From positions 1,907,422 to 1,971,421 of the forward strand of contig CP073341.1 in assembly GCA_018141785.1 (NCBI GenBank): DNA of 64,000 nucleotides, in the 5' to 3' direction. Shown piece after piece: positions 1-64,000 of this stretch. The notes under the pieces are model-generated. The model was not told where the DNA came from, did no database searches, and saw only the letters and a list, made by a program, of their open reading frames with translations. Origin of the DNA: Candidatus Paraprochloron terpiosi LD05 (lineage in GTDB: Bacteria; Cyanobacteriota; Cyanobacteriia; Cyanobacteriales; Prochloraceae). A program made the translations under genes and the position numbers. Each line of letters begins with the position of its first letter. The stretch's first letter is position 1.

Positions 1-1071
1 ACCTCAGATGGAATTGGCATCGGTCAGCAAATGACTTTGAAGATTAGAGGGGTTGGTTTTGATATGTTTAATGCTGTGGCTGAACAACATCCTCCCTATA
101 CCCATGGCAATCCATTAACACCTGGAACTCTTCCATATTTTCCAGTTCTTTTTAGCAAAAAATTGCCAGACACTGATGCAATTATAGAATATGGTCAACG
201 AGATATTGAACTGTTTATCTTGTCTGTAGAGCCAATTTCAACCACTGGGGCAACTTTTGGCTCACCTCCTGATTCGTATAAGGTTATTCTCAGGGTTGAA
301 ATTTATGAGGAAGATCCTACTTATGACGATCAGTCCACATTTACCTATACTTACTATATCCCTTATAGATCAGAAGTTATCTATCAAGATCTCTTTGAAG
401 TTACTCATTTTACCTCCTTCAATGAGGGTCCTATTCGCCAAACTGTTAACGTCCAATTCACCTTTAAGTTTGAATATGTTCTCATTAAGCAATTTAATGA
501 AGTCGAGCTTATTATTTATACGTATAGAAACCATATCAAGCAAGCAGCAAGTCGGTTTCCAAGCATTCCTGCAAGCTTAGTGGCTGCCATAATTTATGAT
601 GAGATTTATCATAGAGACTATTTTGATGATGCTCAAGATTATGAATCTCCCCTACAGATTAATCAAAATGTTTTGATAGAGAAATTTGTAGAAGTTATAT
701 ATGAGATAAAATATGAGGGTAATGATGATGAGAGAACCACTCTAGGAATTGGTCAAATAAGCGTTGAAGGATTAAAGAAGCTCCGAAGACTTAGATTCCC
801 AGGATATTCCGGGCTGGGATCAGGACTATTTTGCTGCATCGGTTAAGTATCTTTTAGACCCAACTACAGCACCTGTAGCAGTTGCGGCGAATTTGCAATA
901 TTTGATTGACATAATTAGCAGTGATAGTGGGGTAAACGTTGCAAACAATCTTGAAATTACTATAACGCAGGTTATTATGTTGGAAGTGGAACAATTGATG
1001 AGAATCTTAGCAACGGAATTGAGAAAATAGAGAGAATGCCAAGGATGGAAGATATTTTGAATTTGAACTAA
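1..1071 (+). pseudogene. Lysozyme/transglycosylase-like gene, frameshifted, 5' end outside window
   Basis: The frame is open from base 1, so the gene starts outside the window; the first ATG is at 31. The first frame runs to 846. At about 800 the sensible reading moves to frame 2 (IPGWDQDYFAASVKYLLDP). At about 955 it returns to frame 1 (YYNAGYYVGSGTIDENLSNG) and ends at TAA 1069-1071. The parts IPASLVAAIIYDE, TTLGIGQIS, YLLDP and YYNAG occur in the order seen in lysozyme-like muramidases and lytic transglycosylases (first catalytic-helix region, GxGQ core, late YNAG). I infer a peptidoglycan hydrolase-type fold. Two compensating indels point to decay, or less likely to sequencing error. No signal peptide is visible because the N-terminus is missing. 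Confidence 0.5.
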
Positions 1072-1117
1072 TCATTCTGAAATTATAATTTATCAATAGT
1101 AAATTAGGCAATAATGA

Positions 1118-1660
1118 ATGATTTGCATCTTAATATTTACTGGTATCTCTATTTCATGTTTTTGGCTCATCCAGAACTTGCCAAAATGTAAATTTGTTTT
1201 GGTTCCCATTATTATACTATCTTTCCTGGTGTCAACTTTCTTACACAATCTGCTTCACGATTCTGAACTCTCACAACTTCAGAGCAATCTCAGCCAAACT
1301 CCCCATCCTATCGATTCAAAACTGGTTGGTTCCATGGCAGAGATAGGTAATTTTATAGGATCCTATGACAATTGTGATTACCTCGTAGGACAAATTCGCT
1401 CGACATTGCTTTCAGAGCAAGATATTTTATTATTCTACTCTTCTAAGAAGACTCTCAAGGATTTACCAATTGGTATTGGTTTTATTAGAGAAAATGTAAT
1501 TGAAGATGGACATGGTTTTGAATTTCCATCTACTTCTTGGCGCCGATTATCTGAATGGGGAGTAGATATGCTAGCTGGCTCAGAGGAGCTTTTTTATGCT
1601 GTGTACGTACTAAAATTAGACGATACATTTTGGCCTTGGGACATACGTTGCTACTACTAG
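1118..1660 (+). CDS. Hypothetical membrane-anchored protein, 180 aa
   Basis: I do not recognise this protein. Residues 1-16 and about 26-45 are hydrophobic (ILIFTGISISCFWLI and FVLVPIIILSFLVSTFL), giving two predicted membrane segments. A soluble C-terminal part of about 130 residues follows, containing IGIGFIRENVIEDGHGFEF and ending in aromatic residues. An ATG at 1114 in another frame opens only a short peptide. The gene follows the broken lysozyme-like gene on the same strand. No clear Shine-Dalgarno sequence precedes the ATG. Confidence 0.5.
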   Translation: MICILIFTGISISCFWLIQNLPKCKFVLVPIIILSFLVSTFLHNLLHDSELSQLQSNLSQTPHPIDSKLVGSMAEIGNFIGSYDNCDYLVGQIRSTLLSEQDILLFYSSKKTLKDLPIGIGFIRENVIEDGHGFEFPSTSWRRLSEWGVDMLAGSEELFYAVYVLKLDDTFWPWDIRCYY

Positions 1661-1680
1661 GGCGCAAGCCTTGCGCCCCT
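1659..1680. repeat. Short GC-rich palindrome after the 180-aa gene
   Basis: The arms GGGCGCAAG and TTGCGCCC face each other across a tiny loop, starting at the stop codon of the upstream gene. No T-run follows, so it is either a weak transcription end or one of the interspersed palindromes seen elsewhere in the window (30594, 40440, 53378). Confidence 0.55.
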
Positions 1681-1722
1681 ACAAAGGAATAATGCTCTAA
1701 CCTACCTAGCCCTACTATACTT

Positions 1723-2817
1723 CTAAATTTTACCTAAAGCCATAACTGCATTTTGGCCGCCAAACCCAAAACACCAAGAAAGCACGGTACTAATATTACG
1801 TTGAAAAACTTTATTTAGTAAATTTAACTTAAACTTAGGTTTATGTAACCCAACACAAGGAGGTAAGACCTGGTGCTGTAAAGCCAACAAGGAAAAAACA
1901 GCTCCCATGGCTCCACTGGCTCCTAAAGTATGTCCCGTAGCTCCTTTAGTGGAACTCACAGGGACACCAAAGGGAAAAAGCTCCTCGATAATGTATGCCT
2001 CTCGCTCATCACCTAACTTTGTTCCTGTGCCATGAGTATGAATCAAACTAACATCACAAAACTTAAGATGACTACGATGGAGAGCAGTTTTAATCGCCCC
2101 CATAGCCATCTTCCCTGTGGGTTCTGGAGTAGTAACATGATAACCGTCGCAAGTCAAGCCAAAACCCAACAATTGACCGTAAATGGGCGCCCCCCGGGAA
2201 ACCGCCAACTCGGCTGACTCCAAAACCAAAACAGCCCCTCCCTCCCCCAAAACTAACCCTTCCCGATACTTATCAAAAGGATAGCAACCCGTTTTAGCTA
2301 GGGCACCAATACGCTCAAACCCTGCTATAGTGAGGGGAGTTACGGGAGCTTCCACCCCCCCAGCCACACAACGGGAGCAATAACCCTGTTCAATTAATGT
2401 TTTTGCTCTGGCGATCGCCCAAATCCCCGTAGCACAAGCAGCCATGGGGGCTAACACTGGTGCTGTAGTTCCCAGGAGGTGAGCAGCAACTAGAGCACCT
2501 CGATTGGGTAATGTCTCCAACCAACCACCCCCCCTAGGTTCATGAGCTAGTAACTTTTCCCAAGAACCTTGACAGGCCCGGGAAGAGCCAATAACCACAC
2601 CGCAGTCTGGGATGGGAGTCGTCAGCCCGGCATCTTCTATGGCTGCTCTTACTACTATCTCAGTAAGATGGCTGAAATCTATGGGTTTGGCTCCAATTAA
2701 CCCTAAAGGAAGGGAGGGGAATTCCGGAAAAGGTTGATGGATATCAATCCCAGACTCCCCCCTAAGCAGCCTCTCCCAGGTTTGGGACTTTGAACCGAGA
2801 CAGGAGAGTAAACCCAT
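1723..2817 (-). CDS. Beta-ketoacyl-ACP synthase (KAS II/FabF-like)
   Basis: The protein is a thiolase-fold condensing enzyme of fatty-acid or related acyl-chain synthesis. Counting from the ATG at 2817, it shows the catalytic triad of the family: Cys128 in MAACATG, His262 in THGTGT and His296 in KGATGHTLGASG. The C-terminal SWCFGFGGQNAV is also typical. The first canonical ATG lies inside the conserved N-terminal strand. The frame continues upstream with NNHVVVTG, the usual start of KAS enzymes, to a stop at 2866-2868, with no ATG, GTG or TTG on the way. The true start is therefore probably upstream, near 2850, with an unusual codon, or the gene has lost its start. It lies directly behind a cyclophilin gene on the same strand. 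Confidence 0.85.
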   Translation of the reverse strand: MGLLSCLGSKSQTWERLLRGESGIDIHQPFPEFPSLPLGLIGAKPIDFSHLTEIVVRAAIEDAGLTTPIPDCGVVIGSSRACQGSWEKLLAHEPRGGGWLETLPNRGALVAAHLLGTTAPVLAPMAACATGIWAIARAKTLIEQGYCSRCVAGGVEAPVTPLTIAGFERIGALAKTGCYPFDKYREGLVLGEGGAVLVLESAELAVSRGAPIYGQLLGFGLTCDGYHVTTPEPTGKMAMGAIKTALHRSHLKFCDVSLIHTHGTGTKLGDEREAYIIEELFPFGVPVSSTKGATGHTLGASGAMGAVFSLLALQHQVLPPCVGLHKPKFKLNLLNKVFQRNISTVLSWCFGFGGQNAVMALGKI

Positions 2818-2836
2818 ACCGGTGACTACTACATGG

Positions 2837-3568
2837 TTATTTTTTGAGATTTTCCTCTCCTGCGATTATCTTCGCCGACTCAATGGTATCCCCCATATTA
2901 ATCCCATCTACTACCTTCATGCCGCTGGTGACATAGCCGAAAACCGCATAGTCTCCATCTAAAAATGCCACATCGCTCAAAGCGAAATAAAACTGAGAGG
3001 AAGCGGAGTCAGGTGCTTGTGAGCGAGCCATGGCGATGGCACCCCGAGTATGTTTAAGAACCACTGGGGGCGCAGATTTACCAGCTTGCATTGCCAAAGC
3101 TGTGCTGTAGGTGGGTTCTGCATCTCCTTCCAGCTTTATTTCCAAGGGAATATAACGGCGTTGCTTAGTTTCAGGGTTGATAAAACCCCCCGTACCATCA
3201 CCTTTAGGATCCCCACCTTGAGCCACGAAAGGATTGGGTTGTTTAACCACCCGGTGGAAGGTGAGACCATTATAGAATCCTCGCTGCACCAAATCGGCAA
3301 AATTTCCTGCCGTAATGGGAGCTTCTTCCCCATTTAATTCAATGATTATGGGGGATCCGTTGACGAATATTTCAACGGTAGCTTTTCCTTCCAGTCTAGG
3401 TAATGTCATTTTCTGACTGCTCGGTTCAGCAGCGATAGGTGATTGTGGTGTATCAGTAGCAAAAGTGGTGCATCCCACTCCAACAGTGCTAATCAAGATA
3501 ATAAAAAGTAACCCTGCTATTGCGCGGCAACCGTCTTTAGCGTCCCAGCGCTGGATTTTAATGTTCAT
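2837..3568 (-). CDS. Peptidyl-prolyl cis-trans isomerase, cyclophilin type, lipoprotein
   Basis: This enzyme catalyses cis-trans isomerisation of prolyl bonds, probably on the periplasmic or lumenal side of a membrane. Residues 16-32 form a hydrophobic signal ending in the lipobox VGVGC with Cys33 as the lipidation site. The cyclophilin core follows: [16 protein letters not shown], an AMARSQ segment, SSQFYFAL and [10 protein letters not shown]. The insert [15 protein letters not shown] between the core motifs is usual in cyanobacterial members. The end of the gene overlaps the extended reading frame of the ketoacyl synthase, suggesting translational coupling. Start is the ATG at 3568; a nearby start cannot be excluded. 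Confidence 0.88.
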
Positions 3569-3672
3569 TTGTTTGTTTTGAGAGCATTAACATATGAGAG
3601 TACCTGGAGATGACAGTTGACCAGTTGTCATTTATCATCCCTCGGTACGTGAAAACTGTTAACTGTTTCAAT

Positions 3673-4239
3673 CTACAATCCTTCCAATGGTACTTCTAAA
3701 AAGCGAGCTAAATTAGCAGCTTCATTTTCCAGCACTGCTAAGGAGATGGGTTGTCCCACTTTAGTGAGAGGAATGTCACGGCGGTTTTTCACCCGTAAAT
3801 AGATAGCTCGCTTGGGGTTTAAGCCTTCTTTAATTTCTGCGCGCACTGATTGCACCTCTTCTAAGAGGCAATTTATTTCAATGTGGCGGTTTTTTCCAGG
3901 AAACCCGGAGCGGAAAATTGTCAAAGAGCCTTTTTCCTTGTCGAACTTATTGTAACCTCCCCCCACATCCCAAACGAGCAGCAGGGATAAATACAAACTG
4001 ACGAGGCACCCTGCCACACCGTAAAATGTCAGTGCTGCTCCTTGAGGTATAAACTGAAGGTGGGTAGTGTCGCTCACCAGCAACAAATTCACTTTTGAGT
4101 AACTGGACAGCCCTGCTAAGAGGAAGCCCAAACCCCCGCTGGCAGCTATTATTGCCCAGGCTAAATTACTGAATCTACGAGAGCCTAAAACCTCTTGATG
4201 GAGGAGGCTGTCTTTTATTGTCGTTGTCTTTGCTGTCAT
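3673..4239 (-). CDS. ycf4: Photosystem I assembly protein Ycf4
   Basis: Ycf4 is a thylakoid membrane scaffold needed for photosystem I assembly. The 188-residue length is normal. The N-terminal part contains LGSRRFSNLAWAIIAASGGLGFLLAG, with two membrane helices at about residues 25-45 and 68-92, and the conserved FIPQGAALTFYGVAG between them. The soluble C-terminal domain contains FRSGFPGKNRHIEI and ends in LARFLEVPLEGL. It is divergent to psbD, with about 350 bases between the two starts that must hold both promoters. Confidence 0.95.
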   Translation of the reverse strand: MTAKTTTIKDSLLHQEVLGSRRFSNLAWAIIAASGGLGFLLAGLSSYSKVNLLLVSDTTHLQFIPQGAALTFYGVAGCLVSLYLSLLLVWDVGGGYNKFDKEKGSLTIFRSGFPGKNRHIEINCLLEEVQSVRAEIKEGLNPKRAIYLRVKNRRDIPLTKVGQPISLAVLENEAANLARFLEVPLEGL

Positions 4240-4588
4240 TCTTTTGCCCCATTATACCACATTAAAATTAATTGCGCAACAAAATATTTCTGACACCTGC
4301 CAAGATGAGCAAGAATTAAATGAGCTGAAACTAGAGCATTTTAGGCTTTTTAGGCTAATTATACAACCTAATATTAATATTTGTGAATATGACGATGTCA
4401 TTTTGTTAAATTTCTGCTATAGGTATTAAAGATACAGTTAACAGTTCCATGGCCACAAGGGACAAATGGTCAACTTGTGGTATTTTAAGAAATGTTAACA
4501 ACCACAAACCAGGTCAACTGGCAGTGGTGGTGGGATAATCGAACCCACAAAATCTTGCCAATTCTCATTTAAGCAAGGTGATTTAATT
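4240..4588. promoter_or_regulatory. Divergent ycf4/psbD intergenic region
   Basis: This stretch separates ycf4 from psbD and must carry the promoters of both. It is AT-rich near ycf4. Near psbD it has short direct and inverted motifs (CAACTTGTGG, GGTCAACTGG, GTGGTGGTGGGA). AAGGTGAT about nine bases before the psbD ATG can serve as ribosome binding site. I found no convincing gene in it. Confidence 0.4.
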
Positions 4589-5647
4589 ATGACAGCTGTA
4601 ATATCCCGCGCCCCAGCTCAGAGAGGATGGTTTGACGTCCTAGACGACTGGCTCAAGCGCGATCGCTTTGTATTTGTTGGTTGGTCCGGTATTCTGCTCT
4701 TCCCCTGCGCTTACTTAGCCCTGGGGGGTTGGCTCACGGGCACAACTTTCGTCACTTCTTGGTACACCCACGGTCTCGCCTCCTCCTACCTAGAAGGGGC
4801 GAACTTCTTAACCGTAGCGGTTTCCAGTCCTGCGGACGTCATGGGACATTCCCTGCTCTTCCTCTGGGGACCAGAAGCCCAGTGGAACTTCACCCGCTGG
4901 TGCCAAATCGGCGGTCTCTGGAGCTTCGTGGCTCTCCACGGTGCCTTCGCTTTAATCGGTTTCATGCTGCGGCAATTTGAAATCGCCCGTCTGGTAGGGA
5001 TTCGCCCCTATAACGCTATTGCCTTCAGCGCTCCCATTGCGGTATTTGTGAGCGTCTTCCTCATGTATCCCTTGGGACAGTCCAGCTGGTTCTTTGCCCC
5101 CAGCTTCGGAGTAGCAGGGATTTTCCGCTTCATCCTCTTCTTACAAGGATTCCACAACTGGACTCTGAACCCCTTCCACATGATGGGAGTAGCAGGGGTT
5201 CTGGGAGGTGCCCTGTTGTGCGCCATCCATGGAGCAACGGTGGAGAATACCTTGTTCCAAGACGGGGAAGAGGCTAATACTTTCCGGGCTTTCACTCCTA
5301 CCCAAGCTGAAGAAACCTATTCCATGGTGACAGCGAACCGTTTCTGGTCCCAAATCTTCGGTATTGCCTTCTCCAACAAGCGTTGGCTCCACTTCTTCAT
5401 GCTGTTTGTCCCTGTGACAGGCTTATGGATGAGTTCTGTAGGTATTGTGGGTTTAGCTTTGAACCTGCGGGCTTACGATTTTGTCTCCCAAGAATTACGG
5501 GCAGCTGAAGACCCTGAATTCGAGACATTCTACACTAAAAACATTCTCTTAAATGAAGGGCTGCGGGCTTGGATGTCTAGCCAAGACCAGCCTCACGAAA
5601 ACTTTGTCTTCCCTGAGGAGGTACTACCACGTGGTAACGCTCTCTAG
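4589..5647 (+). CDS. psbD: Photosystem II reaction-centre protein D2
   Basis: D2 binds the P680 chlorophylls, pheophytin, the non-haem iron and QA together with D1. The 352-residue length matches the family. The sequence is collinear with D2: [106 protein letters not shown] and the C-terminus [10 protein letters not shown]. The histidines in HMMGVAG and RWLHFF are the family's pigment and iron ligands. The extreme N-terminus ([10 protein letters not shown]) differs from the common TIAVGRAP form. The gene overlaps psbC by 17 bases, as usual for psbDC. Confidence 0.97.
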
Positions 5648-7007
5648 TGTTGGAGGCGGTCGCGACATAGAATCCACCGGTTTTGCCTGGTGGTCTGGAA
5701 ACGCCCGTCTGATTAATCTTTCCGGTAAACTGCTGGGTGCTCACGTCGCCCACGCAGGCTTAATCGTCTTCTGGGCTGGGGCTATGACTCTCTTTGAGTT
5801 ATCCCACTTGATTCCCGAAAAGCCCATGTACGAACAGGGCATTATTCTTCTTTCTCACATTGCCACCCTAGGTTGGGGTGTTGGTCCCGGTGGAGAAATA
5901 GTGGATACCTTCCCCTTTTTCGTCGTGGGTGTGGTTCACCTCATTTCCTCTGCTGTTCTCGGTTTGGGGGGTATTTATCACGCAGTTCGTGGTCCCGATA
6001 CTTTGGAAGAGTATTCCGACTTCTTCGGTTACGACTGGGCTGATAAAGACAAAATGACCAGCATTATCGGCTTCCACCTGCTCATGTTAGGGGGCGGTGC
6101 TTTGCTCCTGGTAGCTAAAGCCATGTTCTTTGGTGGTGTTTATGATACCTGGGCACCCGGTGGTGGAGACGTGCGGGTTATCACCAATCCTACCCTCAAT
6201 CCTGCCATTATCTTCGGCTATCTCATCAAAGCTCCCTTTGGTGGAGAAGGTTGGATCGTCGGCGTCAACAACATGGAAGACGTCATTGGTGGTCACATTT
6301 GGGTTGGTTTGATTTGCATCTCCGGGGGAGTTTGGCATATTCTCACCAAGCCCTTTGGCTGGGCACGTCGCGCCTTGATCTGGTCTGGGGAAGCTTATCT
6401 TTCCTATAGCCTAGGTGCTCTCTCCATGATGGGCTTCATTGCTTCCACCATGGTTTGGTTCAACAACACTGTTTATCCCAGCGAGTTTTTTGGACCCACT
6501 GGTATGGAAGCATCTCAGTCCCAAGCTTTCACCTTCTTAGTGCGGGACCAACGGTTGGGTGCAAACGTAGGTTCTGCTCAAGGTCCTACCGGGCTGGGTA
6601 AATACCTAATGCGTTCTCCTACTGGGGAAATCATCTTCGGTGGGGAAACCATGCGCTTCTGGGACTTCCGTGGTCCTTGGTTAGAACCTCTACGGGGTCC
6701 GAATGGTTTGGATCTGGACAAAATCAGAAATGATGTTCAGCCTTGGCAAGTTCGTCGCGGTGCGGAGTACATGACTCACGCTCCTCTGGGTTCTTTGAAC
6801 TCTGTGGGTGGAGTTATTACCGACGCTAACTCCTTTAACTATGTGTCTCCTCGCGCTTGGTTAGCCACTTCTCACTTCTTCTTAGGTTTCTTCTTCCTGG
6901 TAGGACACCTGTGGCACGCTGGTCGCGCTCGGGCAGCTTCTGCTGGGTTTGAGAAAGGTATTGACCGGGAGACGGAACCAGTTCTGTCTATGGATGACTT
7001 GGATTAA
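5631..7007 (+). CDS. psbC: Photosystem II CP43 chlorophyll apoprotein
   Basis: CP43 is the inner antenna protein of photosystem II and contributes ligands to the manganese cluster. I place the start at the GTG at 5631, giving [20 protein letters not shown], the usual cyanobacterial N-terminus. GAGGAGGT at 5614-5621 lies inside psbD at a proper distance. The frame is open further upstream (to 5553), but that part only shadows psbD. Six membrane helices are expected. The lumenal loop carries [14 protein letters not shown], with the Glu and Arg known to touch the Mn4CaO5 cluster. The C-terminus is PVLSMDDLD. Expression is coupled to psbD. Confidence 0.97.
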
Positions 7008-7042
7008 TTCCACTGTTTCCACAGTTTTTCGATTAAATTATT

Positions 7043-7080
7043 AAAAGGCTTTTGCTCTTCGGAGTAGGAGCCTTTTTTTT
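7043..7080 (+). terminator. Intrinsic terminator of psbDC
   Basis: AAAAGGCT pairs with AGCCTTTT, and an inner GCTC/GAGT stem is closed by a TTCG tetraloop. Eight Ts follow. The position, 35 bases after the psbC stop, fits the end of the operon. Confidence 0.85.
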
Positions 7081-7123
7081 ATATATGTTATGATAGAGGC
7101 TGAAATCACTAGAAAGGTTAAAA

Positions 7124-7241
7124 ATGACCCAACATAAGAAAGATTTAAAAGAAAAAGCCCAAGCATGCAGCATTAATTGCCGGGGGAACGGCAGCAGGTG
7201 CTGGGGCTGGCTGGTTACGGTTTGAAGAAGCTATGGGGTAA
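7124..7241 (+). pseudogene. Small glycine-rich peptide gene, frameshifted
   Basis: An ATG at 7124 opens MTQHKKDLKEKAQ. A one-base shift continues it as KHAALIAGGTAAGAGAGWLRFEEAMG to the TAA at 7239-7241. Read this way it is a charged head followed by a Gly/Ala-rich hydrophobic segment, about 39 residues. I do not recognise it. The rest of the gap up to 7375 shows no convincing gene. Confidence 0.25.
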
Positions 7242-7375
7242 ATAATGGGGAGAAAACAGTTCAATCCATTGCAAAAACTGGTGCGGGCAAATTACTCCAC
7301 TACTGCGTTGCTTTATGCTATCATTGTGGTGGATATTTCGTTGGCTTCATCAATAACTATCCACAAGAGAAAATC

Positions 7376-8296
7376 ATGTATTACCGAAAATTAAAACTAC
7401 TTGCATTTTTGTTTCCGTTTCGATTTTCAGAGAGGAGTAAAATACTCCTCTTAGCTTTAGCCCTCCACTTGAAACCCATCAATTCAGCAACTGCTGTAGA
7501 TTCCAGGGACAGTTTGTTGAATACTTCATCACAAGCTGTGTTCTACAACAATCAATACCTAAACGAGGAATTGTACTTTAACCAATTAAGATGGTATTAT
7601 TTCTTAAATCAGGTAAATCGTTACAAAGATTCAAACCCAGAGGATTCTCCTAGTAATGACTCTAATATTATCCCAGAGGATTCCTCTAGTAATGACTCTA
7701 ATATCATCCCAGAGGATTCCCCTATCTTATCAGGTTACAATAGACAAAAATTATTGGCTGGGGCAACAGGTACACAAAGCAATGAACTCTTAGATTTCTT
7801 TTTCTTTTTCAGAGATTTACGGAATTCGGAAAGGACAGTTAGAGGACGGATTACAGGGCTGATAAACAATGCTGAAAGTACGCCAACTGGTATTTTTGTT
7901 AACTCAATAGTAACTAGAAACCAAGCATAACTCAATAGTTTTTTAGCAATAATAGGTAGAAACTGGCTTGATATACCAGGTTTCAATATTACACCAGGTA
8001 GGGATACTTTCACAGTGATGAATAGAAGTATAGTTGATGCTAATTTTAATATTATTCTCGAGATGAATGAGAGCGAAGAAACTCTGATATTCACCTCAGG
8101 CGTTGTAGCGTTTTATCACGATTGGAATCGTGACGGAATGACAGGCACACCATTTCGTGACGAATCATATAGAGTAAACAGATTAAATGATGTTACCTTT
8201 ACTCTAGTTCCCTTAGAAACAACTAACCTACCAGTTATCCTAGTAATAGAAGGAGTAGTAGCTATTGCTTACTTCAAAAGGAGGGGGAAAGTGTAG
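7376..8296 (+). pseudogene. Secreted/anchored protein gene interrupted by an in-frame TAA
   Basis: The reading frame 7376-8296 is broken once, by TAA at 7928-7930. Both halves are in the same frame. The N-terminus has a hydrophobic stretch (ILLLALALHLKPI). Residues about 85-115 hold a tandem 12-residue repeat, PEDSPSNDSNII then PEDSSSNDSNII. The second half contains YHDWNRDGMTGTPFRDES and ends in a short hydrophobic helix with a basic tail (LPVILVIEGVVAIAYFKRRG). Such a tail resembles PEP-CTERM-like sorting anchors and the ends of the genes at 36770 and 43419. Function unknown. Either a pseudogene or a gene needing stop readthrough. Confidence 0.55.
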
Positions 8297-8303
8297 AATG
8301 TAG

Positions 8304-8546
8304 GAAAAGGCGAAGACTGCGCTGGTTACGGTTTCGCGGTCCCGTTATATTTCCCCTTCGGTAAGAGTCTCTGTATTGCATCGAGATGGTAACAAATGCG
8401 TTTTTTGCGGTCGCACTGCAAAGCAAATTGAGCTAGAAATAGACCATATTATTCCTTTTTCTAAGGGTGGCAGCAATGACTTGAGCAATTTGCAAACTCT
8501 TTGTATTGATTGCAATAGAGGGAAAGGTGATCGTCTTTTGAACTGA
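8304..8546 (+). pseudogene. HNH endonuclease, no start codon (remnant)
   Basis: The frame between the TAG at 8301 and the TGA at 8544-8546 reads RYISPSVRVSVLHRDGNKC, then VFCG, EIDHIIPFSKGGSNDLSNLQ and LCIDCNRGKGDR. This is a small HNH nuclease domain: two CxxC-type zinc pairs and the DHIIPFSKGG catalytic core. There is no ATG, GTG or TTG before the domain; a GTT stands where a start would be expected. I treat it as a 5'-damaged gene. Confidence 0.6.
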
Positions 8547-8880
8547 ATTGTTTTCTAAGATGATATTATTATCTTCCGGTCAAATTGCGGAAAATGTAGG
8601 GTGGGCCATGCTACCATTATTCTATCCCTGACTTGGTATTTTTATCTTCCATTGCCCACCAACAGAGGTTAATCTCACATCCGAATAATTAACAAAAATA
8701 ATCGTAGGTTGAAACCCTGTAGGGGTTTTACAAATTAGCCCGCAATTCACTTTTCAGGTTAAGGGCGCTTCCCTGGTTGCTGTCGGTGGGCAAGGGACGC
8801 CATATTAACAGTAATAACCATGTGCTATAATACTAAATTAACAACCACTGATAAATGTTTTAATAGGAGAGGTGAAACCA
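8547..8880. other. Intergenic region with palindromic repeat and small hairpin
   Basis: This gap has no gene I can support. It holds a hairpin repeat copy at about 8598-8660 and the short hairpin AAACCCTGTAGGGGTTT near 8711. GTGCTATAATACTAAA near 8821 includes a good -10 element for the next gene pair. Confidence 0.45.
8598..8660. repeat. Hairpin repeat, copy 1
   Basis: GTAGGGTGGGCCATG and CATTGCCCACCAACAGAGG form imperfect inverted arms around about 30 bases. Related copies, with TTTATCTTCCATTG and CCACCAACAGAGG in common, lie at 10034-10100 and 10150-10220. Probably a small non-coding interspersed element. Confidence 0.5.
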
Positions 8881-9156
8881 ATGACAGTAAGGCAACCGCG
8901 CTATAGTAAAGAAGAATTTGCCCAACGGGGCAATGAACTCTACGAGAGGAAAATACGTTCTCAAGTGGAGTTGGGCAACTACGGTAAGATTGTAGCCATT
9001 GATATTGAAACTGGATCCTTTGAGGTTGCTGATAATATTGTGAATGCCACAGAGCGACTATTTGAGAGATACCCTGATGCTCAACCTTGGGCGATTCGCA
9101 TTGGACATCCCTCAGTATTCCGTTTTGGCAGCCGAAGTCTAAAGAAAACCCTATGA
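8881..9156 (+). CDS. Conserved small protein paired with aspartic-protease-like gene
   Basis: The 91-residue protein begins MTVRQPRYSKEEFAQRGNEL and contains YGKIVAIDIETGSFEVADN and a C-terminal PWAIRIGHPSVFRFG. AGGAGAGGTG lies just before the ATG at 8881, which decides against the in-frame GTG at 8872. The stop overlaps the next start as ATGA. Proteins of this kind are commonly found in cyanobacteria upstream of small retropepsin-like proteins. The arrangement recalls toxin-antitoxin pairs, but the function is not established. Confidence 0.75.
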   Translation: MTVRQPRYSKEEFAQRGNELYERKIRSQVELGNYGKIVAIDIETGSFEVADNIVNATERLFERYPDAQPWAIRIGHPSVFRFGSRSLKKTL

Positions 9157-9545
9157 TGTTCGGTGTAGTCAATGATAGCTGTGAGGCTATCATCAAGGTG
9201 GCGGTTGGTCATGGTAACTTACCCAAGATAATGGTTGATGCTGTCATTGATACAGGCTTCACAAGTTTTTTGTCCCTCCCCTCATCTATCATAGTATCTC
9301 TTGGACTACCTTGGAGTTGCCGTGATTTTGGTACTTTGGGGGATGGGAGTGAGGTTGTCTTTGAGATGTATACTGCAAGCATTATCTGGGATGGTCAAGT
9401 TAAAACCATTGATGTGGTAGCATCAGAAGCAGAGCCATTAGTAGGGATGGGTCTACTTTACGGCTATGACTTGAGAATCCAGACAGTGGAGGGTGGTACT
9501 GTTGTTATTCAAGCTTTAAGCGGTCAAGAAGAATCGCCAGAGTAA
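9153..9545 (+). CDS. Clan AA (retropepsin-like) aspartic protease family protein
   Basis: The protein starts at the ATG at 9153 (or 9156), overlapping the upstream stop by four bases. It contains VDAVIDTGFTSFLSLP, matching the DTG active-site loop of single-domain retropepsin-like proteases, and a later VGMGLLYGYDLRI segment matching the second conserved hydrophobic-glycine motif. Length is about 130 residues, so activity would need a dimer. Translational coupling suggests that it acts with the upstream protein. Proteolytic activity is inferred from the fold only. Confidence 0.75.
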   Translation: MMFGVVNDSCEAIIKVAVGHGNLPKIMVDAVIDTGFTSFLSLPSSIIVSLGLPWSCRDFGTLGDGSEVVFEMYTASIIWDGQVKTIDVVASEAEPLVGMGLLYGYDLRIQTVEGGTVVIQALSGQEESPE

Positions 9546-9591
9546 CTTAAGCTACCATTATAAAAATAACGATATAATATGGGAGCATATT

Positions 9592-9804
9592 GTGAATCTA
9601 AATCTAGATATAGAGTTTGAATTAGAAGATGATGGTAGGTGGATTGCAGAAGTAATCAACCTACCTGGAGTTTTAGCCTAGGTCGATACCAAGGAAGAAG
9701 CCTTAACCAAAGTTAAATCTTTGGCATTGCGTGTTCTAGCAGATCGTCTGGAGTGCAACGAAGCTCCTGTCGATATGCTAAATCTATCTTTTGTAGCAGT
9801 ATGA
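9592..9804 (+). pseudogene. hicB: HicB-family antitoxin with in-frame TAG
   Basis: From the GTG at 9592 the frame reads NLDIEFELEDDGRWIAEV, INLPGVLA, then TAG at 9679-9681, then VDTKEEALTKVKSLALRVLADRLE to TGA at 9802-9804. This is the partial RNase H-like HicB fold; family members usually have a Tyr where the TAG stands. The stop overlaps the ATG of the following hicA. If the TAG terminates translation, only about 29 residues are made and the antitoxin should not function. Confidence 0.75.
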
Positions 9805-10013
9805 GTCAAGGTTGCAGTACAAAAGCAAGGCAAGTTTTGGTAGCATTGATCCGGATTGGTTGGTCTATCAAGCGTCAAACAGGTTCCCATAAAATTATGG
9901 AGCGCTCTGGGTGGGAAGATGTTGTTTTCCCATTTAAAGATAGGGAGGAAATTGGTCCACGTATGTTAGCTAAAATTACCAAACGAACGGGACTAAAGCC
10001 TGGAGACTTGTAA
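9801..10013 (+). CDS. hicA: HicA-family mRNA interferase toxin
   Basis: This 70-residue protein has the double-stranded RNA-binding-like HicA fold: LVALIRIGWSIKRQTGSHKI with the catalytic His of the GSH motif, then VVFPFKDREEIGPRMLAKI and TKRTGLKPGDL. HicA toxins cleave mRNA and are neutralised by HicB. The ATG at 9801 overlaps the hicB stop. The frame is open upstream to 9753, but the family N-terminus fits 9801. The toxin looks intact although its antitoxin gene is broken. Confidence 0.8.
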   Translation: MSQGCSTKARQVLVALIRIGWSIKRQTGSHKIMERSGWEDVVFPFKDREEIGPRMLAKITKRTGLKPGDL

Positions 10014-10033
10014 CCGCAAAACAAAAGTATAAA

Positions 10034-10220
10034 TGTAGGGGTGGCAATGGTTTTTCTTTCCTTGGTGTCTTTATCTTCCATTGTCCACCAACAGAGGGGA
10101 AAATAGAGAGAATGGAGCCAGGCAAGGTTTACGGTATCCATAGCCAAAATTGGGTAAAATGCCCTACGGTATATTTATCTTGCATTGCTCACCAACATAG
10201 AGGATAATAGAGAGAATCCA
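10034..10220. repeat. Hairpin repeats, copies 2 and 3
   Basis: Two copies of the element seen at 8598 lie back to back. Each ends in a version of TTTATCTTCCATTGTCCACC followed by AACAGAGG and AATAGAGAGAAT. They fill most of the 270-base gap between hicA and the restriction-modification gene, where no other gene is visible. Confidence 0.5.
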
Positions 10221-10287
10221 GAATAACGAACCGCTCTAACCGCCTGATTGTGACTCCCCCTTAATGTAAATTAAGACAAGATAAGTA

Positions 10288-13200
10288 ATGAATTTAGCTA
10301 ATATTCTCAAAGACTCCAATTATAAATTGTCGCAATTTGAGCCAGAAGAGATTAACTGGCTAAAAGAATCAATTTTCCTGAAAAAGACGAAAAAAGGAGA
10401 CACAGCTTACATTAAGTGTCTGGTGCGAAATAAAGATATTCAGCTGAAGCCAGAGGAGGCAATTCGACAGCTTTACTTCAAGGTGTTGTGCGATCGCTAT
10501 GGTTATCCGGTAGACCGGATGATTGTGGAATATCCGGTGAAGTTTGGACGAGAAACCAAAAAAGCAGACATCGCTATTATGGATAGGGAGCGTCCCCAGG
10601 TTCCCTATATTATTGTGGAGTTGAAGAAACCCAAGGAAAAAGACGGTAAGGAGCAGCTTAAATCCTATTGCAATGCTACCGGTGCTCCCATTGGCGTTTG
10701 GACAAACGGGGATGGAATTTCTCGCTGGCACCGCATGGATCCGAACTATTTTGAACGGATTACGGATATTCCAGGTGCAACCCAAACCTTAGAAGACATT
10801 CTCCAAATCAAGTTTACCTTGGAGGACTTGATTGAGAATGACCGTTTAGTACAGGAGAAGAAATCCCTCCGCTCCCTCATCGAAGAAATGGAGGATGAGG
10901 TATTAGCCAATGCAGGGGTAGATGTTTTTGAGGAAGTGTTTAAGCTAATTTTCACCAAACTCTATGATGAGTGGCTTTCGGGACAGGAACCCACCCCTCT
11001 TCTCCCCTCCTGGGAGGGGATGGGGGTGGGTCGCATTCTGGAGTTTCGCAACACGGGACAAACGGAAGGTGCTCTCAAGAGCAAGATTCAAAAGTTGTTT
11101 GATAGGGCTAAGGAAAAATGGGAGGGAGTGTTTGACTCGGAGTCTAAGATTTCCCTTACCCCCTCTCATTTGGCAGTGTGTGTGCGCTCCTTGGAAAATG
11201 TGAAGCTGTTTAACTCCAATCTGGATGTGATTGATGAAGCTTTTGAATATCTGGTGAACCAGAGCAGTAAGGGAGAGAAGGGGCAATATTTCACCCCCCG
11301 CTATGTGATTGATATGTGTGTAAAGATGCTCAATCCCAAGGAGCATGAGTATATGATAGACACAGCAGCGGGTTCTTCCGGGTTTCCCGTTCACACCATT
11401 TTTCATGTCTGGAAGCAGATATTAGAAGAAGAAGGGCTGACAGCAAGCCATTTATTCACCATGGAAAATAAGCCCCACCGTTGCTATGAGTATGTGCAAA
11501 AGCGAGTGTTTGCCATGGATTTTGATGAACGCTCAGTGCGGGTGGCGCGAACTTTGAATCTGATTGCAGGGGATGGACAAACCAATGTACTGCACTTGAA
11601 CACCCTGGATTTTGACCTTTGGGATGAAATCACTAAACAGGAAGAGTGGAACGATACTTATAATGAGGGGTTCAAGGGGCTGAAAAAGCTCCGAGGGGAG
11701 AAAGATAGCAACAAAGAATTTCGGTTTGATGTGTTGATGGCAAATCCCCCTTTTGCTGGAGATATCAAGGAAAGCCGTCTCATTGCCCGTTATAACTTGG
11801 GGAAAAAGCCTAATGGTAAATGGCAAACCAAGGTGGGGCGGGACATTTTGTTTATTGAGCGGAACCTGGACTTTTTGCAACCGGGGGGCAGAATGGCTAT
11901 TATTTTGCCCCAAGGGCGGTTTAATAATTCCTCCGATAAATACATTCGGGATTATATTGCCCAACGGTGCCGCATTTTGGCAGTGGTGGGGTTACATGGC
12001 AATACTTTTAAGCCCCACACGGGTACAAAAACCTCGGTGTTGTTTGTGCAGAAATGGAATGATGACCTGAAAATCGGTCCCCTCTGCCCCCGCCAAGATG
12101 ATTATAACATCTTTTTTGCTACCATGAGGAAGTCGGGGAAGGATAACTCTGGGGAAAAGATTTATCGCCATGGTAGGGAGGAAAAAGATGGGGAGTTTTT
12201 GCTGGATAACCATGGGCATTTGATTGTGGATCATGATTTGTATAACCACGATGGATTGACGGAAGATGGTATCGCTGAGGCGTTTATTGAGTTTGCTAAG
12301 AAGGAAGAGTTGAGTTTTTTTGAATTGAGCCTGTCTGTTGCGCCCTTTGATGCCCAGAGGTATAAGGGGTTAATGGATGGGCTGGAAGCAGTTGAAGTTT
12401 TGTTTAGCGAAACTTTAGAGAATAAGGATTTCAGAATTGATAGTGAATTCCATCACAAACCGCCTGTTCAAAATCCGAATTACAACTATGTTGACGTTGG
12501 TGATCATCTCACTCTAGTTCAGTATGGAATATCAATAGGCATGAATGAAGAAGGTGAAGGTACAAAGATTTATAGGATGAACGAGATACATAATATGCTT
12601 TGTGATATCGAGGTTTCTAAGTTCGCAGATATTTCCTCTACAGAGATAAAAGCCTTTAAGCTCACAGACAGAGACATTTTATTTAATAGGACAAATTCCT
12701 TTGATTTTGTTGGAAGAACAGGATTATTTAGGAGCTTCTCAAATGAAAGTTTTGTTTTTGCATCCTACTTAGTCAGAGTCAGAACTGACGAGTCAAAGAT
12801 TTTACCGGAATATTTGGTCGCTTTCCTGAATTCTAGCTTAGGAATTTGGGATATCAAAAGGCGAGCTAGGATTTCAATCAACCAATCAAATGTTAATGCT
12901 CAAGAACTAGCAGCAGTAAAAATACCCTTACTTAGCTTGAAATTTCAGTCAAGACTAAAGGAACTATTTGAACAAGCACATCAAGATAGATTAAAGGCAA
13001 TTCAGATTTACCAACAAGCCGAGGATTTGCTATTATCAGAACTTGGTTTGAAAAACTGGCAACCGACGGATGAAAACATTGCCATCAAGAGTTTTTCTGC
13101 TTCCTTTGGGATGAGCGGGCGGTTAGACGCTGAATATTATCAACCCTTTTATGAGGAAGTTGAGCAAAAAATTAAATCAAGAGAATTTGTCCTTGTCCAA

Positions 13201-13821
13201 GACATTTGCTCTCATATCAACTATGGTTCTGTACCCACAAGTCCATACTCAGAAAATGGGGAAGGCATTCCCTATATTAAAGGTCTAAATATTAAAAAAA
13301 CTGAAATTTTAACTGATTCGCTAGACAGAATCGTTAACACGGAGAAATTATCATCTAAATTTTTCACAAAGAAGGGAGATATTATTATTTCTCAAATGGG
13401 AACAGTAGGAAATTGTGGTGTGGTTGGAGATGAACAAGTAGGCTGGATATTTGCTTCTTTTACAATCAGGATAAGGATTAAGAATCAAAAACTGTTCAAT
13501 CCTCATTTTGTTGCTTTTTACATCGAGAAAGTTGCGAAACCTTATTATCTAATGCGTAACATCGCTCAAGCTAGCGTCAGACAAAATACAGACTTACCGA
13601 CTATTCGCAATATATATATTCCTGTTGTTTCAGAGAAAATACAAATCTCAATCGTGGCAAAGCTGCAAAAATATAAGCAATTAAAACAGCAATCCAAACA
13701 ACTCCTGGAAATCGCTAAAACTGGAGTAGAAAGGGCGATAGAGGAGAATGAAGAGAGAGCGCGAGCCTGGATGAATCAGCAGCTTAACACCTTGGGAATT
13801 GAATGGGAAAATACTCACTAA
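10288..13821 (+). CDS. Single-chain restriction-modification enzyme (nuclease-N6-methyltransferase-specificity fusion)
   Basis: The protein has 1177 residues. An N-terminal PD-(D/E)xK nuclease domain of HsdR-N type carries Asp94, Glu111 and Lys113 (ADIAIM and VELKKP). An HsdM-like adenine methyltransferase follows, with motif I as DTAAGSSGF (358-366) and motif IV NPPF (486-489). Two HsdS-like target-recognition halves fill about 740-1150 and contain GDIIISQMGTVGNCGVVG and a coiled spacer rich in Lys/Gln. This order is that of type IIG or fused type I-like enzymes that cut and methylate as one chain. Residues 234-248 (EPTPLLPSWEGMGVG) are an extra insertion encoded by a palindrome. No separate hsdR, hsdM or hsdS gene is nearby. 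The recognition sequence is unknown. Confidence 0.88.
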   Translation: MNLANILKDSNYKLSQFEPEEINWLKESIFLKKTKKGDTAYIKCLVRNKDIQLKPEEAIRQLYFKVLCDRYGYPVDRMIVEYPVKFGRETKKADIAIMDRERPQVPYIIVELKKPKEKDGKEQLKSYCNATGAPIGVWTNGDGISRWHRMDPNYFERITDIPGATQTLEDILQIKFTLEDLIENDRLVQEKKSLRSLIEEMEDEVLANAGVDVFEEVFKLIFTKLYDEWLSGQEPTPLLPSWEGMGVGRILEFRNTGQTEGALKSKIQKLFDRAKEKWEGVFDSESKISLTPSHLAVCVRSLENVKLFNSNLDVIDEAFEYLVNQSSKGEKGQYFTPRYVIDMCVKMLNPKEHEYMIDTAAGSSGFPVHTIFHVWKQILEEEGLTASHLFTMENKPHRCYEYVQKRVFAMDFDERSVRVARTLNLIAGDGQTNVLHLNTLDFDLWDEITKQEEWNDTYNEGFKGLKKLRGEKDSNKEFRFDVLMANPPFAGDIKESRLIARYNLGKKPNGKWQTKVGRDILFIERNLDFLQPGGRMAIILPQGRFNNSSDKYIRDYIAQRCRILAVVGLHGNTFKPHTGTKTSVLFVQKWNDDLKIGPLCPRQDDYNIFFATMRKSGKDNSGEKIYRHGREEKDGEFLLDNHGHLIVDHDLYNHDGLTEDGIAEAFIEFAKKEELSFFELSLSVAPFDAQRYKGLMDGLEAVEVLFSETLENKDFRIDSEFHHKPPVQNPNYNYVDVGDHLTLVQYGISIGMNEEGEGTKIYRMNEIHNMLCDIEVSKFADISSTEIKAFKLTDRDILFNRTNSFDFVGRTGLFRSFSNESFVFASYLVRVRTDESKILPEYLVAFLNSSLGIWDIKRRARISINQSNVNAQELAAVKIPLLSLKFQSRLKELFEQAHQDRLKAIQIYQQAEDLLLSELGLKNWQPTDENIAIKSFSASFGMSGRLDAEYYQPFYEEVEQKIKSREFVLVQDICSHINYGSVPTSPYSENGEGIPYIKGLNIKKTEILTDSLDRIVNTEKLSSKFFTKKGDIIISQMGTVGNCGVVGDEQVGWIFASFTIRIRIKNQKLFNPHFVAFYIEKVAKPYYLMRNIAQASVRQNTDLPTIRNIYIPVVSEKIQISIVAKLQKYKQLKQQSKQLLEIAKTGVERAIEENEERARAWMNQQLNTLGIEWENTH
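10990..11030 (+). repeat. Palindromic element inserted in frame in the R-M gene
   Basis: The arms CCCACCCC...CTCCCCTCC and GGGAGGGGATGGGGGTGGG form a long imperfect hairpin. It adds about 14 codons without breaking the frame, between LYDEWLSGQ and RILEFRNTGQTE, which normally lie close together in this methyltransferase family. Confidence 0.7.
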
Positions 13822-13831
13822 CTGCTGTATG

Positions 13832-13857
13832 AGGTACAACGCCGAGGCCCAGAGGCC
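13832..13857. repeat. CAGAGG-type interspersed repeat, partial copy
   Basis: ACGCCGAGGCCCAGAGGCCCAGAGG is a divergent copy of the AATAAACCGCAGAGACGCAG family found at 16004, 46503, 53352, 58096, 59686, 63046 and 63516. Confidence 0.5.
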
Positions 13858-13951
13858 CAGAGGGGTAAAGAGAATTATCCGGGTTATCAGTAAAATTGTT
13901 GTATAATATGATAGTATAATCCTAAGAGAGAATTGTGGAGTAGCTCAAATC

Positions 13952-14179
13952 GTGAGACAGAAAATCAGCATTACGTTAGAGGAGGAGCAGCAAGAGATTC
14001 CAGTTGGGGACGTGACGGTGAATGATGAAAGCGTATTACCCAAAGAACAAAAACAGCCTAAAACGATTCAACTTACGAACCTGGATCCCTGGACTCAAAG
14101 CTTAATTGGTGTCATTCAACTCAAGGTCGAAGAACCTACAGAATCTTACGTGGATTATTTGGAGGAGAAATACCGTTGA
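13952..14179 (+). CDS. Putative antitoxin of a PIN-domain toxin pair
   Basis: The 75-residue protein starts at GTG 13952, ten bases after GGAG. It contains IPVGDVTVNDESVLPKEQK and TIQLTNLDPWTQSLIGVIQL and ends SYVDYLEEKYR. The acidic C-terminus and the four-base overlap with the following PIN-domain gene fit a VapB-like antitoxin role. A DNA-binding domain is not obvious. A TATAAT-like element at about 13900-13920 may be its promoter. Confidence 0.55.
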   Translation: MRQKISITLEEEQQEIPVGDVTVNDESVLPKEQKQPKTIQLTNLDPWTQSLIGVIQLKVEEPTESYVDYLEEKYR

Positions 14180-14589
14180 AGCGAGTGTTGTTTGATAGTG
14201 ATGTTTTGCTGGATGTCTTAGCCAAACGGCAGCAATTCATTGTAGCTTCTGCACAAGCTTTAAATACAGTGACAAAACCGCAATTACCTGTGCAGGGATA
14301 CACTTCATGTCATTTTACGTCGTCAAATTGGCAATACAGCAGCGCGAGAACTTCTATCGAGATTATTGCAGCGTATTCAAGTTGCCAGCGTAACCAATGA
14401 GGTAATTCAGGCTCAAAGCAAAGCGCTATTACAGATTTTGAAGATGCGGTGACAAGTGAAGCCGCAAATGCTGCTGACGTAGAAATCATTGTCACACGAA
14501 ATACATCTGATTTTGGAGCTTCTTCCGTTCCCGCAATGCTACCAGAGGATTTTTTAATAATGCTATCGGAGCAATTTGGTGACGATTAA
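14176..14589 (+). pseudogene. PIN-domain (VapC-like) toxin, two frameshifts
   Basis: Frame one from 14176 gives MKRVLFDSDVLLDVLAKRQQ, the usual PIN start with its first catalytic Asp. After about 14300 the sense moves to LHVILRRQIGNTAARELLSR and ASVTNEVIQAQSKALLQ. At about 14437 it moves again to DFEDAVTSEAANAADVEIIV, TRNTSDF, ending FGDD* at 14587-14589. All expected PIN parts are present but in three frames, so the ribonuclease toxin is inactive. It overlaps the antitoxin gene by four bases. Confidence 0.75.
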
Positions 14590-14683
14590 TGCCGATTCCA
14601 AGAGCGGAAGTAATTTTTTGCCCCTACTCACTCTGATTATTGAATCAAATTGCATTATAATGTAAAGAAATATGTAAAAATAT

Positions 14684-15385
14684 ATGAGTCAGCCAAATTT
14701 AAAGGAAATAGCAACCCAACTGGAAAGTCCTAACTCCCGCGATCGCCTGTTAGCCCTGGTTTCCTTGCAGGAGGTTCCCCCAGAGGAGGCAGTACCCCTA
14801 ATTAAAAAAGTACTATATGATAAAATACTCCCAGTGCGCTCCATGGCAGTTTCCGCTTTGGGAGTAAAACCCACCTCTGAATCCTACCCCATTTTGGTAA
14901 AATTGCTCTCGGAGGATGAAGACTATGGCATTCGCGCCGATGCGGCGGGTGCTTTAGGCTATTTAGAGGATTTGCGCGCCTTTGAACCCTTGGTGCGAGC
15001 TTTCTATGAAGACACGGAATGGTTAGTGCGTTTTAGTGCAGCGGTTTCTTTGGGCAATTTAGGGGATATTCGCGCCCAGGAAGTCTTATTAGAGGCTTTA
15101 GATAGCCAGGAAGTGGTATTGCAACAGGCAGCCATCGGAGCTTTGGGAGAAATTAAAGCCATGAATGCTCTGGAGGCTATTCTCCGTTTCGCTGCTTCCG
15201 ATGATTGGCTGATTCGCCAGCGGTTAGCAGAAGCTTTAGGCAATCTCCATTGCGACAAGAGTATAGCAGCCCTGAGATTTTTGGCTAAAGACAGTCACCC
15301 CCAGGTACGTCAAGCTGCTAATATTTCCCTGGAACGTTTACAAATGTCCCCCAGCAAAATCCAAAATAATGCCAATGGATATTAA
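14684..15385 (+). CDS. HEAT-repeat (PBS lyase-like) protein
   Basis: The 233 residues consist of about seven alpha-alpha HEAT units, for example VRSMAVSALGVKPTSESYPI, IRADAAGALGYLEDLRAFEP, VRFSAAVSLGNLGDIRAQEV, LQQAAIGALGEIKAMNALEA and VRQAANISLERL. Proteins of this type in cyanobacteria include CpcE/F bilin lyase subunits and the NblB degradation factor. The next gene, a CpcS-type lyase, overlaps its end by 11-17 bases, which supports a link to phycobiliproteins. Which of these roles applies cannot be decided here. Confidence 0.8.
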   Translation: MSQPNLKEIATQLESPNSRDRLLALVSLQEVPPEEAVPLIKKVLYDKILPVRSMAVSALGVKPTSESYPILVKLLSEDEDYGIRADAAGALGYLEDLRAFEPLVRAFYEDTEWLVRFSAAVSLGNLGDIRAQEVLLEALDSQEVVLQQAAIGALGEIKAMNALEAILRFAASDDWLIRQRLAEALGNLHCDKSIAALRFLAKDSHPQVRQAANISLERLQMSPSKIQNNANGY

Positions 15386-15905
15386 AGAATTTATTCAGCT
15401 TAGTGCGGGGAAATGGTTTTCCCAGCGAAGTATTCACCATTTGGACGAAGATAAAACAGAGAATAACAAAGCAGAAATTACGGTAGAAACGCTCCCGTCA
15501 GATTTACCGGATCTAGTTCAACTATGTAAAAAAAACCAGATTAACCCCAATGATATCTGTAGCTGTTTGAAAGTTTCTTGGGATAACTCAGTGGATTGGG
15601 GCAAACCCAAGGAAAAAGGTTCTAGTATCATTATATTAGTTAGTGATAGAGATAATCCCCAGTCTGGTAAGTTACTCACTGTTATAGATAGAAAAGATAT
15701 TAATGTGGGTGTGGGTCATTATCTTCTAGACGAGGATGAATCCCTAACGTTAATGATAGAGGAGGGGAATACTTATTGGCAAGAAAGGCTTTGGTTTGCC
15801 AGCGAGAATTTGCGGTTGCGTACTAGCTTAATTAAACATAACAATAATGTAACTGCAACTTCATTTTACTCAGAAATCAGGAAAGTAGCGCCTAAAAGTA
15901 AATAA
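15375..15905 (+). CDS. Phycobiliprotein lyase, CpcS/CpeS family
   Basis: CpcS-type lyases attach phycocyanobilin or related bilins to the Cys-84-type position of phycobiliproteins. The protein starts MDIKEFIQLSAGKWFSQRSI, the typical N-terminus. It continues through ITVETLPSDLPDLVQLCKK and a lipocalin-like beta-rich body with LMIEEGNTYWQERLWFASEN and LRLRTSLIK. Length is 176 residues. I choose ATG 15375 over 15369 because it matches the family start. Overlap with the HEAT gene indicates co-translation. CpcS versus CpcU cannot be separated by eye. Confidence 0.82.
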   Translation: MDIKEFIQLSAGKWFSQRSIHHLDEDKTENNKAEITVETLPSDLPDLVQLCKKNQINPNDICSCLKVSWDNSVDWGKPKEKGSSIIILVSDRDNPQSGKLLTVIDRKDINVGVGHYLLDEDESLTLMIEEGNTYWQERLWFASENLRLRTSLIKHNNNVTATSFYSEIRKVAPKSK

Positions 15906-15910
15906 GATGG

Positions 15911-16003
15911 TCTTCTTCTCTCTTCTCTCTTCTCTCTTCTCTCTTCTCTCTTCTCTCTTCTCTCTTCTCTCTTCTCTCTTCTCTCTTCTCTCTTCTCTCT
16001 TCC
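15911..16003. repeat. Heptanucleotide tandem repeat (TCTTCTC)n
   Basis: About thirteen head-to-tail copies of TCTTCTC follow directly after the lyase gene and run into an interspersed CAGAGG-type repeat. Short tandem heptamers of this kind are a known feature of filamentous cyanobacterial genomes. The opposite strand reads as an artificial KREERRE peptide and is not a gene. Confidence 0.9.
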
Positions 16004-16036
16004 TCTGTGTCCTCTGCGCCTCTGCGGTTTATTAAT
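16004..16036. repeat. CAGAGG-type interspersed repeat copy
   Basis: CTGTGTCCTCTGCGCCTCTG followed by CGGTTTATTAATT is a copy of the interspersed family, in the same orientation as that at 63516. Confidence 0.7.
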
Positions 16037-16058
16037 TAATAAAGATATTATGCATACG

Positions 16059-18293
16059 CTACCTAGAAGTACTAACCCGACGGATATTGAGGATATCACT
16101 CATCTGTTTTATTTTATTAGTAATGCGATGGAGTTGTTCGAGATGCTCAATATCAATTCGCAGGGAAATAAATGCTGGTTTACCCGTGCTAGTTTTAACA
16201 TCTGCTTTGCGCACGTTAATCTTCTCATCCTTCAACCGGACTAAGATATCTGCCATAACCCCAGTGCGATCGATAGCTTCGATTTCCATATCTACCGGAT
16301 AAGTCTGGGTTCGTCCATTATTATTACCGTTACAGGGATTCCAACCCACCGGAACTAACTGTTCCCCAGGTACCTTATCCATATTGGGACAACCTTGACT
16401 GTGAATAGCAATACCCCTAGAGGAGCGGGTAACATAGCCCATAATCGCCTCCCCCGGAACAGGTTTACAACAACCGGCAATATAATGGAGCAGCCCTTCC
16501 ACTCCTAATATAGGACATTTAGAATTGCCATTAGGATTGGGTTCTGGCTTAATAGTTAAAGAAGATAAATCCGCTGCTATTGCTGAAGATGTGTCAATTG
16601 CTTGTTCTGCTTTAACTAAATCTCGGAAGCGGTTTATCACTTGATTTAAAGTCACTTCTCCGTAACCCAGACCCGCCAATAAGTCTTCCCCATGTTGATA
16701 ATTGCACCGGGAGGCTACAGTTTCCATTCGTTTTGACTTCAACAGCCCATGGAAACCCCTTTTACCCAGCTCTTTCTCCAGCAGTTCCCTTCCTCTGGCG
16801 ATATTTTCTTCCCGGTGAGAGCGCTTGAACCACTGGCGAATGCGGTTGCGGGCGGAAGGAGTGACAGCAAAGTTCAACCAATCCAAGCTTGGGTGGCTAT
16901 TGTTGGCAGTGATAATTTCTACTCTATCTCCATTGTGTAGCTCTCTGTCTAGCACGGACCACTGCCCGTTTACCCTTGCCCCTTTCATATGATGGCCTAC
17001 TTCCGTATGAATGCGATAGGCAAAGTCTACTGGTGTCGCCCCCCGTTTTAAGGCAATCACCTCTCCTTTGGGGGTAAAAACGTAGATATCCTCCCCAAAG
17101 AGATTATCTTTCACTCCGTCCAAATATTCCTCATGGTCCTGGACTTCCTTAAGGTCATTCTGCCATTCCAGCAGTTGTCTGAGCCAGGTATATTTTTCGA
17201 CATCGCGTGTAAACTGGGTATTATCAGAACCCCTTTCTTTATATTTCCAATGAGCAGCAATACCATATTCCGCCACTTGATGCATTTCCTCAGTACGGAT
17301 TTGTACTTCTAAGGGACGCCCATTCAGACCGATAACAGTAGTGTGTAATGATTGGTAACCGTTAGTTTTGGGCAAAGCGATATAATCTTTAAATCGCCCC
17401 GGAATCGGTTTCAAGACATCGTGGACCACCCCCCAAGCCCGATAACAGTCATTTTTCTCATGGAGGATAATCCTTAGGGCGGCTAAATCGTAGATTTCGT
17501 TAAATTCCTTGTTCTGCCGCCGCATTTTATTGTAAATGCTGTAGAGGTGCTTAGGGCGTCCTTTCAGTTCCCTAATTTTCAGATCCATCTCCTCCAGACG
17601 AGTCCGCAGCAGGGCGATCGCCTCTTCTAATTGAGTTTCCCGATCCCTACGTTTTTCAGCTACCAAGGTTTTAATTTCTTGATAAGCTTCCGGTTCTAGG
17701 TATTTAAAGCACAAATCTTCTAACTCCCACTTTAAGCACCCTATACCGAGACGGTGGGCTAAAGGAGCAAATATGTCCCTGGTTTCCCGAGCGATGCGCT
17801 GCTGTTTGTCAACCCTGAGATGTTCCAAAGTGCGCATATTATGGAGCCTATCTGCCAGTTTAACCACAATCACCCGAATATCAGTCGCCATAGCCAAGAA
17901 CATACGGCGAAAATTCTCCGCTTGCTGTTCCGTTTTACTAGAGAAGTTAAACTTGGACAGTTTGGTTACCCCTTCCACTAGGTGACGCACACCCTCACCA
18001 AACTTGGCTTCAATTTCTTCTGGGGTTACCGCCGTATCTTCTACCACGTCATGGAGAAAACCCGCTGCAATCATGGCGCTGTCTCCCCCTAGGCCCCGCA
18101 GTAACCCCGCCACCGCCACTGGGTGAGCGATATAGGGTTCTCCCGATTTACGGGTTTGCCCTTCGTGAAGTTGATAGGCAAAATTAAAAGACTGGCAAAC
18201 TAGGTTATTCTCTTCATTAGCTTGGCTCTCTTCAGACAATAGACATGTTTGCAGCCAGTCAGGAAGCTGGACTTTAAATTCCTTCATACTCAT
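16059..18293 (-). CDS. Bifunctional (p)ppGpp synthetase/hydrolase, RelA/SpoT family
   Basis: This enzyme makes and degrades the stringent-response alarmone. In order: a hydrolase domain with RKSGEPYIAHPVAVAGLL and HDVVEDT, and DRLHNMRTL; a synthetase domain with YDLAALRIIL, GRFKDYIALPKTNGYQSLHT and EVQIRTEEMH; a TGS domain beginning EDIYVFTPKGEVIALKRGAT; a conserved Cys-rich segment GCCKPVPGEAIMGYV; and a C-terminal ACT domain with DRTGVMADILVRLKDEKINV. Both active sites look complete. I start at the ATG at 18293 (MSMKEFKVQLPDW); 18287 is equally possible, and the longer frame to 18380 adds an unlikely leader. Divergent to the PatD-like gene. Confidence 0.92.
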   Translation of the reverse strand: MSMKEFKVQLPDWLQTCLLSEESQANEENNLVCQSFNFAYQLHEGQTRKSGEPYIAHPVAVAGLLRGLGGDSAMIAAGFLHDVVEDTAVTPEEIEAKFGEGVRHLVEGVTKLSKFNFSSKTEQQAENFRRMFLAMATDIRVIVVKLADRLHNMRTLEHLRVDKQQRIARETRDIFAPLAHRLGIGCLKWELEDLCFKYLEPEAYQEIKTLVAEKRRDRETQLEEAIALLRTRLEEMDLKIRELKGRPKHLYSIYNKMRRQNKEFNEIYDLAALRIILHEKNDCYRAWGVVHDVLKPIPGRFKDYIALPKTNGYQSLHTTVIGLNGRPLEVQIRTEEMHQVAEYGIAAHWKYKERGSDNTQFTRDVEKYTWLRQLLEWQNDLKEVQDHEEYLDGVKDNLFGEDIYVFTPKGEVIALKRGATPVDFAYRIHTEVGHHMKGARVNGQWSVLDRELHNGDRVEIITANNSHPSLDWLNFAVTPSARNRIRQWFKRSHREENIARGRELLEKELGKRGFHGLLKSKRMETVASRCNYQHGEDLLAGLGYGEVTLNQVINRFRDLVKAEQAIDTSSAIAADLSSLTIKPEPNPNGNSKCPILGVEGLLHYIAGCCKPVPGEAIMGYVTRSSRGIAIHSQGCPNMDKVPGEQLVPVGWNPCNGNNNGRTQTYPVDMEIEAIDRTGVMADILVRLKDEKINVRKADVKTSTGKPAFISLRIDIEHLEQLHRITNKIKQMSDILNIRRVSTSR

Positions 18294-18370
18294 ACCTAGG
18301 GAGATAGGGAGATAGGGAGAAGATAAAATTGTACTATGAGTGCAACTTCGTATTATTAGTATAGCAGCAA

Positions 18371-18718
18371 ATGGAACCAAGAATAGATGATTATTGCCAA
18401 GTATATGTCACATTCCAAGAAGAACTGGAAAAATTGCGCTCCGTCTTAACTGCCGAGGAACTAAAATTGCCTGAACTACAGCGAACTTGGCAACGGGTAC
18501 AAGCAACCTTTCAAAATCAAGTTATGCCTCTCTGTGGCGAGGATTTAGATACCCTAACTTTCTCTTCCTGGCAGTCAGTGCAAACAGAGATCCATCGAGA
18601 AATGAGGCTCTTGTCAACAGAGCTGATGTTTTTACAATTGGATCGTTTTGGGCGAAAACAGCAAGGAGCGAGGGATCGCCTAGATAAAATCATCGGTTTT
18701 TGCCAAATGCTGCAATGA
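18371..18718 (+). CDS. PatD-like protein (heterocyst frequency control family)
   Basis: The protein is 115 residues long and mainly helical. Its middle part, WQSVQTEIHREMRLLSTELM followed by FLQ, resembles the signature of the PatD family as I remember it. In Anabaena PatD modulates heterocyst frequency, but homologues occur in species without heterocysts. The start at ATG 18371 is 78 bases from the relA/spoT start on the other strand, so the two share a promoter region. Assignment is by pattern only. Confidence 0.5.
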   Translation: MEPRIDDYCQVYVTFQEELEKLRSVLTAEELKLPELQRTWQRVQATFQNQVMPLCGEDLDTLTFSSWQSVQTEIHREMRLLSTELMFLQLDRFGRKQQGARDRLDKIIGFCQMLQ

Positions 18719-18887
18719 GCCTTATTACATAACTATTTTTAAACCTAACAAAGTTATAGTATAACTAATATTATTTTCATCTATTAGACCAATATCTTTA
18801 CATTGAACTAATCTCCAAAACTCAGTAATTATTATTGAAAACTATAGCAGTGCGCCCTGGCGTATTTACAGATTTAAAAGGGGGTAG

Positions 18888-18970
18888 TGATGCACAGTAA
18901 TGGTATATTCGCACTCAAACCCTCATCACAGTAAGGTTTCAGCCGGCTACCATCATTACAATGCAGCACT
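18888..18970. repeat. Imperfect inverted repeat downstream of the Rieske gene
   Basis: AGTGATGCACAGTAATGGTA faces TACCATCATTACAATGCAGC across about 40 bases. It lies immediately after the Rieske stop codon. It could act as a transcription end or be a mobile-element trace. The remaining sequence 18719-18887 is AT-rich with no gene seen. Confidence 0.3.
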
Positions 18971-18973
18971 ACC

Positions 18974-20173
18974 TCAACTTGTTGATGCCGCTAAAATTTG
19001 CTTGGCTAAATACCGCTGAAACAACCAGATCGGCATTTCTAAATGACTGAGTGGACCGGGGCGATAACGAAAAGATTGTAGCCCAGCTTGCTGTGCAGAG
19101 CAAACTTCCATATCTTCTAAGTGAAAACGCTTTAAATCTTCAGTTGCTTTGTGCAGCGTCTGCTCATAGTTGTCAGCTTGTTTGCTGTCAGACCTCACTA
19201 GCAATGTGGTATGCAAGGTCATTTGATTGGGTCCTTCTGGTTGGAGTCCGTACCAGTAAACCCGATCAGGACCGATAAACAATAGGAAACTCGGTTCGCC
19301 CAAATAGACCGCATACTCCTGAAAATCTTGAGGCTTGAGCAAGGGACTGAGGCTAAATTCCATCAGTTTTTGGCGCTCTTCTGGGTTGTCGGCAATCCGC
19401 TTGCCAAAGGGCAAATGGCACACTATGTAATGGGCAGTTTCTGCCTCAGTCCAAGCCGACCAGGCGGGCATGATTGGTTCAAAAGTTTTATGGTGAGCGC
19501 CTAAATGATGGTAGGGTTCCATAAAATTTTCCACCAGGATCTTCCAGTTAAATGGACAGTCCCACTTGAGATTAACTACCATTTCCATATCAGCCATCTG
19601 CCGATGTTCGAGAAATGGCAATAGCCCTGAATAGTAGGTCTGAACCGGGTCTAGGTCAGGGTCAAAGGTGAGAAAGATAAACCCCTCCCACACCTCAGAA
19701 CGAAAGCGCGGCAGACAAAATCCTTGCTTATCAAACTCCGTATGCTTATCCATTTCTGGAGCGCCGATTAAGCTGCCATTTAAGTCGTAGCTCCAATGAT
19801 GGTAAGGGCAAACAAAATTGCGCCGATTCCCCTGGCGAGAATGACCATAGGCTTCTGGCATTAAGTCCATGGCTCGATGCAGACACACGCGGGAGAGGAC
19901 ATTAACAACATGCTCTCCATCGCGGGTTATCACTAATCCCTCACCCAGGAGATCCACATTCAAGTAGTCTCCCACTGCTGGGATCTGGGAGGTATGCCCG
20001 ACGCAAAGCCATTGCTTCTTCAAGACCTGCTCCACCTCCCATCTATAAAAATCTGAGTCAGTGTAAGCCCCTGCCGGTAGGGCAGTGGCCTGTTCTAAGG
20101 GACGATGGGCAGTCTCCAAAATACCGCGCTGGATCTGCTCTAACCGTTCCGAGTTCCATCTGGTTGGGGTCAT
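18974..20173 (-). CDS. Rieske-type aromatic/amine ring-hydroxylating oxygenase, alpha subunit
   Basis: Rieske oxygenase alpha subunits use a [2Fe-2S] cluster and mononuclear iron to hydroxylate or demethylate substrates. The Rieske ligands are Cys97-His99 (CLHR) and Cys122-His125 (CPYHHW). The mononuclear iron site appears in ENFMEPYHHLGAHH with His222 and His227; an acidic third ligand is expected further downstream. Length is 399 residues, as in GbcA/CntA-like members. No ferredoxin reductase or beta subunit is adjacent. It lies downstream of an ABC importer and a GS-like ligase on the same strand, separated by a group II intron. The substrate is not predictable from sequence. Confidence 0.85.
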   Translation of the reverse strand: MTPTRWNSERLEQIQRGILETAHRPLEQATALPAGAYTDSDFYRWEVEQVLKKQWLCVGHTSQIPAVGDYLNVDLLGEGLVITRDGEHVVNVLSRVCLHRAMDLMPEAYGHSRQGNRRNFVCPYHHWSYDLNGSLIGAPEMDKHTEFDKQGFCLPRFRSEVWEGFIFLTFDPDLDPVQTYYSGLLPFLEHRQMADMEMVVNLKWDCPFNWKILVENFMEPYHHLGAHHKTFEPIMPAWSAWTEAETAHYIVCHLPFGKRIADNPEERQKLMEFSLSPLLKPQDFQEYAVYLGEPSFLLFIGPDRVYWYGLQPEGPNQMTLHTTLLVRSDSKQADNYEQTLHKATEDLKRFHLEDMEVCSAQQAGLQSFRYRPGPLSHLEMPIWLFQRYLAKQILAASTS

Positions 20174-20248
20174 TGTCTGTTGTGAAGTTCAGAAACTTAA
20201 ATCACTAAATCCTGGCTGGTGCGTTATGGCGCTTTTGGCTAAAATGTC

Positions 20249-21062
20249 GAGATAGGTAGACCCTTACAGGTTTTCCCCCTCACAGTACCGGGCGTGCAAG
20301 TTTCCAAGCACCCGGCTCCTGGTGTATCATCTACTCAACTGGCGCGTTTACTCCTCATTACTTGTATCGGCTTTCAGGTCTCATTCAGATTGGGCTTTGA
20401 GTCCTTAAATTCCAACCTCCTCGCCATTGACGTTTGCCCGACGCCTCTAACTTATGAGGAGCTTTGAGTTTCAAGTTCCAACTTTTAGATTGCAAAATCG
20501 CAAGTGGTAAGGGATTTTACCGTTACGTTTCACCCTCTCCTACGTCAGCTCCCCTTTCGAGTAGACATTTGCCTATCTGCCGGGTTATTGATTCCCCTGA
20601 ACTTTCGTCCTAGCAGCGTTCGCTTCTTAGGAGAGTCCTGTCTCCCCTGGGAATTGGTTCGCTTTACAGCTTCCCTACTGATTTCTCAGACCCAGTGGAG
20701 GTTTACTCGTTCCACAGTAATTAGATACGTCTGACGGCGGGCTGCTCCATACCCCGGCGGCGTGGTGTCTACGCGATGACAGTTAAATTCCATCTTTCAC
20801 ATTTGTCGCTTACCGTTTTGGTTAGAGTGTAACAGTACCGCTTTCACTCTTCCTGCTTAACGAGGCTGCAAGCTTCGCTTTATGCTCACCATATCAGACT
20901 TTCCCTAGGCCGTTACCATTATCGGACTAATAGAAAACTTAGCCATTTAACCCTCTAGCTGTGAAACCCCCTCATTGCTGCTGGGGCTCCTTCGGGCGGG
21001 AACCGGGGAAGACACTCCCCATGGGGTTTTACCCACTAACTACTGCGACTTTCGAGCCGCAC
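20249..21062 (-). mobile_element. ORF-less group II intron
   Basis: On the minus strand the element begins GTGCGGCTCGAAAGTCGC at 21062, a GUGYG-type 5' end. It contains a 34-base domain V at 20318-20285 (GAGCCGGGTGC, a GAAA loop, then GCACGCCCGGTAC) followed by a domain VI-like hairpin. No reverse-transcriptase reading frame is present in the roughly 815 bases. The flanks carry GGTGCGTTAGGCGC on one side and GCGCCATAACGCACC on the other, so the insertion split a palindrome. The 3' boundary is approximate. Mobility would require an intron protein from elsewhere. Confidence 0.75.
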
Positions 21063-21155
21063 CTAACTATTGACAGTTCATTAAACACCGCGCCTAACGC
21101 ACCCTACTGGCTTGGCACAGCATTTTTAGGTGTGTCATGACACTACGCGATGATT

Positions 21156-22211
21156 TTACTCGGTGTCAGCGAGCAGGTTTTTCATAGGTTCAAAGGCAAT
21201 GCCAGACTCTGGTTCAGCTTTCTCTGTCACTAGCCCAAATTTAATCCACCATTCACTGGTGAGATCCCAGTGATCGCGGATTTGTCCGGTCTTCATCCCG
21301 AGGGGCGGCTCACCTTCGGCTAACCCCATAAACCTTGAGGCTTGCTCCAGATCGAAAACCACAATTCCCCCTTTAAAGATCTTGCCATCTGTACCAATGA
21401 CCTTCTCCACGTCCTTAACGTCAAACTGTAAGCCCCGAGCAATAATTTCATTGGCCTCCTGGGGATTCTCTTTCCAATAGGCAACTGCCTCAAAATAGGC
21501 TTTCATTAACAGTTTGGCTGCCTCGGGGCGCTCAGTGAGAAACGAATCACTCATATACATCCCGTCCCCCAGCAAGGCGGTTTTAATCCAATAGTCTTCG
21601 CTGGAGGTGGTCACGGCCCGTGCCCCTTTTAGCCCTTCCATGACTTGAGTGCCGAAGGGTTCCCAAAACTCACCAGCAGCTACTTCCCCAGAGAGCATGG
21701 CCGAGACTGCATCATCCATGATCAGATTGGTAAACTGTACGTCCTTGAAATCTACCCCATTGTTCTCCAGCCAAATTCCCATGTAAATCTGAGTCAGACC
21801 CCCTTCTAGCACTGCAACCTTTTTGCCCTTTAACTCTGAAGGGTCCTTAATCTCGGGACTAAGAATGATGCGATCAGTACCGTAGGAGGGGTTGGTATAA
21901 GTCACCAATTTCACCGGCACGCCTTTATCGACAGCAATAGGACCGTACTCCACGGTGCTGGAGGTGGCATCTAGCTGGCCCGCACTCATGAGGTTAAAGC
22001 TCTCGTAGGGATCTTCAATAATACTAATCTCGATATCCAGCTCCGGCACGAGGTTTTTTTCCTTGGCAATAAACCAAAAGCCGTAACCCGGCCAGGAAAA
22101 CAGAGAGACCTTCACGGTTTCTTTGTCCGTCCCTGAGTCTTCAGAGGTTTTTGGGCCACAGGCGACCAACGTCAGGGCGATCACCATTAGGCATACAAGT
22201 TTTTTTAACAT
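21156..22211 (-). CDS. ABC importer substrate-binding lipoprotein (SsuA/TauA/NMT1-like)
   Basis: The protein begins MLKKLVCLMVIALTLVAC with Cys18 as lipobox cysteine. The mature part has VSLFSWPGYGFWFIAKEKN, SSTVEYGPIAVDKGV, KGKKVAVLEGGLTQIYMGIW and EVAAGEFWEPF, the two-lobed layout of the nitrate/sulfonate/taurine binding-protein superfamily. I choose the ATG at 22211 because it gives a proper lipoprotein signal; the frame is open further upstream to 22319, inside the permease gene. It follows the permease by four bases. The ligand is unknown; the neighbours suggest a nitrogenous organic compound. Confidence 0.85.
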   Translation of the reverse strand: MLKKLVCLMVIALTLVACGPKTSEDSGTDKETVKVSLFSWPGYGFWFIAKEKNLVPELDIEISIIEDPYESFNLMSAGQLDATSSTVEYGPIAVDKGVPVKLVTYTNPSYGTDRIILSPEIKDPSELKGKKVAVLEGGLTQIYMGIWLENNGVDFKDVQFTNLIMDDAVSAMLSGEVAAGEFWEPFGTQVMEGLKGARAVTTSSEDYWIKTALLGDGMYMSDSFLTERPEAAKLLMKAYFEAVAYWKENPQEANEIIARGLQFDVKDVEKVIGTDGKIFKGGIVVFDLEQASRFMGLAEGEPPLGMKTGQIRDHWDLTSEWWIKFGLVTEKAEPESGIAFEPMKNLLADTE

Positions 22212-22215
22212 TACT

Positions 22216-23052
22216 TTAATAAGCATACAAGTTTTTTTGTTGGCTTCGATGCAGATAAGGGAACAACTGCCAGTGCAGGAGCCGTAGGGCTGTATCAAAG
22301 AGCAGGCCCAAAAATCCAATCACCAGGATGCCTGCCATAATTTCATCCACATGGACAAACCGTTTAGCCCGCATCATCATGGCTCCAATGCCATTGGTGG
22401 CCGCCACAATTTCAGCTATTACGAGATAGGTCCAACTTACCGCCAACATTTGCCGAAAGGTATCGACAATATTAGGGAGCGCTGCTGGAAAAATGATAGT
22501 TCTCAAAATGCTTCCTTTGCCTGCACCCAGAGTTTTAGCGGTTTCTACCAATTCCATAGGCACTGCTTGGGTATTGTCCATAATCAGGGTGATCAGAAAC
22601 CAGATCACCCCCAGCACCAAGAAGGCGATTTTCTGTTCATCGCCGGTCCCTAACCACATGAGTAGCAAAGGAATAAAAGAGGGCGCAGGTAAATAACGGA
22701 AGGGGGAAACTAGGGGATTGAGGAATGCTTCCACCATGGGGAAGGTCCCCATTAATAATCCCAGGGGGAGAGCTATGGCGATGGCAATTCCATAGCTAGC
22801 GAGAATGCGAAAGACACTCTGCAATACATCTGCGAGAAAGTTTTCCTCAGCAAAGAGCATCCACAGGGCTGTGAAGACTTTGAGCGGGGGAGGAAACAAC
22901 TGCTGGTTGATTTGGCTATTGGTAGCCAATAGGTGCCAACCCAGAAAAAACAGCACCCAACTGGCGAAGCCCAGCAAAACCTGTACTCGTTTGGGAACCT
23001 GTTTTTTGATCTCAAAGTTAGCCAGGATAGCAGGTTCAGCTAGTTGGGTCAT
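22216..23052 (-). CDS. ABC importer permease (SsuC/TauC-like)
   Basis: The 278-residue protein has about six membrane helices and the cytoplasmic EAA-type loop ETAKTLGAGKGSILRTIIFP that contacts the ATPase. The stretch PLGLLMGTFPMVEAFLNPLV is typical of the nitrate/sulfonate/taurine permeases. Its start overlaps the ATPase gene by 17 bases and its stop lies four bases before the binding-protein ATG, so the three genes form one operon. Confidence 0.88.
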   Translation of the reverse strand: MTQLAEPAILANFEIKKQVPKRVQVLLGFASWVLFFLGWHLLATNSQINQQLFPPPLKVFTALWMLFAEENFLADVLQSVFRILASYGIAIAIALPLGLLMGTFPMVEAFLNPLVSPFRYLPAPSFIPLLLMWLGTGDEQKIAFLVLGVIWFLITLIMDNTQAVPMELVETAKTLGAGKGSILRTIIFPAALPNIVDTFRQMLAVSWTYLVIAEIVAATNGIGAMMMRAKRFVHVDEIMAGILVIGFLGLLFDTALRLLHWQLFPYLHRSQQKNLYAY

Positions 23053-23893
23053 AGGTGACTTCCCTCATCAGGTGCATGATCTTCTTTTGCAGGTTGATGT
23101 ACTCCGGAATTTCGTACATGCTTTCCTTGGTGGTGGGCTTTGCCGAGTTTTGCAGGGGAGCCGGAATCCTCTCTCTTACGGTGCCAGGATGACTCGATAA
23201 GAACAGGATTTTATCGGCAAGAAACAGAGCTTCATCCACATCATGGGTCACCATCAACACGGTCATATTCTCCATGCGGACAATATCTAATAGCAGTTCC
23301 TGCATCTGCCAACGGGTTTCAGGGTCTAAGGCTCCAAAGGGTTCATCCATGAGGAGAATTTCTGGACCATTGGCTAAGGCTCTTGCGATGGCAACTCGCT
23401 GCCGCATTCCTCCTGAAAGCTGGTCTGGGTAAGCGTCTTTGAAGGGGGTGAGCCGGACACGATCAATAAAATGGTTGGTAATATCCTGGCGTTCGGCCCG
23501 AGAATGACCGTTAACCCGGAGGCCATACTCTACATTTTGCTTAACGGTTAGCCAAGGGAAGGAGGTATAGCTCTGGAAGACCATGCCGCGATCGCGTCCG
23601 GGGCCCGTAATCGGTTGACGGTCGAGCAAAATCCTGCCTGCTGAAATGGACTCTAAACCTGCCACCATCCTGAGAATGGTCGATTTTCCACATCCAGAGG
23701 GGCCCAGCAAGATACAAATTTCGCTCTGTTGAACCTCAAAGGAGACAGAAGAGACAGCACACAGGGTTTTGTGGCCTTTGAGCTGAAAATTCTTACAGAC
23801 CTGACTGATGTACAACTTGCTTACTGCCTGTTGTTCTCGGCTAGCCTCCTGGGGAGGATCACTTAGCAGTAGGGTTGAAGACTTATCTATCAA
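23036..23893 (-). CDS. ABC importer ATP-binding protein (SsuB/TauB-like)
   Basis: The nucleotide-binding domain shows Walker A GPSGCGKST, Q-loop FQSYTSFPW, signature LSGGMRQRVAIARAL, Walker B EILLMDEPFGALD and the switch His in VTHDVDEA. The start is a TTG at 23893, chosen because AAAAAAGGAGG lies seven bases upstream. It is the first gene of the importer operon. A promoter-like region and an operator-like palindrome lie ahead of it. Confidence 0.9.
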   Translation of the reverse strand: MIDKSSTLLLSDPPQEASREQQAVSKLYISQVCKNFQLKGHKTLCAVSSVSFEVQQSEICILLGPSGCGKSTILRMVAGLESISAGRILLDRQPITGPGRDRGMVFQSYTSFPWLTVKQNVEYGLRVNGHSRAERQDITNHFIDRVRLTPFKDAYPDQLSGGMRQRVAIARALANGPEILLMDEPFGALDPETRWQMQELLLDIVRMENMTVLMVTHDVDEALFLADKILFLSSHPGTVRERIPAPLQNSAKPTTKESMYEIPEYINLQKKIMHLMREVTYDPTS

Positions 23894-23984
23894 AAGATAA
23901 CCTCCTTTTTTAGGGATGGGATAAAGAGCTACCAGAGAAAACCTTGTTAATTAAAAATTGAACTAAGAAAATAAATTAAGCTGT

Positions 23985-24001
23985 TATCTCGCAACGAGAT
24001 A
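23985..24001 (-). promoter_or_regulatory. Operator-like perfect palindrome ahead of the ABC operon
   Basis: TATCTCGTTGCGAGATA is a perfect 7-bp inverted repeat with a 3-base centre. On the minus strand it lies downstream of TTGAAA and TATACT promoter-like elements and about 90 bases before the ATPase start, so it could bind a repressor. On the plus strand it is followed by seven Ts and could instead be an antisense terminator. Confidence 0.4.
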
Positions 24002-24126
24002 TTTTTTTAGTTATAAAGATCTAGTATATATCCCTATGAATGTTTCAAGCTTTTTTCTATGGTTCATTATTTTAGATGAAAAAATTGTTTGCATTGAACA
24101 GCCAATTTTGACAGAAAGGAAGGGTG

Positions 24127-25491
24127 CTAGAAAAATTTCAAGTAGCGCTGAATTTCCCAATCTGACACATGACAGTGATAGTCTTCCCATTCTTGAGTTT
24201 TGAAGTCCACATAGGTCTGGTACATCAGTGGCCCCATAACAGCTTTACTAAGGGGATCTGCGGCAAAGCCAGCGATCGCCTCTCCCAGGGTTTTCGGCAA
24301 AGTCTCAATCCCCAGGGCTTTCAGCTCATCAAGAGTGTAGTTATACATGTTCTCCCGGTGGATTTCTCCGGGATCGAGGCTCTCCCGAATCCCTTCTAAC
24401 CCAGCCGCCAGAATCATAGCTGCCCCTAAGTACAGGTTGGTGGAAATATCAGCAGCCCGACATTCCACACGCCCTCCGAGCATGGGAATCCGCAGCATAT
24501 TCGTCCGATTATTATTACCGTAACACACGTATACGGGAGCCCAGGTAAACCCAGACATGCTGCCCTTACGCACCAGGCGCTTATAGCTGTTCACCGTTGG
24601 GCAGGTGACCGACACGATCGCCTTGGCATGTTTCAGGATTCCTGCAATGAACTGATAGCCCAGCTTTGAGAGTCCACAAGGATCTGTAGGATCTTCAAAC
24701 AAGTTTTTACCCGTCTTTAAATCTGCCAAAGACATGTTGTAGTGGGCACCACTGCCGGTTTGGTTTCCGTAGGGTTTGGGCATAAAACTGGCAAAGTACC
24801 CTTGCTCACGGGCTAACTCCTTTACCATAAACCGGAAGAAGGTGAGGCGATCCGCCATGGTGAGGGCATCGCAATAGGTGAAATCCGTCTCAAACTGACC
24901 CTGGGCATCTTCATGGTCAAAGGAATACACATCCCAGCCCAAACCGTTCATGGCACTAACGATGCTGTCCAGAATTTTGTAGTTGTCTAGGACCGTGGGT
25001 AGGGCATAGGCGGCTTTGGGTAGGATGTCGCGATCGCTCACAGGTGCAAATCCAGTTTCAGTATCTTTGAAGATAAAAAATTCGGTCTCAATCCCCAGGT
25101 TGAACCGATATCCCATCTCTGCCGCCTGCTTCAGCGCATTTTTGAGAATGGTGCGGCAGCAGGCTTCAAAGGGTTGACCGGAGAGGTACAGGTCACTGGC
25201 AAACCAGACCACTTCTGAGTTCCAGGGCAGCACGGTGGCGCTGTCTGGGTCCGGCATAGTGGCCACTTCGTCATCATTGATTTCTTGGGGTACTCCATCT
25301 AGGGCAGCCCCAGTGAATAGTTCTGACCCCTGCATCATGCGGTCGAAGTGGCCGATTGGCACCACCTTGCCCTTGCACATGCCATGGAGGTCAACAAAGC
25401 TAGCCATGGCATATTTCACTCCCTGCTCTTGCAGAGTGTGCTTCCGGGATTGGAGTTCAGGGGAAAGGGGTTTGAGGTCGGGGTATGCCAT
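24127..25491 (-). CDS. Glutamine-synthetase-like ligase (GlnT/gamma-glutamylamide synthetase type)
   Basis: The 454-residue protein has the glutamine synthetase fold: VKYAMASFVDLHGMCKGK at the N-terminus, NLGIETEFFIF with the metal-binding Glu pair, GSGAHYNMSL, VNSYKRLV, and the RIPMLGG...ECRAADISTNLYLGAAM segment. It is closer to the GlnT/PuuA-like branch than to cyanobacterial GlnA, which is about 470 residues with different motifs. Such enzymes often join glutamate to amines rather than to ammonium. It is the first gene of the minus-strand block that continues with an ABC importer and a Rieske oxygenase. TATAATTTT about 50 bases upstream is a possible -10. The amine substrate is unknown. 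Confidence 0.8.
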   Translation of the reverse strand: MAYPDLKPLSPELQSRKHTLQEQGVKYAMASFVDLHGMCKGKVVPIGHFDRMMQGSELFTGAALDGVPQEINDDEVATMPDPDSATVLPWNSEVVWFASDLYLSGQPFEACCRTILKNALKQAAEMGYRFNLGIETEFFIFKDTETGFAPVSDRDILPKAAYALPTVLDNYKILDSIVSAMNGLGWDVYSFDHEDAQGQFETDFTYCDALTMADRLTFFRFMVKELAREQGYFASFMPKPYGNQTGSGAHYNMSLADLKTGKNLFEDPTDPCGLSKLGYQFIAGILKHAKAIVSVTCPTVNSYKRLVRKGSMSGFTWAPVYVCYGNNNRTNMLRIPMLGGRVECRAADISTNLYLGAAMILAAGLEGIRESLDPGEIHRENMYNYTLDELKALGIETLPKTLGEAIAGFAADPLSKAVMGPLMYQTYVDFKTQEWEDYHCHVSDWEIQRYLKFF

Positions 25492-25797
25492 GAGATTTGA
25501 TAATAGGAATTCTCAACAAAACTAATTACTGGTCACTCTCCAGAAAATTATACGACTGAATCGTGGCTGGTGCGTTACGGCGCTCTATAATAAAGAGCGT
25601 AACCAAACGGCTGGTACTGCATAATATGAACAACTTTAAACATCTGTTTTGACCTATCCATAGAAAGCGAGAGCACAGCTGGGCTACGCGAGCGCCCGTG
25701 CAGGATCTGTCCGTTTTTCCCGCACCGCGAAAATGAAAATCTATTATGGCATTAAAAGTTATAATAGAAAAATAAGGAAAAACACCAACAAACAATA
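25492..25797. other. Divergent gap between GS-like gene and purH, with palindromic repeat
   Basis: No gene is supported here. It includes the repeat GGCTGGTGCGTTACGGCGC (25571-25589), related to the palindrome split by the group II intron at 20249-21062, and an adjacent GCGCTCTATAATAAAGAGCG hairpin. Both divergent promoters must lie in this gap. Confidence 0.5.
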
Positions 25798-27330
25798 ATG
25801 GCACGTCTGGCACTACTAAGTGTATACGATAAAAAAGGAATAGTAGATTTAGCTCGTCACTTAGTCGAGGAATTTAACTTTGAGTTAATTAGCAGTGGGG
25901 GAACAGCCAAAACCCTGAAAGAAGCAAACTTACCAGTAACAAAGGTAAGTGATTATACTGGCAGCCCGGAAATACTAGGGGGCAGGGTTAAAACCCTCCA
26001 TCCCCGCATTCATGGAGGAATTCTTGCCAGGAGAAATTTAAACTCAGATTTAGAAGAGTTGGCAGCGAATCAAATTCCTACCCTAGATTTGGTAGTCGTC
26101 AACCTCTATCCTTTTGCCCAAACCATTGCCCAACCAGATTGTACTCTCTCCCAAGCCATTGAGCAAATTGACATTGGGGGTCCAACCCTGCTGCGTTCTG
26201 CGGCGAAAAATTTTGCCCACGTGACAGTTTTGTGCCATCCCGACAAGTATGGAGCCTATTTAGACCAATTGCGCCAGGGGGAAGTAACCAGGGAATTTAG
26301 GCTGACGAGAGCTACTGAAGCCTTTGCTCTTACCAATGCTTATGATAAGGCGATCGCAGATTATTTAAATCCCCTCACTCCAGAAGTAGAGCCAACCTAC
26401 ACCCTGGTGGGAAGGAAATTGCAAACTCTTCGTTACGGGGAAAATCCCCACCAAAAAGCTAGTTGGTATGGAACTGGCAGCTCAGACAAGGGATGGAGCG
26501 GGGCAACTAAACTCCAGGGGAAAGAATTGAGCTACAACAACTTAGTGGATTTAGAAGCAGCCCGGCGCATTATTGCTGAATTTCCCACAACAGAACCAGC
26601 AGCGGTAGTGCTAAAACATACCAATCCCTGCGGTGCAGCAGTAGGCATTACTCTGGCAGCTGCCTACCAACGGGCATTTAATGGGGACCCAGTCTCAGCT
26701 TTTGGGGGTATTGTCGCTTTAAACCAACCCATTGATAGAGCTACCGCTACGGCGCTGAAGCCAACTTTTCTCGAATGCGTGGTAGCCCAGGGGTGTGATG
26801 AGGATGCCCGGGAGATTCTGGCCGCCAAATCTAACCTGAGAATATTATTATTGCCAGACTTGGCAGAGGGACCGAAAGAGACAGTCAAGGCGATCGCCGG
26901 AGGCTTTCTGGTGCAAGAAACCGATGCAGGGGTCGATAATACAGCCAACTGGCAAGTTGTCACGGAAAAACAACCTACTCCCGAGCAGATAGCAGAGTTA
27001 TCCTTTGCTTGGAAAATAGTAAAACACGTGAAATCCAATGGGATCGTAGTCACGAAAAATGGAGCTACCCTGGGGATAGGGGCAGGACAAATGAATCGAG
27101 TAGGGGCGGCGAAAATAGCTCTAGAGCAAGCGTTCTCTTCGGCAAAAGGAGCAGTATTAGCTTCTGATGGCTTCTTTCCTTTTGATGACTCAGTACGAAC
27201 AGCAGCAGCGGCGGGAATTACAGCCATTATCCAACCGGGAGGTTCCAAAAGAGACAAAGACTCCATCGCCGCAGCCAATCAATTGGGGATGGTCATGATA
27301 TTTACAGCCATGCGCCACTTTTTACATTAA
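25798..27330 (+). CDS. purH: Bifunctional AICAR transformylase/IMP cyclohydrolase
   Basis: PurH catalyses the last two steps of IMP synthesis. The N-terminal MGS-like cyclohydrolase domain contains LISSGGTAKTLKEANLPVT and GGRVKTLHPRIHGGIL. The transformylase domain contains KELSYNNLVDLEAA, KHTNPCGAAV, KSNGIVVTKNGATLGIGAGQ and SDGFFPFDDSVRTAA. Length is 510 residues, as expected. The start at ATG 25798 gives the usual MARLALLSVYDKKGI. No lesions. Confidence 0.97.
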   Translation: MARLALLSVYDKKGIVDLARHLVEEFNFELISSGGTAKTLKEANLPVTKVSDYTGSPEILGGRVKTLHPRIHGGILARRNLNSDLEELAANQIPTLDLVVVNLYPFAQTIAQPDCTLSQAIEQIDIGGPTLLRSAAKNFAHVTVLCHPDKYGAYLDQLRQGEVTREFRLTRATEAFALTNAYDKAIADYLNPLTPEVEPTYTLVGRKLQTLRYGENPHQKASWYGTGSSDKGWSGATKLQGKELSYNNLVDLEAARRIIAEFPTTEPAAVVLKHTNPCGAAVGITLAAAYQRAFNGDPVSAFGGIVALNQPIDRATATALKPTFLECVVAQGCDEDAREILAAKSNLRILLLPDLAEGPKETVKAIAGGFLVQETDAGVDNTANWQVVTEKQPTPEQIAELSFAWKIVKHVKSNGIVVTKNGATLGIGAGQMNRVGAAKIALEQAFSSAKGAVLASDGFFPFDDSVRTAAAAGITAIIQPGGSKRDKDSIAAANQLGMVMIFTAMRHFLH

Positions 27331-27379
27331 AGTTGTCCCTATGGGAAAAACCGTGCTATTATGAATTAGGGGTACTGAG

Positions 27380-27491
27380 CGACCCAACCAAAGAGCAGTC
27401 TGCAAGCAAGCGAACTTAAAACCGTATTGTTGAGGGACATTTCTGGGGTGCGAGGTTCCTCAATTGTCGAAAAAAAGATTGGAGTGATTGA
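27380..27491 (+). promoter_or_regulatory. Long 5' leader of the RRM protein gene
   Basis: The leader upstream of the RNA-binding protein gene includes GGGACATTTCTGGGGTGCGA and the small hairpin GAGGTTCCTC. Long leaders are characteristic of cyanobacterial rbp genes, whose expression responds to cold. A regulatory role here is inference. Confidence 0.35.
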
Positions 27492-27761
27492 ATGTCAGTA
27501 TTTGTCGGTAATCTCCCTTACGAAGTCAGCCAAGATGACTTAAGGGAAGTATTCAAAGACTATGGGAAGGTGAAGCGGGTTCATATTCCCACCGATAAAG
27601 AAACCGGAGAAATGCGGGGCTTTGGTTTTGTCGAAATGGACAGTGACGCAGAAGAAGAAAACGCAATTAATGAATTAGATGGTGCAGAGTGGATGGGAAG
27701 GGAATTAAGGGTGAACAAAGCTAAACCTCGCAAGGAAAATTCCGGTCGTCCCCGTCGATAA
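27492..27761 (+). CDS. RRM-type RNA-binding protein (Rbp)
   Basis: This 89-residue protein is a single RNA recognition motif: RNP2 as VFVGNL at the N-terminus and RNP1 as RGFGFVEM in the middle, followed by a short basic tail KPRKENSGRPRR. Cyanobacterial Rbp proteins of this size bind single-stranded RNA and are often cold-induced. rpsU follows 170 bases downstream on the same strand, the common cyanobacterial arrangement. Confidence 0.95.
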   Translation: MSVFVGNLPYEVSQDDLREVFKDYGKVKRVHIPTDKETGEMRGFGFVEMDSDAEEENAINELDGAEWMGRELRVNKAKPRKENSGRPRR

Positions 27762-27929
27762 GCAGGAAAACTTCCATAGTTCGTGCATTTTCCCATTAAT
27801 GAACCCCCTCCTTCCTAGTTAAGGTGAGGAGGGGAATTCGCTTGTTTTGTATTCTAATAGATAGAGATACAAGCTGGAAACAACCAAAGTTACCCAAATT
27901 ACCGAAATTTATAAGGAGGAAACAACAGA

Positions 27930-28106
27930 ATGACCCAAGTGGTTGTGGGACAAAATGAAAATATAGAATCAGCTTTACGTCGATTTAAGCGCCAAGTATC
28001 AAAAGCAGGTATTTTTGCCGATATTAAGCGTCGCCGTCACTTTGAGACGCCAATTGAAAAGAAAAAGCGGAAAGCAATTGCGCGACGTAAGAAGCGCTTT
28101 CGTTAA
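27930..28106 (+). CDS. rpsU: 30S ribosomal protein S21
   Basis: ATG 27930 follows AAGGAGGAAAC and opens 58 codons: a start [20 protein letters not shown], then [19 protein letters not shown] and a very basic end [15 protein letters not shown]. This is S21 of the small ribosomal subunit. It is paired with the rbp gene upstream. Confidence 0.95.
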
Positions 28107-28487
28107 AAAGTTTCTCCTGGATCGCCCTATCCCCCTATCCCCCCGCCATTAATCAATGCCGGGGGTGGGTGGGTAGGGGGTAGGGGGAAATGTAGAGTAA
28201 ACCGTTTTCCCCAGCGCTCCAGCACCCCAACTCCCCATCTCCCCATCTCCCCATCATACGCATGGTAAATGTTATGTTAATTGTGTACTAATTAAGTGTA
28301 TGTAACAGTTACATACACTTAATTAGTATTACTAAAGGTAATTTAATTCACAGGGTAAGGTTTTAACCCAAGCCTAAAATTGAAACCCTGAAAGGGTTTT
28401 CTCATTCGGTAGTGACTCAGTTTGCATAAATTTTGTATTTAGTTATGTGATGGGTGATGAGTAACAACAATCACCCACTATACGCCA
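28107..28487. other. Repeat-filled gap between rpsU and sodX
   Basis: No gene is visible. The gap holds a CATTAATCAATGCCGGGGG palindrome (28138-28163), a run of CTCCCCAT repeats (about 28230-28253), a perfect 20-bp inverted repeat (28286-28328) and a short AAACCCTGAAAGGGTTTT hairpin near 28383. Confidence 0.6.
28286..28328. repeat. Perfect 20-bp inverted repeat with 3-base loop
   Basis: TACTAATTAAGTGTATGTAA, then CAG, then TTACATACACTTAATTAGTA. Both arms match at all 20 positions. It sits between the convergent genes rpsU and sodX. No T-run follows on either strand, so it is not a standard intrinsic terminator. Confidence 0.85.
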
Positions 28488-28802
28488 TCAAAAAAACCGA
28501 CAAACAACTTGTCCTAGAATAAACCTCCCTTCGACATAACCAAAGGTACGACTATCGGTACTGGCTGAAGGATTATTTCCTTGTACAAAGCAGTCTCCTG
28601 CGGTTGTCACGGCAGTCACACCCTTGACTATTTGTAGATTTTGCTCTTGGGGATGCTGGAGCACGACAATATCCCCTACATTAGGGGACGATTGCCGATA
28701 TGCCCGAACATCAACTAATAGTTCATCTCCGGGCTGCAATAGCGGCTTCATGGATACACCTAAAACCCGGAATCGCTTCCGCCACCCCAGCAACCAGAGC
28801 AA
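28488..28802 (-). CDS. sodX: Ni-superoxide dismutase maturation protease (S26 type)
   Basis: The protein has the signal-peptidase-like Ser motif SMKPLLQPGDELLV and the later GDIVVLQHP and GDCFVQGNNPSASTDSR, the second with the region around the catalytic dyad of S26 proteases. SodX removes the N-terminal propeptide of NiSOD so that nickel can bind. Start is a TTG at 28802, about 43 bases after the sodN stop. The short length (104 residues) fits SodX rather than a general signal peptidase. Confidence 0.85.
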   Translation of the reverse strand: MLWLLGWRKRFRVLGVSMKPLLQPGDELLVDVRAYRQSSPNVGDIVVLQHPQEQNLQIVKGVTAVTTAGDCFVQGNNPSASTDSRTFGYVEGRFILGQVVCRFF

Positions 28803-28844
28803 TATATCAGCTAGATTACACTCTCGAATTCCATGTACCCCGGT

Positions 28845-29327
28845 TCAACTAGCGGTGTACCAACTTACATCGGTGCGGTTTTTCGTTGTCCAGAAGATTT
28901 CCTGAATTTCCTTTATAGCTGCCATTAGCTCATTAGCATGGGATAGGCTCACTTCTACCTTACAAGCAGAGCAAAGTTTAGCAGCTTTCCAAAATTTGTC
29001 ATGCAAATCAGGGAACTGTTCTAAATGAACGGGCTTGAAATAATCTGTCCATAAAATCAACAGTTCCTTTTTCGTAATTTGTGCCTGTTCTTCCTTAATC
29101 TGGATATACCGGCTCATGGTATTCTGGTAGGCTGCCATTACCTGGGCATCATTACCTATAGGCGGTTGCAGGTCTAAGATTTTTTTCGTCATGGAAAGAA
29201 CTGCTTCCGCTGCAATGCGAGCGGATGCGGGGTCATAAACGCCACAGGGTCCGTCGCAATGAGCATGTACAGGTGGGGCTGGAAACCATTGCTTGATTTG
29301 GGTAGCAATCAGTTTTGACAGTGTCAT
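28845..29327 (-). CDS. sodN: Nickel superoxide dismutase
   Basis: NiSOD disproportionates superoxide. A 22-residue propeptide ends ...APPVHA; the mature protein then begins HCDGPCGVYDP, with His23, Cys24 and Cys28 as nickel-hook residues. The fourth position of the hook is Gly instead of the more usual Leu or another residue. The rest is the expected four-helix-bundle sequence, with AAEAVLSMTKKI and LHDKFWKAAKLCSACKVEVS. The length of 160 residues is normal. The sodX protease gene follows directly. Confidence 0.95.
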   Translation of the reverse strand: MTLSKLIATQIKQWFPAPPVHAHCDGPCGVYDPASARIAAEAVLSMTKKILDLQPPIGNDAQVMAAYQNTMSRYIQIKEEQAQITKKELLILWTDYFKPVHLEQFPDLHDKFWKAAKLCSACKVEVSLSHANELMAAIKEIQEIFWTTKNRTDVSWYTAS

Positions 29328-29457
29328 GTTGATTTTTCCTCTTATTGAACGGGTTCAATGAGCAAGTTTACTACATTATCAGGGAAAATTGCTACCCTTT
29401 GACAACTTCCATCTACCATCCTCCACACCCACTAAGGTGATTTAAATTTACGTAGCA

Positions 29458-29640
29458 CTATTTCGCATCAGTTCCATTTCCTATCATTGAAACTTCATAT
29501 CCCCAATCTTGAAGAAGTTGAAGCACCCTCAAGTTATTTTCCTTGCCATGTACAGCAATAAATATTGTGGGCAAGTGGTAGGCGAATTAGCTTTTCTCCA
29601 CCACGCAAAACCCAATACTCCATTCCTTTCACATTACAAG
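29458..29640 (-). pseudogene. C-terminal methyltransferase-like fragment (FkbM-like?)
   Basis: On the minus strand, GMEYWVLRGGEKLIRLPLA is followed, after a frame change, by TIFIAVHGKENNLRVLQLLQ and DWGYEVSMIGNGTDAK* ending at 29458-29460. The IFIAVHG...WGYEV pattern resembles the C-terminal end of FkbM-type methyltransferases. No start and no SAM-binding part is present. The remaining gap 29328-29724 shows no other gene. Confidence 0.4.
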
Positions 29641-29724
29641 CCTATTCTTGTTATAGGATATTAATATGATTAAATAGCTCAAGTATTGCAGTCGTTATTA
29701 CTTATTGGTGGCATTTAACCGGAG

Positions 29725-30549
29725 ATGAAAGACTTTGAAGAACAACTCAAAAGTATCTATTCCAAAGACCTAGAAGCGAAAAAAACTTGGTATTCTGCCG
29801 TGGCAGATGCCTACAATCAGACAAGACCGCCCTATCCCATAGAACTGATTAATCGCGCCGTTAAGTTAGTCCGACTGCCCCCTGGAGGGAACTTGCTGGA
29901 AATAGGATGTGGTCCGGGGACTGCTACCACAGCCTTTGCTACCTTAGGCTTCTCTATGGTTTGCTTGGAGCCTTGTTGGGAATCTTACCAGCTAGGGCGA
30001 CAAAACTGCCAGCAGTATCCAAATGTAGAGATTCTCAACACTACTTTTGAAGAGTGGGAGCTAGAGAGGACAAGATTCCATGGGGTTCTGGCTGCCAGTT
30101 CTTTTCATTGGATTGGGATCGAGATTGGCTGTCCAAAAGCTGCTGATGCCCTGGAAGAGCATGGAAGGTTGATTTTGCTCTGGAACACTCCCCCACAACC
30201 GAAGGATGAACTTTACCCACTGTTGGATCAAGTCTATCAGACTCATGCTCCCTCTCTTGCACCCTATGAAGAGATGAGAACTCATGAAGAAAACCTGAGC
30301 AGGTTAGGAGAAAAGGTGATTGACTCCGGTTATTTCCAGGACTTACTGTCGGAACAGTTGGTTTGTGAAGTGACCTATAGCATTGATGATTATTTAGCGC
30401 TTTTGAGTACCTTGTCCCCCTACATCATGCTAGATCCGCAGCAGCGACATTCTTTGTTTGCCGGATTAAAAGAAACCCTAGAGAGAAACTGTGGCAGTCA
30501 GATCCAGACTTCCTATCTCTCAGTTTTGCAGATTGCCAAAAAAAGATAA
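29725..30549 (+). CDS. Class I SAM-dependent methyltransferase
   Basis: The 274-residue protein has SAM motif I as NLLEIGCGPGTATTAFA (about residues 56-72), an acidic motif II at VCLEPCWES and the post-motif LAASSFHWI typical of the methyltransferase type 11/25 families. The N-terminus YSAVADAYNQTRPPYP is common in UbiE-like members. The substrate is unknown. It precedes por but is separated by a palindrome and about 90 bases, so a functional link to chlorophyll synthesis is not shown. Confidence 0.8.
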   Translation: MKDFEEQLKSIYSKDLEAKKTWYSAVADAYNQTRPPYPIELINRAVKLVRLPPGGNLLEIGCGPGTATTAFATLGFSMVCLEPCWESYQLGRQNCQQYPNVEILNTTFEEWELERTRFHGVLAASSFHWIGIEIGCPKAADALEEHGRLILLWNTPPQPKDELYPLLDQVYQTHAPSLAPYEEMRTHEENLSRLGEKVIDSGYFQDLLSEQLVCEVTYSIDDYLALLSTLSPYIMLDPQQRHSLFAGLKETLERNCGSQIQTSYLSVLQIAKKR

Positions 30550-30593
30550 ATAACCATCCTACTGTACAATGCTCTCATATATTTTGGGTAACT

Positions 30594-30620
30594 ATAGGGG
30601 CGGGATAGTCCCGCCCCTAT
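30594..30620. repeat. Perfect 12-bp palindrome between methyltransferase and por
   Basis: ATAGGGGCGGGA, TAG, TCCCGCCCCTAT. It resembles short cyanobacterial interspersed palindromes rather than a terminator, since no T-run follows. It ends 17 bases before the por start, so it would form a hairpin close to the por ribosome binding site. Confidence 0.8.
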
Positions 30621-30628
30621 AATGGTAA

Positions 30629-31603
<975 letters not shown>

Positions 31604-31832
31604 TCGATGGTAGCTTTCCCGACTGGGAGATATCTTGATCACCTGATACATTTATGCGGTGCAAAGCGATACAAAATCGCCTTTCACGACAATAGCATCA
31701 CTTTATATTAGTGACACTGATTACAGAAGGATCTTGGCTGTTGACATTCCTTCTAATTTTACTAGACTTGGCCATGGCTATAAACTTTCCTAACTAGATG
31801 ATACCAAGTCTAGCATATCCCAAGAAGAATTC

Positions 31833-34800
31833 TCATGCAAATCGGTCCTCGGTGTAGGTTTTGATAGGTCTGGGTTTAACTGTCTGCCAAGGATAGCGGG
31901 GCTGAAGCTGGTTCAAGGGAAAACTGCTCAAACGCTTCTCAATGGTAGCTCTTTCCTCCTCAGTGAGTCCAAACATTTCGTAAATGGTTTCATCAATTTC
32001 AGCTAGAGTGGCCATAAAATCTGCCTCTACTTCCTGAAAGTTCGACCGTCGCTTTCGATATTCTTGCATCAATGCTGTATAGTCTTGGGGAATCAATAAT
32101 TTTTGGATCGTCCCTCGGGAAATAGAAGCATTATTTTCAGCATTGAGTGTGAGCAGTTTATATACCAGCTCTCCTAAATCAGCATCCCCCAGCTCAAAGG
32201 AAAATACCCCAGCTTTGAGTAGATTTCCCTCCCAACTTAATGCTTCAACTTCCACGTCTTCAGGAGTCCAATGAGTAAAATTAAGTCCTAAATGACGTTC
32301 CCTCAATATATACCGACTTTTTTGAATCCGAGTTTCCACTTCAGATAGCAACCATTCATCGGGATTATTCTTAGCAGTTTTCCCTAATTGGGCTAAATTA
32401 TGATAGCTATCTACTAATCGTTCTTCTAGATCAGGCAGCTCAATTCCCGTCCAAGGTAAAGACTCAAGGATTCTAGGATAATAATTGCTGAACCTTCCCT
32501 GGATTACAGTGGAACGAAACCTCACTGATGCTAGAAAACGAATAACCTTACTGTTAAAGTAGCTGGCGATAGCCTCTAATGCTGGTCCTCCTGGCTTCTG
32601 GAGCGCAACAAGGACACTATCGAGGGCTGCTATGGAATAATTATTATCAACAACAGCAGCTGTCGGTAATTGGACAATTTTGGCAACTGCGATAAATCTG
32701 TTTGGTACTTCTTCCCCTCCCCACAGACTAAGTTTGCCATTAGGTCTTGCTCTCACAGCATCCAAATCAACCCATCCTGCTGGATCTCCATGGTATCCCA
32801 CAGCTACACTACGTCCAGCAATCACTTGAATAGGTTGAGTTCCTATGGGTTCTGGGGTAACTTCTACTCCCCCCCGCTGAATGCCATAGGTCCACCAAAA
32901 AGGACGATTATTGCGGCTGAGTTGTTGAGCAACTACTTCCTTTAATTCTACTATATTGGTACCATTCCCGTTAGGATATAACTTCCGCAGAATTGGCACA
33001 TCTTCAGAATGTAACAAAGGCAGCAGATAATCTCCCCACATCCCTTCTCGTGAATTACTGGGATGTGTAACTCGAGGACTGACGGAAGCAGCAAAGAAAT
33101 CACCATAGGTTACTTTTGTCGGTATTTCCTCGCTCCCCCAAGAGCTAGGAACATATAACTCAATCTCATCCTCTTCTTGAGCGGGGGTTTTCTCAATGAC
33201 TAACAACATGGGAATTCTACTGACATCCCAAACAGGTTTATCTGTAAACTCTAACCAGACTAACTTGCGCAAAGCGGCTTCCCTGCGGGGATAAAGCAGT
33301 TTCCAGACTTTGGCAGCTGCTTTAGAATTGGCGTAACCACCGCTAACCACCATCCCCAGAAAACCGCCATCAGCCAGGAATGAGGTTATGGCGCGATAGA
33401 GAAAGACCAAACCTGTATCGGCATTTTGTCCCCAAACCTCTTGCCACAATCCCTTCATCTCGGAACCATATTTCACCCGTTCCGCTCGGATATAGGGGGG
33501 GTTCCCCAGGATATATTGCCATTGCTCCCTATCCCTTTCTTCGGAACCAGGAGGTAAATAGCCTTTTCCCAGAATCCCCATAAGATCGTCATCTCGCAGC
33601 AAGCTGTTCAAGTTGTAGACATGAATCTTGGGGGGTTTAGCGGAAGGTTGGAGGCGCACCATAGCCCACATCAACTGAAAATGGCTGATAAAAGCAGCAA
33701 ATGGGTTCAGATCGAACCCCCAAACATTGATTTGTAGTGAGTGACATACCTCCTCAGGAGCTAATCCTCTATCTTTGGCGTCTGACAGACATCGGTGAAC
33801 GTACCGCACCAAAAAGGAACCGCTACCACAAGCAGGATCCAGTAGTTTACCTTCTTCATGACTAAAGACGGTGTGATCCAGCAACCAATCTACAATTGAA
33901 ATCGGTGTATAATATTCTCCCAGTCGTTTCCTTTTGGCTGTGGGTAAAAAAGCTTGATAGATATCTCCTAAAATTTCTTCCGACAAACCGGAAAAGTCAT
34001 AGGCATTAAATCGCAAAATCAATCGCTGCAATGGTTTATCTAACATCCCATTGGTGCCATAGATCCAGTCAAAAACATTGGATTGAAAGGGTTCTTGGTA
34101 TAACTTGCCTAGGTCTGTCCCTACTAATTTAACCAAAATACGGGCATCCCCGGTGAGGTGCTCCACAAAGGCTGCCCAATCCCCAGGACCACCGTTAGAA
34201 AGCCTTCGTTTCTTGGTTAATTGCAAATCCTCAACCAGTCTGAGAAAAAGAACACGAGCAATGAGTACTGCCACAGAATCTGCTACAAATGCCTCCCGAA
34301 TTCGCGCTCTTACTTGTTTCCCTTTGGCGCTCACTTCTCGCCCATATTGGTCTTCAAATCGAGGCAAAATGTCTTCCAATAAATGTCGATGAAAATCAAA
34401 TTTACTTCTCAGACGCAGTAGGGCACGACGTTGTGTGTCTCCCGCACCAGCTAAATTCCGTTCAATATTTTGTTCCTCTTGCTGATAGTCTGCGTATTCC
34501 TTTTGTATCTTATCCATGGCTTTTTCCCCAGCTTGACTCAATTGGGCAAAACTATGAAATAAGTCTTGCTTTAGCCTGTCTAGGGTTTCGGGGGAATCAA
34601 GCTTTAGGTAGATATAAGGCAGCTTTCCTTTAATAAATGTCTCCCATTGATTGCTGTGTTCTGCTTGCTCGCCAGATATAAATTTTAGTTGTTCTTTTAA
34701 TGCCTCAAATGTTGCTGTGGCTAAATCTAAGGGTACTTCAAATCCGGCTACAGGTTCTCCTGTGGGCCAAACAATCCAAAGGTAATGAGGAGTTAAAAAT

Positions 34801-35123
34801 AAAAGGTAGCGAGTTAATCCTTCAATATATTTGCGCTTCTCATGCCACAGTTTGGTGCGCCCTGCCTCAGTAGTTAGGAACACGTCATCCTTTTTCAAAT
34901 CCCCTACTACCCAAGCAATAGCATCAGGAGTGAGAAGTTTAATGTCTGGATAGCCTCCCCCACTTTTATCTTCAGTGACTACTTGCTTCTTGGGATAGTC
35001 TAGTAAACCTGCTAAAAAATCCCGCAGATCTGGGTTGTAGGAACGCTCAGGTTTATCCCAATCTAATGCCAGCCACTTGGCTAAGGGGTTTAGTCTGCGG
35101 TTTTTGGACAAAATAACCTCCAT
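31833..35123 (-). CDS. Type IIG-like restriction-modification enzyme
   Basis: The 1096-residue protein has an N-terminal nuclease-like region (YPDIKLLTP with Asp60, then GDLKK with Asp75 and Lys77, a PD-DxK variant). A helical linker follows. The adenine methyltransferase has motif I DPACGSGSF (429-437) and motif IV NPPY (541-544). The C-terminal half has target-recognition features. The Eco57I-like layout means one chain both cuts and methylates. It is unrelated in detail to the enzyme at 10288. No partner gene is adjacent. The recognition site is unknown. Confidence 0.85.
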   Translation of the reverse strand: MEVILSKNRRLNPLAKWLALDWDKPERSYNPDLRDFLAGLLDYPKKQVVTEDKSGGGYPDIKLLTPDAIAWVVGDLKKDDVFLTTEAGRTKLWHEKRKYIEGLTRYLLFLTPHYLWIVWPTGEPVAGFEVPLDLATATFEALKEQLKFISGEQAEHSNQWETFIKGKLPYIYLKLDSPETLDRLKQDLFHSFAQLSQAGEKAMDKIQKEYADYQQEEQNIERNLAGAGDTQRRALLRLRSKFDFHRHLLEDILPRFEDQYGREVSAKGKQVRARIREAFVADSVAVLIARVLFLRLVEDLQLTKKRRLSNGGPGDWAAFVEHLTGDARILVKLVGTDLGKLYQEPFQSNVFDWIYGTNGMLDKPLQRLILRFNAYDFSGLSEEILGDIYQAFLPTAKRKRLGEYYTPISIVDWLLDHTVFSHEEGKLLDPACGSGSFLVRYVHRCLSDAKDRGLAPEEVCHSLQINVWGFDLNPFAAFISHFQLMWAMVRLQPSAKPPKIHVYNLNSLLRDDDLMGILGKGYLPPGSEERDREQWQYILGNPPYIRAERVKYGSEMKGLWQEVWGQNADTGLVFLYRAITSFLADGGFLGMVVSGGYANSKAAAKVWKLLYPRREAALRKLVWLEFTDKPVWDVSRIPMLLVIEKTPAQEEDEIELYVPSSWGSEEIPTKVTYGDFFAASVSPRVTHPSNSREGMWGDYLLPLLHSEDVPILRKLYPNGNGTNIVELKEVVAQQLSRNNRPFWWTYGIQRGGVEVTPEPIGTQPIQVIAGRSVAVGYHGDPAGWVDLDAVRARPNGKLSLWGGEEVPNRFIAVAKIVQLPTAAVVDNNYSIAALDSVLVALQKPGGPALEAIASYFNSKVIRFLASVRFRSTVIQGRFSNYYPRILESLPWTGIELPDLEERLVDSYHNLAQLGKTAKNNPDEWLLSEVETRIQKSRYILRERHLGLNFTHWTPEDVEVEALSWEGNLLKAGVFSFELGDADLGELVYKLLTLNAENNASISRGTIQKLLIPQDYTALMQEYRKRRSNFQEVEADFMATLAEIDETIYEMFGLTEEERATIEKRLSSFPLNQLQPRYPWQTVKPRPIKTYTEDRFA

Positions 35124-35464
35124 GTAATCATCATAAGCGTTGGCGTATTTATATATTGCATTGTTACTTTATTTTAGTAAAATTAGGTAAACTAAATTAC
35201 GAATAACACCTAAAGCGCTAAACTTGTGATTATTGGATGCTGAAGAAGCACTCAGTCGAGCATGCATCAAAGCATGGGAGAAATGGCAAGACTACTCTGA
35301 GGAAATTGCTAACCCCAAAGCATGGTTAACTCGACTGACTTGTAACTTTTCTATGAATATGTATGGAAAGCATTGATTTGCGGGCTAATATATGAAACCC
35401 CATAAGTGTGTGAAATATTACCAACTGGTTTTGTGCGCACCCCTGTGAGAAGCACTACTGCTAT
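35124..35464. other. Gap with sigma-factor remnant
   Basis: Between the type IIG gene and the first Uma2 gene the only recognisable content is the sigma-factor fragment at 35230-35376. The rest is AT-rich and contains the upstream region of the R-M gene. Confidence 0.5.
35230..35376 (+). pseudogene. ECF/sigma-70 region 2 fragment
   Basis: The frame reads LLDAEEALSRACIKAWEKWQ, DYSEEIANPKAWLTRLTCN and ends at TGA 35374-35376. The pattern of acidic start, KAWEK and NPKAWLTRLT matches region 2 of ECF-like sigma factors. Neither the start nor region 4 is present, and the frame is closed by a stop on both sides. A dead remnant. Confidence 0.55.
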
Positions 35465-36181
35465 TTATTGCGTATCTGGCTCAACACCTAACTGCTTAAG
35501 CCTAGCCAGCAACTCCTCCACCCGTTGTTGCGCCAGTTCTTTTTGTTGTTTTTCTTGTTCAGCTCTCTCTTGTGGAGTCCGAATCAATTGCCCCTGGGGA
35601 CTAAAAAACCGCAGTTTTGACTCATACACTCCCAAAAACAACTCTAACTGCTCACTCCACAACCACTCTTGCTCATTTGGCTCTAGGGGCTGGTACTTTC
35701 CTCGTAGGAGGCTGAATCCTTTGAACTCCAAAGTATCGGGGTGAAACCAGAAATATTCTGGCGTGCGAAAGGTGTCTTGGTAAAGCTGTTTCTTCAACCC
35801 TTTATCAACTTTAGCAGTGCTTTTAGAGAGCAGTTCCACAATCACATGAGGATATTTCCCCTGTTCAGCCCACAGTACCCAGCTTTTGCGTGGTTTATTT
35901 TCCGTACCTAAAACCACAAAAAAATCTGGCCCACGAAAGTCCCGGGTGGTAATGTGTTCGGGACTGAAAAAAATCGTGAGGTTCCCAGTGGCATAGAAAT
36001 CGGTGCGCTCTCGCCACCACCACTTGAGACAAGCCAGCAACAGCTCTATTTGCTCCCGATGCAGGTCGCTTTCCAAAGGTGGTTCATCACTCCATAAATC
36101 CCAGGGTGGAATAATTATATCTTCTACTTCGGCGGGCATGGTTAAATTTGCCGCAGCTTCTGAATTTTGAGTCAAGGTCAT
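35465..36181 (-). CDS. Uma2-family (DUF820) putative endonuclease, copy 1
   Basis: Uma2 proteins have a PD-(D/E)xK nuclease fold: here RGPDFFVVLG gives the Asp, and HVIVELLSKST the Glu-x-x-Ser-Lys. The C-terminus is a coiled coil (QERAEQEKQQKELAQQRVEE) ending LGVEPDTQ. They are multicopy in cyanobacteria, with unknown role. Nearly identical to the gene at 39142, apart from a shorter coiled coil. Start at ATG 36181. Confidence 0.85.
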   Translation of the reverse strand: MTLTQNSEAAANLTMPAEVEDIIIPPWDLWSDEPPLESDLHREQIELLLACLKWWWRERTDFYATGNLTIFFSPEHITTRDFRGPDFFVVLGTENKPRKSWVLWAEQGKYPHVIVELLSKSTAKVDKGLKKQLYQDTFRTPEYFWFHPDTLEFKGFSLLRGKYQPLEPNEQEWLWSEQLELFLGVYESKLRFFSPQGQLIRTPQERAEQEKQQKELAQQRVEELLARLKQLGVEPDTQ

Positions 36182-36769
36182 GGTGGTTAGGGGGCAAAAT
36201 GGCTACCTCTAGTTTAGGTGGTTTTGGCAAGTGGTCGCCCTTTGGAAGCTATGAGAGTGCGCTCACGAAGTGACCCCGGGCATTAATCAATGCCGGGGGT
36301 GCGCTTGCAGGCGCTGTGATGGTGAAAACTATGCCTTGTTAATCGGAGAATTGCGTCAGTATCTGAATAATAACGGAATGAGTGACAAGAAAATCAACAT
36401 CGCTGCCTCAGGTGTTCCAGATAAAATGGCAAAATCCAATATTTCCAATCTCTTTGACGCTGGTCTTGATGGCATCAACGTCATGACTTACGACTGCCAA
36501 AGCCAATGCCGATTATCTTTACAGTGAGGACAACGGTGTCTTTTTTAGGGGATTGGCTAATGTTCAGTCTGGCGAATCATCTTCCTATTCCAAAGCTTGA
36601 TGATATACAGATTTTCATCCCGGAGGCTGTATAAATGCTCAATCAAGCAGAAAGGCAGGTATAATAGGAGCAGTTTCGAGTGCTAAGAACCCAATCATGC
36701 TTAAAGTAACAATTCGATTAACTTCATAGAAAAGATATCATATTGTTATGTAAAAGGTTGAAGTTACCT
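36182..36769. other. Gap with palindrome, chitinase remnant and duplicated leader
   Basis: The gap holds a GCATTAATCAATGCCGGGGG palindrome at 36277-36303, a chitinase-like remnant at 36306-36600 and, from about 36657, a leader resembling the one before the gene at 43419 (GTATAATAGGAG...GCAGTTTCG...GATATCAT). Confidence 0.5.
36306..36600 (+). pseudogene. Glycoside hydrolase 18 (chitinase-like) fragment
   Basis: NYALLIGELRQYLNNNGMSD, KKINIAASGVPDKMAK and DAGLDGINVMTYD fit the GH18 core, whose strand usually ends in MTYD. Directly after MTYD the frame shifts and continues TAKANADYLYSEDNGVFF to TGA 36598-36600. The catalytic DxxDxDxE strand is missing because the 5' part is absent. A palindromic repeat lies at its upstream edge. 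Confidence 0.55.
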
Positions 36770-37224
36770 ATGAACAAACTAATTTTCTCTACCGCCTTTG
36801 TTGCAGCGGCACTTTTCACTCCCTCTCCCGCTTATGCTGTTACTGGTACAATTCTAAAGCCAATGTCTGCAACCGCTAATGTAGATGATTTTTCAACTAC
36901 TGATCTAAGTAATTTATTTAACGAAATTGGATTGATGGGGGGATATGCAACAATTAGTAATGCTTATGTAAGAATACATAATTGAGTACGTACGCATTTT
37001 AGGGACTCAAATGTAGTTAATGCAAGAGTATGGGTGGGGAATAGTGCAACACCAACCTTAACTTTTAACCTAGGTAGGAACGCCTTAATCGGAAGATTAG
37101 CTTTGTGGAATCTTACAAATAATGCCAGTATAAGAGAGTTTGAGTTATTCGCCGATACTAATGAGAATCGAAATGACGGACTAGGACAATCATTAGGAAG
37201 ATTTGAGGCAAATAATCAAGCAGT

Positions 37225-38562
37225 GTGCGGCTCGTTTCTTGTGAAAGTCGCGGCGTAAGCCAAACATAAGCAAGAGCCTGCTCAGGTGCGGCTGCACAGG
37301 AGCAGGGGTTTCCGGGACACCGTCTCCGATAATCTAAGGGGATGACCGAACCTTGACAACTGAATGAACTATGAGGGTGAAAGCCCCTCCCGTGAAGGAA
37401 TCACGTGAATCTTTATCTGGCCACTGTGAGGTTAATCACCAGGCAGAAGCTGGCAACAGGGCGGAACTGAAGCTATCGAGCGGTTCGATGGTAACACCGC
37501 TAACAAGGAGAACACCGGGATAACTTAAAGTGAATCATCTACGAAAAGACTTAAGGTAAGACACTGCCAAATCGCGTATTGCAGAAAAGATACCGAAAGA
37601 AACTCGCAAGGCCAATTGCTTGCACTTGCATTCCTGAGTTGGTAATAGGTCAATGGATGAGTCCCAAGGGTTCGTAACAATAGTTCGTTCGGAACGAGTA
37701 AAAACTCGCTCAACTTCCACAGAAACAGGGGATTCCAAGCCCAACCTGACTGCCGTGTGCGCAGGAGCAGGCATGTGAAGTGGTGGGGTCGCCGTCTTGG
37801 TGCGCTTTCCACCTCTCGCCATCCGCGATGCCGAGAGGTGGGTCGCACCGCTGATTAACGGCTTAACGGAAGGGCGAGGGTAAGAGAAGGCGTAACTGCC
37901 TGATGGTTTCTACAGAGAAGAGACCCAATGTAATTATCAGAGCGACTAAATGAGGTCAAAATTGTGAATATCACTAACCCGACTTCAATCGAATACCGCA
38001 GTTTAAAAGCCTTGAGGCTCCACTTAGCAGCATTCCTGCTAGCGGGGAAGATTGGCCGGAGGGCTGACGACGTCTGGCTATCAAGGGTAAACCCTTAGGA
38101 GCGGCTAAACGCCAGTTTACATCAAAGCAGATAGAGAAAGCTTTCCCAGAAGTTCCCTGGAAAGTCAATAACCACGTGATGGTTAAAGGTGATGCCTCAC
38201 CCTACAATGGGAACATTCCCTACTGGGTTGGTCGAAATTCCAAATTATATAATGGGCCAACTGCTGAAGCAATTAAGCGACAGAAAGGCATATGTCCGCA
38301 TTGCAACCGTAAGTTCATGGAGATAGACGGTGCCGTGGAGTTGCACCACATTGACGGTAACCATAACAACTGGAAACGTAAGAATCTAGTTGCCCTCCAT
38401 CGGGAATGTCATCAGGCGCAAGCGATATACCGCAAGCGCATTAAAGACGGACTCGTAAAACGCGCCGTAAAGGTGTAGAAGCACCTGAGCTGTATGAGGT
38501 GAAAGTCTCACGTACAGTTCGTAGGAGAGGGGCGGGGTGGTAACATCCCCCTCGACTCTAAT
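37225..38562 (+). mobile_element. Degenerate group II intron with truncated intron protein
   Basis: The element begins GTGCGGCTCG, a GUGYG 5' end. It ends with domain V (GAGCTGTATGAGGTGAAAGT...ACGTACAGTTC at about 38488-38522) and a domain VI hairpin GAGGGGCGGGG/CCCCCTC with a bulged A in GACTCTAAT. Its 1338 bases are too short for a full reverse transcriptase; only the C-terminal HNH part of the intron protein remains (38176-38478). Spliced exons join in frame, so the ribozyme may still be, or recently was, functional. Confidence 0.85.
38176..38478 (+). pseudogene. HNH endonuclease domain, remnant of a group II intron reverse transcriptase
   Basis: The frame contains HVMVKGDASPYNGNIPYWVG, then SKLYNGPTAEAIKRQKGICP and the HNH motif HHIDGNHNNWKRKNLVALHR with CPHC and CH zinc ligands. 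This is the C-terminal domain of group II intron-encoded proteins. The reverse-transcriptase and maturase domains are absent. The frame is open upstream to about 38068 (EKAFPEVPWKVNN), so the GTG at 38176 is an arbitrary start. It is unlikely to support mobility alone. Confidence 0.75.
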
Positions 38563-38743
38563 CGATCCGCGCGATCCTATATTAGCACCAGCTCAGATAT
38601 TTGAGTTCAACGAGGAGATTTCAACTCAATATGTTCACCTAAATATTACCAGCAATCATGGTAATGAAGATTTTGCAGGCTTCGCGGAAATAGCTTTTGA
38701 AGAAGTACCCTTCGAGTTTAGTAAATTTCCAGCAATGGTTTTT

Positions 38744-39027
38744 CTAGTAGCAGTAGGAGGTTTGGGCTATTTTCGGAACAAAAAAAGGGGGGATAAGGTG
38801 TAATTTTTTTCTTTGTTTTACGTATTGTCGTCCTAATTCTGTTTTCCCTCGTTGTACCAGAAGGTAATTTACCTGGCAAGGGTGCTCTTGTTGTAATCTT
38901 GCCGGTAACTTCAAAACTCTATCCTTTAAAGACGGCAATATTGAATATATCGCTGGTTAGCTTTTCTGCGCCATTTTTCCACAACCAATCCTAATTCTAT
39001 CTGTTCCATGGGTAATACCGAGTTCAT
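38744..39027 (-). pseudogene. Small hypothetical gene, probably frameshifted
   Basis: ATG at 39027, preceded by AAGGAGGAAAT, opens MNSVLPMEQIELGLVVEKWR and RKANQRYIQYCRL and stops. In another frame, KDRVLKLPARLQQEHPCQVN and YLLVQRGKTELGRQYV continue directly. The strong ribosome binding site and the smooth continuation suggest one small protein of about 80 residues with one indel at the TAAAG. I do not recognise the family. The remaining bases of this gap show nothing else. Confidence 0.35.
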
Positions 39028-39141
39028 ATTTCCTCCTTATATTCATCCTCTCCCTCTCTTCCCCCTGCCCACGACTTCTCTATTTGAGGATAGCTAGGCA
39101 TATTAGAAAGATTTAAAATTTGAGTTGCCTGGTAAAGAAGA

Positions 39142-39900
39142 CTATTGCGTATCTGGCTCAACACCTAACTGCTTAAGCCTAGCCAGCAACTCCTCCACTC
39201 GTTGTTGCGCCAGTTCTTTTTGTTGTCGTTCTTCTTGAGCTTGTTGCTGTGCTAGTTCTTTTTCCTGTTTTTCTTGTTCAGCTCTCTCTTGTGGAGTCCG
39301 AATCAATTGTCCCTGGGGACTAAAAAACCGCAGTTTTGACTCATACACTCCCAAAAACAACTCTAACTGCTCACTCCACAACCACTCTTGCTCATTTGGC
39401 TCTAGGGGCTGGTACTTTCCTCGTAGGAGGCTGAATCCTTTGAACTCCAAAGTATCGGGGTGAAACCAGAAATATTCTGGCGTGCGAAAGGTGTCTTGGT
39501 AAAGCTGTTTCTTCAACCCTTTATCAACTTTAGCAGTGCTTTTAGAGAGCAGTTCCACAATCACATGAGGATATTTCCCCTGTTCAGCCCACAGTACCCA
39601 GCTTTTGCGTGGTTTATTTTCCGTACCTAAAACCACAAAAAAATCTGGTCCGCGAAAGTCCCGGGTGGTAATGTGTTCGGGACTGAAAAAAATCGTGAGG
39701 TTCCCAGTGGCATAGAAATCGGTGCGCTCTCGCCACCACCACTTGAGACAAGCCAGCAACAGCTCTATTTGCTCCCGATGCAGGTCGCTTTCCAAAGGTG
39801 GTTCATCACTCCATAAATCCCAGGGTGGAATAATTATATCTTCTACTTCGGCGGGCATGGTTAAATTTGCCGCAGCTTCTGAATTTTGAGTAAAGGTCAT
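39142..39900 (-). CDS. Uma2-family (DUF820) putative endonuclease, copy 2
   Basis: It is the same protein as the one at 35465 (RGPDFFVVLG, HVIVELLSKST) with a 15-residue extension of the coiled coil (EKELAQQQAQEERQQ). The nucleotide match extends about 35 bases beyond the start codon and a few bases beyond the stop. I start at ATG 39900 to match copy 1; the frame is open to 39915. Both copies point the same way and flank a 3 kb segment. Confidence 0.85.
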   Translation of the reverse strand: MTFTQNSEAAANLTMPAEVEDIIIPPWDLWSDEPPLESDLHREQIELLLACLKWWWRERTDFYATGNLTIFFSPEHITTRDFRGPDFFVVLGTENKPRKSWVLWAEQGKYPHVIVELLSKSTAKVDKGLKKQLYQDTFRTPEYFWFHPDTLEFKGFSLLRGKYQPLEPNEQEWLWSEQLELFLGVYESKLRFFSPQGQLIRTPQERAEQEKQEKELAQQQAQEERQQKELAQQRVEELLARLKQLGVEPDTQ

Positions 39901-40499
39901 GGTAGTTAGGGACAAAATGACTACCTCTAGTTTAATCCGGGGTTTGGAAGCTATGAGTTGCGCGATCGCCTGTCAACCTGATTACGGGAAAGGAAATTAG
40001 TGTGTCAGCAGTGTGTGAACCAATGCTACGCTGAACACCCAAGAAGTGACTCTAGCTAGTAACATGAACATGCCAGTCCAGCTAATGATAGAACTCCCCG
40101 AAGGTGCTTTTTCTGCACTGGGAACTAGCCCAGATGCTAACGCTTCCCCCTTGATTGTTCTGGCAAAAACCTCCAGTAACCAGTGACCAGTGACCAGTTA
40201 ACAGTTAACAGTTTTTAATATTCAGTTATCGTTAATTTGGTGGGTGGCTCAGACCCTAAGAAGAACATTTAACTCGACAAACCATCTTAAATAACGCTCA
40301 GGATGCTCAAACTATCTGGATCCAAGGGATTGAGAAGTTTCTCATCTTTCATTTGGGGTCCGGCGCAAACCCCACACCCCACACCCCGATGAAGCTGGTA
40401 ACTGATTACTGACTAACTGGTAACTGTTAGCTGACAGTAGTAGGGACACGACAATGCCGTGCCCTTACAATTTAAAATGGTCAAATTCCTTCTACTTTT
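39901..40499. other. Long gap with antitoxin remnant and tandem/palindromic repeats
   Basis: The gap contains a UPF0175-like remnant (40064-40186), the tandem run AACCAGTGACCAGTGACCAG with TTAACAGTTAACAGTT (40178-40215), related AACTGGTAACTG runs near 40395-40430 and a palindrome at about 40440-40467 (AGGGACACGACAATGCCGTG-type). No intact gene is seen. Confidence 0.55.
40064..40186 (+). pseudogene. UPF0175-like antitoxin N-terminal fragment
   Basis: ATG 40064 opens MNMPVQLMIELPEGAFSALG and then TSPDANA, resembling the start of UPF0175 proteins (small antitoxin-like DNA-binding proteins). The sequence then runs into repeat DNA and stops at 40184-40186, after 40 codons. The HTH part is missing. 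Confidence 0.4.
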
Positions 40500-40628
40500 T
40501 TAACCCAAAGGATGGAAAAGTAGGTCGGGGAAAAAGCGATTGAATTCAATCAAAAGGCCAGCGGTAAATGTCATCAGTAGGGTGAGCAAAACGGGAGCAG
40601 TGGAAAGAAATCCTTGTAAATCTTTCAT
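40500..40628 (-). CDS. psaJ: Photosystem I subunit IX
   Basis: ATG 40628 opens 42 codons: [40 protein letters not shown] and LG. This is PsaJ, a single-helix photosystem I subunit that stabilises PsaF. AGAATAACTG precedes the start. It lies 33 bases after psaF on the same strand, the standard psaFJ operon. Confidence 0.95.
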
Positions 40629-40661
40629 CAGTTATTCTCCAAAGAATATAGTAGCCAACAA

Positions 40662-41159
40662 TTAGCGGGGGGAAATGGGAACTTCGCTATCCTTAGCAAT
40701 CAGATTGCCAGAGGTGTAGTCCTTAAATGCTATCAGAGGCCAAGTAGAAGCAGCTATCATCTTGCTAAATGCCAGAGGAACGTCGATGACGACCTCTTTC
40801 ATTTCCGGATTCTTTCCGCCCCTTACAGCAATCAAATAGGAACGACCTGCCCAACCAATCCAACCGGCAATATAAAGGAAGAGGATGGCGGGAATGAGGA
40901 AGTCACCAGCGTGAGAGAAACGACCATCTACGATTAAGTGGGGCAAACCCTCTTCACCGCAAAGGGCTTCTGCGTAGCGTTCGGCTCGCTTTTGTCCGGA
41001 CTGGGGATCGGCAGTAGTGTTCAAAAAGCTGGCTGCTCGCGCTTGATAAGCAGGAGACTCGCTGCAAGGAACCAGTCCAGCTACGGATTCAGCGGAAGCA
41101 GCTGGTGCCAGGTTAAACCAGAGAGCTAAGACTAGAATGAATGCAAACAATCGTTTCAT
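40662..41159 (-). CDS. psaF: Photosystem I subunit III
   Basis: PsaF is a lumen-exposed photosystem I subunit near the plastocyanin/cytochrome c6 docking side. A signal peptide ([20 protein letters not shown], cut after ASA) precedes the mature start [15 protein letters not shown]. The conserved parts [20 protein letters not shown] and [14 protein letters not shown] follow. I start at ATG 41159, preceded by AAGGAAA; an upstream ATG at 41204 adds 15 residues unlike any signal peptide. The mature length is normal. Confidence 0.95.
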
Positions 41160-41311
41160 AGATTGATTTCCTTTTGTAACAAAAGATGAAGTAGGTTGGT
41201 CCAAAATGATGAAAATATCCTTTAGTACACCGAGGCAATCTTACCGTGAGTTGTTAATCAAGGTAAAGTAAAAAGGGCAAAAAATATTCTTTTGGATCAA
41301 TTTATCAGATA

Positions 41312-42352
41312 ATGGCAACGATTTTGGCAATCGAAACAAGTTGTGACGAAACAGCCGTGGCAATTGTAAAGAATCGTGAAGTTTATAGTAGTATTGTTGC
41401 TTCTCAAATTGCCGTCCACCGTAATTATGGCGGGGTAGTGCCGGAAGTAGCTTCCCGCCAGCATTTAGAAAATATCGACCATTGCATCGCCCAAGCTTTG
41501 AGTGAGACCAATTTAGATTGGCAGGATATTGATGGCGTTGCAGCTACATGTGCCCCTGGTTTGGTGGGGGCGCTTTTGGTGGGGGTAACGGCAGCCAAAA
41601 CCCTGGCATCCTTACACCAAAAGCCTTTTCTGGGTATCCATCACTTAGAAGGTCACATTTACGCCAGTTATTTGAGCGAACCCCAGCTGGAACCTCCTTT
41701 TTTATGTCTCTTGGTTTCTGGGGGGCACACAAGCTGGATTTATGTGAAAGATTGTGGTAACTATGAGGTGCTAGGAAGAACCCGGGATGACGCTGCGGGA
41801 GAAGCCTTTGATAAAGTAGCCCGGCTGCTGCACCTGGGATATCCGGGAGGACCGGAAATAGATAGGGTAGCCAAAACTGGTAATCCTCAAAGGTTTGCCC
41901 TACCGGAGGGTAAAATTGGACTGCCAGAAGGGGGCTATCATCCCTACGATTGTAGTTTCAGCGGTTTAAAAACGGCGGTGCTGCGGTTGGTGGAGAAATT
42001 ACAACAGCAGGGAAACGGAGATTTGCCGGTGGAGGATATAGCAGCAAGTTTTCAGGAGACAGTGGCTCGATCCCTAACCAAAAGGGCGATCGCCTGCGCT
42101 ACGGATTTTAGTCTCAAAACTATTGTTGTGGGTGGTGGGGTGGCGGCAAATAGCTGCCTGAGAAAGCACTTAAAGGCTGCTGCTGCTGTTCATGGTTTTA
42201 TAGTTCATTTTCCCCCCCTCAAATTTTGCACTGACAACGCCGCTATGATTGGCTGTGCTGCTGCGGACCATTTCAACCGGGGACATAGATCCAATCTCAC
42301 TCTGGGGGTAAAATCTCGAATGTCTGTTACAGATGTAATGGAGCTTTATTAG
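41312..42352 (+). CDS. tsaD: tRNA threonylcarbamoyladenosine synthase subunit TsaD
   Basis: TsaD transfers the threonylcarbamoyl group to A37 of tRNAs that read ANN codons. The ASKHA-fold protein begins [19 protein letters not shown]. The metal-binding His111 and His115 lie in HHLEGH, and [18 protein letters not shown] and VVGGGVAAN follow in order. Length is 346 residues. No lesion. truB follows after about 57 bases on the same strand. Confidence 0.97.
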
Positions 42353-42359
42353 GGTTTCA

Positions 42360-42385
42360 CCGCCGGCATTAATCAATGGCGGCGG
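42360..42385. repeat. ATTAATCAATG-type palindrome between tsaD and truB
   Basis: CCGCCGGCATTAATCAATGG followed by CGGCGG. This is one of five copies in the window (28138, 36277, 42360, 46637, 50352). It starts directly after the tsaD stop and ends about 25 bases before truB. Confidence 0.75.
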
Positions 42386-42409
42386 CAGAGGCGCGGAGGG
42401 AGGAGTAAA

Positions 42410-43273
42410 ATGTTTGGTTTTCTCAATTTAAACAAACCTGGGGGAATGACCTCTCATGATTGTGTTGCTAAGGTGCGGCGGATTTTGCAGCTGAAGCGAG
42501 TTGGACATGGGGGGACTCTGGATCCGGCGGCAACGGGGGTTTTACCTATTGCGGTGGGGAAAGCTACTCGACTGTTGCAATTTCTGCCGGAAAATAAGAC
42601 TTATGAGGCTAGAATTCGCTTCGGAGTGAGGACTACTACTGACGATTTGGAAGGGGAGATTATTGCTACGTCTCCAGCAGGGGAGTTGACTTGCGAGATG
42701 GTAAAAACTCTCTTGAGTCAGTTTGAAGGGACTATAGAGCAGGTTCCTCCCGTTTACAGTGCCATTCAGCGAGGGGGTAAAAGGCTCTATGAGTTGGCGC
42801 GGGCGGGAGAGTCGGTGGAGGTGGAGGTGCGAACTGTGCAGGTGAGTAAGATAGAGGTTTTGGCTTGGTACCCAGGGGAGTTTCCAGAAATATCTGTGGC
42901 GATCGCCTGCGGTTCAGGAACTTATATTCGGGCGATCGCTCGGGATTTAGGGGCAGCAGCGGGGGTTGGTGGCACTTTAGCGGCTTTGACTCGTACTGAA
43001 AGTTGCGGGATGAAGTTGGCTGATAGTTTGACTTTTGAGCAGTTAGGAAGTCATTCTCTCATTACTCCCAATATGGCTTTACAACATCTAAATGTGGTTA
43101 CTTTAAAGGATGAAGATGCTCGACGATGGTGTCAAGGTCAAAAAATTGCTATTTCCTGGAAACAGTTATCGGATAGTCTCAAGGTTTGTGATGAAGATGG
43201 ACGGTTTTTAGGGATGGGTAAGGTTACAAATTTGTCTTCTGGCAATTTACTGATTCCTAAAGTAGTGTTTTAA
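42410..43273 (+). CDS. truB: tRNA pseudouridine(55) synthase TruB
   Basis: TruB makes the universal pseudouridine 55 in the T-loop of tRNAs. The N-terminus is MFGFLNLNKPGGMTSHD. The catalytic Asp38 is in GGTLDPAATGVLPI. YSAIQRGGKRLYELARAGE and CGSGTYIRAIARDLG follow, with a short C-terminal domain. Length is 287 residues. AGGAGTAAA precedes the ATG. Confidence 0.96.
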   Translation: MFGFLNLNKPGGMTSHDCVAKVRRILQLKRVGHGGTLDPAATGVLPIAVGKATRLLQFLPENKTYEARIRFGVRTTTDDLEGEIIATSPAGELTCEMVKTLLSQFEGTIEQVPPVYSAIQRGGKRLYELARAGESVEVEVRTVQVSKIEVLAWYPGEFPEISVAIACGSGTYIRAIARDLGAAAGVGGTLAALTRTESCGMKLADSLTFEQLGSHSLITPNMALQHLNVVTLKDEDARRWCQGQKIAISWKQLSDSLKVCDEDGRFLGMGKVTNLSSGNLLIPKVVF

Positions 43274-43418
43274 AATGATGATACAATATAAACGGAAAAA
43301 CAAGTATAATAGGAGGGAGCAGTTTCGGATGATAAGCACCGAGTCGTGCGAAAAGGAAGATTTGCATTGTTTTCATACAAGGGATATCATGTTATTTTGT
43401 AAAAAGTTGGAGTTTCCT

Positions 43419-44201
43419 ATGAAGAAGTTATTTCTCTCTACCGCTTTTGTTGCAGGGGTACTTTTCTCTCCCTGTTCTGCTTTTGCTGTCACTAACAGAA
43501 TTATCAAGCCAGTTTCTGCAACTGCTAATGTAGATAGTTTAGCAGCAAGTTTTAGTGTTAATAATTTATTCAATGAAAGAGGTTTTCAGGGGGGGGGGTA
43601 CGCATCAATTGGCAATCAGTTTAGCAGAATCTCTGAGTTAAATTATAATAACGGCGAAGGAGAAGAAGGGGAAGAATTATTATGGGTAGGAAGAGGTACA
43701 GCAGCAACTATAACTTTTACTTTAGGTAGTGAGAACGCCTTAATCTCAGCATTAGCTTTGTGGAATAGCGACGGATAAAATGCTATAAGGCAGTTTGAGT
43801 TACACGCCGATACTAATGATAATAGAAATGACGGATTAGGAGAATTAATAGGAACATTTACGGCAAATAATGATATAGTTGAGGAAGGAGTAAGTACCAT
43901 AGTTACCCCAGTTGTTCCAGCTCAGATATTTGAATTCAACCGTCAGATTTCAACAAGATATGTTCATTTAAATATTCTCAACAATCATGGTAATCCTGTT
44001 GTGGTAGGCCTCTCGGAAGTAGCTTTTGAAGAAGTACCCTTCGAGTTTAGTAAATTTCCAGCAATGGTTTTTCTAGTAGCAGTAGGAGGTTTGGGCTATT
44101 TTCGGAACAAAAAAAAGGGGGGATGCGGTTCATTTAATATAGTGGCAAACTCAGGGGAAACGGTTCATCATGGTAAAGGTACTGGCGAAACACACTACTA
44201 A
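43419..44201 (+). pseudogene. Secreted anchored protein paralogue with in-frame TAA and altered tail
   Basis: From ATG 43419 a signal peptide (MKKLFLSTAFVAGVLFSPCS, AFA) is followed by ITFTLGSENALISALALWNS. TAA at 43776-43778 interrupts, and the same frame continues QFELHADTNDNRNDGLGELI to the anchor VPFEFSKFPAMVFLVAVGGL. One extra A in the following poly-A changes the tail and extends it to TAA 44199-44201, overlapping the next start. The copy at 36770 ends correctly after KKRGDKV. The leaders of both genes are similar for more than 100 bases, including AAAAAGTTGGAGTTTCCT before the ATG. Confidence 0.7.
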
Positions 44202-45487
44202 TGACATCAACCCAATTGCAATCACCAACAGTTCATAACCTCCCCAATGGTTTGACTATCGTAGCAGAGCAAATGCCTGTGGAAGCGGTAAATTTAAATG
44301 TGTGGCTCCATGTGGGTTCTGCATGGGAAGCAGACGAAATTAACGGCATGGCTCATTTCCTGGAACATATGGTCTTTAAAGGCACCAATAGTTTGCAAAG
44401 TGGGGACTTCGAGCGCAAGATTGAAGAACGAGGTGCCGTGACTAATGCGGCTACTAGCCAAGAATACACCCACTATTATATTACTACTGCTCCTGAAGAT
44501 TTTGTCACTTTAGCTCCTTTGCAACTAGATGTAGTTTGCAATCCTAGTATTCCCGAAGATGCTTTTGAGCGGGAGCGATTTGTGGTTTTGGAAGAGATTC
44601 GCCGTTCTGAAGATAATCCCCGGCGTCGCACTTTTGCCCGCGCTATGGAGACTTGTTTTGAAAACTTGCCCTATCGTCGTCCAGTACTCGGTCCCGCTGC
44701 TGTAATCGAACAGTTGAAGCCTCAGCAAATGCGGGATTTTCACGCTCAATGGTATCAACCTTCATCTATGACTGCTGCGGTAGTGGGGAATCTTCCTGTG
44801 GAACGATTAATCCAGATTGTGGCAGAAGGTTGGGAGCAAGTTCAACCAGCAGATAAAGGCACCTCTTCTGTGGAGAACGTTACCCAAACTCAATCTTTGT
44901 CCCCGGAACCTTCTTTTAGGAACATAGTGCGTCGGGAATATAGGGATCCCCATTTGCAGCAAGCACGATTGATGATGCTTTGGCGAGTACCGGGAATAAG
45001 GCAACTGTCCCAAACCTATGCTCTCGACGTTGTGGCAGCAATTTTAGGACAAGGTAGAACTTCTCGACTGTTTCGCTCTTTGCGGGAAGAGCGTTCCCTT
45101 GTATCTCAAATCGCCGCTAATAATATGACTCAAGGGGTTCAGGGGGCTTTTTATATTACAGCAAAGTTACCAACAGAGAATGTCGAGGAGGTGGAAAGGG
45201 CGATCGCGGAACACTTGCGTCGTCTCCAAACGGAACCCATTACCTCAGAGGAGCTAGAGCGTATCCGCACTAAGGTAGCTAATCACTTTATCTTTAGCAA
45301 CGAACGCCCGAGCGATCGGGCTAATCTCTACGGTTACTATTATTCTCAGTTGGGAGATTTAGAACCTGCTCTCAATTATCCTGCTGCTATTCAAGCAGTA
45401 CAGAAGACTGACGTGCAAGCTGCCGCCTCCCGCTATCTTTCCCCGGAAGCCTATGGTATTGTGGTAATGAAACCAAATATAGGGTAA
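44201..45487 (+). CDS. M16-family zinc metallopeptidase (processing-peptidase-like)
   Basis: M16 peptidases are zinc enzymes with an inverted HxxEH motif: here His52, Glu55 and His56 in AHFLEHMVFKG, with the third ligand in the following EERGAVTNAATSQEYTHYY segment. The C-terminal half contains an inactive second domain with VVAAILGQGRTSRLFRSLRE. Length is 428 residues. The usual partner M16 gene is not adjacent. Its ATG overlaps the stop of the damaged secreted-protein gene as TAATG. Confidence 0.9.
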   Translation: MTSTQLQSPTVHNLPNGLTIVAEQMPVEAVNLNVWLHVGSAWEADEINGMAHFLEHMVFKGTNSLQSGDFERKIEERGAVTNAATSQEYTHYYITTAPEDFVTLAPLQLDVVCNPSIPEDAFERERFVVLEEIRRSEDNPRRRTFARAMETCFENLPYRRPVLGPAAVIEQLKPQQMRDFHAQWYQPSSMTAAVVGNLPVERLIQIVAEGWEQVQPADKGTSSVENVTQTQSLSPEPSFRNIVRREYRDPHLQQARLMMLWRVPGIRQLSQTYALDVVAAILGQGRTSRLFRSLREERSLVSQIAANNMTQGVQGAFYITAKLPTENVEEVERAIAEHLRRLQTEPITSEELERIRTKVANHFIFSNERPSDRANLYGYYYSQLGDLEPALNYPAAIQAVQKTDVQAAASRYLSPEAYGIVVMKPNIG

Positions 45488-45532
45488 ACAATCTTAAATT
45501 TAACACCTAACATATCTGAATATATTTATATT

Positions 45533-46402
45533 ATGGATAATTGGACGAAGATTGCGGCAGAAATTGCTCGGGTTACCGGAAAACCATTCCAAATTGAACA
45601 TCGCCGTTCTGTGAGTGGGGGCTGTATTAATCAAGGTTATCAAGTGTCGGGAAATGACACTACTTATTTTGTCAAGCTGAATAATGCTTCTCAGGAGTCT
45701 ATGTTTGTCGCTGAAGCGAAGGGTTTGGAACAAATGTTCGCCACCAAAACTATTCGGGTACCGCAACCCATTTGCTGGGGAACTGCTGCTAATTCCTCCT
45801 ATCTTGTCTTAGAATGGTTAGAGTTAGGAGGTAGTGGGGGGGATAAACCCTGGGAGGAAATGGGACGTCAGTTAGCAGCAATGCACCAAAGGGGAAGGGC
45901 TGATAGGTTTGGCTGGGAACGGAATAATACTATCGGTTCCACTCCCCAAATCAATACTTGGACTGCTAACTGGGGGGATTTTTTTGCTGAACATCGCATT
46001 GGTTACCAATTAAAATTAGCCAAACGCAGAGGAAGAAATTTCCCTGATACTGCTAAGGTAGTAGCAGCTGTAAAGCAATCTTTGGCTGGTATATCTCCTC
46101 AACCTGCTCTGGTTCACGGGGATTTATGGAGAGGAAATGCTGGGGTTACTTCAGGGGGGGAACCGGTTATTTTTGATCCAGCTACTTATTATGGCGATCG
46201 CGAGGTAGATTTAGCTATGACGGAACTCTTCGGTAGTTTTCCTCCTGCTTTTTATCGCGGTTATCATCAGGTTTGGCAATTAAATGAGGGTTATCAACAG
46301 CGCAAAAGCCTTTATAACCTCTACCATATTCTCAATCATTTTAATCTCTTTGGTGGTGGCTATGGCTCTCAGGCTAACTATATTATCCAACAAATACTTT
46401 GA
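45533..46402 (+). CDS. Fructosamine kinase family protein
   Basis: Fructosamine kinases phosphorylate sugar-amine adducts as a protein-repair step. The kinase-like fold shows SVSGGCINQGYQV at the ATP-binding start, FVKLNNASQESMFVAEAKGL, the catalytic HGDLWRGNAG and the metal-binding FDPATYYGDREVDLAM. Length is 289 residues, as usual for the bacterial family. No operon partner is obvious. Confidence 0.9.
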   Translation: MDNWTKIAAEIARVTGKPFQIEHRRSVSGGCINQGYQVSGNDTTYFVKLNNASQESMFVAEAKGLEQMFATKTIRVPQPICWGTAANSSYLVLEWLELGGSGGDKPWEEMGRQLAAMHQRGRADRFGWERNNTIGSTPQINTWTANWGDFFAEHRIGYQLKLAKRRGRNFPDTAKVVAAVKQSLAGISPQPALVHGDLWRGNAGVTSGGEPVIFDPATYYGDREVDLAMTELFGSFPPAFYRGYHQVWQLNEGYQQRKSLYNLYHILNHFNLFGGGYGSQANYIIQQIL

Positions 46403-46701
46403 TTCTCCATAATAATAGAGTAAATTGGAGCGATCGTTATAAAAGTATCGCGGCACAAAGGGGGTAGGTGGTTGGTATCAGGTTTCCTTCATGAATTTGG
46501 ATTTAATAAACCACAGAGACGCAGAGTGCACAGAGAAGAGAGAGGAAAAAAGAGGAGCTGCTTTTCTTTGGGGGTAGAGTATGCAAAAACCGAAGATTAT
46601 AATCTAGCTTGTAGGAGTGTAGCGATCTCAAAGAGATCCCCCGCCATTAATCAATTTTTGGTTTGGGTTTATAGCGTTGTTCGGTACGTTAACAACGCAC
46701 C
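46403..46701. other. Repeat-rich gap before the ThiO-like gene
   Basis: This gap holds a CAGAGG-type repeat (AATAAACCACAGAGACGCAG near 46503-46540) and a partial CCGCCATTAATCAAT palindrome at 46637-46660. No gene is supported; the open frame across it is repeat-derived. Confidence 0.55.
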
Positions 46702-47772
46702 CTAGGAAAGAAACAAATTTCTAATTGCTATTGCAGTGGCAGGTGCGAGTAAAATACCGTTACGATAGTGACCTGTAACAAGAAGAACCCGGTCATAACC
46801 GGGTAACTTTTCAATAATAGGAGCTGATCGCCCTTGGGGACGGGGACGCAATCCCCACCAAGTCCGAACCATAGTACTATGTGCTAAACTGGGACAAAGA
46901 GCGATCGCCTTCTTTTTCACTTCGGCTAACATTTCTGGATCTGCTACCAGTTCTCCTTTTTCCTGGGGAAACTCTACCGTTGCCCCAACCCAATAGGAAC
47001 CTTTACCCAAGGGTATAATATGAACGTCATCACCAGTTATTACTGGTTGAAAGTCTCCTAAATTCTTTTCTAACTTTAATTCTAATCCTTGTCCCAGTAC
47101 AGGACTAATATCAATAGTTTCTTTTAAAGAAGCAGTCAGGGGAGTAGAACCTAACCCAGCAGCTATTACCAACCAATCTACATTTAAACTGTCTGCTGTA
47201 GTTTCAAGTTTAATTTTATCAGAGTTTGGTATAATACCATGAACATTTACCTCAAATTGACAGTTTACCCCGTTTATTTGCGCTCCAGCAATTAAAGCTT
47301 GAGTTAGAATAGTGGGATTAACTTGACCATCCCCGGGAGAATAAACAGCCAAAATAATATTATTAATATGTATGTATGGATAATTGTGTTTTACATGATC
47401 TGGTTGCAAAATTTCCAATTGATAACCTTGAGAACGACGCATTTCTGCCAGTTGTTTCCATTTAACTAGATTATCTTCAGGAAACAAGAGCTTGAGAATT
47501 CCTTTGGTATATGGTATATGTATTTTAGTAATACCTTCTAACTCTGGAATAAGAGTTTTGTAGCGCTCAGTACTTGTATGTCGCAGTGCCCATGCTCTCC
47601 CCTTTTTTTTCATGCTCATAACTCCCATCAAAACTCCGAGAGCGGCACCAGTAGCACCAGATGCGGGGGAATCCCGATCCAGGAGAGTAATATTTAGTTG
47701 AGGAATTCGACTTAATTCGTAGGCGATCGCTCCTCCTACCACACCTGCTCCAATAATAGCTATCTTCGTCAT
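46702..47772 (-). CDS. FAD-dependent glycine/D-amino acid oxidase (ThiO-like)
   Basis: The protein begins KIAIIGAGVVGGAIAYELSR, a dinucleotide-binding motif of the D-amino acid oxidase family, with a second DRDSPASGATGAALG segment. Later parts are WLVIAAGLGS and the C-terminal TWWGLRPRPQGRSAPIIEKL and GHYRNGILLAPATA, typical for ThiO/glycine oxidase proteins. ThiO supplies dehydroglycine for the thiazole of thiamine. Length is 356 residues. No other thiamine gene is adjacent, so other oxidase roles remain possible. Confidence 0.82.
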   Translation of the reverse strand: MTKIAIIGAGVVGGAIAYELSRIPQLNITLLDRDSPASGATGAALGVLMGVMSMKKKGRAWALRHTSTERYKTLIPELEGITKIHIPYTKGILKLLFPEDNLVKWKQLAEMRRSQGYQLEILQPDHVKHNYPYIHINNIILAVYSPGDGQVNPTILTQALIAGAQINGVNCQFEVNVHGIIPNSDKIKLETTADSLNVDWLVIAAGLGSTPLTASLKETIDISPVLGQGLELKLEKNLGDFQPVITGDDVHIIPLGKGSYWVGATVEFPQEKGELVADPEMLAEVKKKAIALCPSLAHSTMVRTWWGLRPRPQGRSAPIIEKLPGYDRVLLVTGHYRNGILLAPATAIAIRNLFLS

Positions 47773-47831
47773 TTCTTTGTATACTGAAGGTAAACTCCCC
47801 CGAATACTCTTTAGTGGGACTCAAACAAATT

Positions 47832-48105
47832 TCAAGCCCAAACAAAGCCTAAACTCGCTTTGTGAGCAGCAAACACGTCTCTATTGTCGGTCAGCCAATC
47901 AAACTTCAATAAATGTGTTCAAAGGTTGATTGGCCCATCGTCTTCGTAGTCCTCCCGTTAACTGATGCCAAAGGATAAAAGTATAGGCACAAAAGACTAA
48001 AATAAAATGACGAAGTAAACTTCTTTTATCTCGGACTTGGTATTCTCTAAAACCTAACCAGCCCTTAGCTTCTCGATAAAAAACTTCTACGGTTGTCTCT
48101 CTCAT
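47832..48105 (-). pseudogene. Transposase C-terminal remnant (DDE, IS4/IS701-like)
   Basis: The minus strand reads VEVFYREAKGWLGFREYQVR, then FILVFCAYTFILWHQLTGGL. After a frameshift, FDWLTDNRDVFAAHKASLGF ends at TGA 47832-47834. YREAKGWLGFREYQVRD is the conserved E-containing region of DDE transposases. The 5' part is missing and abuts the truncated hicB gene. Confidence 0.7.
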
Positions 48106-48382
48106 CGGAGCAACACAAACCTAAAACAAATGTCTTACAACGATTATACCCTAATTTGACTCCTGTTTTCGTTTGAGTCCCATTAGTTGGACTAATACCT
48201 TTTTCTTTGCAAACTTCTAGAAACACTTTTAATGAGTTCTTAAATTCTTCTCGAAGACTAGCAGGGTTGTCGCCGTAAAAATCAGCGCTTCCATTTAGTC
48301 CAAGGATTTCCCCTCGAAATAAATTCAGTTCAGGATCGTATTGGATCCTCGCTTTGTAACCATCTACTTCCATAATACTCAT
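48065..48382 (-). pseudogene. hicB: HicB-family antitoxin with C-terminal end replaced
   Basis: MSIMEVDGYKARIQYDPELN and FRGEILGLNGSADFYGDNPA then LREEFKNSLKVFLEVCKEKG match the partial RNase H-like HicB domain. After KGISP the sequence no longer follows the family; the usual DNA-binding HTH or RHH end is missing, and the frame runs on into the transposase remnant. ATG 48382 overlaps the hicA stop by four bases. The antitoxin's toxin-binding part may survive, but autoregulation should be lost. Confidence 0.75.
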
Positions 48383-48633
48383 GGTTTCACTTTCTTATCT
48401 TTAAACCACTTGCGAATGCTTGCAATTGCGCCTTTATCTGTATTTGGAGAGGGATGTGGTCTATGAAAAACTCGAACTTCGCCAAAAAGTACAACAGCTA
48501 CCCTTGAGCCAGCTCTTTTTGAAACTTCTGCTCCGAGAGCTTTAAACAAAGACTCAATATCTGTCCAAAGGATATTTCCGCTGATTGGTTGTTTGTAGAT
48601 TTGCTCTAGGGTTTTTTGGTGCTTACGTTTCAT
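48379..48633 (-). CDS. hicA: HicA-family toxin, second locus
   Basis: The 84-residue protein contains NILWTDIESLFKALGAEVSK, RAGSRVAVVLFGEVRVFHRP and HPSPNTDKGAIASIRKWF. This is the longer HicA subtype, in which GSR takes the place of GSH and the HRPHP segment is conserved. Gene order here is hicA then hicB, with ATGA overlap. The toxin frame is intact although the antitoxin gene is truncated. Confidence 0.8.
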   Translation of the reverse strand: MKRKHQKTLEQIYKQPISGNILWTDIESLFKALGAEVSKRAGSRVAVVLFGEVRVFHRPHPSPNTDKGAIASIRKWFKDKKVKP

Positions 48634-48676
48634 TGGTAAGAGCGGGGTTTTCCCGCCCTGGGTGCGCCCACACGGT

Positions 48677-49123
48677 TTAAGCTTTAGGGATGAGACTTAA
48701 GAAAGCGTCAAAATCCCGCACTGCACTCCTGTACTTACTGGTGGCAGCACCATAGTTGCGATTTTTGGCCGCAGCATCGATCCCCTCAAAGTCATTAAAT
48801 AACTCCTTAGCTAACTCAGTGGCTTTCTTTTGGTCTTTAGGTAAGAGACTGCGAGACAAGTAGGTCATTTTGCTGCGCAGTTGTCCAAAAGGACCGTGGA
48901 TCAACGTTACCGTATCCACCCAGTTTTCCTCTTCAATGAGATTTTCCACTTCCACCATCCGTTCTCGGATAGCTTCTATGGGTTCTACAATGGTTTGCAG
49001 TTGGGCAATTTTCTCAGGAGTGTAGGTGGTGGGGACTTTTGCACTCGTGGAGGAGCAACTCACCAATAAGATTGTTGCTACTACTAGCATTAAGGAGAGC
49101 AAGGAGCGGAAAAAACGTTTCAT
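48677..49123 (-). CDS. psbQ: Photosystem II extrinsic protein PsbQ (CyanoQ)
   Basis: CyanoQ is a lumenal lipoprotein associated with active photosystem II dimers. The signal MKRFFRSLLSLMLVVATILL ends in the lipobox VSC with Cys23. The helical body contains PIEAIRERMVEVENLIEEEN, LIHGPFGQLRSKMTYLSRSL and DFEGIDAAAKNRNYGAATSK, the family pattern. The length of 148 residues is normal. I start at ATG 49123, preceded by AAAGGAAT; the frame is open to 49240, but that part is not a signal peptide. Confidence 0.93.
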   Translation of the reverse strand: MKRFFRSLLSLMLVVATILLVSCSSTSAKVPTTYTPEKIAQLQTIVEPIEAIRERMVEVENLIEEENWVDTVTLIHGPFGQLRSKMTYLSRSLLPKDQKKATELAKELFNDFEGIDAAAKNRNYGAATSKYRSAVRDFDAFLSLIPKA

Positions 49124-49182
49124 ATTCCTTTCTATTTTGGTGATGGTATAACAAGAACTGATTTTCTCAAAATTTGGTCCAT

Positions 49183-50031
49183 TTAGAAACCTTGACGATG
49201 GAAAAACTTTACAATTGCTTTTGTAATGTCGTCCTCCCAATGTTCCTGGGGATAGTGTTTCCCCTCTTCTAACTGCACCAATTCTATATTATCTTGCTTC
49301 CTGGCTAGGTTTTGGGCAGGCTTGGAGGGCAACCAGGGATCTTCCATTCCCCAAATAATCAGGGTGGGTTTGGTCCAGTTGCCAAACCCAGACTGGATTT
49401 CTGCCATAGATTGAGGTAATTGGAGGTTCTTCACTGTAGCAATGAGGGAACGTCCTGCAGCGGAAGTCTGAAGGAAGGGTTTGCGATAAATAGCTAAGTT
49501 GCGATCGCTAATAACGAAACCGCTTCCCTTTTCTAGGGAGCGATCCACCAACAGGGGATCTTGGGTGAGCATATCCCCAATTAATGGCCAACCCCACTGT
49601 TGCATTTGTCTGGGTAATTTAACCTCAGGGGATAGGGGAGCGTTGAGGATAGTTAAGCTTGCCACTTTGTCTGGGTGACGAAAAGCGTATTGAATGCCTA
49701 CGGATCCCAGAAATCCCTGTATAATCAGGTGACAGATTGGTATGGCTAGGGTTTCTAGGAAAGCTGCCAGAGCGTCTCTAAATGCATAGGGGGTGTAAGG
49801 AAAGTCTCTTCCATCTGATTTAGCTGAAAAGCCAAAACCGATCCAGTCTGGTGCTATTGCCCTATGTCCCCCCTGAGCTAATTTTGGCATGATTTCGCAC
49901 CAGCTATAACTGTGGGCAGGGATACCATGGAGGAGGATAATTGGGGGATTGTCACTCTCTTGGGAGGGGGTTGCTTCTTGATAAAACCATTTTAATGCCC
50001 CTACTTGGATGGTATTTTCTGCGATCGCCAC
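49183..50031 (-). CDS. Alpha/beta-hydrolase family protein, nucleophile not evident
   Basis: The fold is clear: PPIILLHGIPAHSYSW (oxyanion HG), APDWIGFGFSAK, and the C-terminal TLIIWGMEDPWLP (acid) and EGKHYPQEH (His), as in haloalkane dehalogenase-like proteins. At the nucleophile elbow the sequence is IIQGFLGSVG, where the family usually has QD or GxSxG. The Asp or Ser nucleophile is therefore Gly or shifted by two residues. Such a cyanobacterial subgroup may be non-hydrolytic. Length is 282 residues. psbQ follows on the same strand after 59 bases. Confidence 0.8.
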   Translation of the reverse strand: MAIAENTIQVGALKWFYQEATPSQESDNPPIILLHGIPAHSYSWCEIMPKLAQGGHRAIAPDWIGFGFSAKSDGRDFPYTPYAFRDALAAFLETLAIPICHLIIQGFLGSVGIQYAFRHPDKVASLTILNAPLSPEVKLPRQMQQWGWPLIGDMLTQDPLLVDRSLEKGSGFVISDRNLAIYRKPFLQTSAAGRSLIATVKNLQLPQSMAEIQSGFGNWTKPTLIIWGMEDPWLPSKPAQNLARKQDNIELVQLEEGKHYPQEHWEDDITKAIVKFFHRQGF

Positions 50032-50089
50032 GATTGTTTATTATTTCCTTTTTATAATATTATTATCCTATCGCTAAGCGCACCCTATC

Positions 50090-50460
50090 ACTAAGTCAGC
50101 ACCCCGCTCTGAAGAGACGGGGCTTCGAGCCTCCAACTTTAGGTAGCTGACCAGCCTAAGTCTTTACGAGGACTACGTTATTGGCAAGAGTTAAAGTTCC
50201 TACCTTGAGGTGCGTGCCAGCTTCAAGCTCTAGAACCGGATGGTTAAACAGTCTTACGAGGGGTAAGACAGTGCTGTCTGGATAGTACCGACCGATAACA
50301 TTGGCGAGGCAAACTTTACTCCAGAAATGGAGGTTTGGGGGATACAACAATTTCCCCCACCCCCGGCATCGATTGATGGCGGGGGTTTGACGGCGGTTAA
50401 AACCGCTCGTGTCGTAGTTCCTCCGCGCTTTAAAAAGACGCGGTTTCCCTACTCCCGTAT
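50090..50460 (+). ncRNA. Highly structured non-coding segment (HEARO/omega-RNA-like?)
   Basis: The segment forms many hairpins in a row: CCCCG/CGGGG (50102/50118), GTCTTAC/GTAAGAC (50251/50263), an alternative AGACAG/CTGTCT (50266/50274), CTCC/GGAG (50319/50329), a palindromic insert at 50352-50387, GCGGTT/AACCGC (50393/50401) and CCGCG/CGCGG (50423/50439). The last hairpins lie just before the ATG at 50468. The layout recalls RNAs upstream of IscB-type genes, but no IscB or TnpB is present. The open frame on the minus strand (50156-50350) is not trusted. The class assignment is uncertain. Confidence 0.35.
50352..50387. repeat. ATCGATTGATGG palindrome inside the structured segment
   Basis: CCCCCACCCCCGGCATCGAT followed by TGATGGCGGGGG. 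It is the divergent fifth member of the CATTAATCAATG palindrome family. Confidence 0.65.
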
Positions 50461-50467
50461 ATTTTTA

Positions 50468-50911
50468 ATGAATGCATTAGAACGAGCCAACAGCTTTAAT
50501 CTTACCACGAAGATTGCCACGGTAGTCAATTTATTTAAATCGGAGTTTCCCGACGCCAAAGCGGATCTCAAACCTTGGCAAAATGACGCTGACACTAGGA
50601 GTTTGGTGGATCCTGATTCTATTGATATCGGTTTTCACTTCCCCGGTTGGAGTAAACGGATCCAAAGTCGCAGTATCTTGGTGCAAATTCGTTTTCACGA
50701 AGATTCTTTAGATAAGAAACAGCGTCTTATAGGGGTGGAAACAGCAGGGTTTAACCTGACAGGACAAGTCTGGCGATTTTCTACTGTGGATCGCTGGGAA
50801 TGTTTGGGAGAATGTAAACCTGCTGCTGAGGTGAGAGAAAAACTCAAATCTTTCTGTCGCCAAGTTTTTGAGTTGTTTAAAGGAACCGCAGATAAACGCA
50901 GATTATTATAA
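50468..50911 (+). CDS. Conserved hypothetical protein, 147 aa
   Basis: ATG 50468 opens MNALERANSFNLTTKIATVV, with VDPDSIDIGFHFPGWSKRIQ, RSILVQIRFHEDSLDKKQRL and a C-terminal CRQVFELFKGTADKRRLL. It looks like a small soluble, beta-rich protein of unknown function. The frame is open upstream to 50327, but that part is the structured segment. The stop overlaps a small downstream frame (TAATG). Confidence 0.7.
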   Translation: MNALERANSFNLTTKIATVVNLFKSEFPDAKADLKPWQNDADTRSLVDPDSIDIGFHFPGWSKRIQSRSILVQIRFHEDSLDKKQRLIGVETAGFNLTGQVWRFSTVDRWECLGECKPAAEVREKLKSFCRQVFELFKGTADKRRLL

Positions 50912-51024
50912 TGGATATGATAGATTATTCTCGAACATGGAACCAATTATTACAGAAATTGTCGATGAAGTTGAGGAAACGGTTTACCGAAGGAGAAATC
51001 GCTCCGTCGATTAACAAGTCCTAA
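50911..51024 (+). CDS. Possible 37-aa small protein coupled by TAATG
   Basis: The ATG at 50911 shares the TAATG with the preceding stop and opens MDMIDYSRTWNQLLQKLSMK, LRKRFTEGEIAPSINKS. The overlap suggests translational coupling, but the peptide matches nothing I know. A second frame from about 50938 (MEPIITEIVDEVEETVYRRR) is equally plausible. Confidence 0.25.
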   Translation: MDMIDYSRTWNQLLQKLSMKLRKRFTEGEIAPSINKS

Positions 51025-51052
51025 CTCCTCTTCAGTTTCTTCCTTCAATTGT

Positions 51053-51682
51053 TTATTTTTCAGCAACAAATTCCTTTTTCTTGTTTTTCCACTTCTTCGG
51101 GCGATCTATCCCCACTACTACACCTCAGAAACCTATGGGTAGGTGGTTGGGTATGCCAAAGGGTACTTCTGTTAGTTGGAAGGAGGCTTGGAGATTTTCT
51201 TGGGTGTCTGCGTTTATCTGAGTCGGGAGTATTAAGTCACGATAACTTAGTGATAAATCATGCTGTACATCAGTAACATCGCATTCAGGAAATAGGCATC
51301 CAAACTGAGCCAAAGAACTTGTGCTACTGAACAATATATTAGAAGTTGATGCAGTTAGACGGCCATTAACTAATTCAGTATTAACCATTCCACTCCAATT
51401 CACTAATAAGGAATCGTCAAACATAATTGTGTCAGTTCCATTTGTGACAGTTATGTTAATGTTAGAAACGTTACTTGTAGTAAAAGATTCCCCTCGCTCC
51501 ACGTTTATATCTACCGTTCCTGTCGCTGTATGAGTCCCTTCCCCGAAATTAAAAGTCAACCCGGGAGCATCGCTTTCCCAACTGAAGCTGAAAGTAACAG
51601 CAGTGGCCGGTTGTGTCAGTAATAATTGACTTGCTGCCACTAGGGCAGTTAGAATAGTTTTGTTTATGAAAACCTCCAACAA
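51053..51682 (-). pseudogene. Secreted protein gene with in-frame TGA and no ATG start
   Basis: A signal peptide (NKTILTALVAASQLLLTQPA, TA) precedes VTFSFSWESDAPGLTFNFGE, NINITVTNGTDTIMFDD and a C-terminal TEVPFGIPNHLPIGF. TGA at 51125-51127 stops the frame, which then continues GVVVGIDRPKKWKNKKKEFV to TAA 51053-51055, a basic tail fitting a surface-protein end. At the expected start stands ATA (GGAGGTTTTCATAAACAAA), where the paralogue-like leaders at 36770 and 43419 have ATG. A TTG at 51682 is the first canonical start. The gene looks inactivated twice. Confidence 0.6.
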
Positions 51683-51755
51683 TGACTGTAACCCTGATAT
51701 TTAAATATATAAATTCCCTATAGTCAAGAAAAGTAACGGAAACAACAAATCTAGC

Positions 51756-53225
51756 ATGGAAATTAGAAGCTCAGACAGTTTATACTTAGATTGGACGGGA
51801 AATGCCCTCGCCCTAGGCTTTTTCCAGGATGAAGTGGCAGTAACAGGAGATTTAGCCCAGTTGGATGAGAAATTAGCTGGCACTCTCCAGGAGTTAATCT
51901 CAGAAGAAGAATTTACGGGCAAAGCTAATACTAGTGTAGTAAGTCGCGTCGGGGGTAATAAGCAGATCCGCAAATTAATCTTGGTGGGTTTGGGTAAAAT
52001 AGAGGAGTTTACAGAGAATAGCTTACGTCTTGCCGCAGCAACCATCGCCCCCATAGCTGGCTCATCCACTTCTTTAGCTATCAATTTCCCCTTATTCCAG
52101 GATAACCCCACTGCCACTGCTGGGGCAATAACGGAAGGTATTTTTTTAGCTCTCCACGAGGATAACCGTTTCAAGTCGGAGGCGCCAGAAAATGGGACTA
52201 AGTTAGCAATTGTGGAGCTACTGGGTTTGGGAGGCACTGAAGCAGCCATTGCCCGGGCCGAAAAAATCTGCTCAGGAGTGATTCTCGCACGGGAATTAGT
52301 GGCAGCTCCCGCCAATATCCTCACCCCCATTACCATGGCCCAAACAGCCCAAGAAATTGCTAACCTGCACAACTTAGATGTGGAGGTATTAGGGCAAGAA
52401 GAGTGCGAAAAGCTAGGTATGGGAGCATTTCTCGGGGTAGCCAAAGCCTCAGAATTCCCCCCCCAATTCATTCATCTGATCTACAAACCACCAGGTAAAC
52501 CCCGACGAAAATTAGCTATTGTGGGGAAAGGCTTAACCTTTGATTCCGGGGGATTGAATCTTAAAGTGGGCTCTGGGAGCGGTATTGAGAAGATGAAAAT
52601 GGACATGGGAGGGGGAGCTGCCACCTTAGGAGCTGCTAAAGCTATTGCTCAACTGCAACCTGATGTAGAAGTTCATTTTATCAGCGCCGTGACGGAGAAT
52701 ATGATTAGCGGTGGGGCTATGCACCCGGGAGACATTCTCACCGCTTCCAACGGCAAAACCATTGAAGTGAATAATACGGATGCGGAAGGAAGGTTAACCC
52801 TGGCAGACGCCTTAGTATTTGCAGAGAAATTGGGAGTAGAAGCTATCGTGGATTTAGCTACCCTCACAGGAGCTTGCGTTATCGCTTTAGGAGATGATAT
52901 TGCTGGCATGTGGAGTACCCAGGAGAGTTTAGCTAAGGAATTGAAAGCAGCAGCAGAATTAGCAGGGGAAAAATTGTGGCAAATGCCTTTAGAAGAGAAA
53001 TATTGGGAAAAAATGAAATCGAAAATAGCTGATATGAAGAATACTGGTTCTCGTGCTGGTGGTTCCATTACCGCAGCACTCTTTTTAAAACAGTTTATCA
53101 CTGATACTCCCTGGGTTCATTTAGATATTGCCGGGCCCGTTTGGGCGGATAAAAAAAGTGGAGTAAATAATGCTGGAGCCACTGGTTTTCCCGTCAGAAC
53201 TCTCGTTAATTGGGTTCTCAGTTAG
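51756..53225 (+). CDS. pepA: Leucyl aminopeptidase (M17 cytosol aminopeptidase)
   Basis: This enzyme releases N-terminal residues, typically as a metal-dependent hexamer. The catalytic C-terminal domain contains [14 protein letters not shown] (metal-binding Lys and Asp), [14 protein letters not shown], the signature [14 protein letters not shown] and [14 protein letters not shown]. The N-terminal domain is the variable one. Length is 489 residues, normal. Start at ATG 51756. No lesions. Confidence 0.96.
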
Positions 53226-53264
53226 AGTAGGTTTGGTTAAGAACCCCAATATTTATTATTCTTT

Positions 53265-53315
53265 ACTTCTTCAGCCGATCCATCCCCACTACAACAATAT
53301 TAAGGATTTAGGCTG
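53265..53315 (-). pseudogene. Short remnant of a secreted-protein tail
   Basis: The minus strand reads LNIVVVGMDRLKK*, almost the same as the GVVVGIDRPKK tail at 51053-51127, and the DNA (GTAGTGGGGATGGATCGGCT) is close. It seems to be the end of another deleted member of that gene type. Confidence 0.3.
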
Positions 53316-53351
53316 GTATAAATTAGTTCAGGAAGGCGCTATGGTTTGAAC

Positions 53352-53400
53352 CCTCTCTCTGGGCCTCTGCGGTTAATTTGGGTGGGCAATACCCACCCAA
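53352..53400. repeat. CAGAGG-type repeat and perfect GGGTGGGCAATACCCACCC palindrome
   Basis: CTCTGGGCCTCTGCGGTTAA is a repeat-family copy. TTGGGTGGGCAATACCCACC (53378-53400) is a perfect palindrome related to the hairpin repeats at 8598 and 10034. Together they separate pepA from the shredded surface-protein gene. Confidence 0.7.
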
Positions 53401-54599
53401 CTAAATGTAAATTACAAGGATAAAAATCCTGACTCATCTTCCAAGACTAGGAAAGAGATAGATTCCGTGGTGTGCCAGATTTCACTATCCAGGGACTGCT
53501 CCTCCTGAACCGACACTCCAAACTCAGTGCTGGTGATACTGTCCAGACGGATATTGGCGGTATTTGGTCCGTAGTAGGAGCCTAGCTTGGCAATCACGGA
53601 AGGAGTAGAGTCGAACTCCTCAGAGAAGCTAACGGTGGAGCGAGAATGATTGTGTGCACGGCCAGTGGTACCCCCTTGTAGGAGGATGTCCCCATTTTCT
53701 GCCGCCCCCTGGTCAATGGCAAGCCAGCCGATAGTTTCCGTGGCATGACCACCATTATTACGGGCTTCTTCCTCCTGCATAGCTACCTGGAAGCTGTTAG
53801 AGGACTGCCCTTGAGTGCGAGTAGTCACCCAGTCACTTTCGTTAAAGGTTTGCACTTGGGTGAGGACAGTGGGGGTGCCGTCAAAGCCCGTCAGGTTAAT
53901 AGTTTCAAAGCCTGCGGGGGTAAGGCGATTTGAGCTGTGTGTGCCTGCTGATATGCGGGTGCCATCGGAAAGAGTCCAGTCTCCCGCTTCCATGACTAGG
54001 TAGGAGACGGATTCGTTCTTGTGCCAGCCGTCTTTGTAGTTGGGTTCCTGAAGTCGGAGTTGGAAACTGTTGGAGCCAACGTTCTGAAGGCGGATAACAG
54101 CAGGATGCCGGCCTTCAAAGGTGGGATCGCTAACGATTACTACAGGGTTGATGTAGGATTCATTAAGGTTAATGGTTTGCCACTCATGATTCAGGTTGTT
54201 GAGGGTTCCATATTCGCCGATGATATTTTTGAGGTTTACTGTAATCGTAGCATCATCGGTTTCTGAACCGTCACTTGCCTGGACTGTTATAGAGAGAGTG
54301 GGGTTGTTTTCGTAATCTAAGTCATTACTGTCATTCACCATTAGCTGGTTGCCTTGGAGCCCGAAGGCAGGAATGCCGTTGTTATTAGAGTCGAAGTTGT
54401 TGGTCATGGTGTAGGTGAGGTTATTTCCCTCAGCATCTGTGGCTTTTAGTCGGCTAATTACAGTATTGTTGGGGCTGTTTTCCGCAAGGGTGAAGGTTTG
54501 GTTATTGAAGATGGGAGCTTCATTTGCGGGCGGGATGCCGATTTCTTCATTGTGGGGGCTGTTTTCCGTGGAAGCATTATTGAAAAAATCATTTGTAAA

Positions 54600-55865
54600 G
54601 GGAGTGGCGAAACCTACTACACCAGAAGAGAGGCGGTCAGCCACTGCGCTGCTGTTACCACCGTTAGCCCCCGTCACCCCAAGTAACCACAGAGCCATTC
54701 TCTTTCAGGGCTGCAAAAGCATTATCTGTAGAGAATATTTGGGTAACCCCCTCTGTGAGGCTCTCAGACACGGCGCTGCTGTTACCACCGAAGTAGCCTA
54801 CCCCAAGTAACAACAGAGCCATCGTCTTTCAGGGCTGCAAAGGCACTCTCTGTGGAGAATATTTGAGTAACCCCTTCTGTGAGGCTCTCAGACACGGAGC
54901 TGACTGTTACCACCCTGCTGCTGCTACCCCAAGTAACCACAGAGCCATCTGTCTTTCAGGGCTGCAAAGGCACTCTCTGTAGAGAATATTTGGGTAACCC
55001 CTTCTGTGAGGCTCTCAGCCACGGCGCTGCTGTTACCACCGTTTGCAGGCCAACCCCAAGTAACCACAGAGCCATCGTCTTTCAGGGCTGCAAAGGCAGT
55101 CGCTGTGGAGAATATTTGAGTAACCCCTTCTGTGAGGCTCTCAGACACGGAGCTGCTGTTACCACCGTAGCGGCTGTGACCCCAAGTAACCACAGAGCCA
55201 TCCTCTTTCAGAGCTGCAAAGGCAGTCGCTGTGGAGAATACTTTCGTTAACCCCTCTGAGAGATGGCTGGTCAGCCAGGCTGCTGTTACCACCGTAAATG
55301 CTGCTAACCCCAAGTAACCACGGAGCCATCCTCTTTCAGGGCTGCAAAGGCACTCACTGTAGAGAATATTTGGGTAACCCCTCCTGTGAGCTGGTTGGCC
55401 ACCCGGCTGCTGTTACCACCCCGCCCCCGTGACCCCAAGTAACCACAGAGCCATCCTCCTTCGGAGGGCAGCAAAGGCATACCTTGTAGAGAATATTTGG
55501 GTAACCCCCCTGAGAGCTGGTTGGCCACCCGGCTGCTGTTACCACCGTTAACGACATGACCCCAAGTAACTACGGAGCCATCCTCTTTCAGGGCTGCAAA
55601 GGCATTCCTCTGTAGAGAATATTTGAGTAACTCCTCCTCTCGAGCTGGCTGGCCACCCGAGCTGCTGTCACCACCCACCAGACTGGTCACCCCAAGTAAC
55701 CACAGAGCCATCGGCTTTCAGAGCTGCAAAGTCACCCCATTCGTTGGAGAATATTTGGGTAACCCCTCCCTTCGAGCTGGCTGGCCACGGAGCGGCTGTC
55801 ACCACCACCAGCCGCTGTCACCCCAAGTAACCACAGAGCCATCCTCTTTCAGGGCTGCAAAGGCC
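54600..55865 (-). repeat. RCC1-like tandem repeat array A
   Basis: About ten units of roughly 120-126 bases carry GAGAATATTTGGGTAACCCC, GTTACCACC and CCAAGTAACCACAGAGCCAT (plus strand). Unit lengths differ by amounts that are not multiples of three, so each indel shifts the frame. Units here diverge more from one another than those of array B. Confidence 0.85.
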
Positions 55866-56299
55866 CAATGCTATTTTTATACTCACCACCACTTCTGCCA
55901 AAATAAGAACGACGGTTAGGAACAGCTGTCACTCCCTCAGCGGAGATAATCACCTCAGCCCTATCTTCCCCTGGAGTAAGACGGTAACTGCTTCTCGATT
56001 GGAGGATAGCCAAAATGTTGTCATAGGAATCTACCACCTCGTCAGCTAGAGTGGGGAGATTGAGAGTAGCTGTGGCGCTGCCAGCAGCAAAGGTGACAGT
56101 GAGGGTATTATTCTCTCCCAGGGATGCTGTGTAGTCGGCTCCGGCTTTAGCTGTGCCCTGGAGCAATAAGTTTACTGTCAACTCAGAATCCAGATTCCCT
56201 GTGCGGGTTAGGGTAAAAATACTAGGGGATAAGTTATTTTCGCTGCCTGCTTGGGTTGCGCTGATAGATATAGAAGGAATTCCATTGAAAGAATCATCT

Positions 56300-57560
56300 G
56301 TAAAGGGGGTGGCGAAACCTACTACACCAGAAGAGAGGCTCTTAGCCACGGAGCTGCTGTTACCACCATTGGTGCTGTCAACCCCAAGTAACCACAGAGC
56401 CATCCGTCTTTCAGAACTGCAAAGGCACTCCCTGTAGAGAATATTTGGCTAACCCCTTCTGTGAGGCGGTCAGCCACTGCGCTGCTGTCACCACCTTCGG
56501 TGTTGTTACCCCAAGTAACCACAGAGCCATCCTCTTTCAAGGCTGCAAAGGCAGCCCTTGTAGAGAATATTTGGGTAACCCCTTCTGTGAGGCGGTCAGC
56601 CACTGCGCTGCTGTTACCACCGTTGGTGTTGTCACCCCAAGTAACTACAGAGCCATCCTCTTTCAGAACTGCAAAGGCACTCCTTGTAGAGAATATTTGG
56701 GTAACCCCTTCTGTGAGGCGGTCAGCCACTGCGCTGCTGTTACCACCGTTGGTGTTGCTACCCCAAGTAACCACAGAGCCATCCTCTTTCAGGGCTGCAA
56801 AGGCAAACCCTGTAGAGAATATTTGGGTAACCCCCCTGAAAGTTGGTTGGCCACGGAGCTGCTGTTACCACCCCAGCTACCCCAAGTAACCACAGAGCCA
56901 TCTTCTTTCAGAGCTGCAAAGGCACACCCTGTAGAGAATATTTGGGTAACCCCTTCTGTGAGGCTCTCAGACACGGAGCTACTGTTACCACCGTAGTGGC
57001 TTAAACCCCAAGTAACCACAGAGCCATCATCTTTCAGAACTGCAAAGGCAAACTCCTTGTAGAGAATATTTGGGTAACCCCTTCTGTGAGGCTCTCAGAC
57101 ACGGAGCTACTGTTACCACCGTTGGTGTTGTCACCCCAAGTAACCACGGAGCCATCATCTTTCAGAGCTGCAAAGGCAAACCCTGTAGAGAATATTTGGG
57201 TAACCCCTTCTGAGAGGCGGTCAGCCACTGCGCTGCTGTTACCACCGTTGGTACTGCTACCCCAAGTAACCACAGAGCCATCATCTTTCAGAGCTGCAAA
57301 GGCATCCCTGTGTAGAGAATATTTGGGTAACCCTTCCTGTGAGGCGGTCGGCCACGGAGCTGCTGTTACCACCTGCGCGTGCTGCTACCCCAAGTAACCA
57401 CAGAGCCATCATCTTTCAGAGCTGCAAAGGCACTCCCTGTAGAGAATATTTGGGTAACCCCTTCTGTGAGGCAGCTCGGCCACGGAGCTGCTGTTACCAC
57501 CTTCGGAGCTGTCACCCCAAGTAACCACAGAGCCATCCTCTTTCAGAACTGCAAAGGCAC
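56300..57560 (-). repeat. RCC1-like tandem repeat array B
   Basis: About ten units. Successive GAGAATATTTG positions (56563, 56689, 56815, 56934, 57062, 57188, 57315, 57442) give spacings of 126, 126, 119, 128, 126, 127 and 127. Together with its flanking Calx-beta domain this array repeats the layout of array A, showing a duplication of about 1.7 kb. Confidence 0.88.
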
Positions 57561-57978
57561 TCGTATTTTTATACTCACCACCACTTTTGCCCCAATAAGA
57601 ACGACGGTTAGGAACAGCTGTCACTCCCTCAGCGGAGATAATCACCTTAGCCCGCCCCTTTCCTGGAGTAAGACTGTAACCTTCGCCCGATTGAAGGATA
57701 GCCAGAATGTTATCATAGGAATCTATCACGTTGTCTGATAGAGTGGGGAGATTGAGGGTAGCTGTGGCGCTGTCAGCAGCAAAGGTGACAGCGAGGGTAT
57801 TATTCTCTCCTAGGGCTGCTGTGTAGTCGGCTCCGGCTTTAGCTGTGCCCTGGAGCAATAAGTTTACTGTCAACTCAGAATCCAGATTCCCTGTGCGGGT
57901 TAGGGTAAAAATACTAGGGGATAAGTCAGTTTCGCTGCCTGTTTGGGTTGCGCTGATAGATATAGAAGGAGTTGTCAT

Positions 57979-58264
57979 ATTTTCAAACCTCATAGATTAT
58001 TTTCCACAAGTTTTATCTACCACCTATGTCGGTGTTTTGTCCAAGATATGACACGAAATCATGGAAATAGTTGTCATTTAACATTCCTCTCGGCGCCTCG
58101 GCGTCTCTATATAAACCGCAGAGGCCCAGAGGGCCCAGAGAAAGGAAGGAGAGAGTGACGGGCTGTTTTAAAAGCGTTTGCGCTGCCAATAATATCCCAC
58201 CGTAGCTATAACCATAAAGTATTTAGGTCTATGTCAAGCAATGGAGGTAAAACATAGACATTCC
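57979..58264. other. Upstream region of the shredded gene with interspersed repeat
   Basis: The gap includes a repeat copy (58096-58140; CCGCAGAGGCCCAGAGG-type) and the likely promoter of the surface-protein gene. No gene was seen. Confidence 0.5.
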
Positions 58265-59623
58265 TTAGTTTAGGGCAACAGCAGCGGCTACAGCAGGGGC
58301 AACCCGTGAGTCGAACACAGAGGGGATAATGTGTTCAGAATCTAAATCCGTAACCAAAGAGGCGATCGCCTTTGCTGCTTGCAGATACATATTAGTAGTA
58401 AAAGCAGCAGCCCGACAATCCAATGCTCCCCGCAATACTCCCGGAAAAGCCAGCACATTGTTAATTTGGTTAGGATAGTCACTGCGTCCCGTTGCTATGA
58501 CTCTTACTTTATCCCGTACCAATTCTGGTTGTATTTCTGGGATGGGGTTAGCCATAGCCAAAATAATGGGCTCTTTAGCCATAGTTTCTACCATTTCCGG
58601 AGTGAGAACTCCAGGAACACTGACGCCAATGAAAATATCTGCGTCTATAATAGCATCAACCAGAGAACCACTAAACTCAGCGGCAAACTCTTCCTTTTCC
58701 GGTGTTAAATCCTTCCGACTAGTAGAAATAATCCCTTTGGAGTCACAAATACAAATCTGAGTAGCCCCTGCTTCCCGCAAGAGACGGGCCACAGCTATGC
58801 CAGCCGCCCCCGCCCCATTGAGCACAATTCGCACCCCTTCTAGGCTTTTTTGCACCAGTTTCAGGGCATTATAGAGGGCTGCCAGGGTGACAATAGCGGT
58901 ACCGTGCTGGTCGTCGTGAAAGATAGGAATATCCAACTCTTCCCGGAGTCTTTTTTCAATCTCAAAACAACGAGGTGCGCTAATGTCTTCTAAATTCACC
59001 CCCCCAAACACAGGAGCAATATTCTTCACTGTAGCCACAATTTCATCAGTGTTTTGAGTAGCAAGACAAAGAGGAAAAGCGTCGATATTAGCAAACTCCT
59101 TGAACAACATAGCCTTCCCTTCCATAACAGGTAAAGCAGCTTCTGGACCTAAGTTTCCCAAACCTAACACAGCACTGCCGTCGGTGACAATAGCTATGGT
59201 ATTGCTTTTCATAGTGAGGGAAAAGACCTTTTCTGGTTGGGAGGCGATCGCCTGACAAACTCTCCCTACCCCTGGAGTATAAACCATAGCCAAGTCTGAC
59301 TGACTCTTCAGTTTCCGCCGACTCTGGATCTCTATTTTGCCCCCCTTATGAAGGTCAAAAGTATTATCCAATACCTCCAGAATCTTTACTTCCGGTAGAG
59401 CTGCCACAGCTTTGACAATACTTTGTCCATGTTCACAACTATAAGTATCTACCGTCAATTTACGCACAGAAACCTGCAAATTTCTTGCAACCAGGGATAT
59501 CTCCTCTAAATTACCCCCTACCATGGCGATGGCCTGAGTTACGCCAGCCAAAGTTCCCGGACGATTTGGCAATTCAATGGAAATAGTTAAACTCAAACTA
59601 GAATTAGGAGTGAGATTTGTCAT
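58265..59623 (-). CDS. Malic enzyme with N-terminal ACT domain
   Basis: Malic enzyme oxidatively decarboxylates malate to pyruvate. Residues about 12-90 are an ACT domain (SIELPNRPGTLAGVTQAIAM), a possible allosteric site. The catalytic part has SDLAMVYTPGVGRVCQAIA, DGSAVLGLGNLGPEAALPVM with the reactive region, FHDDQHGTAIVTLAAL, the nucleotide-binding VLNGAGAAGIAVARLL and ANPIPEIQPE. Length is 452 residues, usual for cyanobacterial NAD(P)-type enzymes with ACT domains. Cofactor preference cannot be read from sequence. Confidence 0.93.
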   Translation of the reverse strand: MTNLTPNSSLSLTISIELPNRPGTLAGVTQAIAMVGGNLEEISLVARNLQVSVRKLTVDTYSCEHGQSIVKAVAALPEVKILEVLDNTFDLHKGGKIEIQSRRKLKSQSDLAMVYTPGVGRVCQAIASQPEKVFSLTMKSNTIAIVTDGSAVLGLGNLGPEAALPVMEGKAMLFKEFANIDAFPLCLATQNTDEIVATVKNIAPVFGGVNLEDISAPRCFEIEKRLREELDIPIFHDDQHGTAIVTLAALYNALKLVQKSLEGVRIVLNGAGAAGIAVARLLREAGATQICICDSKGIISTSRKDLTPEKEEFAAEFSGSLVDAIIDADIFIGVSVPGVLTPEMVETMAKEPIILAMANPIPEIQPELVRDKVRVIATGRSDYPNQINNVLAFPGVLRGALDCRAAAFTTNMYLQAAKAIASLVTDLDSEHIIPSVFDSRVAPAVAAAVALN

Positions 59624-59685
59624 TATTGCACCAAATTATCCTCAAACACATTACCATAGTAGGAAAACCCTCTCTTGTATTTCTT

Positions 59686-59715
59686 TCTCTGCGCCCTCTG
59701 GGCCTCTGTGGTTCA
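59686..59715. repeat. CAGAGG-type interspersed repeat copy
   Basis: CTGCGCCCTCTGGGCCTCTG followed by TGGTTC lies immediately before the SRPBCC gene, between two divergent genes. Confidence 0.6.
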
Positions 59716-59727
59716 AAATAACCTAAA

Positions 59728-60162
59728 ATGACTACTTTAAGAACAGAAACTGAAATTAATGCCCCTGCCAGGTTAGTTTGGCAAGCTCTTACAGTCAAAC
59801 AAAAGTGGCACCATTGGAATACATTTCTCTTTGACTGTGACGCTCAAAAGCCTTTTCAGGGGGAAGAAGAAATCTTTTTAGCCCTCCGTCGTCTCCCGAG
59901 AGAGCGAAAGACTGAGTTTCAGGCTAGAGTTACCCTGCTGCAACCAGAAATTTGTCTCCGGTGGGTTTCTTCTATTCCTGGTTTCCGGAACCAGTACCTC
60001 TTTGAACTGCAAGAAATTGACTTTCGGCGAACTAAGTACATTCACCGAAGTCGTTTTGACGGGTGGCTTAAGCCCATATTCTTGCCTTTCATTCTGGAAG
60101 ATGAAATAACGGGAATGAGACGTATGGCAAGAGAATTAAAGCACTATACTGAATCATTATAA
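59728..60162 (+). CDS. SRPBCC-domain (START-like) protein
   Basis: The 144-residue protein begins LRTETEINAPARLVWQALTV, a typical START/SRPBCC start, and contains FQARVTLLQPEICLRWVSSI, PGFRNQYLFEL and a C-terminal helix FILEDEITGMRRMARELKHY. The fold binds hydrophobic ligands; the ligand here is unknown. Its stop overlaps the end of the convergent beta-helix gene by six bases. Confidence 0.8.
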   Translation: MTTLRTETEINAPARLVWQALTVKQKWHHWNTFLFDCDAQKPFQGEEEIFLALRRLPRERKTEFQARVTLLQPEICLRWVSSIPGFRNQYLFELQEIDFRRTKYIHRSRFDGWLKPIFLPFILEDEITGMRRMARELKHYTESL

Positions 60163-61617
60163 CTCTTCCGTTGCCTCCTCCTGTGACTCTTGTAGAATCT
60201 TTTCATACCTCTCTAATTCTTCCTGACGAATAATTAAGCCACTAAAACCAAAAGAATTCAGATTTTGCAAGACCCGAGAAGCACTTTCCAAGTTAGAAAA
60301 AACCCCTACTTGCCACATGGATTGGCCATTGAACATTTTCGGCATTACATGAGGGTAAATTGCCACCAATTCGTGCTCGGTATTAAAAGTGTCCACCATG
60401 ACAAGATAATCCTGGGGATTAATATTCCCATATCCTACATTGTCAATGGGAATGGGTTCCGAGTCAAATAATAAAGGAGGAAAATCCCGAATATCTGGTA
60501 TTGACCTAGGAGTCAACACCAATAACTCTGCCAGGGTTTTACGACCTGGACTTACTGTTGAAGGAGTGGGAGGTGGTTTTGGGGGAGAAGTCTCTGGAGG
60601 AGGAACAGGAATGTCAATTGCCAACCCATTACCAGGTTCACCACTTGCTGCTAAATCTACTGCACCGGAAAAGCCTTTTTCTAACTGGTTACCAAAAGCG
60701 ACAATAGAATGATGAGGAACAAGATTACTAATATCCATGGTACCATTACCATAGAAAATATTGCCTCCCGGGTCATTACGGCTTCCCAGATCCACCACAG
60801 CGTTGTCTTGAGCAACTATTCCGGAAGTCAAAGAAGTATCGATGATATTCTGGCGTAAAATTGCCTGAGCACTATCTTCTAAAAAGACCCCAATTTTATT
60901 GCCCGTTATACGGTTACTGGTCAAAATCGGCGCCCCATTTTCCAAGACTCTCACCCCATAGTTAGTGTTGTTGAAGGTATTTTGCCGTACCTGGGGAGTT
61001 GAGGTTCCCGCCACAACCAAGCCATTGCCCATATTATTAAAATAGTTATGAGTAATAATTGGCTCACTATGGCCACTGACAAATATTCCTCCCTTACCAC
61101 CACCGTTAAAAATATTATTAGTCACTTGAGGACTAGCAGATTCTATCCACAATCCGTAACTTAGGTCATCCTCGTTTATGATGGTAACTCCCCTCAATTT
61201 TCCAGCTCCTTCTGTTACCACCACCACTGCTTGTATTTCTTCACCAGCGGTATAACTCAAAAAATTACCCCTACCTGTTATTATAATATTATTATCATTA
61301 ACTTGACCAATAATACTAATGTTATTACCAAGGATAAGGGGAAATTGTTCTCCTGTCTGGGGGCTATAAAGTCCAGGAGCGAGGATAATTCTTGTCCCCG
61401 GTTGCGCTACCCTCAAAGCATGAGTGATAGTATGATAAGGAAAATCCAAACTTCCTTCTCCCATGGCGCTCCCTGTGGTAGGGTTAACATAGATGGCATT
61501 CCTGGTTAAACTTTGACTTTGACCCCCTACCTGGGGTTGGATAGTTTGAGCGTAAGTTATGGAATTGAAGGAAACAGGTAAAATACCTACCAAAATGTAG
61601 CCTAGTAGCTTGAGCAT
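60157..61617 (-). CDS. Exported parallel beta-helix protein (DUF1565/PbH1) with SPOR-like tail
   Basis: The N-terminus is a signal peptide (GYILVGILPVSFNSITYAQ). A DUF1565-like start follows (IYVNPTTGSAMGEGSLDFPY, then TITHAL), then right-handed beta-helix repeats (SPQVTNNIFNGGGKGGIFVS, GHSEPIITHNYFNNMGNGLV and others). A proline-rich linker PVPPPETSPPKPPPTPSTV separates a C-terminal part with MWQVGVFSNLESASRVLQNL and FGFSGLIIR, similar to SPOR peptidoglycan-binding domains. Probably a cell-envelope protein. Length is 486 residues; the frame is intact. Confidence 0.85.
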   Translation of the reverse strand: MLKLLGYILVGILPVSFNSITYAQTIQPQVGGQSQSLTRNAIYVNPTTGSAMGEGSLDFPYHTITHALRVAQPGTRIILAPGLYSPQTGEQFPLILGNNISIIGQVNDNNIIITGRGNFLSYTAGEEIQAVVVVTEGAGKLRGVTIINEDDLSYGLWIESASPQVTNNIFNGGGKGGIFVSGHSEPIITHNYFNNMGNGLVVAGTSTPQVRQNTFNNTNYGVRVLENGAPILTSNRITGNKIGVFLEDSAQAILRQNIIDTSLTSGIVAQDNAVVDLGSRNDPGGNIFYGNGTMDISNLVPHHSIVAFGNQLEKGFSGAVDLAASGEPGNGLAIDIPVPPPETSPPKPPPTPSTVSPGRKTLAELLVLTPRSIPDIRDFPPLLFDSEPIPIDNVGYGNINPQDYLVMVDTFNTEHELVAIYPHVMPKMFNGQSMWQVGVFSNLESASRVLQNLNSFGFSGLIIRQEELERYEKILQESQEEATEEL

Positions 61618-61653
61618 GGGATTACATTATAAAACCGATAGAAACTATAACCC

Positions 61654-61998
61654 TTAAATCAATCTTTCTAATTGCCAAAGAATTTGATTGCCTTCCCGTC
61701 TAACGCGGGAAACAACCCAGTTACGCCAGGACCACTCCTTCCCGCGACTGGTGACAGCACTGGCTTTGATATCCATCAAATCGGCCAGTTCTGAACTGCT
61801 AATTAAGTAGCCCTTGGCGGCTATCTCATCAGCAACCCGCAAGGACTCGATTAGTTGTTGTAATTTGGTCACTCTCTCCTGAGGGAGCAGTTGTATGTCT
61901 TCCATGGAATTGGCAGATAATTCATTCATCATCTTCGTTGTTAGTCCTTTGTGGTTTGTTGATGGGAATTTTCTGGGTTTATTTATATTGTGAGTCAT
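61654..61998 (-). CDS. Hypothetical protein with HTH-like segment
   Basis: I start at MTHNINKPRKFPSTN (ATG 61998); the frame is open to 62025. The conserved-looking part is ERVTKLQQLIESLRVADEIA, KGYLISSSELADLMDIKASA and VTSRGKEWSWRNWVVSRVRR, where SSELADLMDIKASAVTSR resembles a winged-helix-type recognition segment. The family is not known to me. Length is 114 residues. Confidence 0.6.
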   Translation of the reverse strand: MTHNINKPRKFPSTNHKGLTTKMMNELSANSMEDIQLLPQERVTKLQQLIESLRVADEIAAKGYLISSSELADLMDIKASAVTSRGKEWSWRNWVVSRVRREGNQILWQLERLI

Positions 61999-62075
61999 AG
62001 GTGTTCGCCCCGAACTAACTAGCAATTTGGGTTGACTACTGAAATTGATTTATTTTAGCTCTCATTTCTTCGCTT

Positions 62076-62999
62076 TTATCCTTTAGCAGGTGCAAAATCT
62101 GGTTTAATTTCTAAGGCTTTATCATAGCTTGCCAGAGCGTCTTCCCACTTTTGAATGCTGTAAAAAGCATTGCCCAGGTCATACCAAGCTTGATAGTCCT
62201 CTGGATCCAGTTGGATAGCCTTGGAAAAAGAAGCGATGGCTTCTTCGTACTGCCCCAGGTATGCCAAAGCACAGCCCCTATTGTGCCACACTTTGGGCAG
62301 ATTAGGATTTAATGCCAAAGCTTGTTTCCAACTGGCCACGGCAGAAGTATAATCTTTATTATCTGCTTGCTGTAGACCCAGATCGAACCAATCTTCCTAG
62401 GTTTTGGGAGTTATATTGGTAGCAGCGATTAATGCCTGCACCATAGCTTGAGGATCTGCGGTTGTTTCTATTCCCAGTTGCCGAGCCATTGCCTCCCGGA
62501 ATTGACTATCTTGCCCGAGCCTGCCAATTAACTCTTCCACAGTCATCGTTTCTTGGGGCAATGATGAGCTATCGGATCCATCGTACTCCCAAATATCTCT
62601 CTTTGGTTGCCGAGTGAGCAACTCCCTGCCGATACTATAGGCTGTCTCGCCGATTTGGTCAATATCTGGCACGGAACGGCATTTTTCCCCCAACTGCACC
62701 ATGCGCATTCCTAACTGGTGGTTTAGGGCTCCAGAAGCTAGGACTTTGTTGCCAAACCGTTGTAACCAGGCAACCCATGGTCCTTGTTTGCCCCGCTCCT
62801 CCAAACCAGCGAAAAATTTGACGATTCGTCCCTCGTGCCAGCCATGGACAACCCCTTCTAGAAGCTGGCTAAACAAAAATTCGTAATCTGTATCGTTTAG
62901 CTGAGGCAGGTCTTTTTGGGACTCTTGTTGCCGTTTTAAGCTTTTGCCCAACAACTTTTGCCATAACCCCTTCAACCATTGCCAGATTTGCCCGAACAT
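62076..62999 (-). pseudogene. TPR protein gene interrupted by in-frame TAG
   Basis: Frame 62999 to 62076 is one continuous reading apart from TAG at 62397-62399. The first part (200 residues) starts MFGQIWQWLKGLWQKLLGKS and contains ELIGRLGQDSQFREAMARQL. After the TAG, EDWFDLGLQQADNKDYTSAV opens the TPR array, with VWHNRGCALAYLGQYEEAIA and AWYDLGNAFYSIQKWEDALA. A GTG at 62339 could restart translation of the TPR part. The protein would be 307 residues if the TAG were read through. Function unknown, probably protein-protein contacts. Confidence 0.65.
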
Positions 63000-63045
63000 C
63001 CCCTCTCCTCTTTGAGACTTTCTACTCTAATATACTATTATCTGT

Positions 63046-63080
63046 GAATAAACCGCAGAGACGCAGAGGACGCAGAGGAA
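63046..63080. repeat. CAGAGG-type interspersed repeat copy
   Basis: AATAAACCGCAGAGACGCAG followed by AGGACGCAGAGG is the most complete copy of the family. It sits directly before the GxxExxY gene and includes part of its open upstream frame. Confidence 0.8.
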
Positions 63081-63097
63081 AGAGAAGAGAGGAAAAG

Positions 63098-63475
63098 ATG
63101 AGGGAGGAGGGGCGAGATTTAACGAGAGAGGTAATCGGGGTGGCTATAGAAGTACATCGAATTTTAGGTCCAGGTTTTTTAGAGTCTGTCTATGAGGGAG
63201 CCATGGCTCACGAGTTCAAATTGAGAGGAATCTCCTTTGAGCGGCAAAAAGAGATAGCTGTTACCTATAAAGGACATCCTGTAGGAGAAAGTCGATTGGA
63301 CTTTTTGGGGGAAAAAACTCTGGTGGTGGAACTAAAAGCAGTAGCTAGTCTAACCCCGCTACATGAAGCGCAAGTCCTCTCTTATCTCAAAGCGACTAAT
63401 TGCTCTCTCGCCCTCTTAATCAACTTCAACGTACCCCTCCTCAAAAATGGTGTCCGACGCATCATCCGCACTTAA
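63098..63475 (+). CDS. GxxExxY protein (PD-(D/E)xK nuclease-like)
   Basis: The protein contains REVIGVAIEVHRILGPGFLE and SVYEGAMAHEFKLRGI, the GxxExxY signature GFLESVY, then FERQKEIAVTYKGHPVGESR and LDFLGEKTLVVELKAV, matching the D...E-x-K pattern of the nuclease fold. It is common and multicopy in cyanobacteria; the role is unknown. I start at ATG 63098 because the upstream frame to 63044 is repeat DNA. Length is 125 residues. Confidence 0.8.
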   Translation: MREEGRDLTREVIGVAIEVHRILGPGFLESVYEGAMAHEFKLRGISFERQKEIAVTYKGHPVGESRLDFLGEKTLVVELKAVASLTPLHEAQVLSYLKATNCSLALLINFNVPLLKNGVRRIIRT

Positions 63476-63515
63476 ACCCACCTCCCCCCCCTCTCCCTCT
63501 CTTCTCTTCCCTCCT

Positions 63516-63550
63516 CCCTCTGCGTCCTCTGCGCCTCTGCGGTTTATTAT
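63516..63550. repeat. CAGAGG-type interspersed repeat copy
   Basis: CTCTGCGTCCTCTGCGCCTC then TGCGGTTTATTATT, in inverted orientation relative to the copy at 63046. The two copies bracket the GxxExxY gene. Confidence 0.8.
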
Positions 63551-63560
63551 TTCAATGAAT

Positions 63561-64000
63561 TTAAAGCACAGCATGAATACTTTCAACCACCTGTTCAAGA
63601 AAATCAACAGCATCATTAACCAGTACCTCATCAATCCTCCATCTATTGCCCAAACCTAGTGTTGGATCTATGTCAGCTTCATGGGCAATTTTATGGCGAC
63701 GCTCCACGATAATGCTCAACTGTTGTTTAATATCTTTTGCTGGTTGCCTCATCAAGTTTCCCACTTCTCGCCATAATTTTTGCTCCGAAATTAATCTAAT
63801 GGCATCTGCTATACTATCTGGGTGTTGAAAGCTTTTATAGCTGTGTCGCTGTCGAATTTCATATTCTAACAAAGAATCAAAATTTGAGGACATATTTAAA
63901 GCTTGACGCGCACTTCCCAAGGAAATTTGAAAGCGAGAAAATGCAGGAGGTTCAGAGCGAGTCCCCCGGTGAATTTCTAGCATTCCTAATCTCACTACTT
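63561..64000 (-). CDS. HEPN-domain protein, C-terminal part, 5' end outside window
   Basis: The frame is open to the window end, so the gene probably starts beyond it. It contains ISLGSARQALNMSSNFDSLL, ADAIRLISEQKLWREVGNLM and IIVERRHKIAHEADIDP, where RHKIAH is the Rx4H ribonuclease motif of RiboL-PSP/HEPN domains. Such domains are often toxins or RNA-processing effectors. The partner, if any, lies outside the window. Confidence 0.65.
   Translation of the reverse strand, partial: VVRLGMLEIHRGTRSEPPAFSRFQISLGSARQALNMSSNFDSLLEYEIRQRHSYKSFQHPDSIADAIRLISEQKLWREVGNLMRQPAKDIKQQLSIIVERRHKIAHEADIDPTLGLGNRWRIDEVLVNDAVDFLEQVVESIHAVL

Follow-up and report, generated by a model that had tools for sequence, protein, structure and literature searches.

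The hairpin-rich region directly ahead of a 147-aa gene in the window (the whole 64-kb stretch of DNA analyzed here) is, with a probability of roughly two in three, a non-autonomous (ORF-less) IS200/IS605 element of the IscB family that is mobilized and retained in trans. HEARO RNA is the omega-RNA of IscB and IsrB, and a covariance-model scan found one HEARO RNA (RF02033) in the whole window, at 50095-50319 on the + strand. The match scores 157.2 bits against a gathering score of 83 and covers the model in full length, from position 1 to 211 of 211. The initial annotation had named an orphan guide-type RNA among its options and had held that the lack of a covariance-model match or of conserved copies would speak against it. 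The full-length match lies above the cut-off and copies occur both in the same genome and in its relatives, so that this option is upheld and both objections fall away. The parts of the element and its surroundings are the following:

49183-50031, - strand: left neighbor, an alpha/beta hydrolase gene bordering the same intergenic region (Pfam Abhydrolase_1; order the same in the genome G001)
50078-50094, + strand: putative guide, the host sequence directly 5′ of the omega-RNA scaffold, of which 17 nt are given (after the IscB/IsrB omega-RNA architecture)
50095-50319, + strand: HEARO (RF02033) omega-RNA scaffold, full length, starting at the left end GTCAGC (cmscan)
50095-50151, + strand: left-end terminal stem GTCAGC...GCTGAC with an inner hairpin (scan and fold)
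50320-50467, + strand: right part with further hairpins, without IscB; the match to the right-end model extends as far as the junction 50467/50468 (nhmmer)
50360-50385, no strand assigned: dispersed repeat palindrome CCCCCGGCATCGATTGATGGCGGGGG inside the element (genome matches)
50423-50443, + strand: right-end subterminal hairpin CCGCGCTTTAAAAAGACGCGG (fold)
50468-50471, + strand: ATGA, the target tetranucleotide and putative target-adjacent motif, together with the downstream start codon
50468-50911, + strand: host gene, a conserved cyanobacterial protein of 147 aa whose function is not known (36 of the 40 genomes searched, own genome included)

The element folds more stably than shuffled versions of its sequence. 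The minimum-energy model of 50095-50467 has 11 hairpin loops and an energy of -137.4 kcal/mol. A total of 100 dinucleotide shuffles averaged -115.5 kcal/mol (sd 5.7; z = -3.83), and none of them folded as well. Comparative structure from an alignment of seven elements gave 72 consensus pairs, and in 25 of these at least one sequence has changed on both sides with the pairing kept. The dense hairpins pointed out in the initial annotation are thus real features of the sequence, within slightly wider limits than proposed (50095-50467 instead of 50090-50460), and the order it described, a structured RNA followed by a hypothetical gene with its ATG at 50468 and no matching nuclease gene adjoining, is correct. 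So is its repeat palindrome inside the region, a dispersed repeat with at least 24 further matches in the same genome that is also present in the copy L008. The palindromic unit CCCCCGGCAT...GGCGGGGG occurs in several HEARO elements.

A repeat search with default settings found no repeats within 49900-50700, and copies were therefore sought genome-wide. The genome of the window (G000; 3.84 Mb, a single contig) has 13 HEARO matches, 11 of them over the cut-off, and the window scaffold has the second-highest score of the 13. Some of these copies lie ahead of iscB; others are without iscB and have a common right-hand extension. Two sets of copies were assembled. Set 1 comprises 111 HEARO copies from eight genomes: 13/13 from G000, 31/37 from G001 (a genome of the same genus), 7/13 from G002, 20/28 from G004, 19/21 from G033, 11/21 from G025, 5/5 from G039 and 5/6 from G011. 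Set 2 comprises 40 copies, with 15/15 from G162, 14/15 from G169, 6/7 from G150 and 5/14 from G003. A trait of the HEARO family, an HNH/RuvC (IscB/IsrB) gene directly downstream, is absent at the window copy. Copies were read in 12 genomes, and ORF-less ones occurred in 11 of these (all except G039); an IscB/IsrB gene was therefore not treated as required for membership of the family.

The history of these ORF-less copies was followed on a tree of 99 scaffolds, 40 with and 59 without iscB, after omission of 12 of the 111 rows. The ORF-less label changes 12 times on this tree, compared to a mean of 31.5 for shuffled labels, and the ORF-less copies are therefore neither a single lineage nor the product of random losses. 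A supported clade of 33 rows contains ORF-less copies only (98/90); the window copy lies outside it and pairs with the ORF-less copy L154 of another family (99/89). As read from the tree, iscB has been lost repeatedly, and some ORF-less lineages have spread. In one copy (L007), the part to the right of the HEARO RNA is replaced by sequence resembling the start of a group II intron.

GTCA is the first tetranucleotide of the left end in 140 of 151 copies. For the right end, a model of the last 42 nt was built from 24 copies, which were picked by eye at a visible RTGA and lean towards start codons, and all 111 copies of set 1 were searched with it. RTGA (ATGA or GTGA) lies within 3 nt of the predicted junction in 64 of 66 right ends in set 1, and in 40 of the 42 that did not serve as seeds, where 4% would be expected by chance. 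The remaining 47 copies of set 1, without an RTGA-bearing right end (contig ends, divergent or decayed copies), stand outside the start-codon counts given below, and L142 was left out as it has no left flank. Copies were counted as IscB-coding when the distance from the HEARO RNA to the right end exceeded 1000 nt, and as ORF-less otherwise. The same right-end model matched 23 ORF-less and 2 IscB-coding copies of set 2 (15 copies had no match), and RTGA was present at 21 of the 23 ORF-less right ends. The window copy, which is not among the seeds, matches the right-end model with 26.6 bits (nhmmer), and its RTGA lies 1 nt away from the junction that the model predicts. Sequence homologous to G001 begins again at 50466, two bases ahead of the ATG. 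The right end of the window copy has drifted, yet is recognizable.

Comparison with sister genomes indicates that such elements insert precisely. Fourteen insertions, chosen mainly among start-codon cases, were searched for in sister genomes, and ten pairs could be compared. In four of the ten, the joined flanks align continuously with the sister sequence: at hemC (L120/L185; 98.5% over 550 bases, gap-free across the joint), at a phycobilisome-protein gene (L121/L187; 94.4% through the joint), and in the pairs L009/L201 (95.0% through the joint) and L008/L203 (98.6% over 284 bases through the joint). These four insertions are precise, lack a target duplication and lie directly before ATGA. The L118 pair reaches across the joint with poor similarity on the left side, and the other five pairs gave no alignment through the joint. 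At the window copy the target motif is seen, and in G001 both flanks of the locus are homologous, with the gap between them occupied by a different element, so that this locus offers no clean empty site for comparison. The element in the G001 gap holds a 403-aa ORF that we take to be TnpB-like (L084, G001:C553, 1205-2416, - strand). Two types of RNA-guided-nuclease element thus seem to have struck the same intergenic gap, one in the genome of the window and the other in G001.

In many copies, as in the window, the RTGA at the right junction is the start codon of the next gene. Start codons were called by a rough criterion, an ORF of at least 60 codons for which the joined site offers no start further upstream than 15 codons. 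By this measure, 27 of 42 ORF-less copies of set 1 have an RTGA with which the next gene begins in sense orientation. The seeds are biased in this respect (19/24, against 8/18 for the other ORF-less copies of set 1), and the fairer figure is therefore 18/39, which adds the ORF-less copies of set 2 (10/21; the IscB-coding copies gave 0/2) to those of set 1 outside the seeds. Among all RTGA sites of the window, 81 of 913 meet the same criterion, as do 27 of the 237 that are preceded by non-coding sequence (11%), a background that includes spurious ORFs. The excess has a p-value of 6e-8, which is nominal because the copies are related. IscB-coding copies of set 1 are found at start codons in 9 of 21 cases, and the difference from the ORF-less copies (27/42) is not significant (p = 0.12). 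A dependence on host promoters was considered as the cause of the ORF-less excess over IscB-coding copies and rejected, as this comparison gives no indication that ORF-less copies have a particular need of a host promoter. The start-codon excess itself may reflect targeting, retention or survival.

Of 29 proteins scanned downstream of ORF-less copies of set 1, 24 reached the Pfam cut-off, and these include porphobilinogen deaminase, apocytochrome f, a SufBD protein, TatA, a PurT-type ATP-grasp enzyme, an OppC-type permease, rubredoxin and a GHMP kinase (thrB-like). The rubredoxin start codon carries a HEARO element in two genera (L096, L127), and a gene that we take to be sqdB-like (Pfam Epimerase for L126) has also been struck in two genera (L126, L345). 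Because the elements at each gene are of different sequence type, these insertions are probably independent. At the rubredoxin locus of two further genomes (L189 in G000, L193 in G002), about 70 extra bases lie between ATGA and the alignable coding sequence, at the point of the G001 insertion, and are possibly the trace of a lost element. The genome of the window also has an internally deleted HEARO element (L012, 1501-1693; 34 bits, below the cut-off) that ends ...AAGGGAGTTGCTC before ATGA, the start codon of a gene that is presumably sigma-factor-like.

A ribosome-binding site supplied by the element was considered as a general cause of this placement. In the 63 right ends of set 1, the sequence before the junction pairs with the anti-Shine-Dalgarno (anti-SD) sequence at a median of -6.1 kcal/mol, compared to -2.5 for random window sequence, -3.0 for the native left flanks and -1.7 for the starts, as called mechanically, of the window's long ORFs. 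An SD-like sequence is present in at least half of the ORF-less or IscB-coding copies in seven of the eight set 1 genomes, all but G001, where the feature is weak. The 23 right ends of set 2 have no SD-like feature (median -1.9; p = 0.43 against random sequence) and are placed alike at start codons, while the window copy has CCCGTATATTTTTA before its ATG, which scores +0.5 kcal/mol with the anti-SD and contains no SD-like core. The SD-like sequence is therefore not the general reason for start-codon placement, and the proposal was rejected; only certain lineages supply a ribosome-binding site. Copies L346-L350 and others from G162, G169 and G150 have right ends of the form ..CTTACCGCGTATTCTT before ATGA, at start codons and without an SD-like core.

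The placement could also be a matter of survivorship alone, in which insertion would occur at any RTGA, insertions within genes would be purged, those at start codons would survive and the RNA would be in disuse. We regard this as possible and as a serious competitor, though not the account we would choose. It fits the 13 of 43 ORF-less copies that lie at an RTGA without a 60-codon ORF, two of which seem to lie within ORFs (L109, L006), and it fits the SD-like right ends of most set 1 genomes. It accords less well with the comparison to RTGA sites that follow non-coding sequence, at which purging should be slight and start codons are nonetheless much rarer (27/237) than among the copies outside the seeds (18/39), or with the compensatory changes by which ORF-less copies have kept their scaffold.

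Mobilization and retention in trans would call for a transposase and a nuclease encoded elsewhere. Two full-length IscBs of 423 and 425 aa (L010 and L013) are found elsewhere in the genome of the window, with RRXRR and HNH domains and with their RuvC/HNH motifs in place; L010 is related to solved IscB structures, and L013 is preceded by a partial HEARO match only. In the tree, the scaffolds of L010 and of a further iscB locus, L001, lie outside the 68-row clade of the window copy (98/100). With these two scaffolds outside the clade and that of L013 partial, an IscB of the same genome is no more than a candidate partner. The genome also has nine Y1-transposase matches, several of which are fragments. 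The ends of the element showed no similarity to those of four TnpA loci (L080 in this genome and L081-L083 in three others). A transposase with shared ends was thus rejected for these four, which include one of the nine matches.

Some of these observations, namely the three iscB genes of the same genome that are truncated or broken (L001, L003, L005) and the drifted right end of the window copy with no SD-like core, are what a dead remnant with no function left would present. This reading is doubtful in view of the scaffold, which is of full length and second in score among 13, and of the two ends, both of which can be recognized. The IS remnant suggested by the initial annotation stands in part, as an ORF-less mobile element, and fails as a scrap of one.

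The last of its suggestions was a leader regulating the 147-aa gene. The protein has no Pfam or NCBIfam match, and its ATG is conserved as a start codon in several orthologues. Upstream of this ATG, the frame runs without a stop codon across the right end as far as another ATG at 50327 (50327-50911, + strand), and a product of 194 aa is therefore possible. A domesticated, cis-acting structured 5′ UTR would agree with the position and sense orientation of the element and with sequence prediction, which finds no terminator-like site on the + strand inside it. However, no HEARO match was obtained at the same gene in any of 29 other relatives' loci (three of which have only 221, 455 and 766 bases upstream), so that one of 30 orthologous loci, the window's own, carries it, and the copies elsewhere adjoin functionally unrelated genes. 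The element is therefore not a conserved regulator of this gene, and a conserved leader was rejected; the position ahead of the gene is what stands of the suggestion, and domestication at this one locus is quite unlikely. Sequence prediction also gave no sigma-70-like promoter on the + strand of 49950-50950.

Several other features of the window were seen in passing. An IsrR antisense RNA (RF01419, 160 bits) lies at 6036-6222 (- strand), and two group II intron matches (RF00029) lie at 20246-20320 (- strand) and 38485-38562 (+ strand). A HicA-like toxin gene (Pfam HicA_toxin; 48379-48633, - strand) is followed by a possible partner ORF (48065-48382, - strand), the end of which overlaps a short ORF without a Pfam match, possibly a transposase remnant (47899-48105). 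A run of ORFs at 53412-56403 (- strand) with repeated VTWG..GGNSS motifs and with Calx-beta, bacterial-Ig and weak cadherin matches resembles a fragmented large repetitive protein.

The guide of an omega-RNA lies 5′ of the scaffold, a position held in the window by host sequence that ends at 50094. When this guide followed by NTGA was searched for as a 21-mer with up to 3 mismatches, the one match in the genome was its own left border, where GTCA stands in place of NTGA. A second genomic target was thus rejected at this threshold, and since the sole match bears GTCA for NTGA, the site would be targeted when empty and spared when occupied. The target motif of IsrB was measured as NTGA for DtIsrB and NTG for four other IsrBs, including one from C. 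watsonii and one from Dolichospermum (PMC9581776), and the RTGA at the right junction agrees with it. An omega-RNA acting with a non-cutting IscB as an RNA-guided repressor in trans, like the TnpB-derived TldR, would account for a guide-bearing scaffold without its own nuclease, and is very improbable given the missing second site and the catalytic motifs kept in L010 and L013.

As a non-autonomous IscB-family element mobilized and retained in trans, the window element would have been moved by a Y1 transposase acting in trans and choosing RTGA. Its RNA would be transcribed in sense orientation together with the host gene, from the promoter of that gene, so that the leader of this gene would serve as the guide. 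The omega-RNA would be loaded by an IscB encoded at another place in the genome, which would cut only the empty allele, in which the guide is followed by NTGA; the occupied site would escape, since the element puts GTCA in the place of NTGA. The cut, element-free copy of the chromosome would then be repaired with the element-bearing copy as template. Landing on the start codon would leave the coding sequence whole, and in most set 1 genomes the right end adds an SD-like sequence 4-8 nt from the junction that would aid translation, a form of help that is not general and is absent in the window copy.

A broader reading would make start-codon-landing, RNA-guided elements with an RTGA target a homing drive anchored at genes that the host cannot lose. 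The element would insert between the leader and the coding sequence of a core gene with the protein unbroken, and would have its guide RNA transcribed from the promoter of the host, whose leader would act as the guide; an IscB in trans would convert element-free copies. In some lineages, a ribosome-binding site at the right end would replace the translation signals of the gene. We put this forward as a speculative and rather unlikely extension.

The element resembles known systems in some respects and departs from them in others. It is like other HEARO RNAs in its full-length match to the model, its 5′ guide position and the RTGA on its right side, and HEARO elements were reportedly placed at ATGA/GTGA sites by Weinberg and colleagues in 2009. 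Unlike them, it has no IscB/IsrB gene, and its RTGA is the start codon of the host, as in many sister copies. With non-autonomous IS200/IS605 elements, it shares the lack of an ORF, the hairpin ends and, in sister copies, precise insertion free of duplication. Mobilization in trans is presumed for these elements and for stand-alone omega-RNAs, which are said to have been described by Altae-Tran and colleagues in 2021. What sets it apart is how often the copies lie at the start codon of a core gene, a habit of which we found no description for such elements. In comparison to the IsrB/IscB OMEGA systems (DtIsrB, CwIsrB, DsIsrB), it shares the NTGA/NTG target-adjacent motif (PMC9581776) and has IscBs with RRXRR and HNH domains elsewhere in its genome, whereas the window RNA stands alone and would need a nuclease supplied in trans. 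Its anatomy would be compatible with a 5′ guide of an omega-RNA directing IscB to guide plus target-adjacent motif. A gene-drive effect of TnpB, or retention of insertion sequences, has been reported on plasmids (PMC11870625). The logic proposed here is alike, in that the guide records the site and the nuclease cuts element-free copies; that work concerns TnpB and plasmids, whereas an IscB in trans and the chromosome would be involved for the window element. A study of Limnospira disregarded HEARO RNAs, taking them for post-mobility intron remnants, and called for an examination of their precise location (PMC8400943).

The family of the RNA, its association with IscB and the NTGA target motif are already known. 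Start-codon placement of HEARO/IscB elements did not come up in a limited literature search, which covered passages of three papers (PMC9755519, PMC9581776, PMC8400943), and may nonetheless be in print. The start-codon habit may be a variant of the ORF-less HEARO element that is possibly new. Cas9 and its guides probably descend from IscB and its omega-RNA, and the copies collected here form a sizeable natural set of stand-alone omega-RNAs with a defined genic position, some with precise empty sites, that adjoin core metabolic and photosynthetic genes. For annotators, they show that a HEARO element can part a core gene from its native leader. The set makes it testable whether IscB can serve RNAs that are encoded elsewhere, and whether a motif that coincides with the start codon is favored for non-destructive residence at genes.
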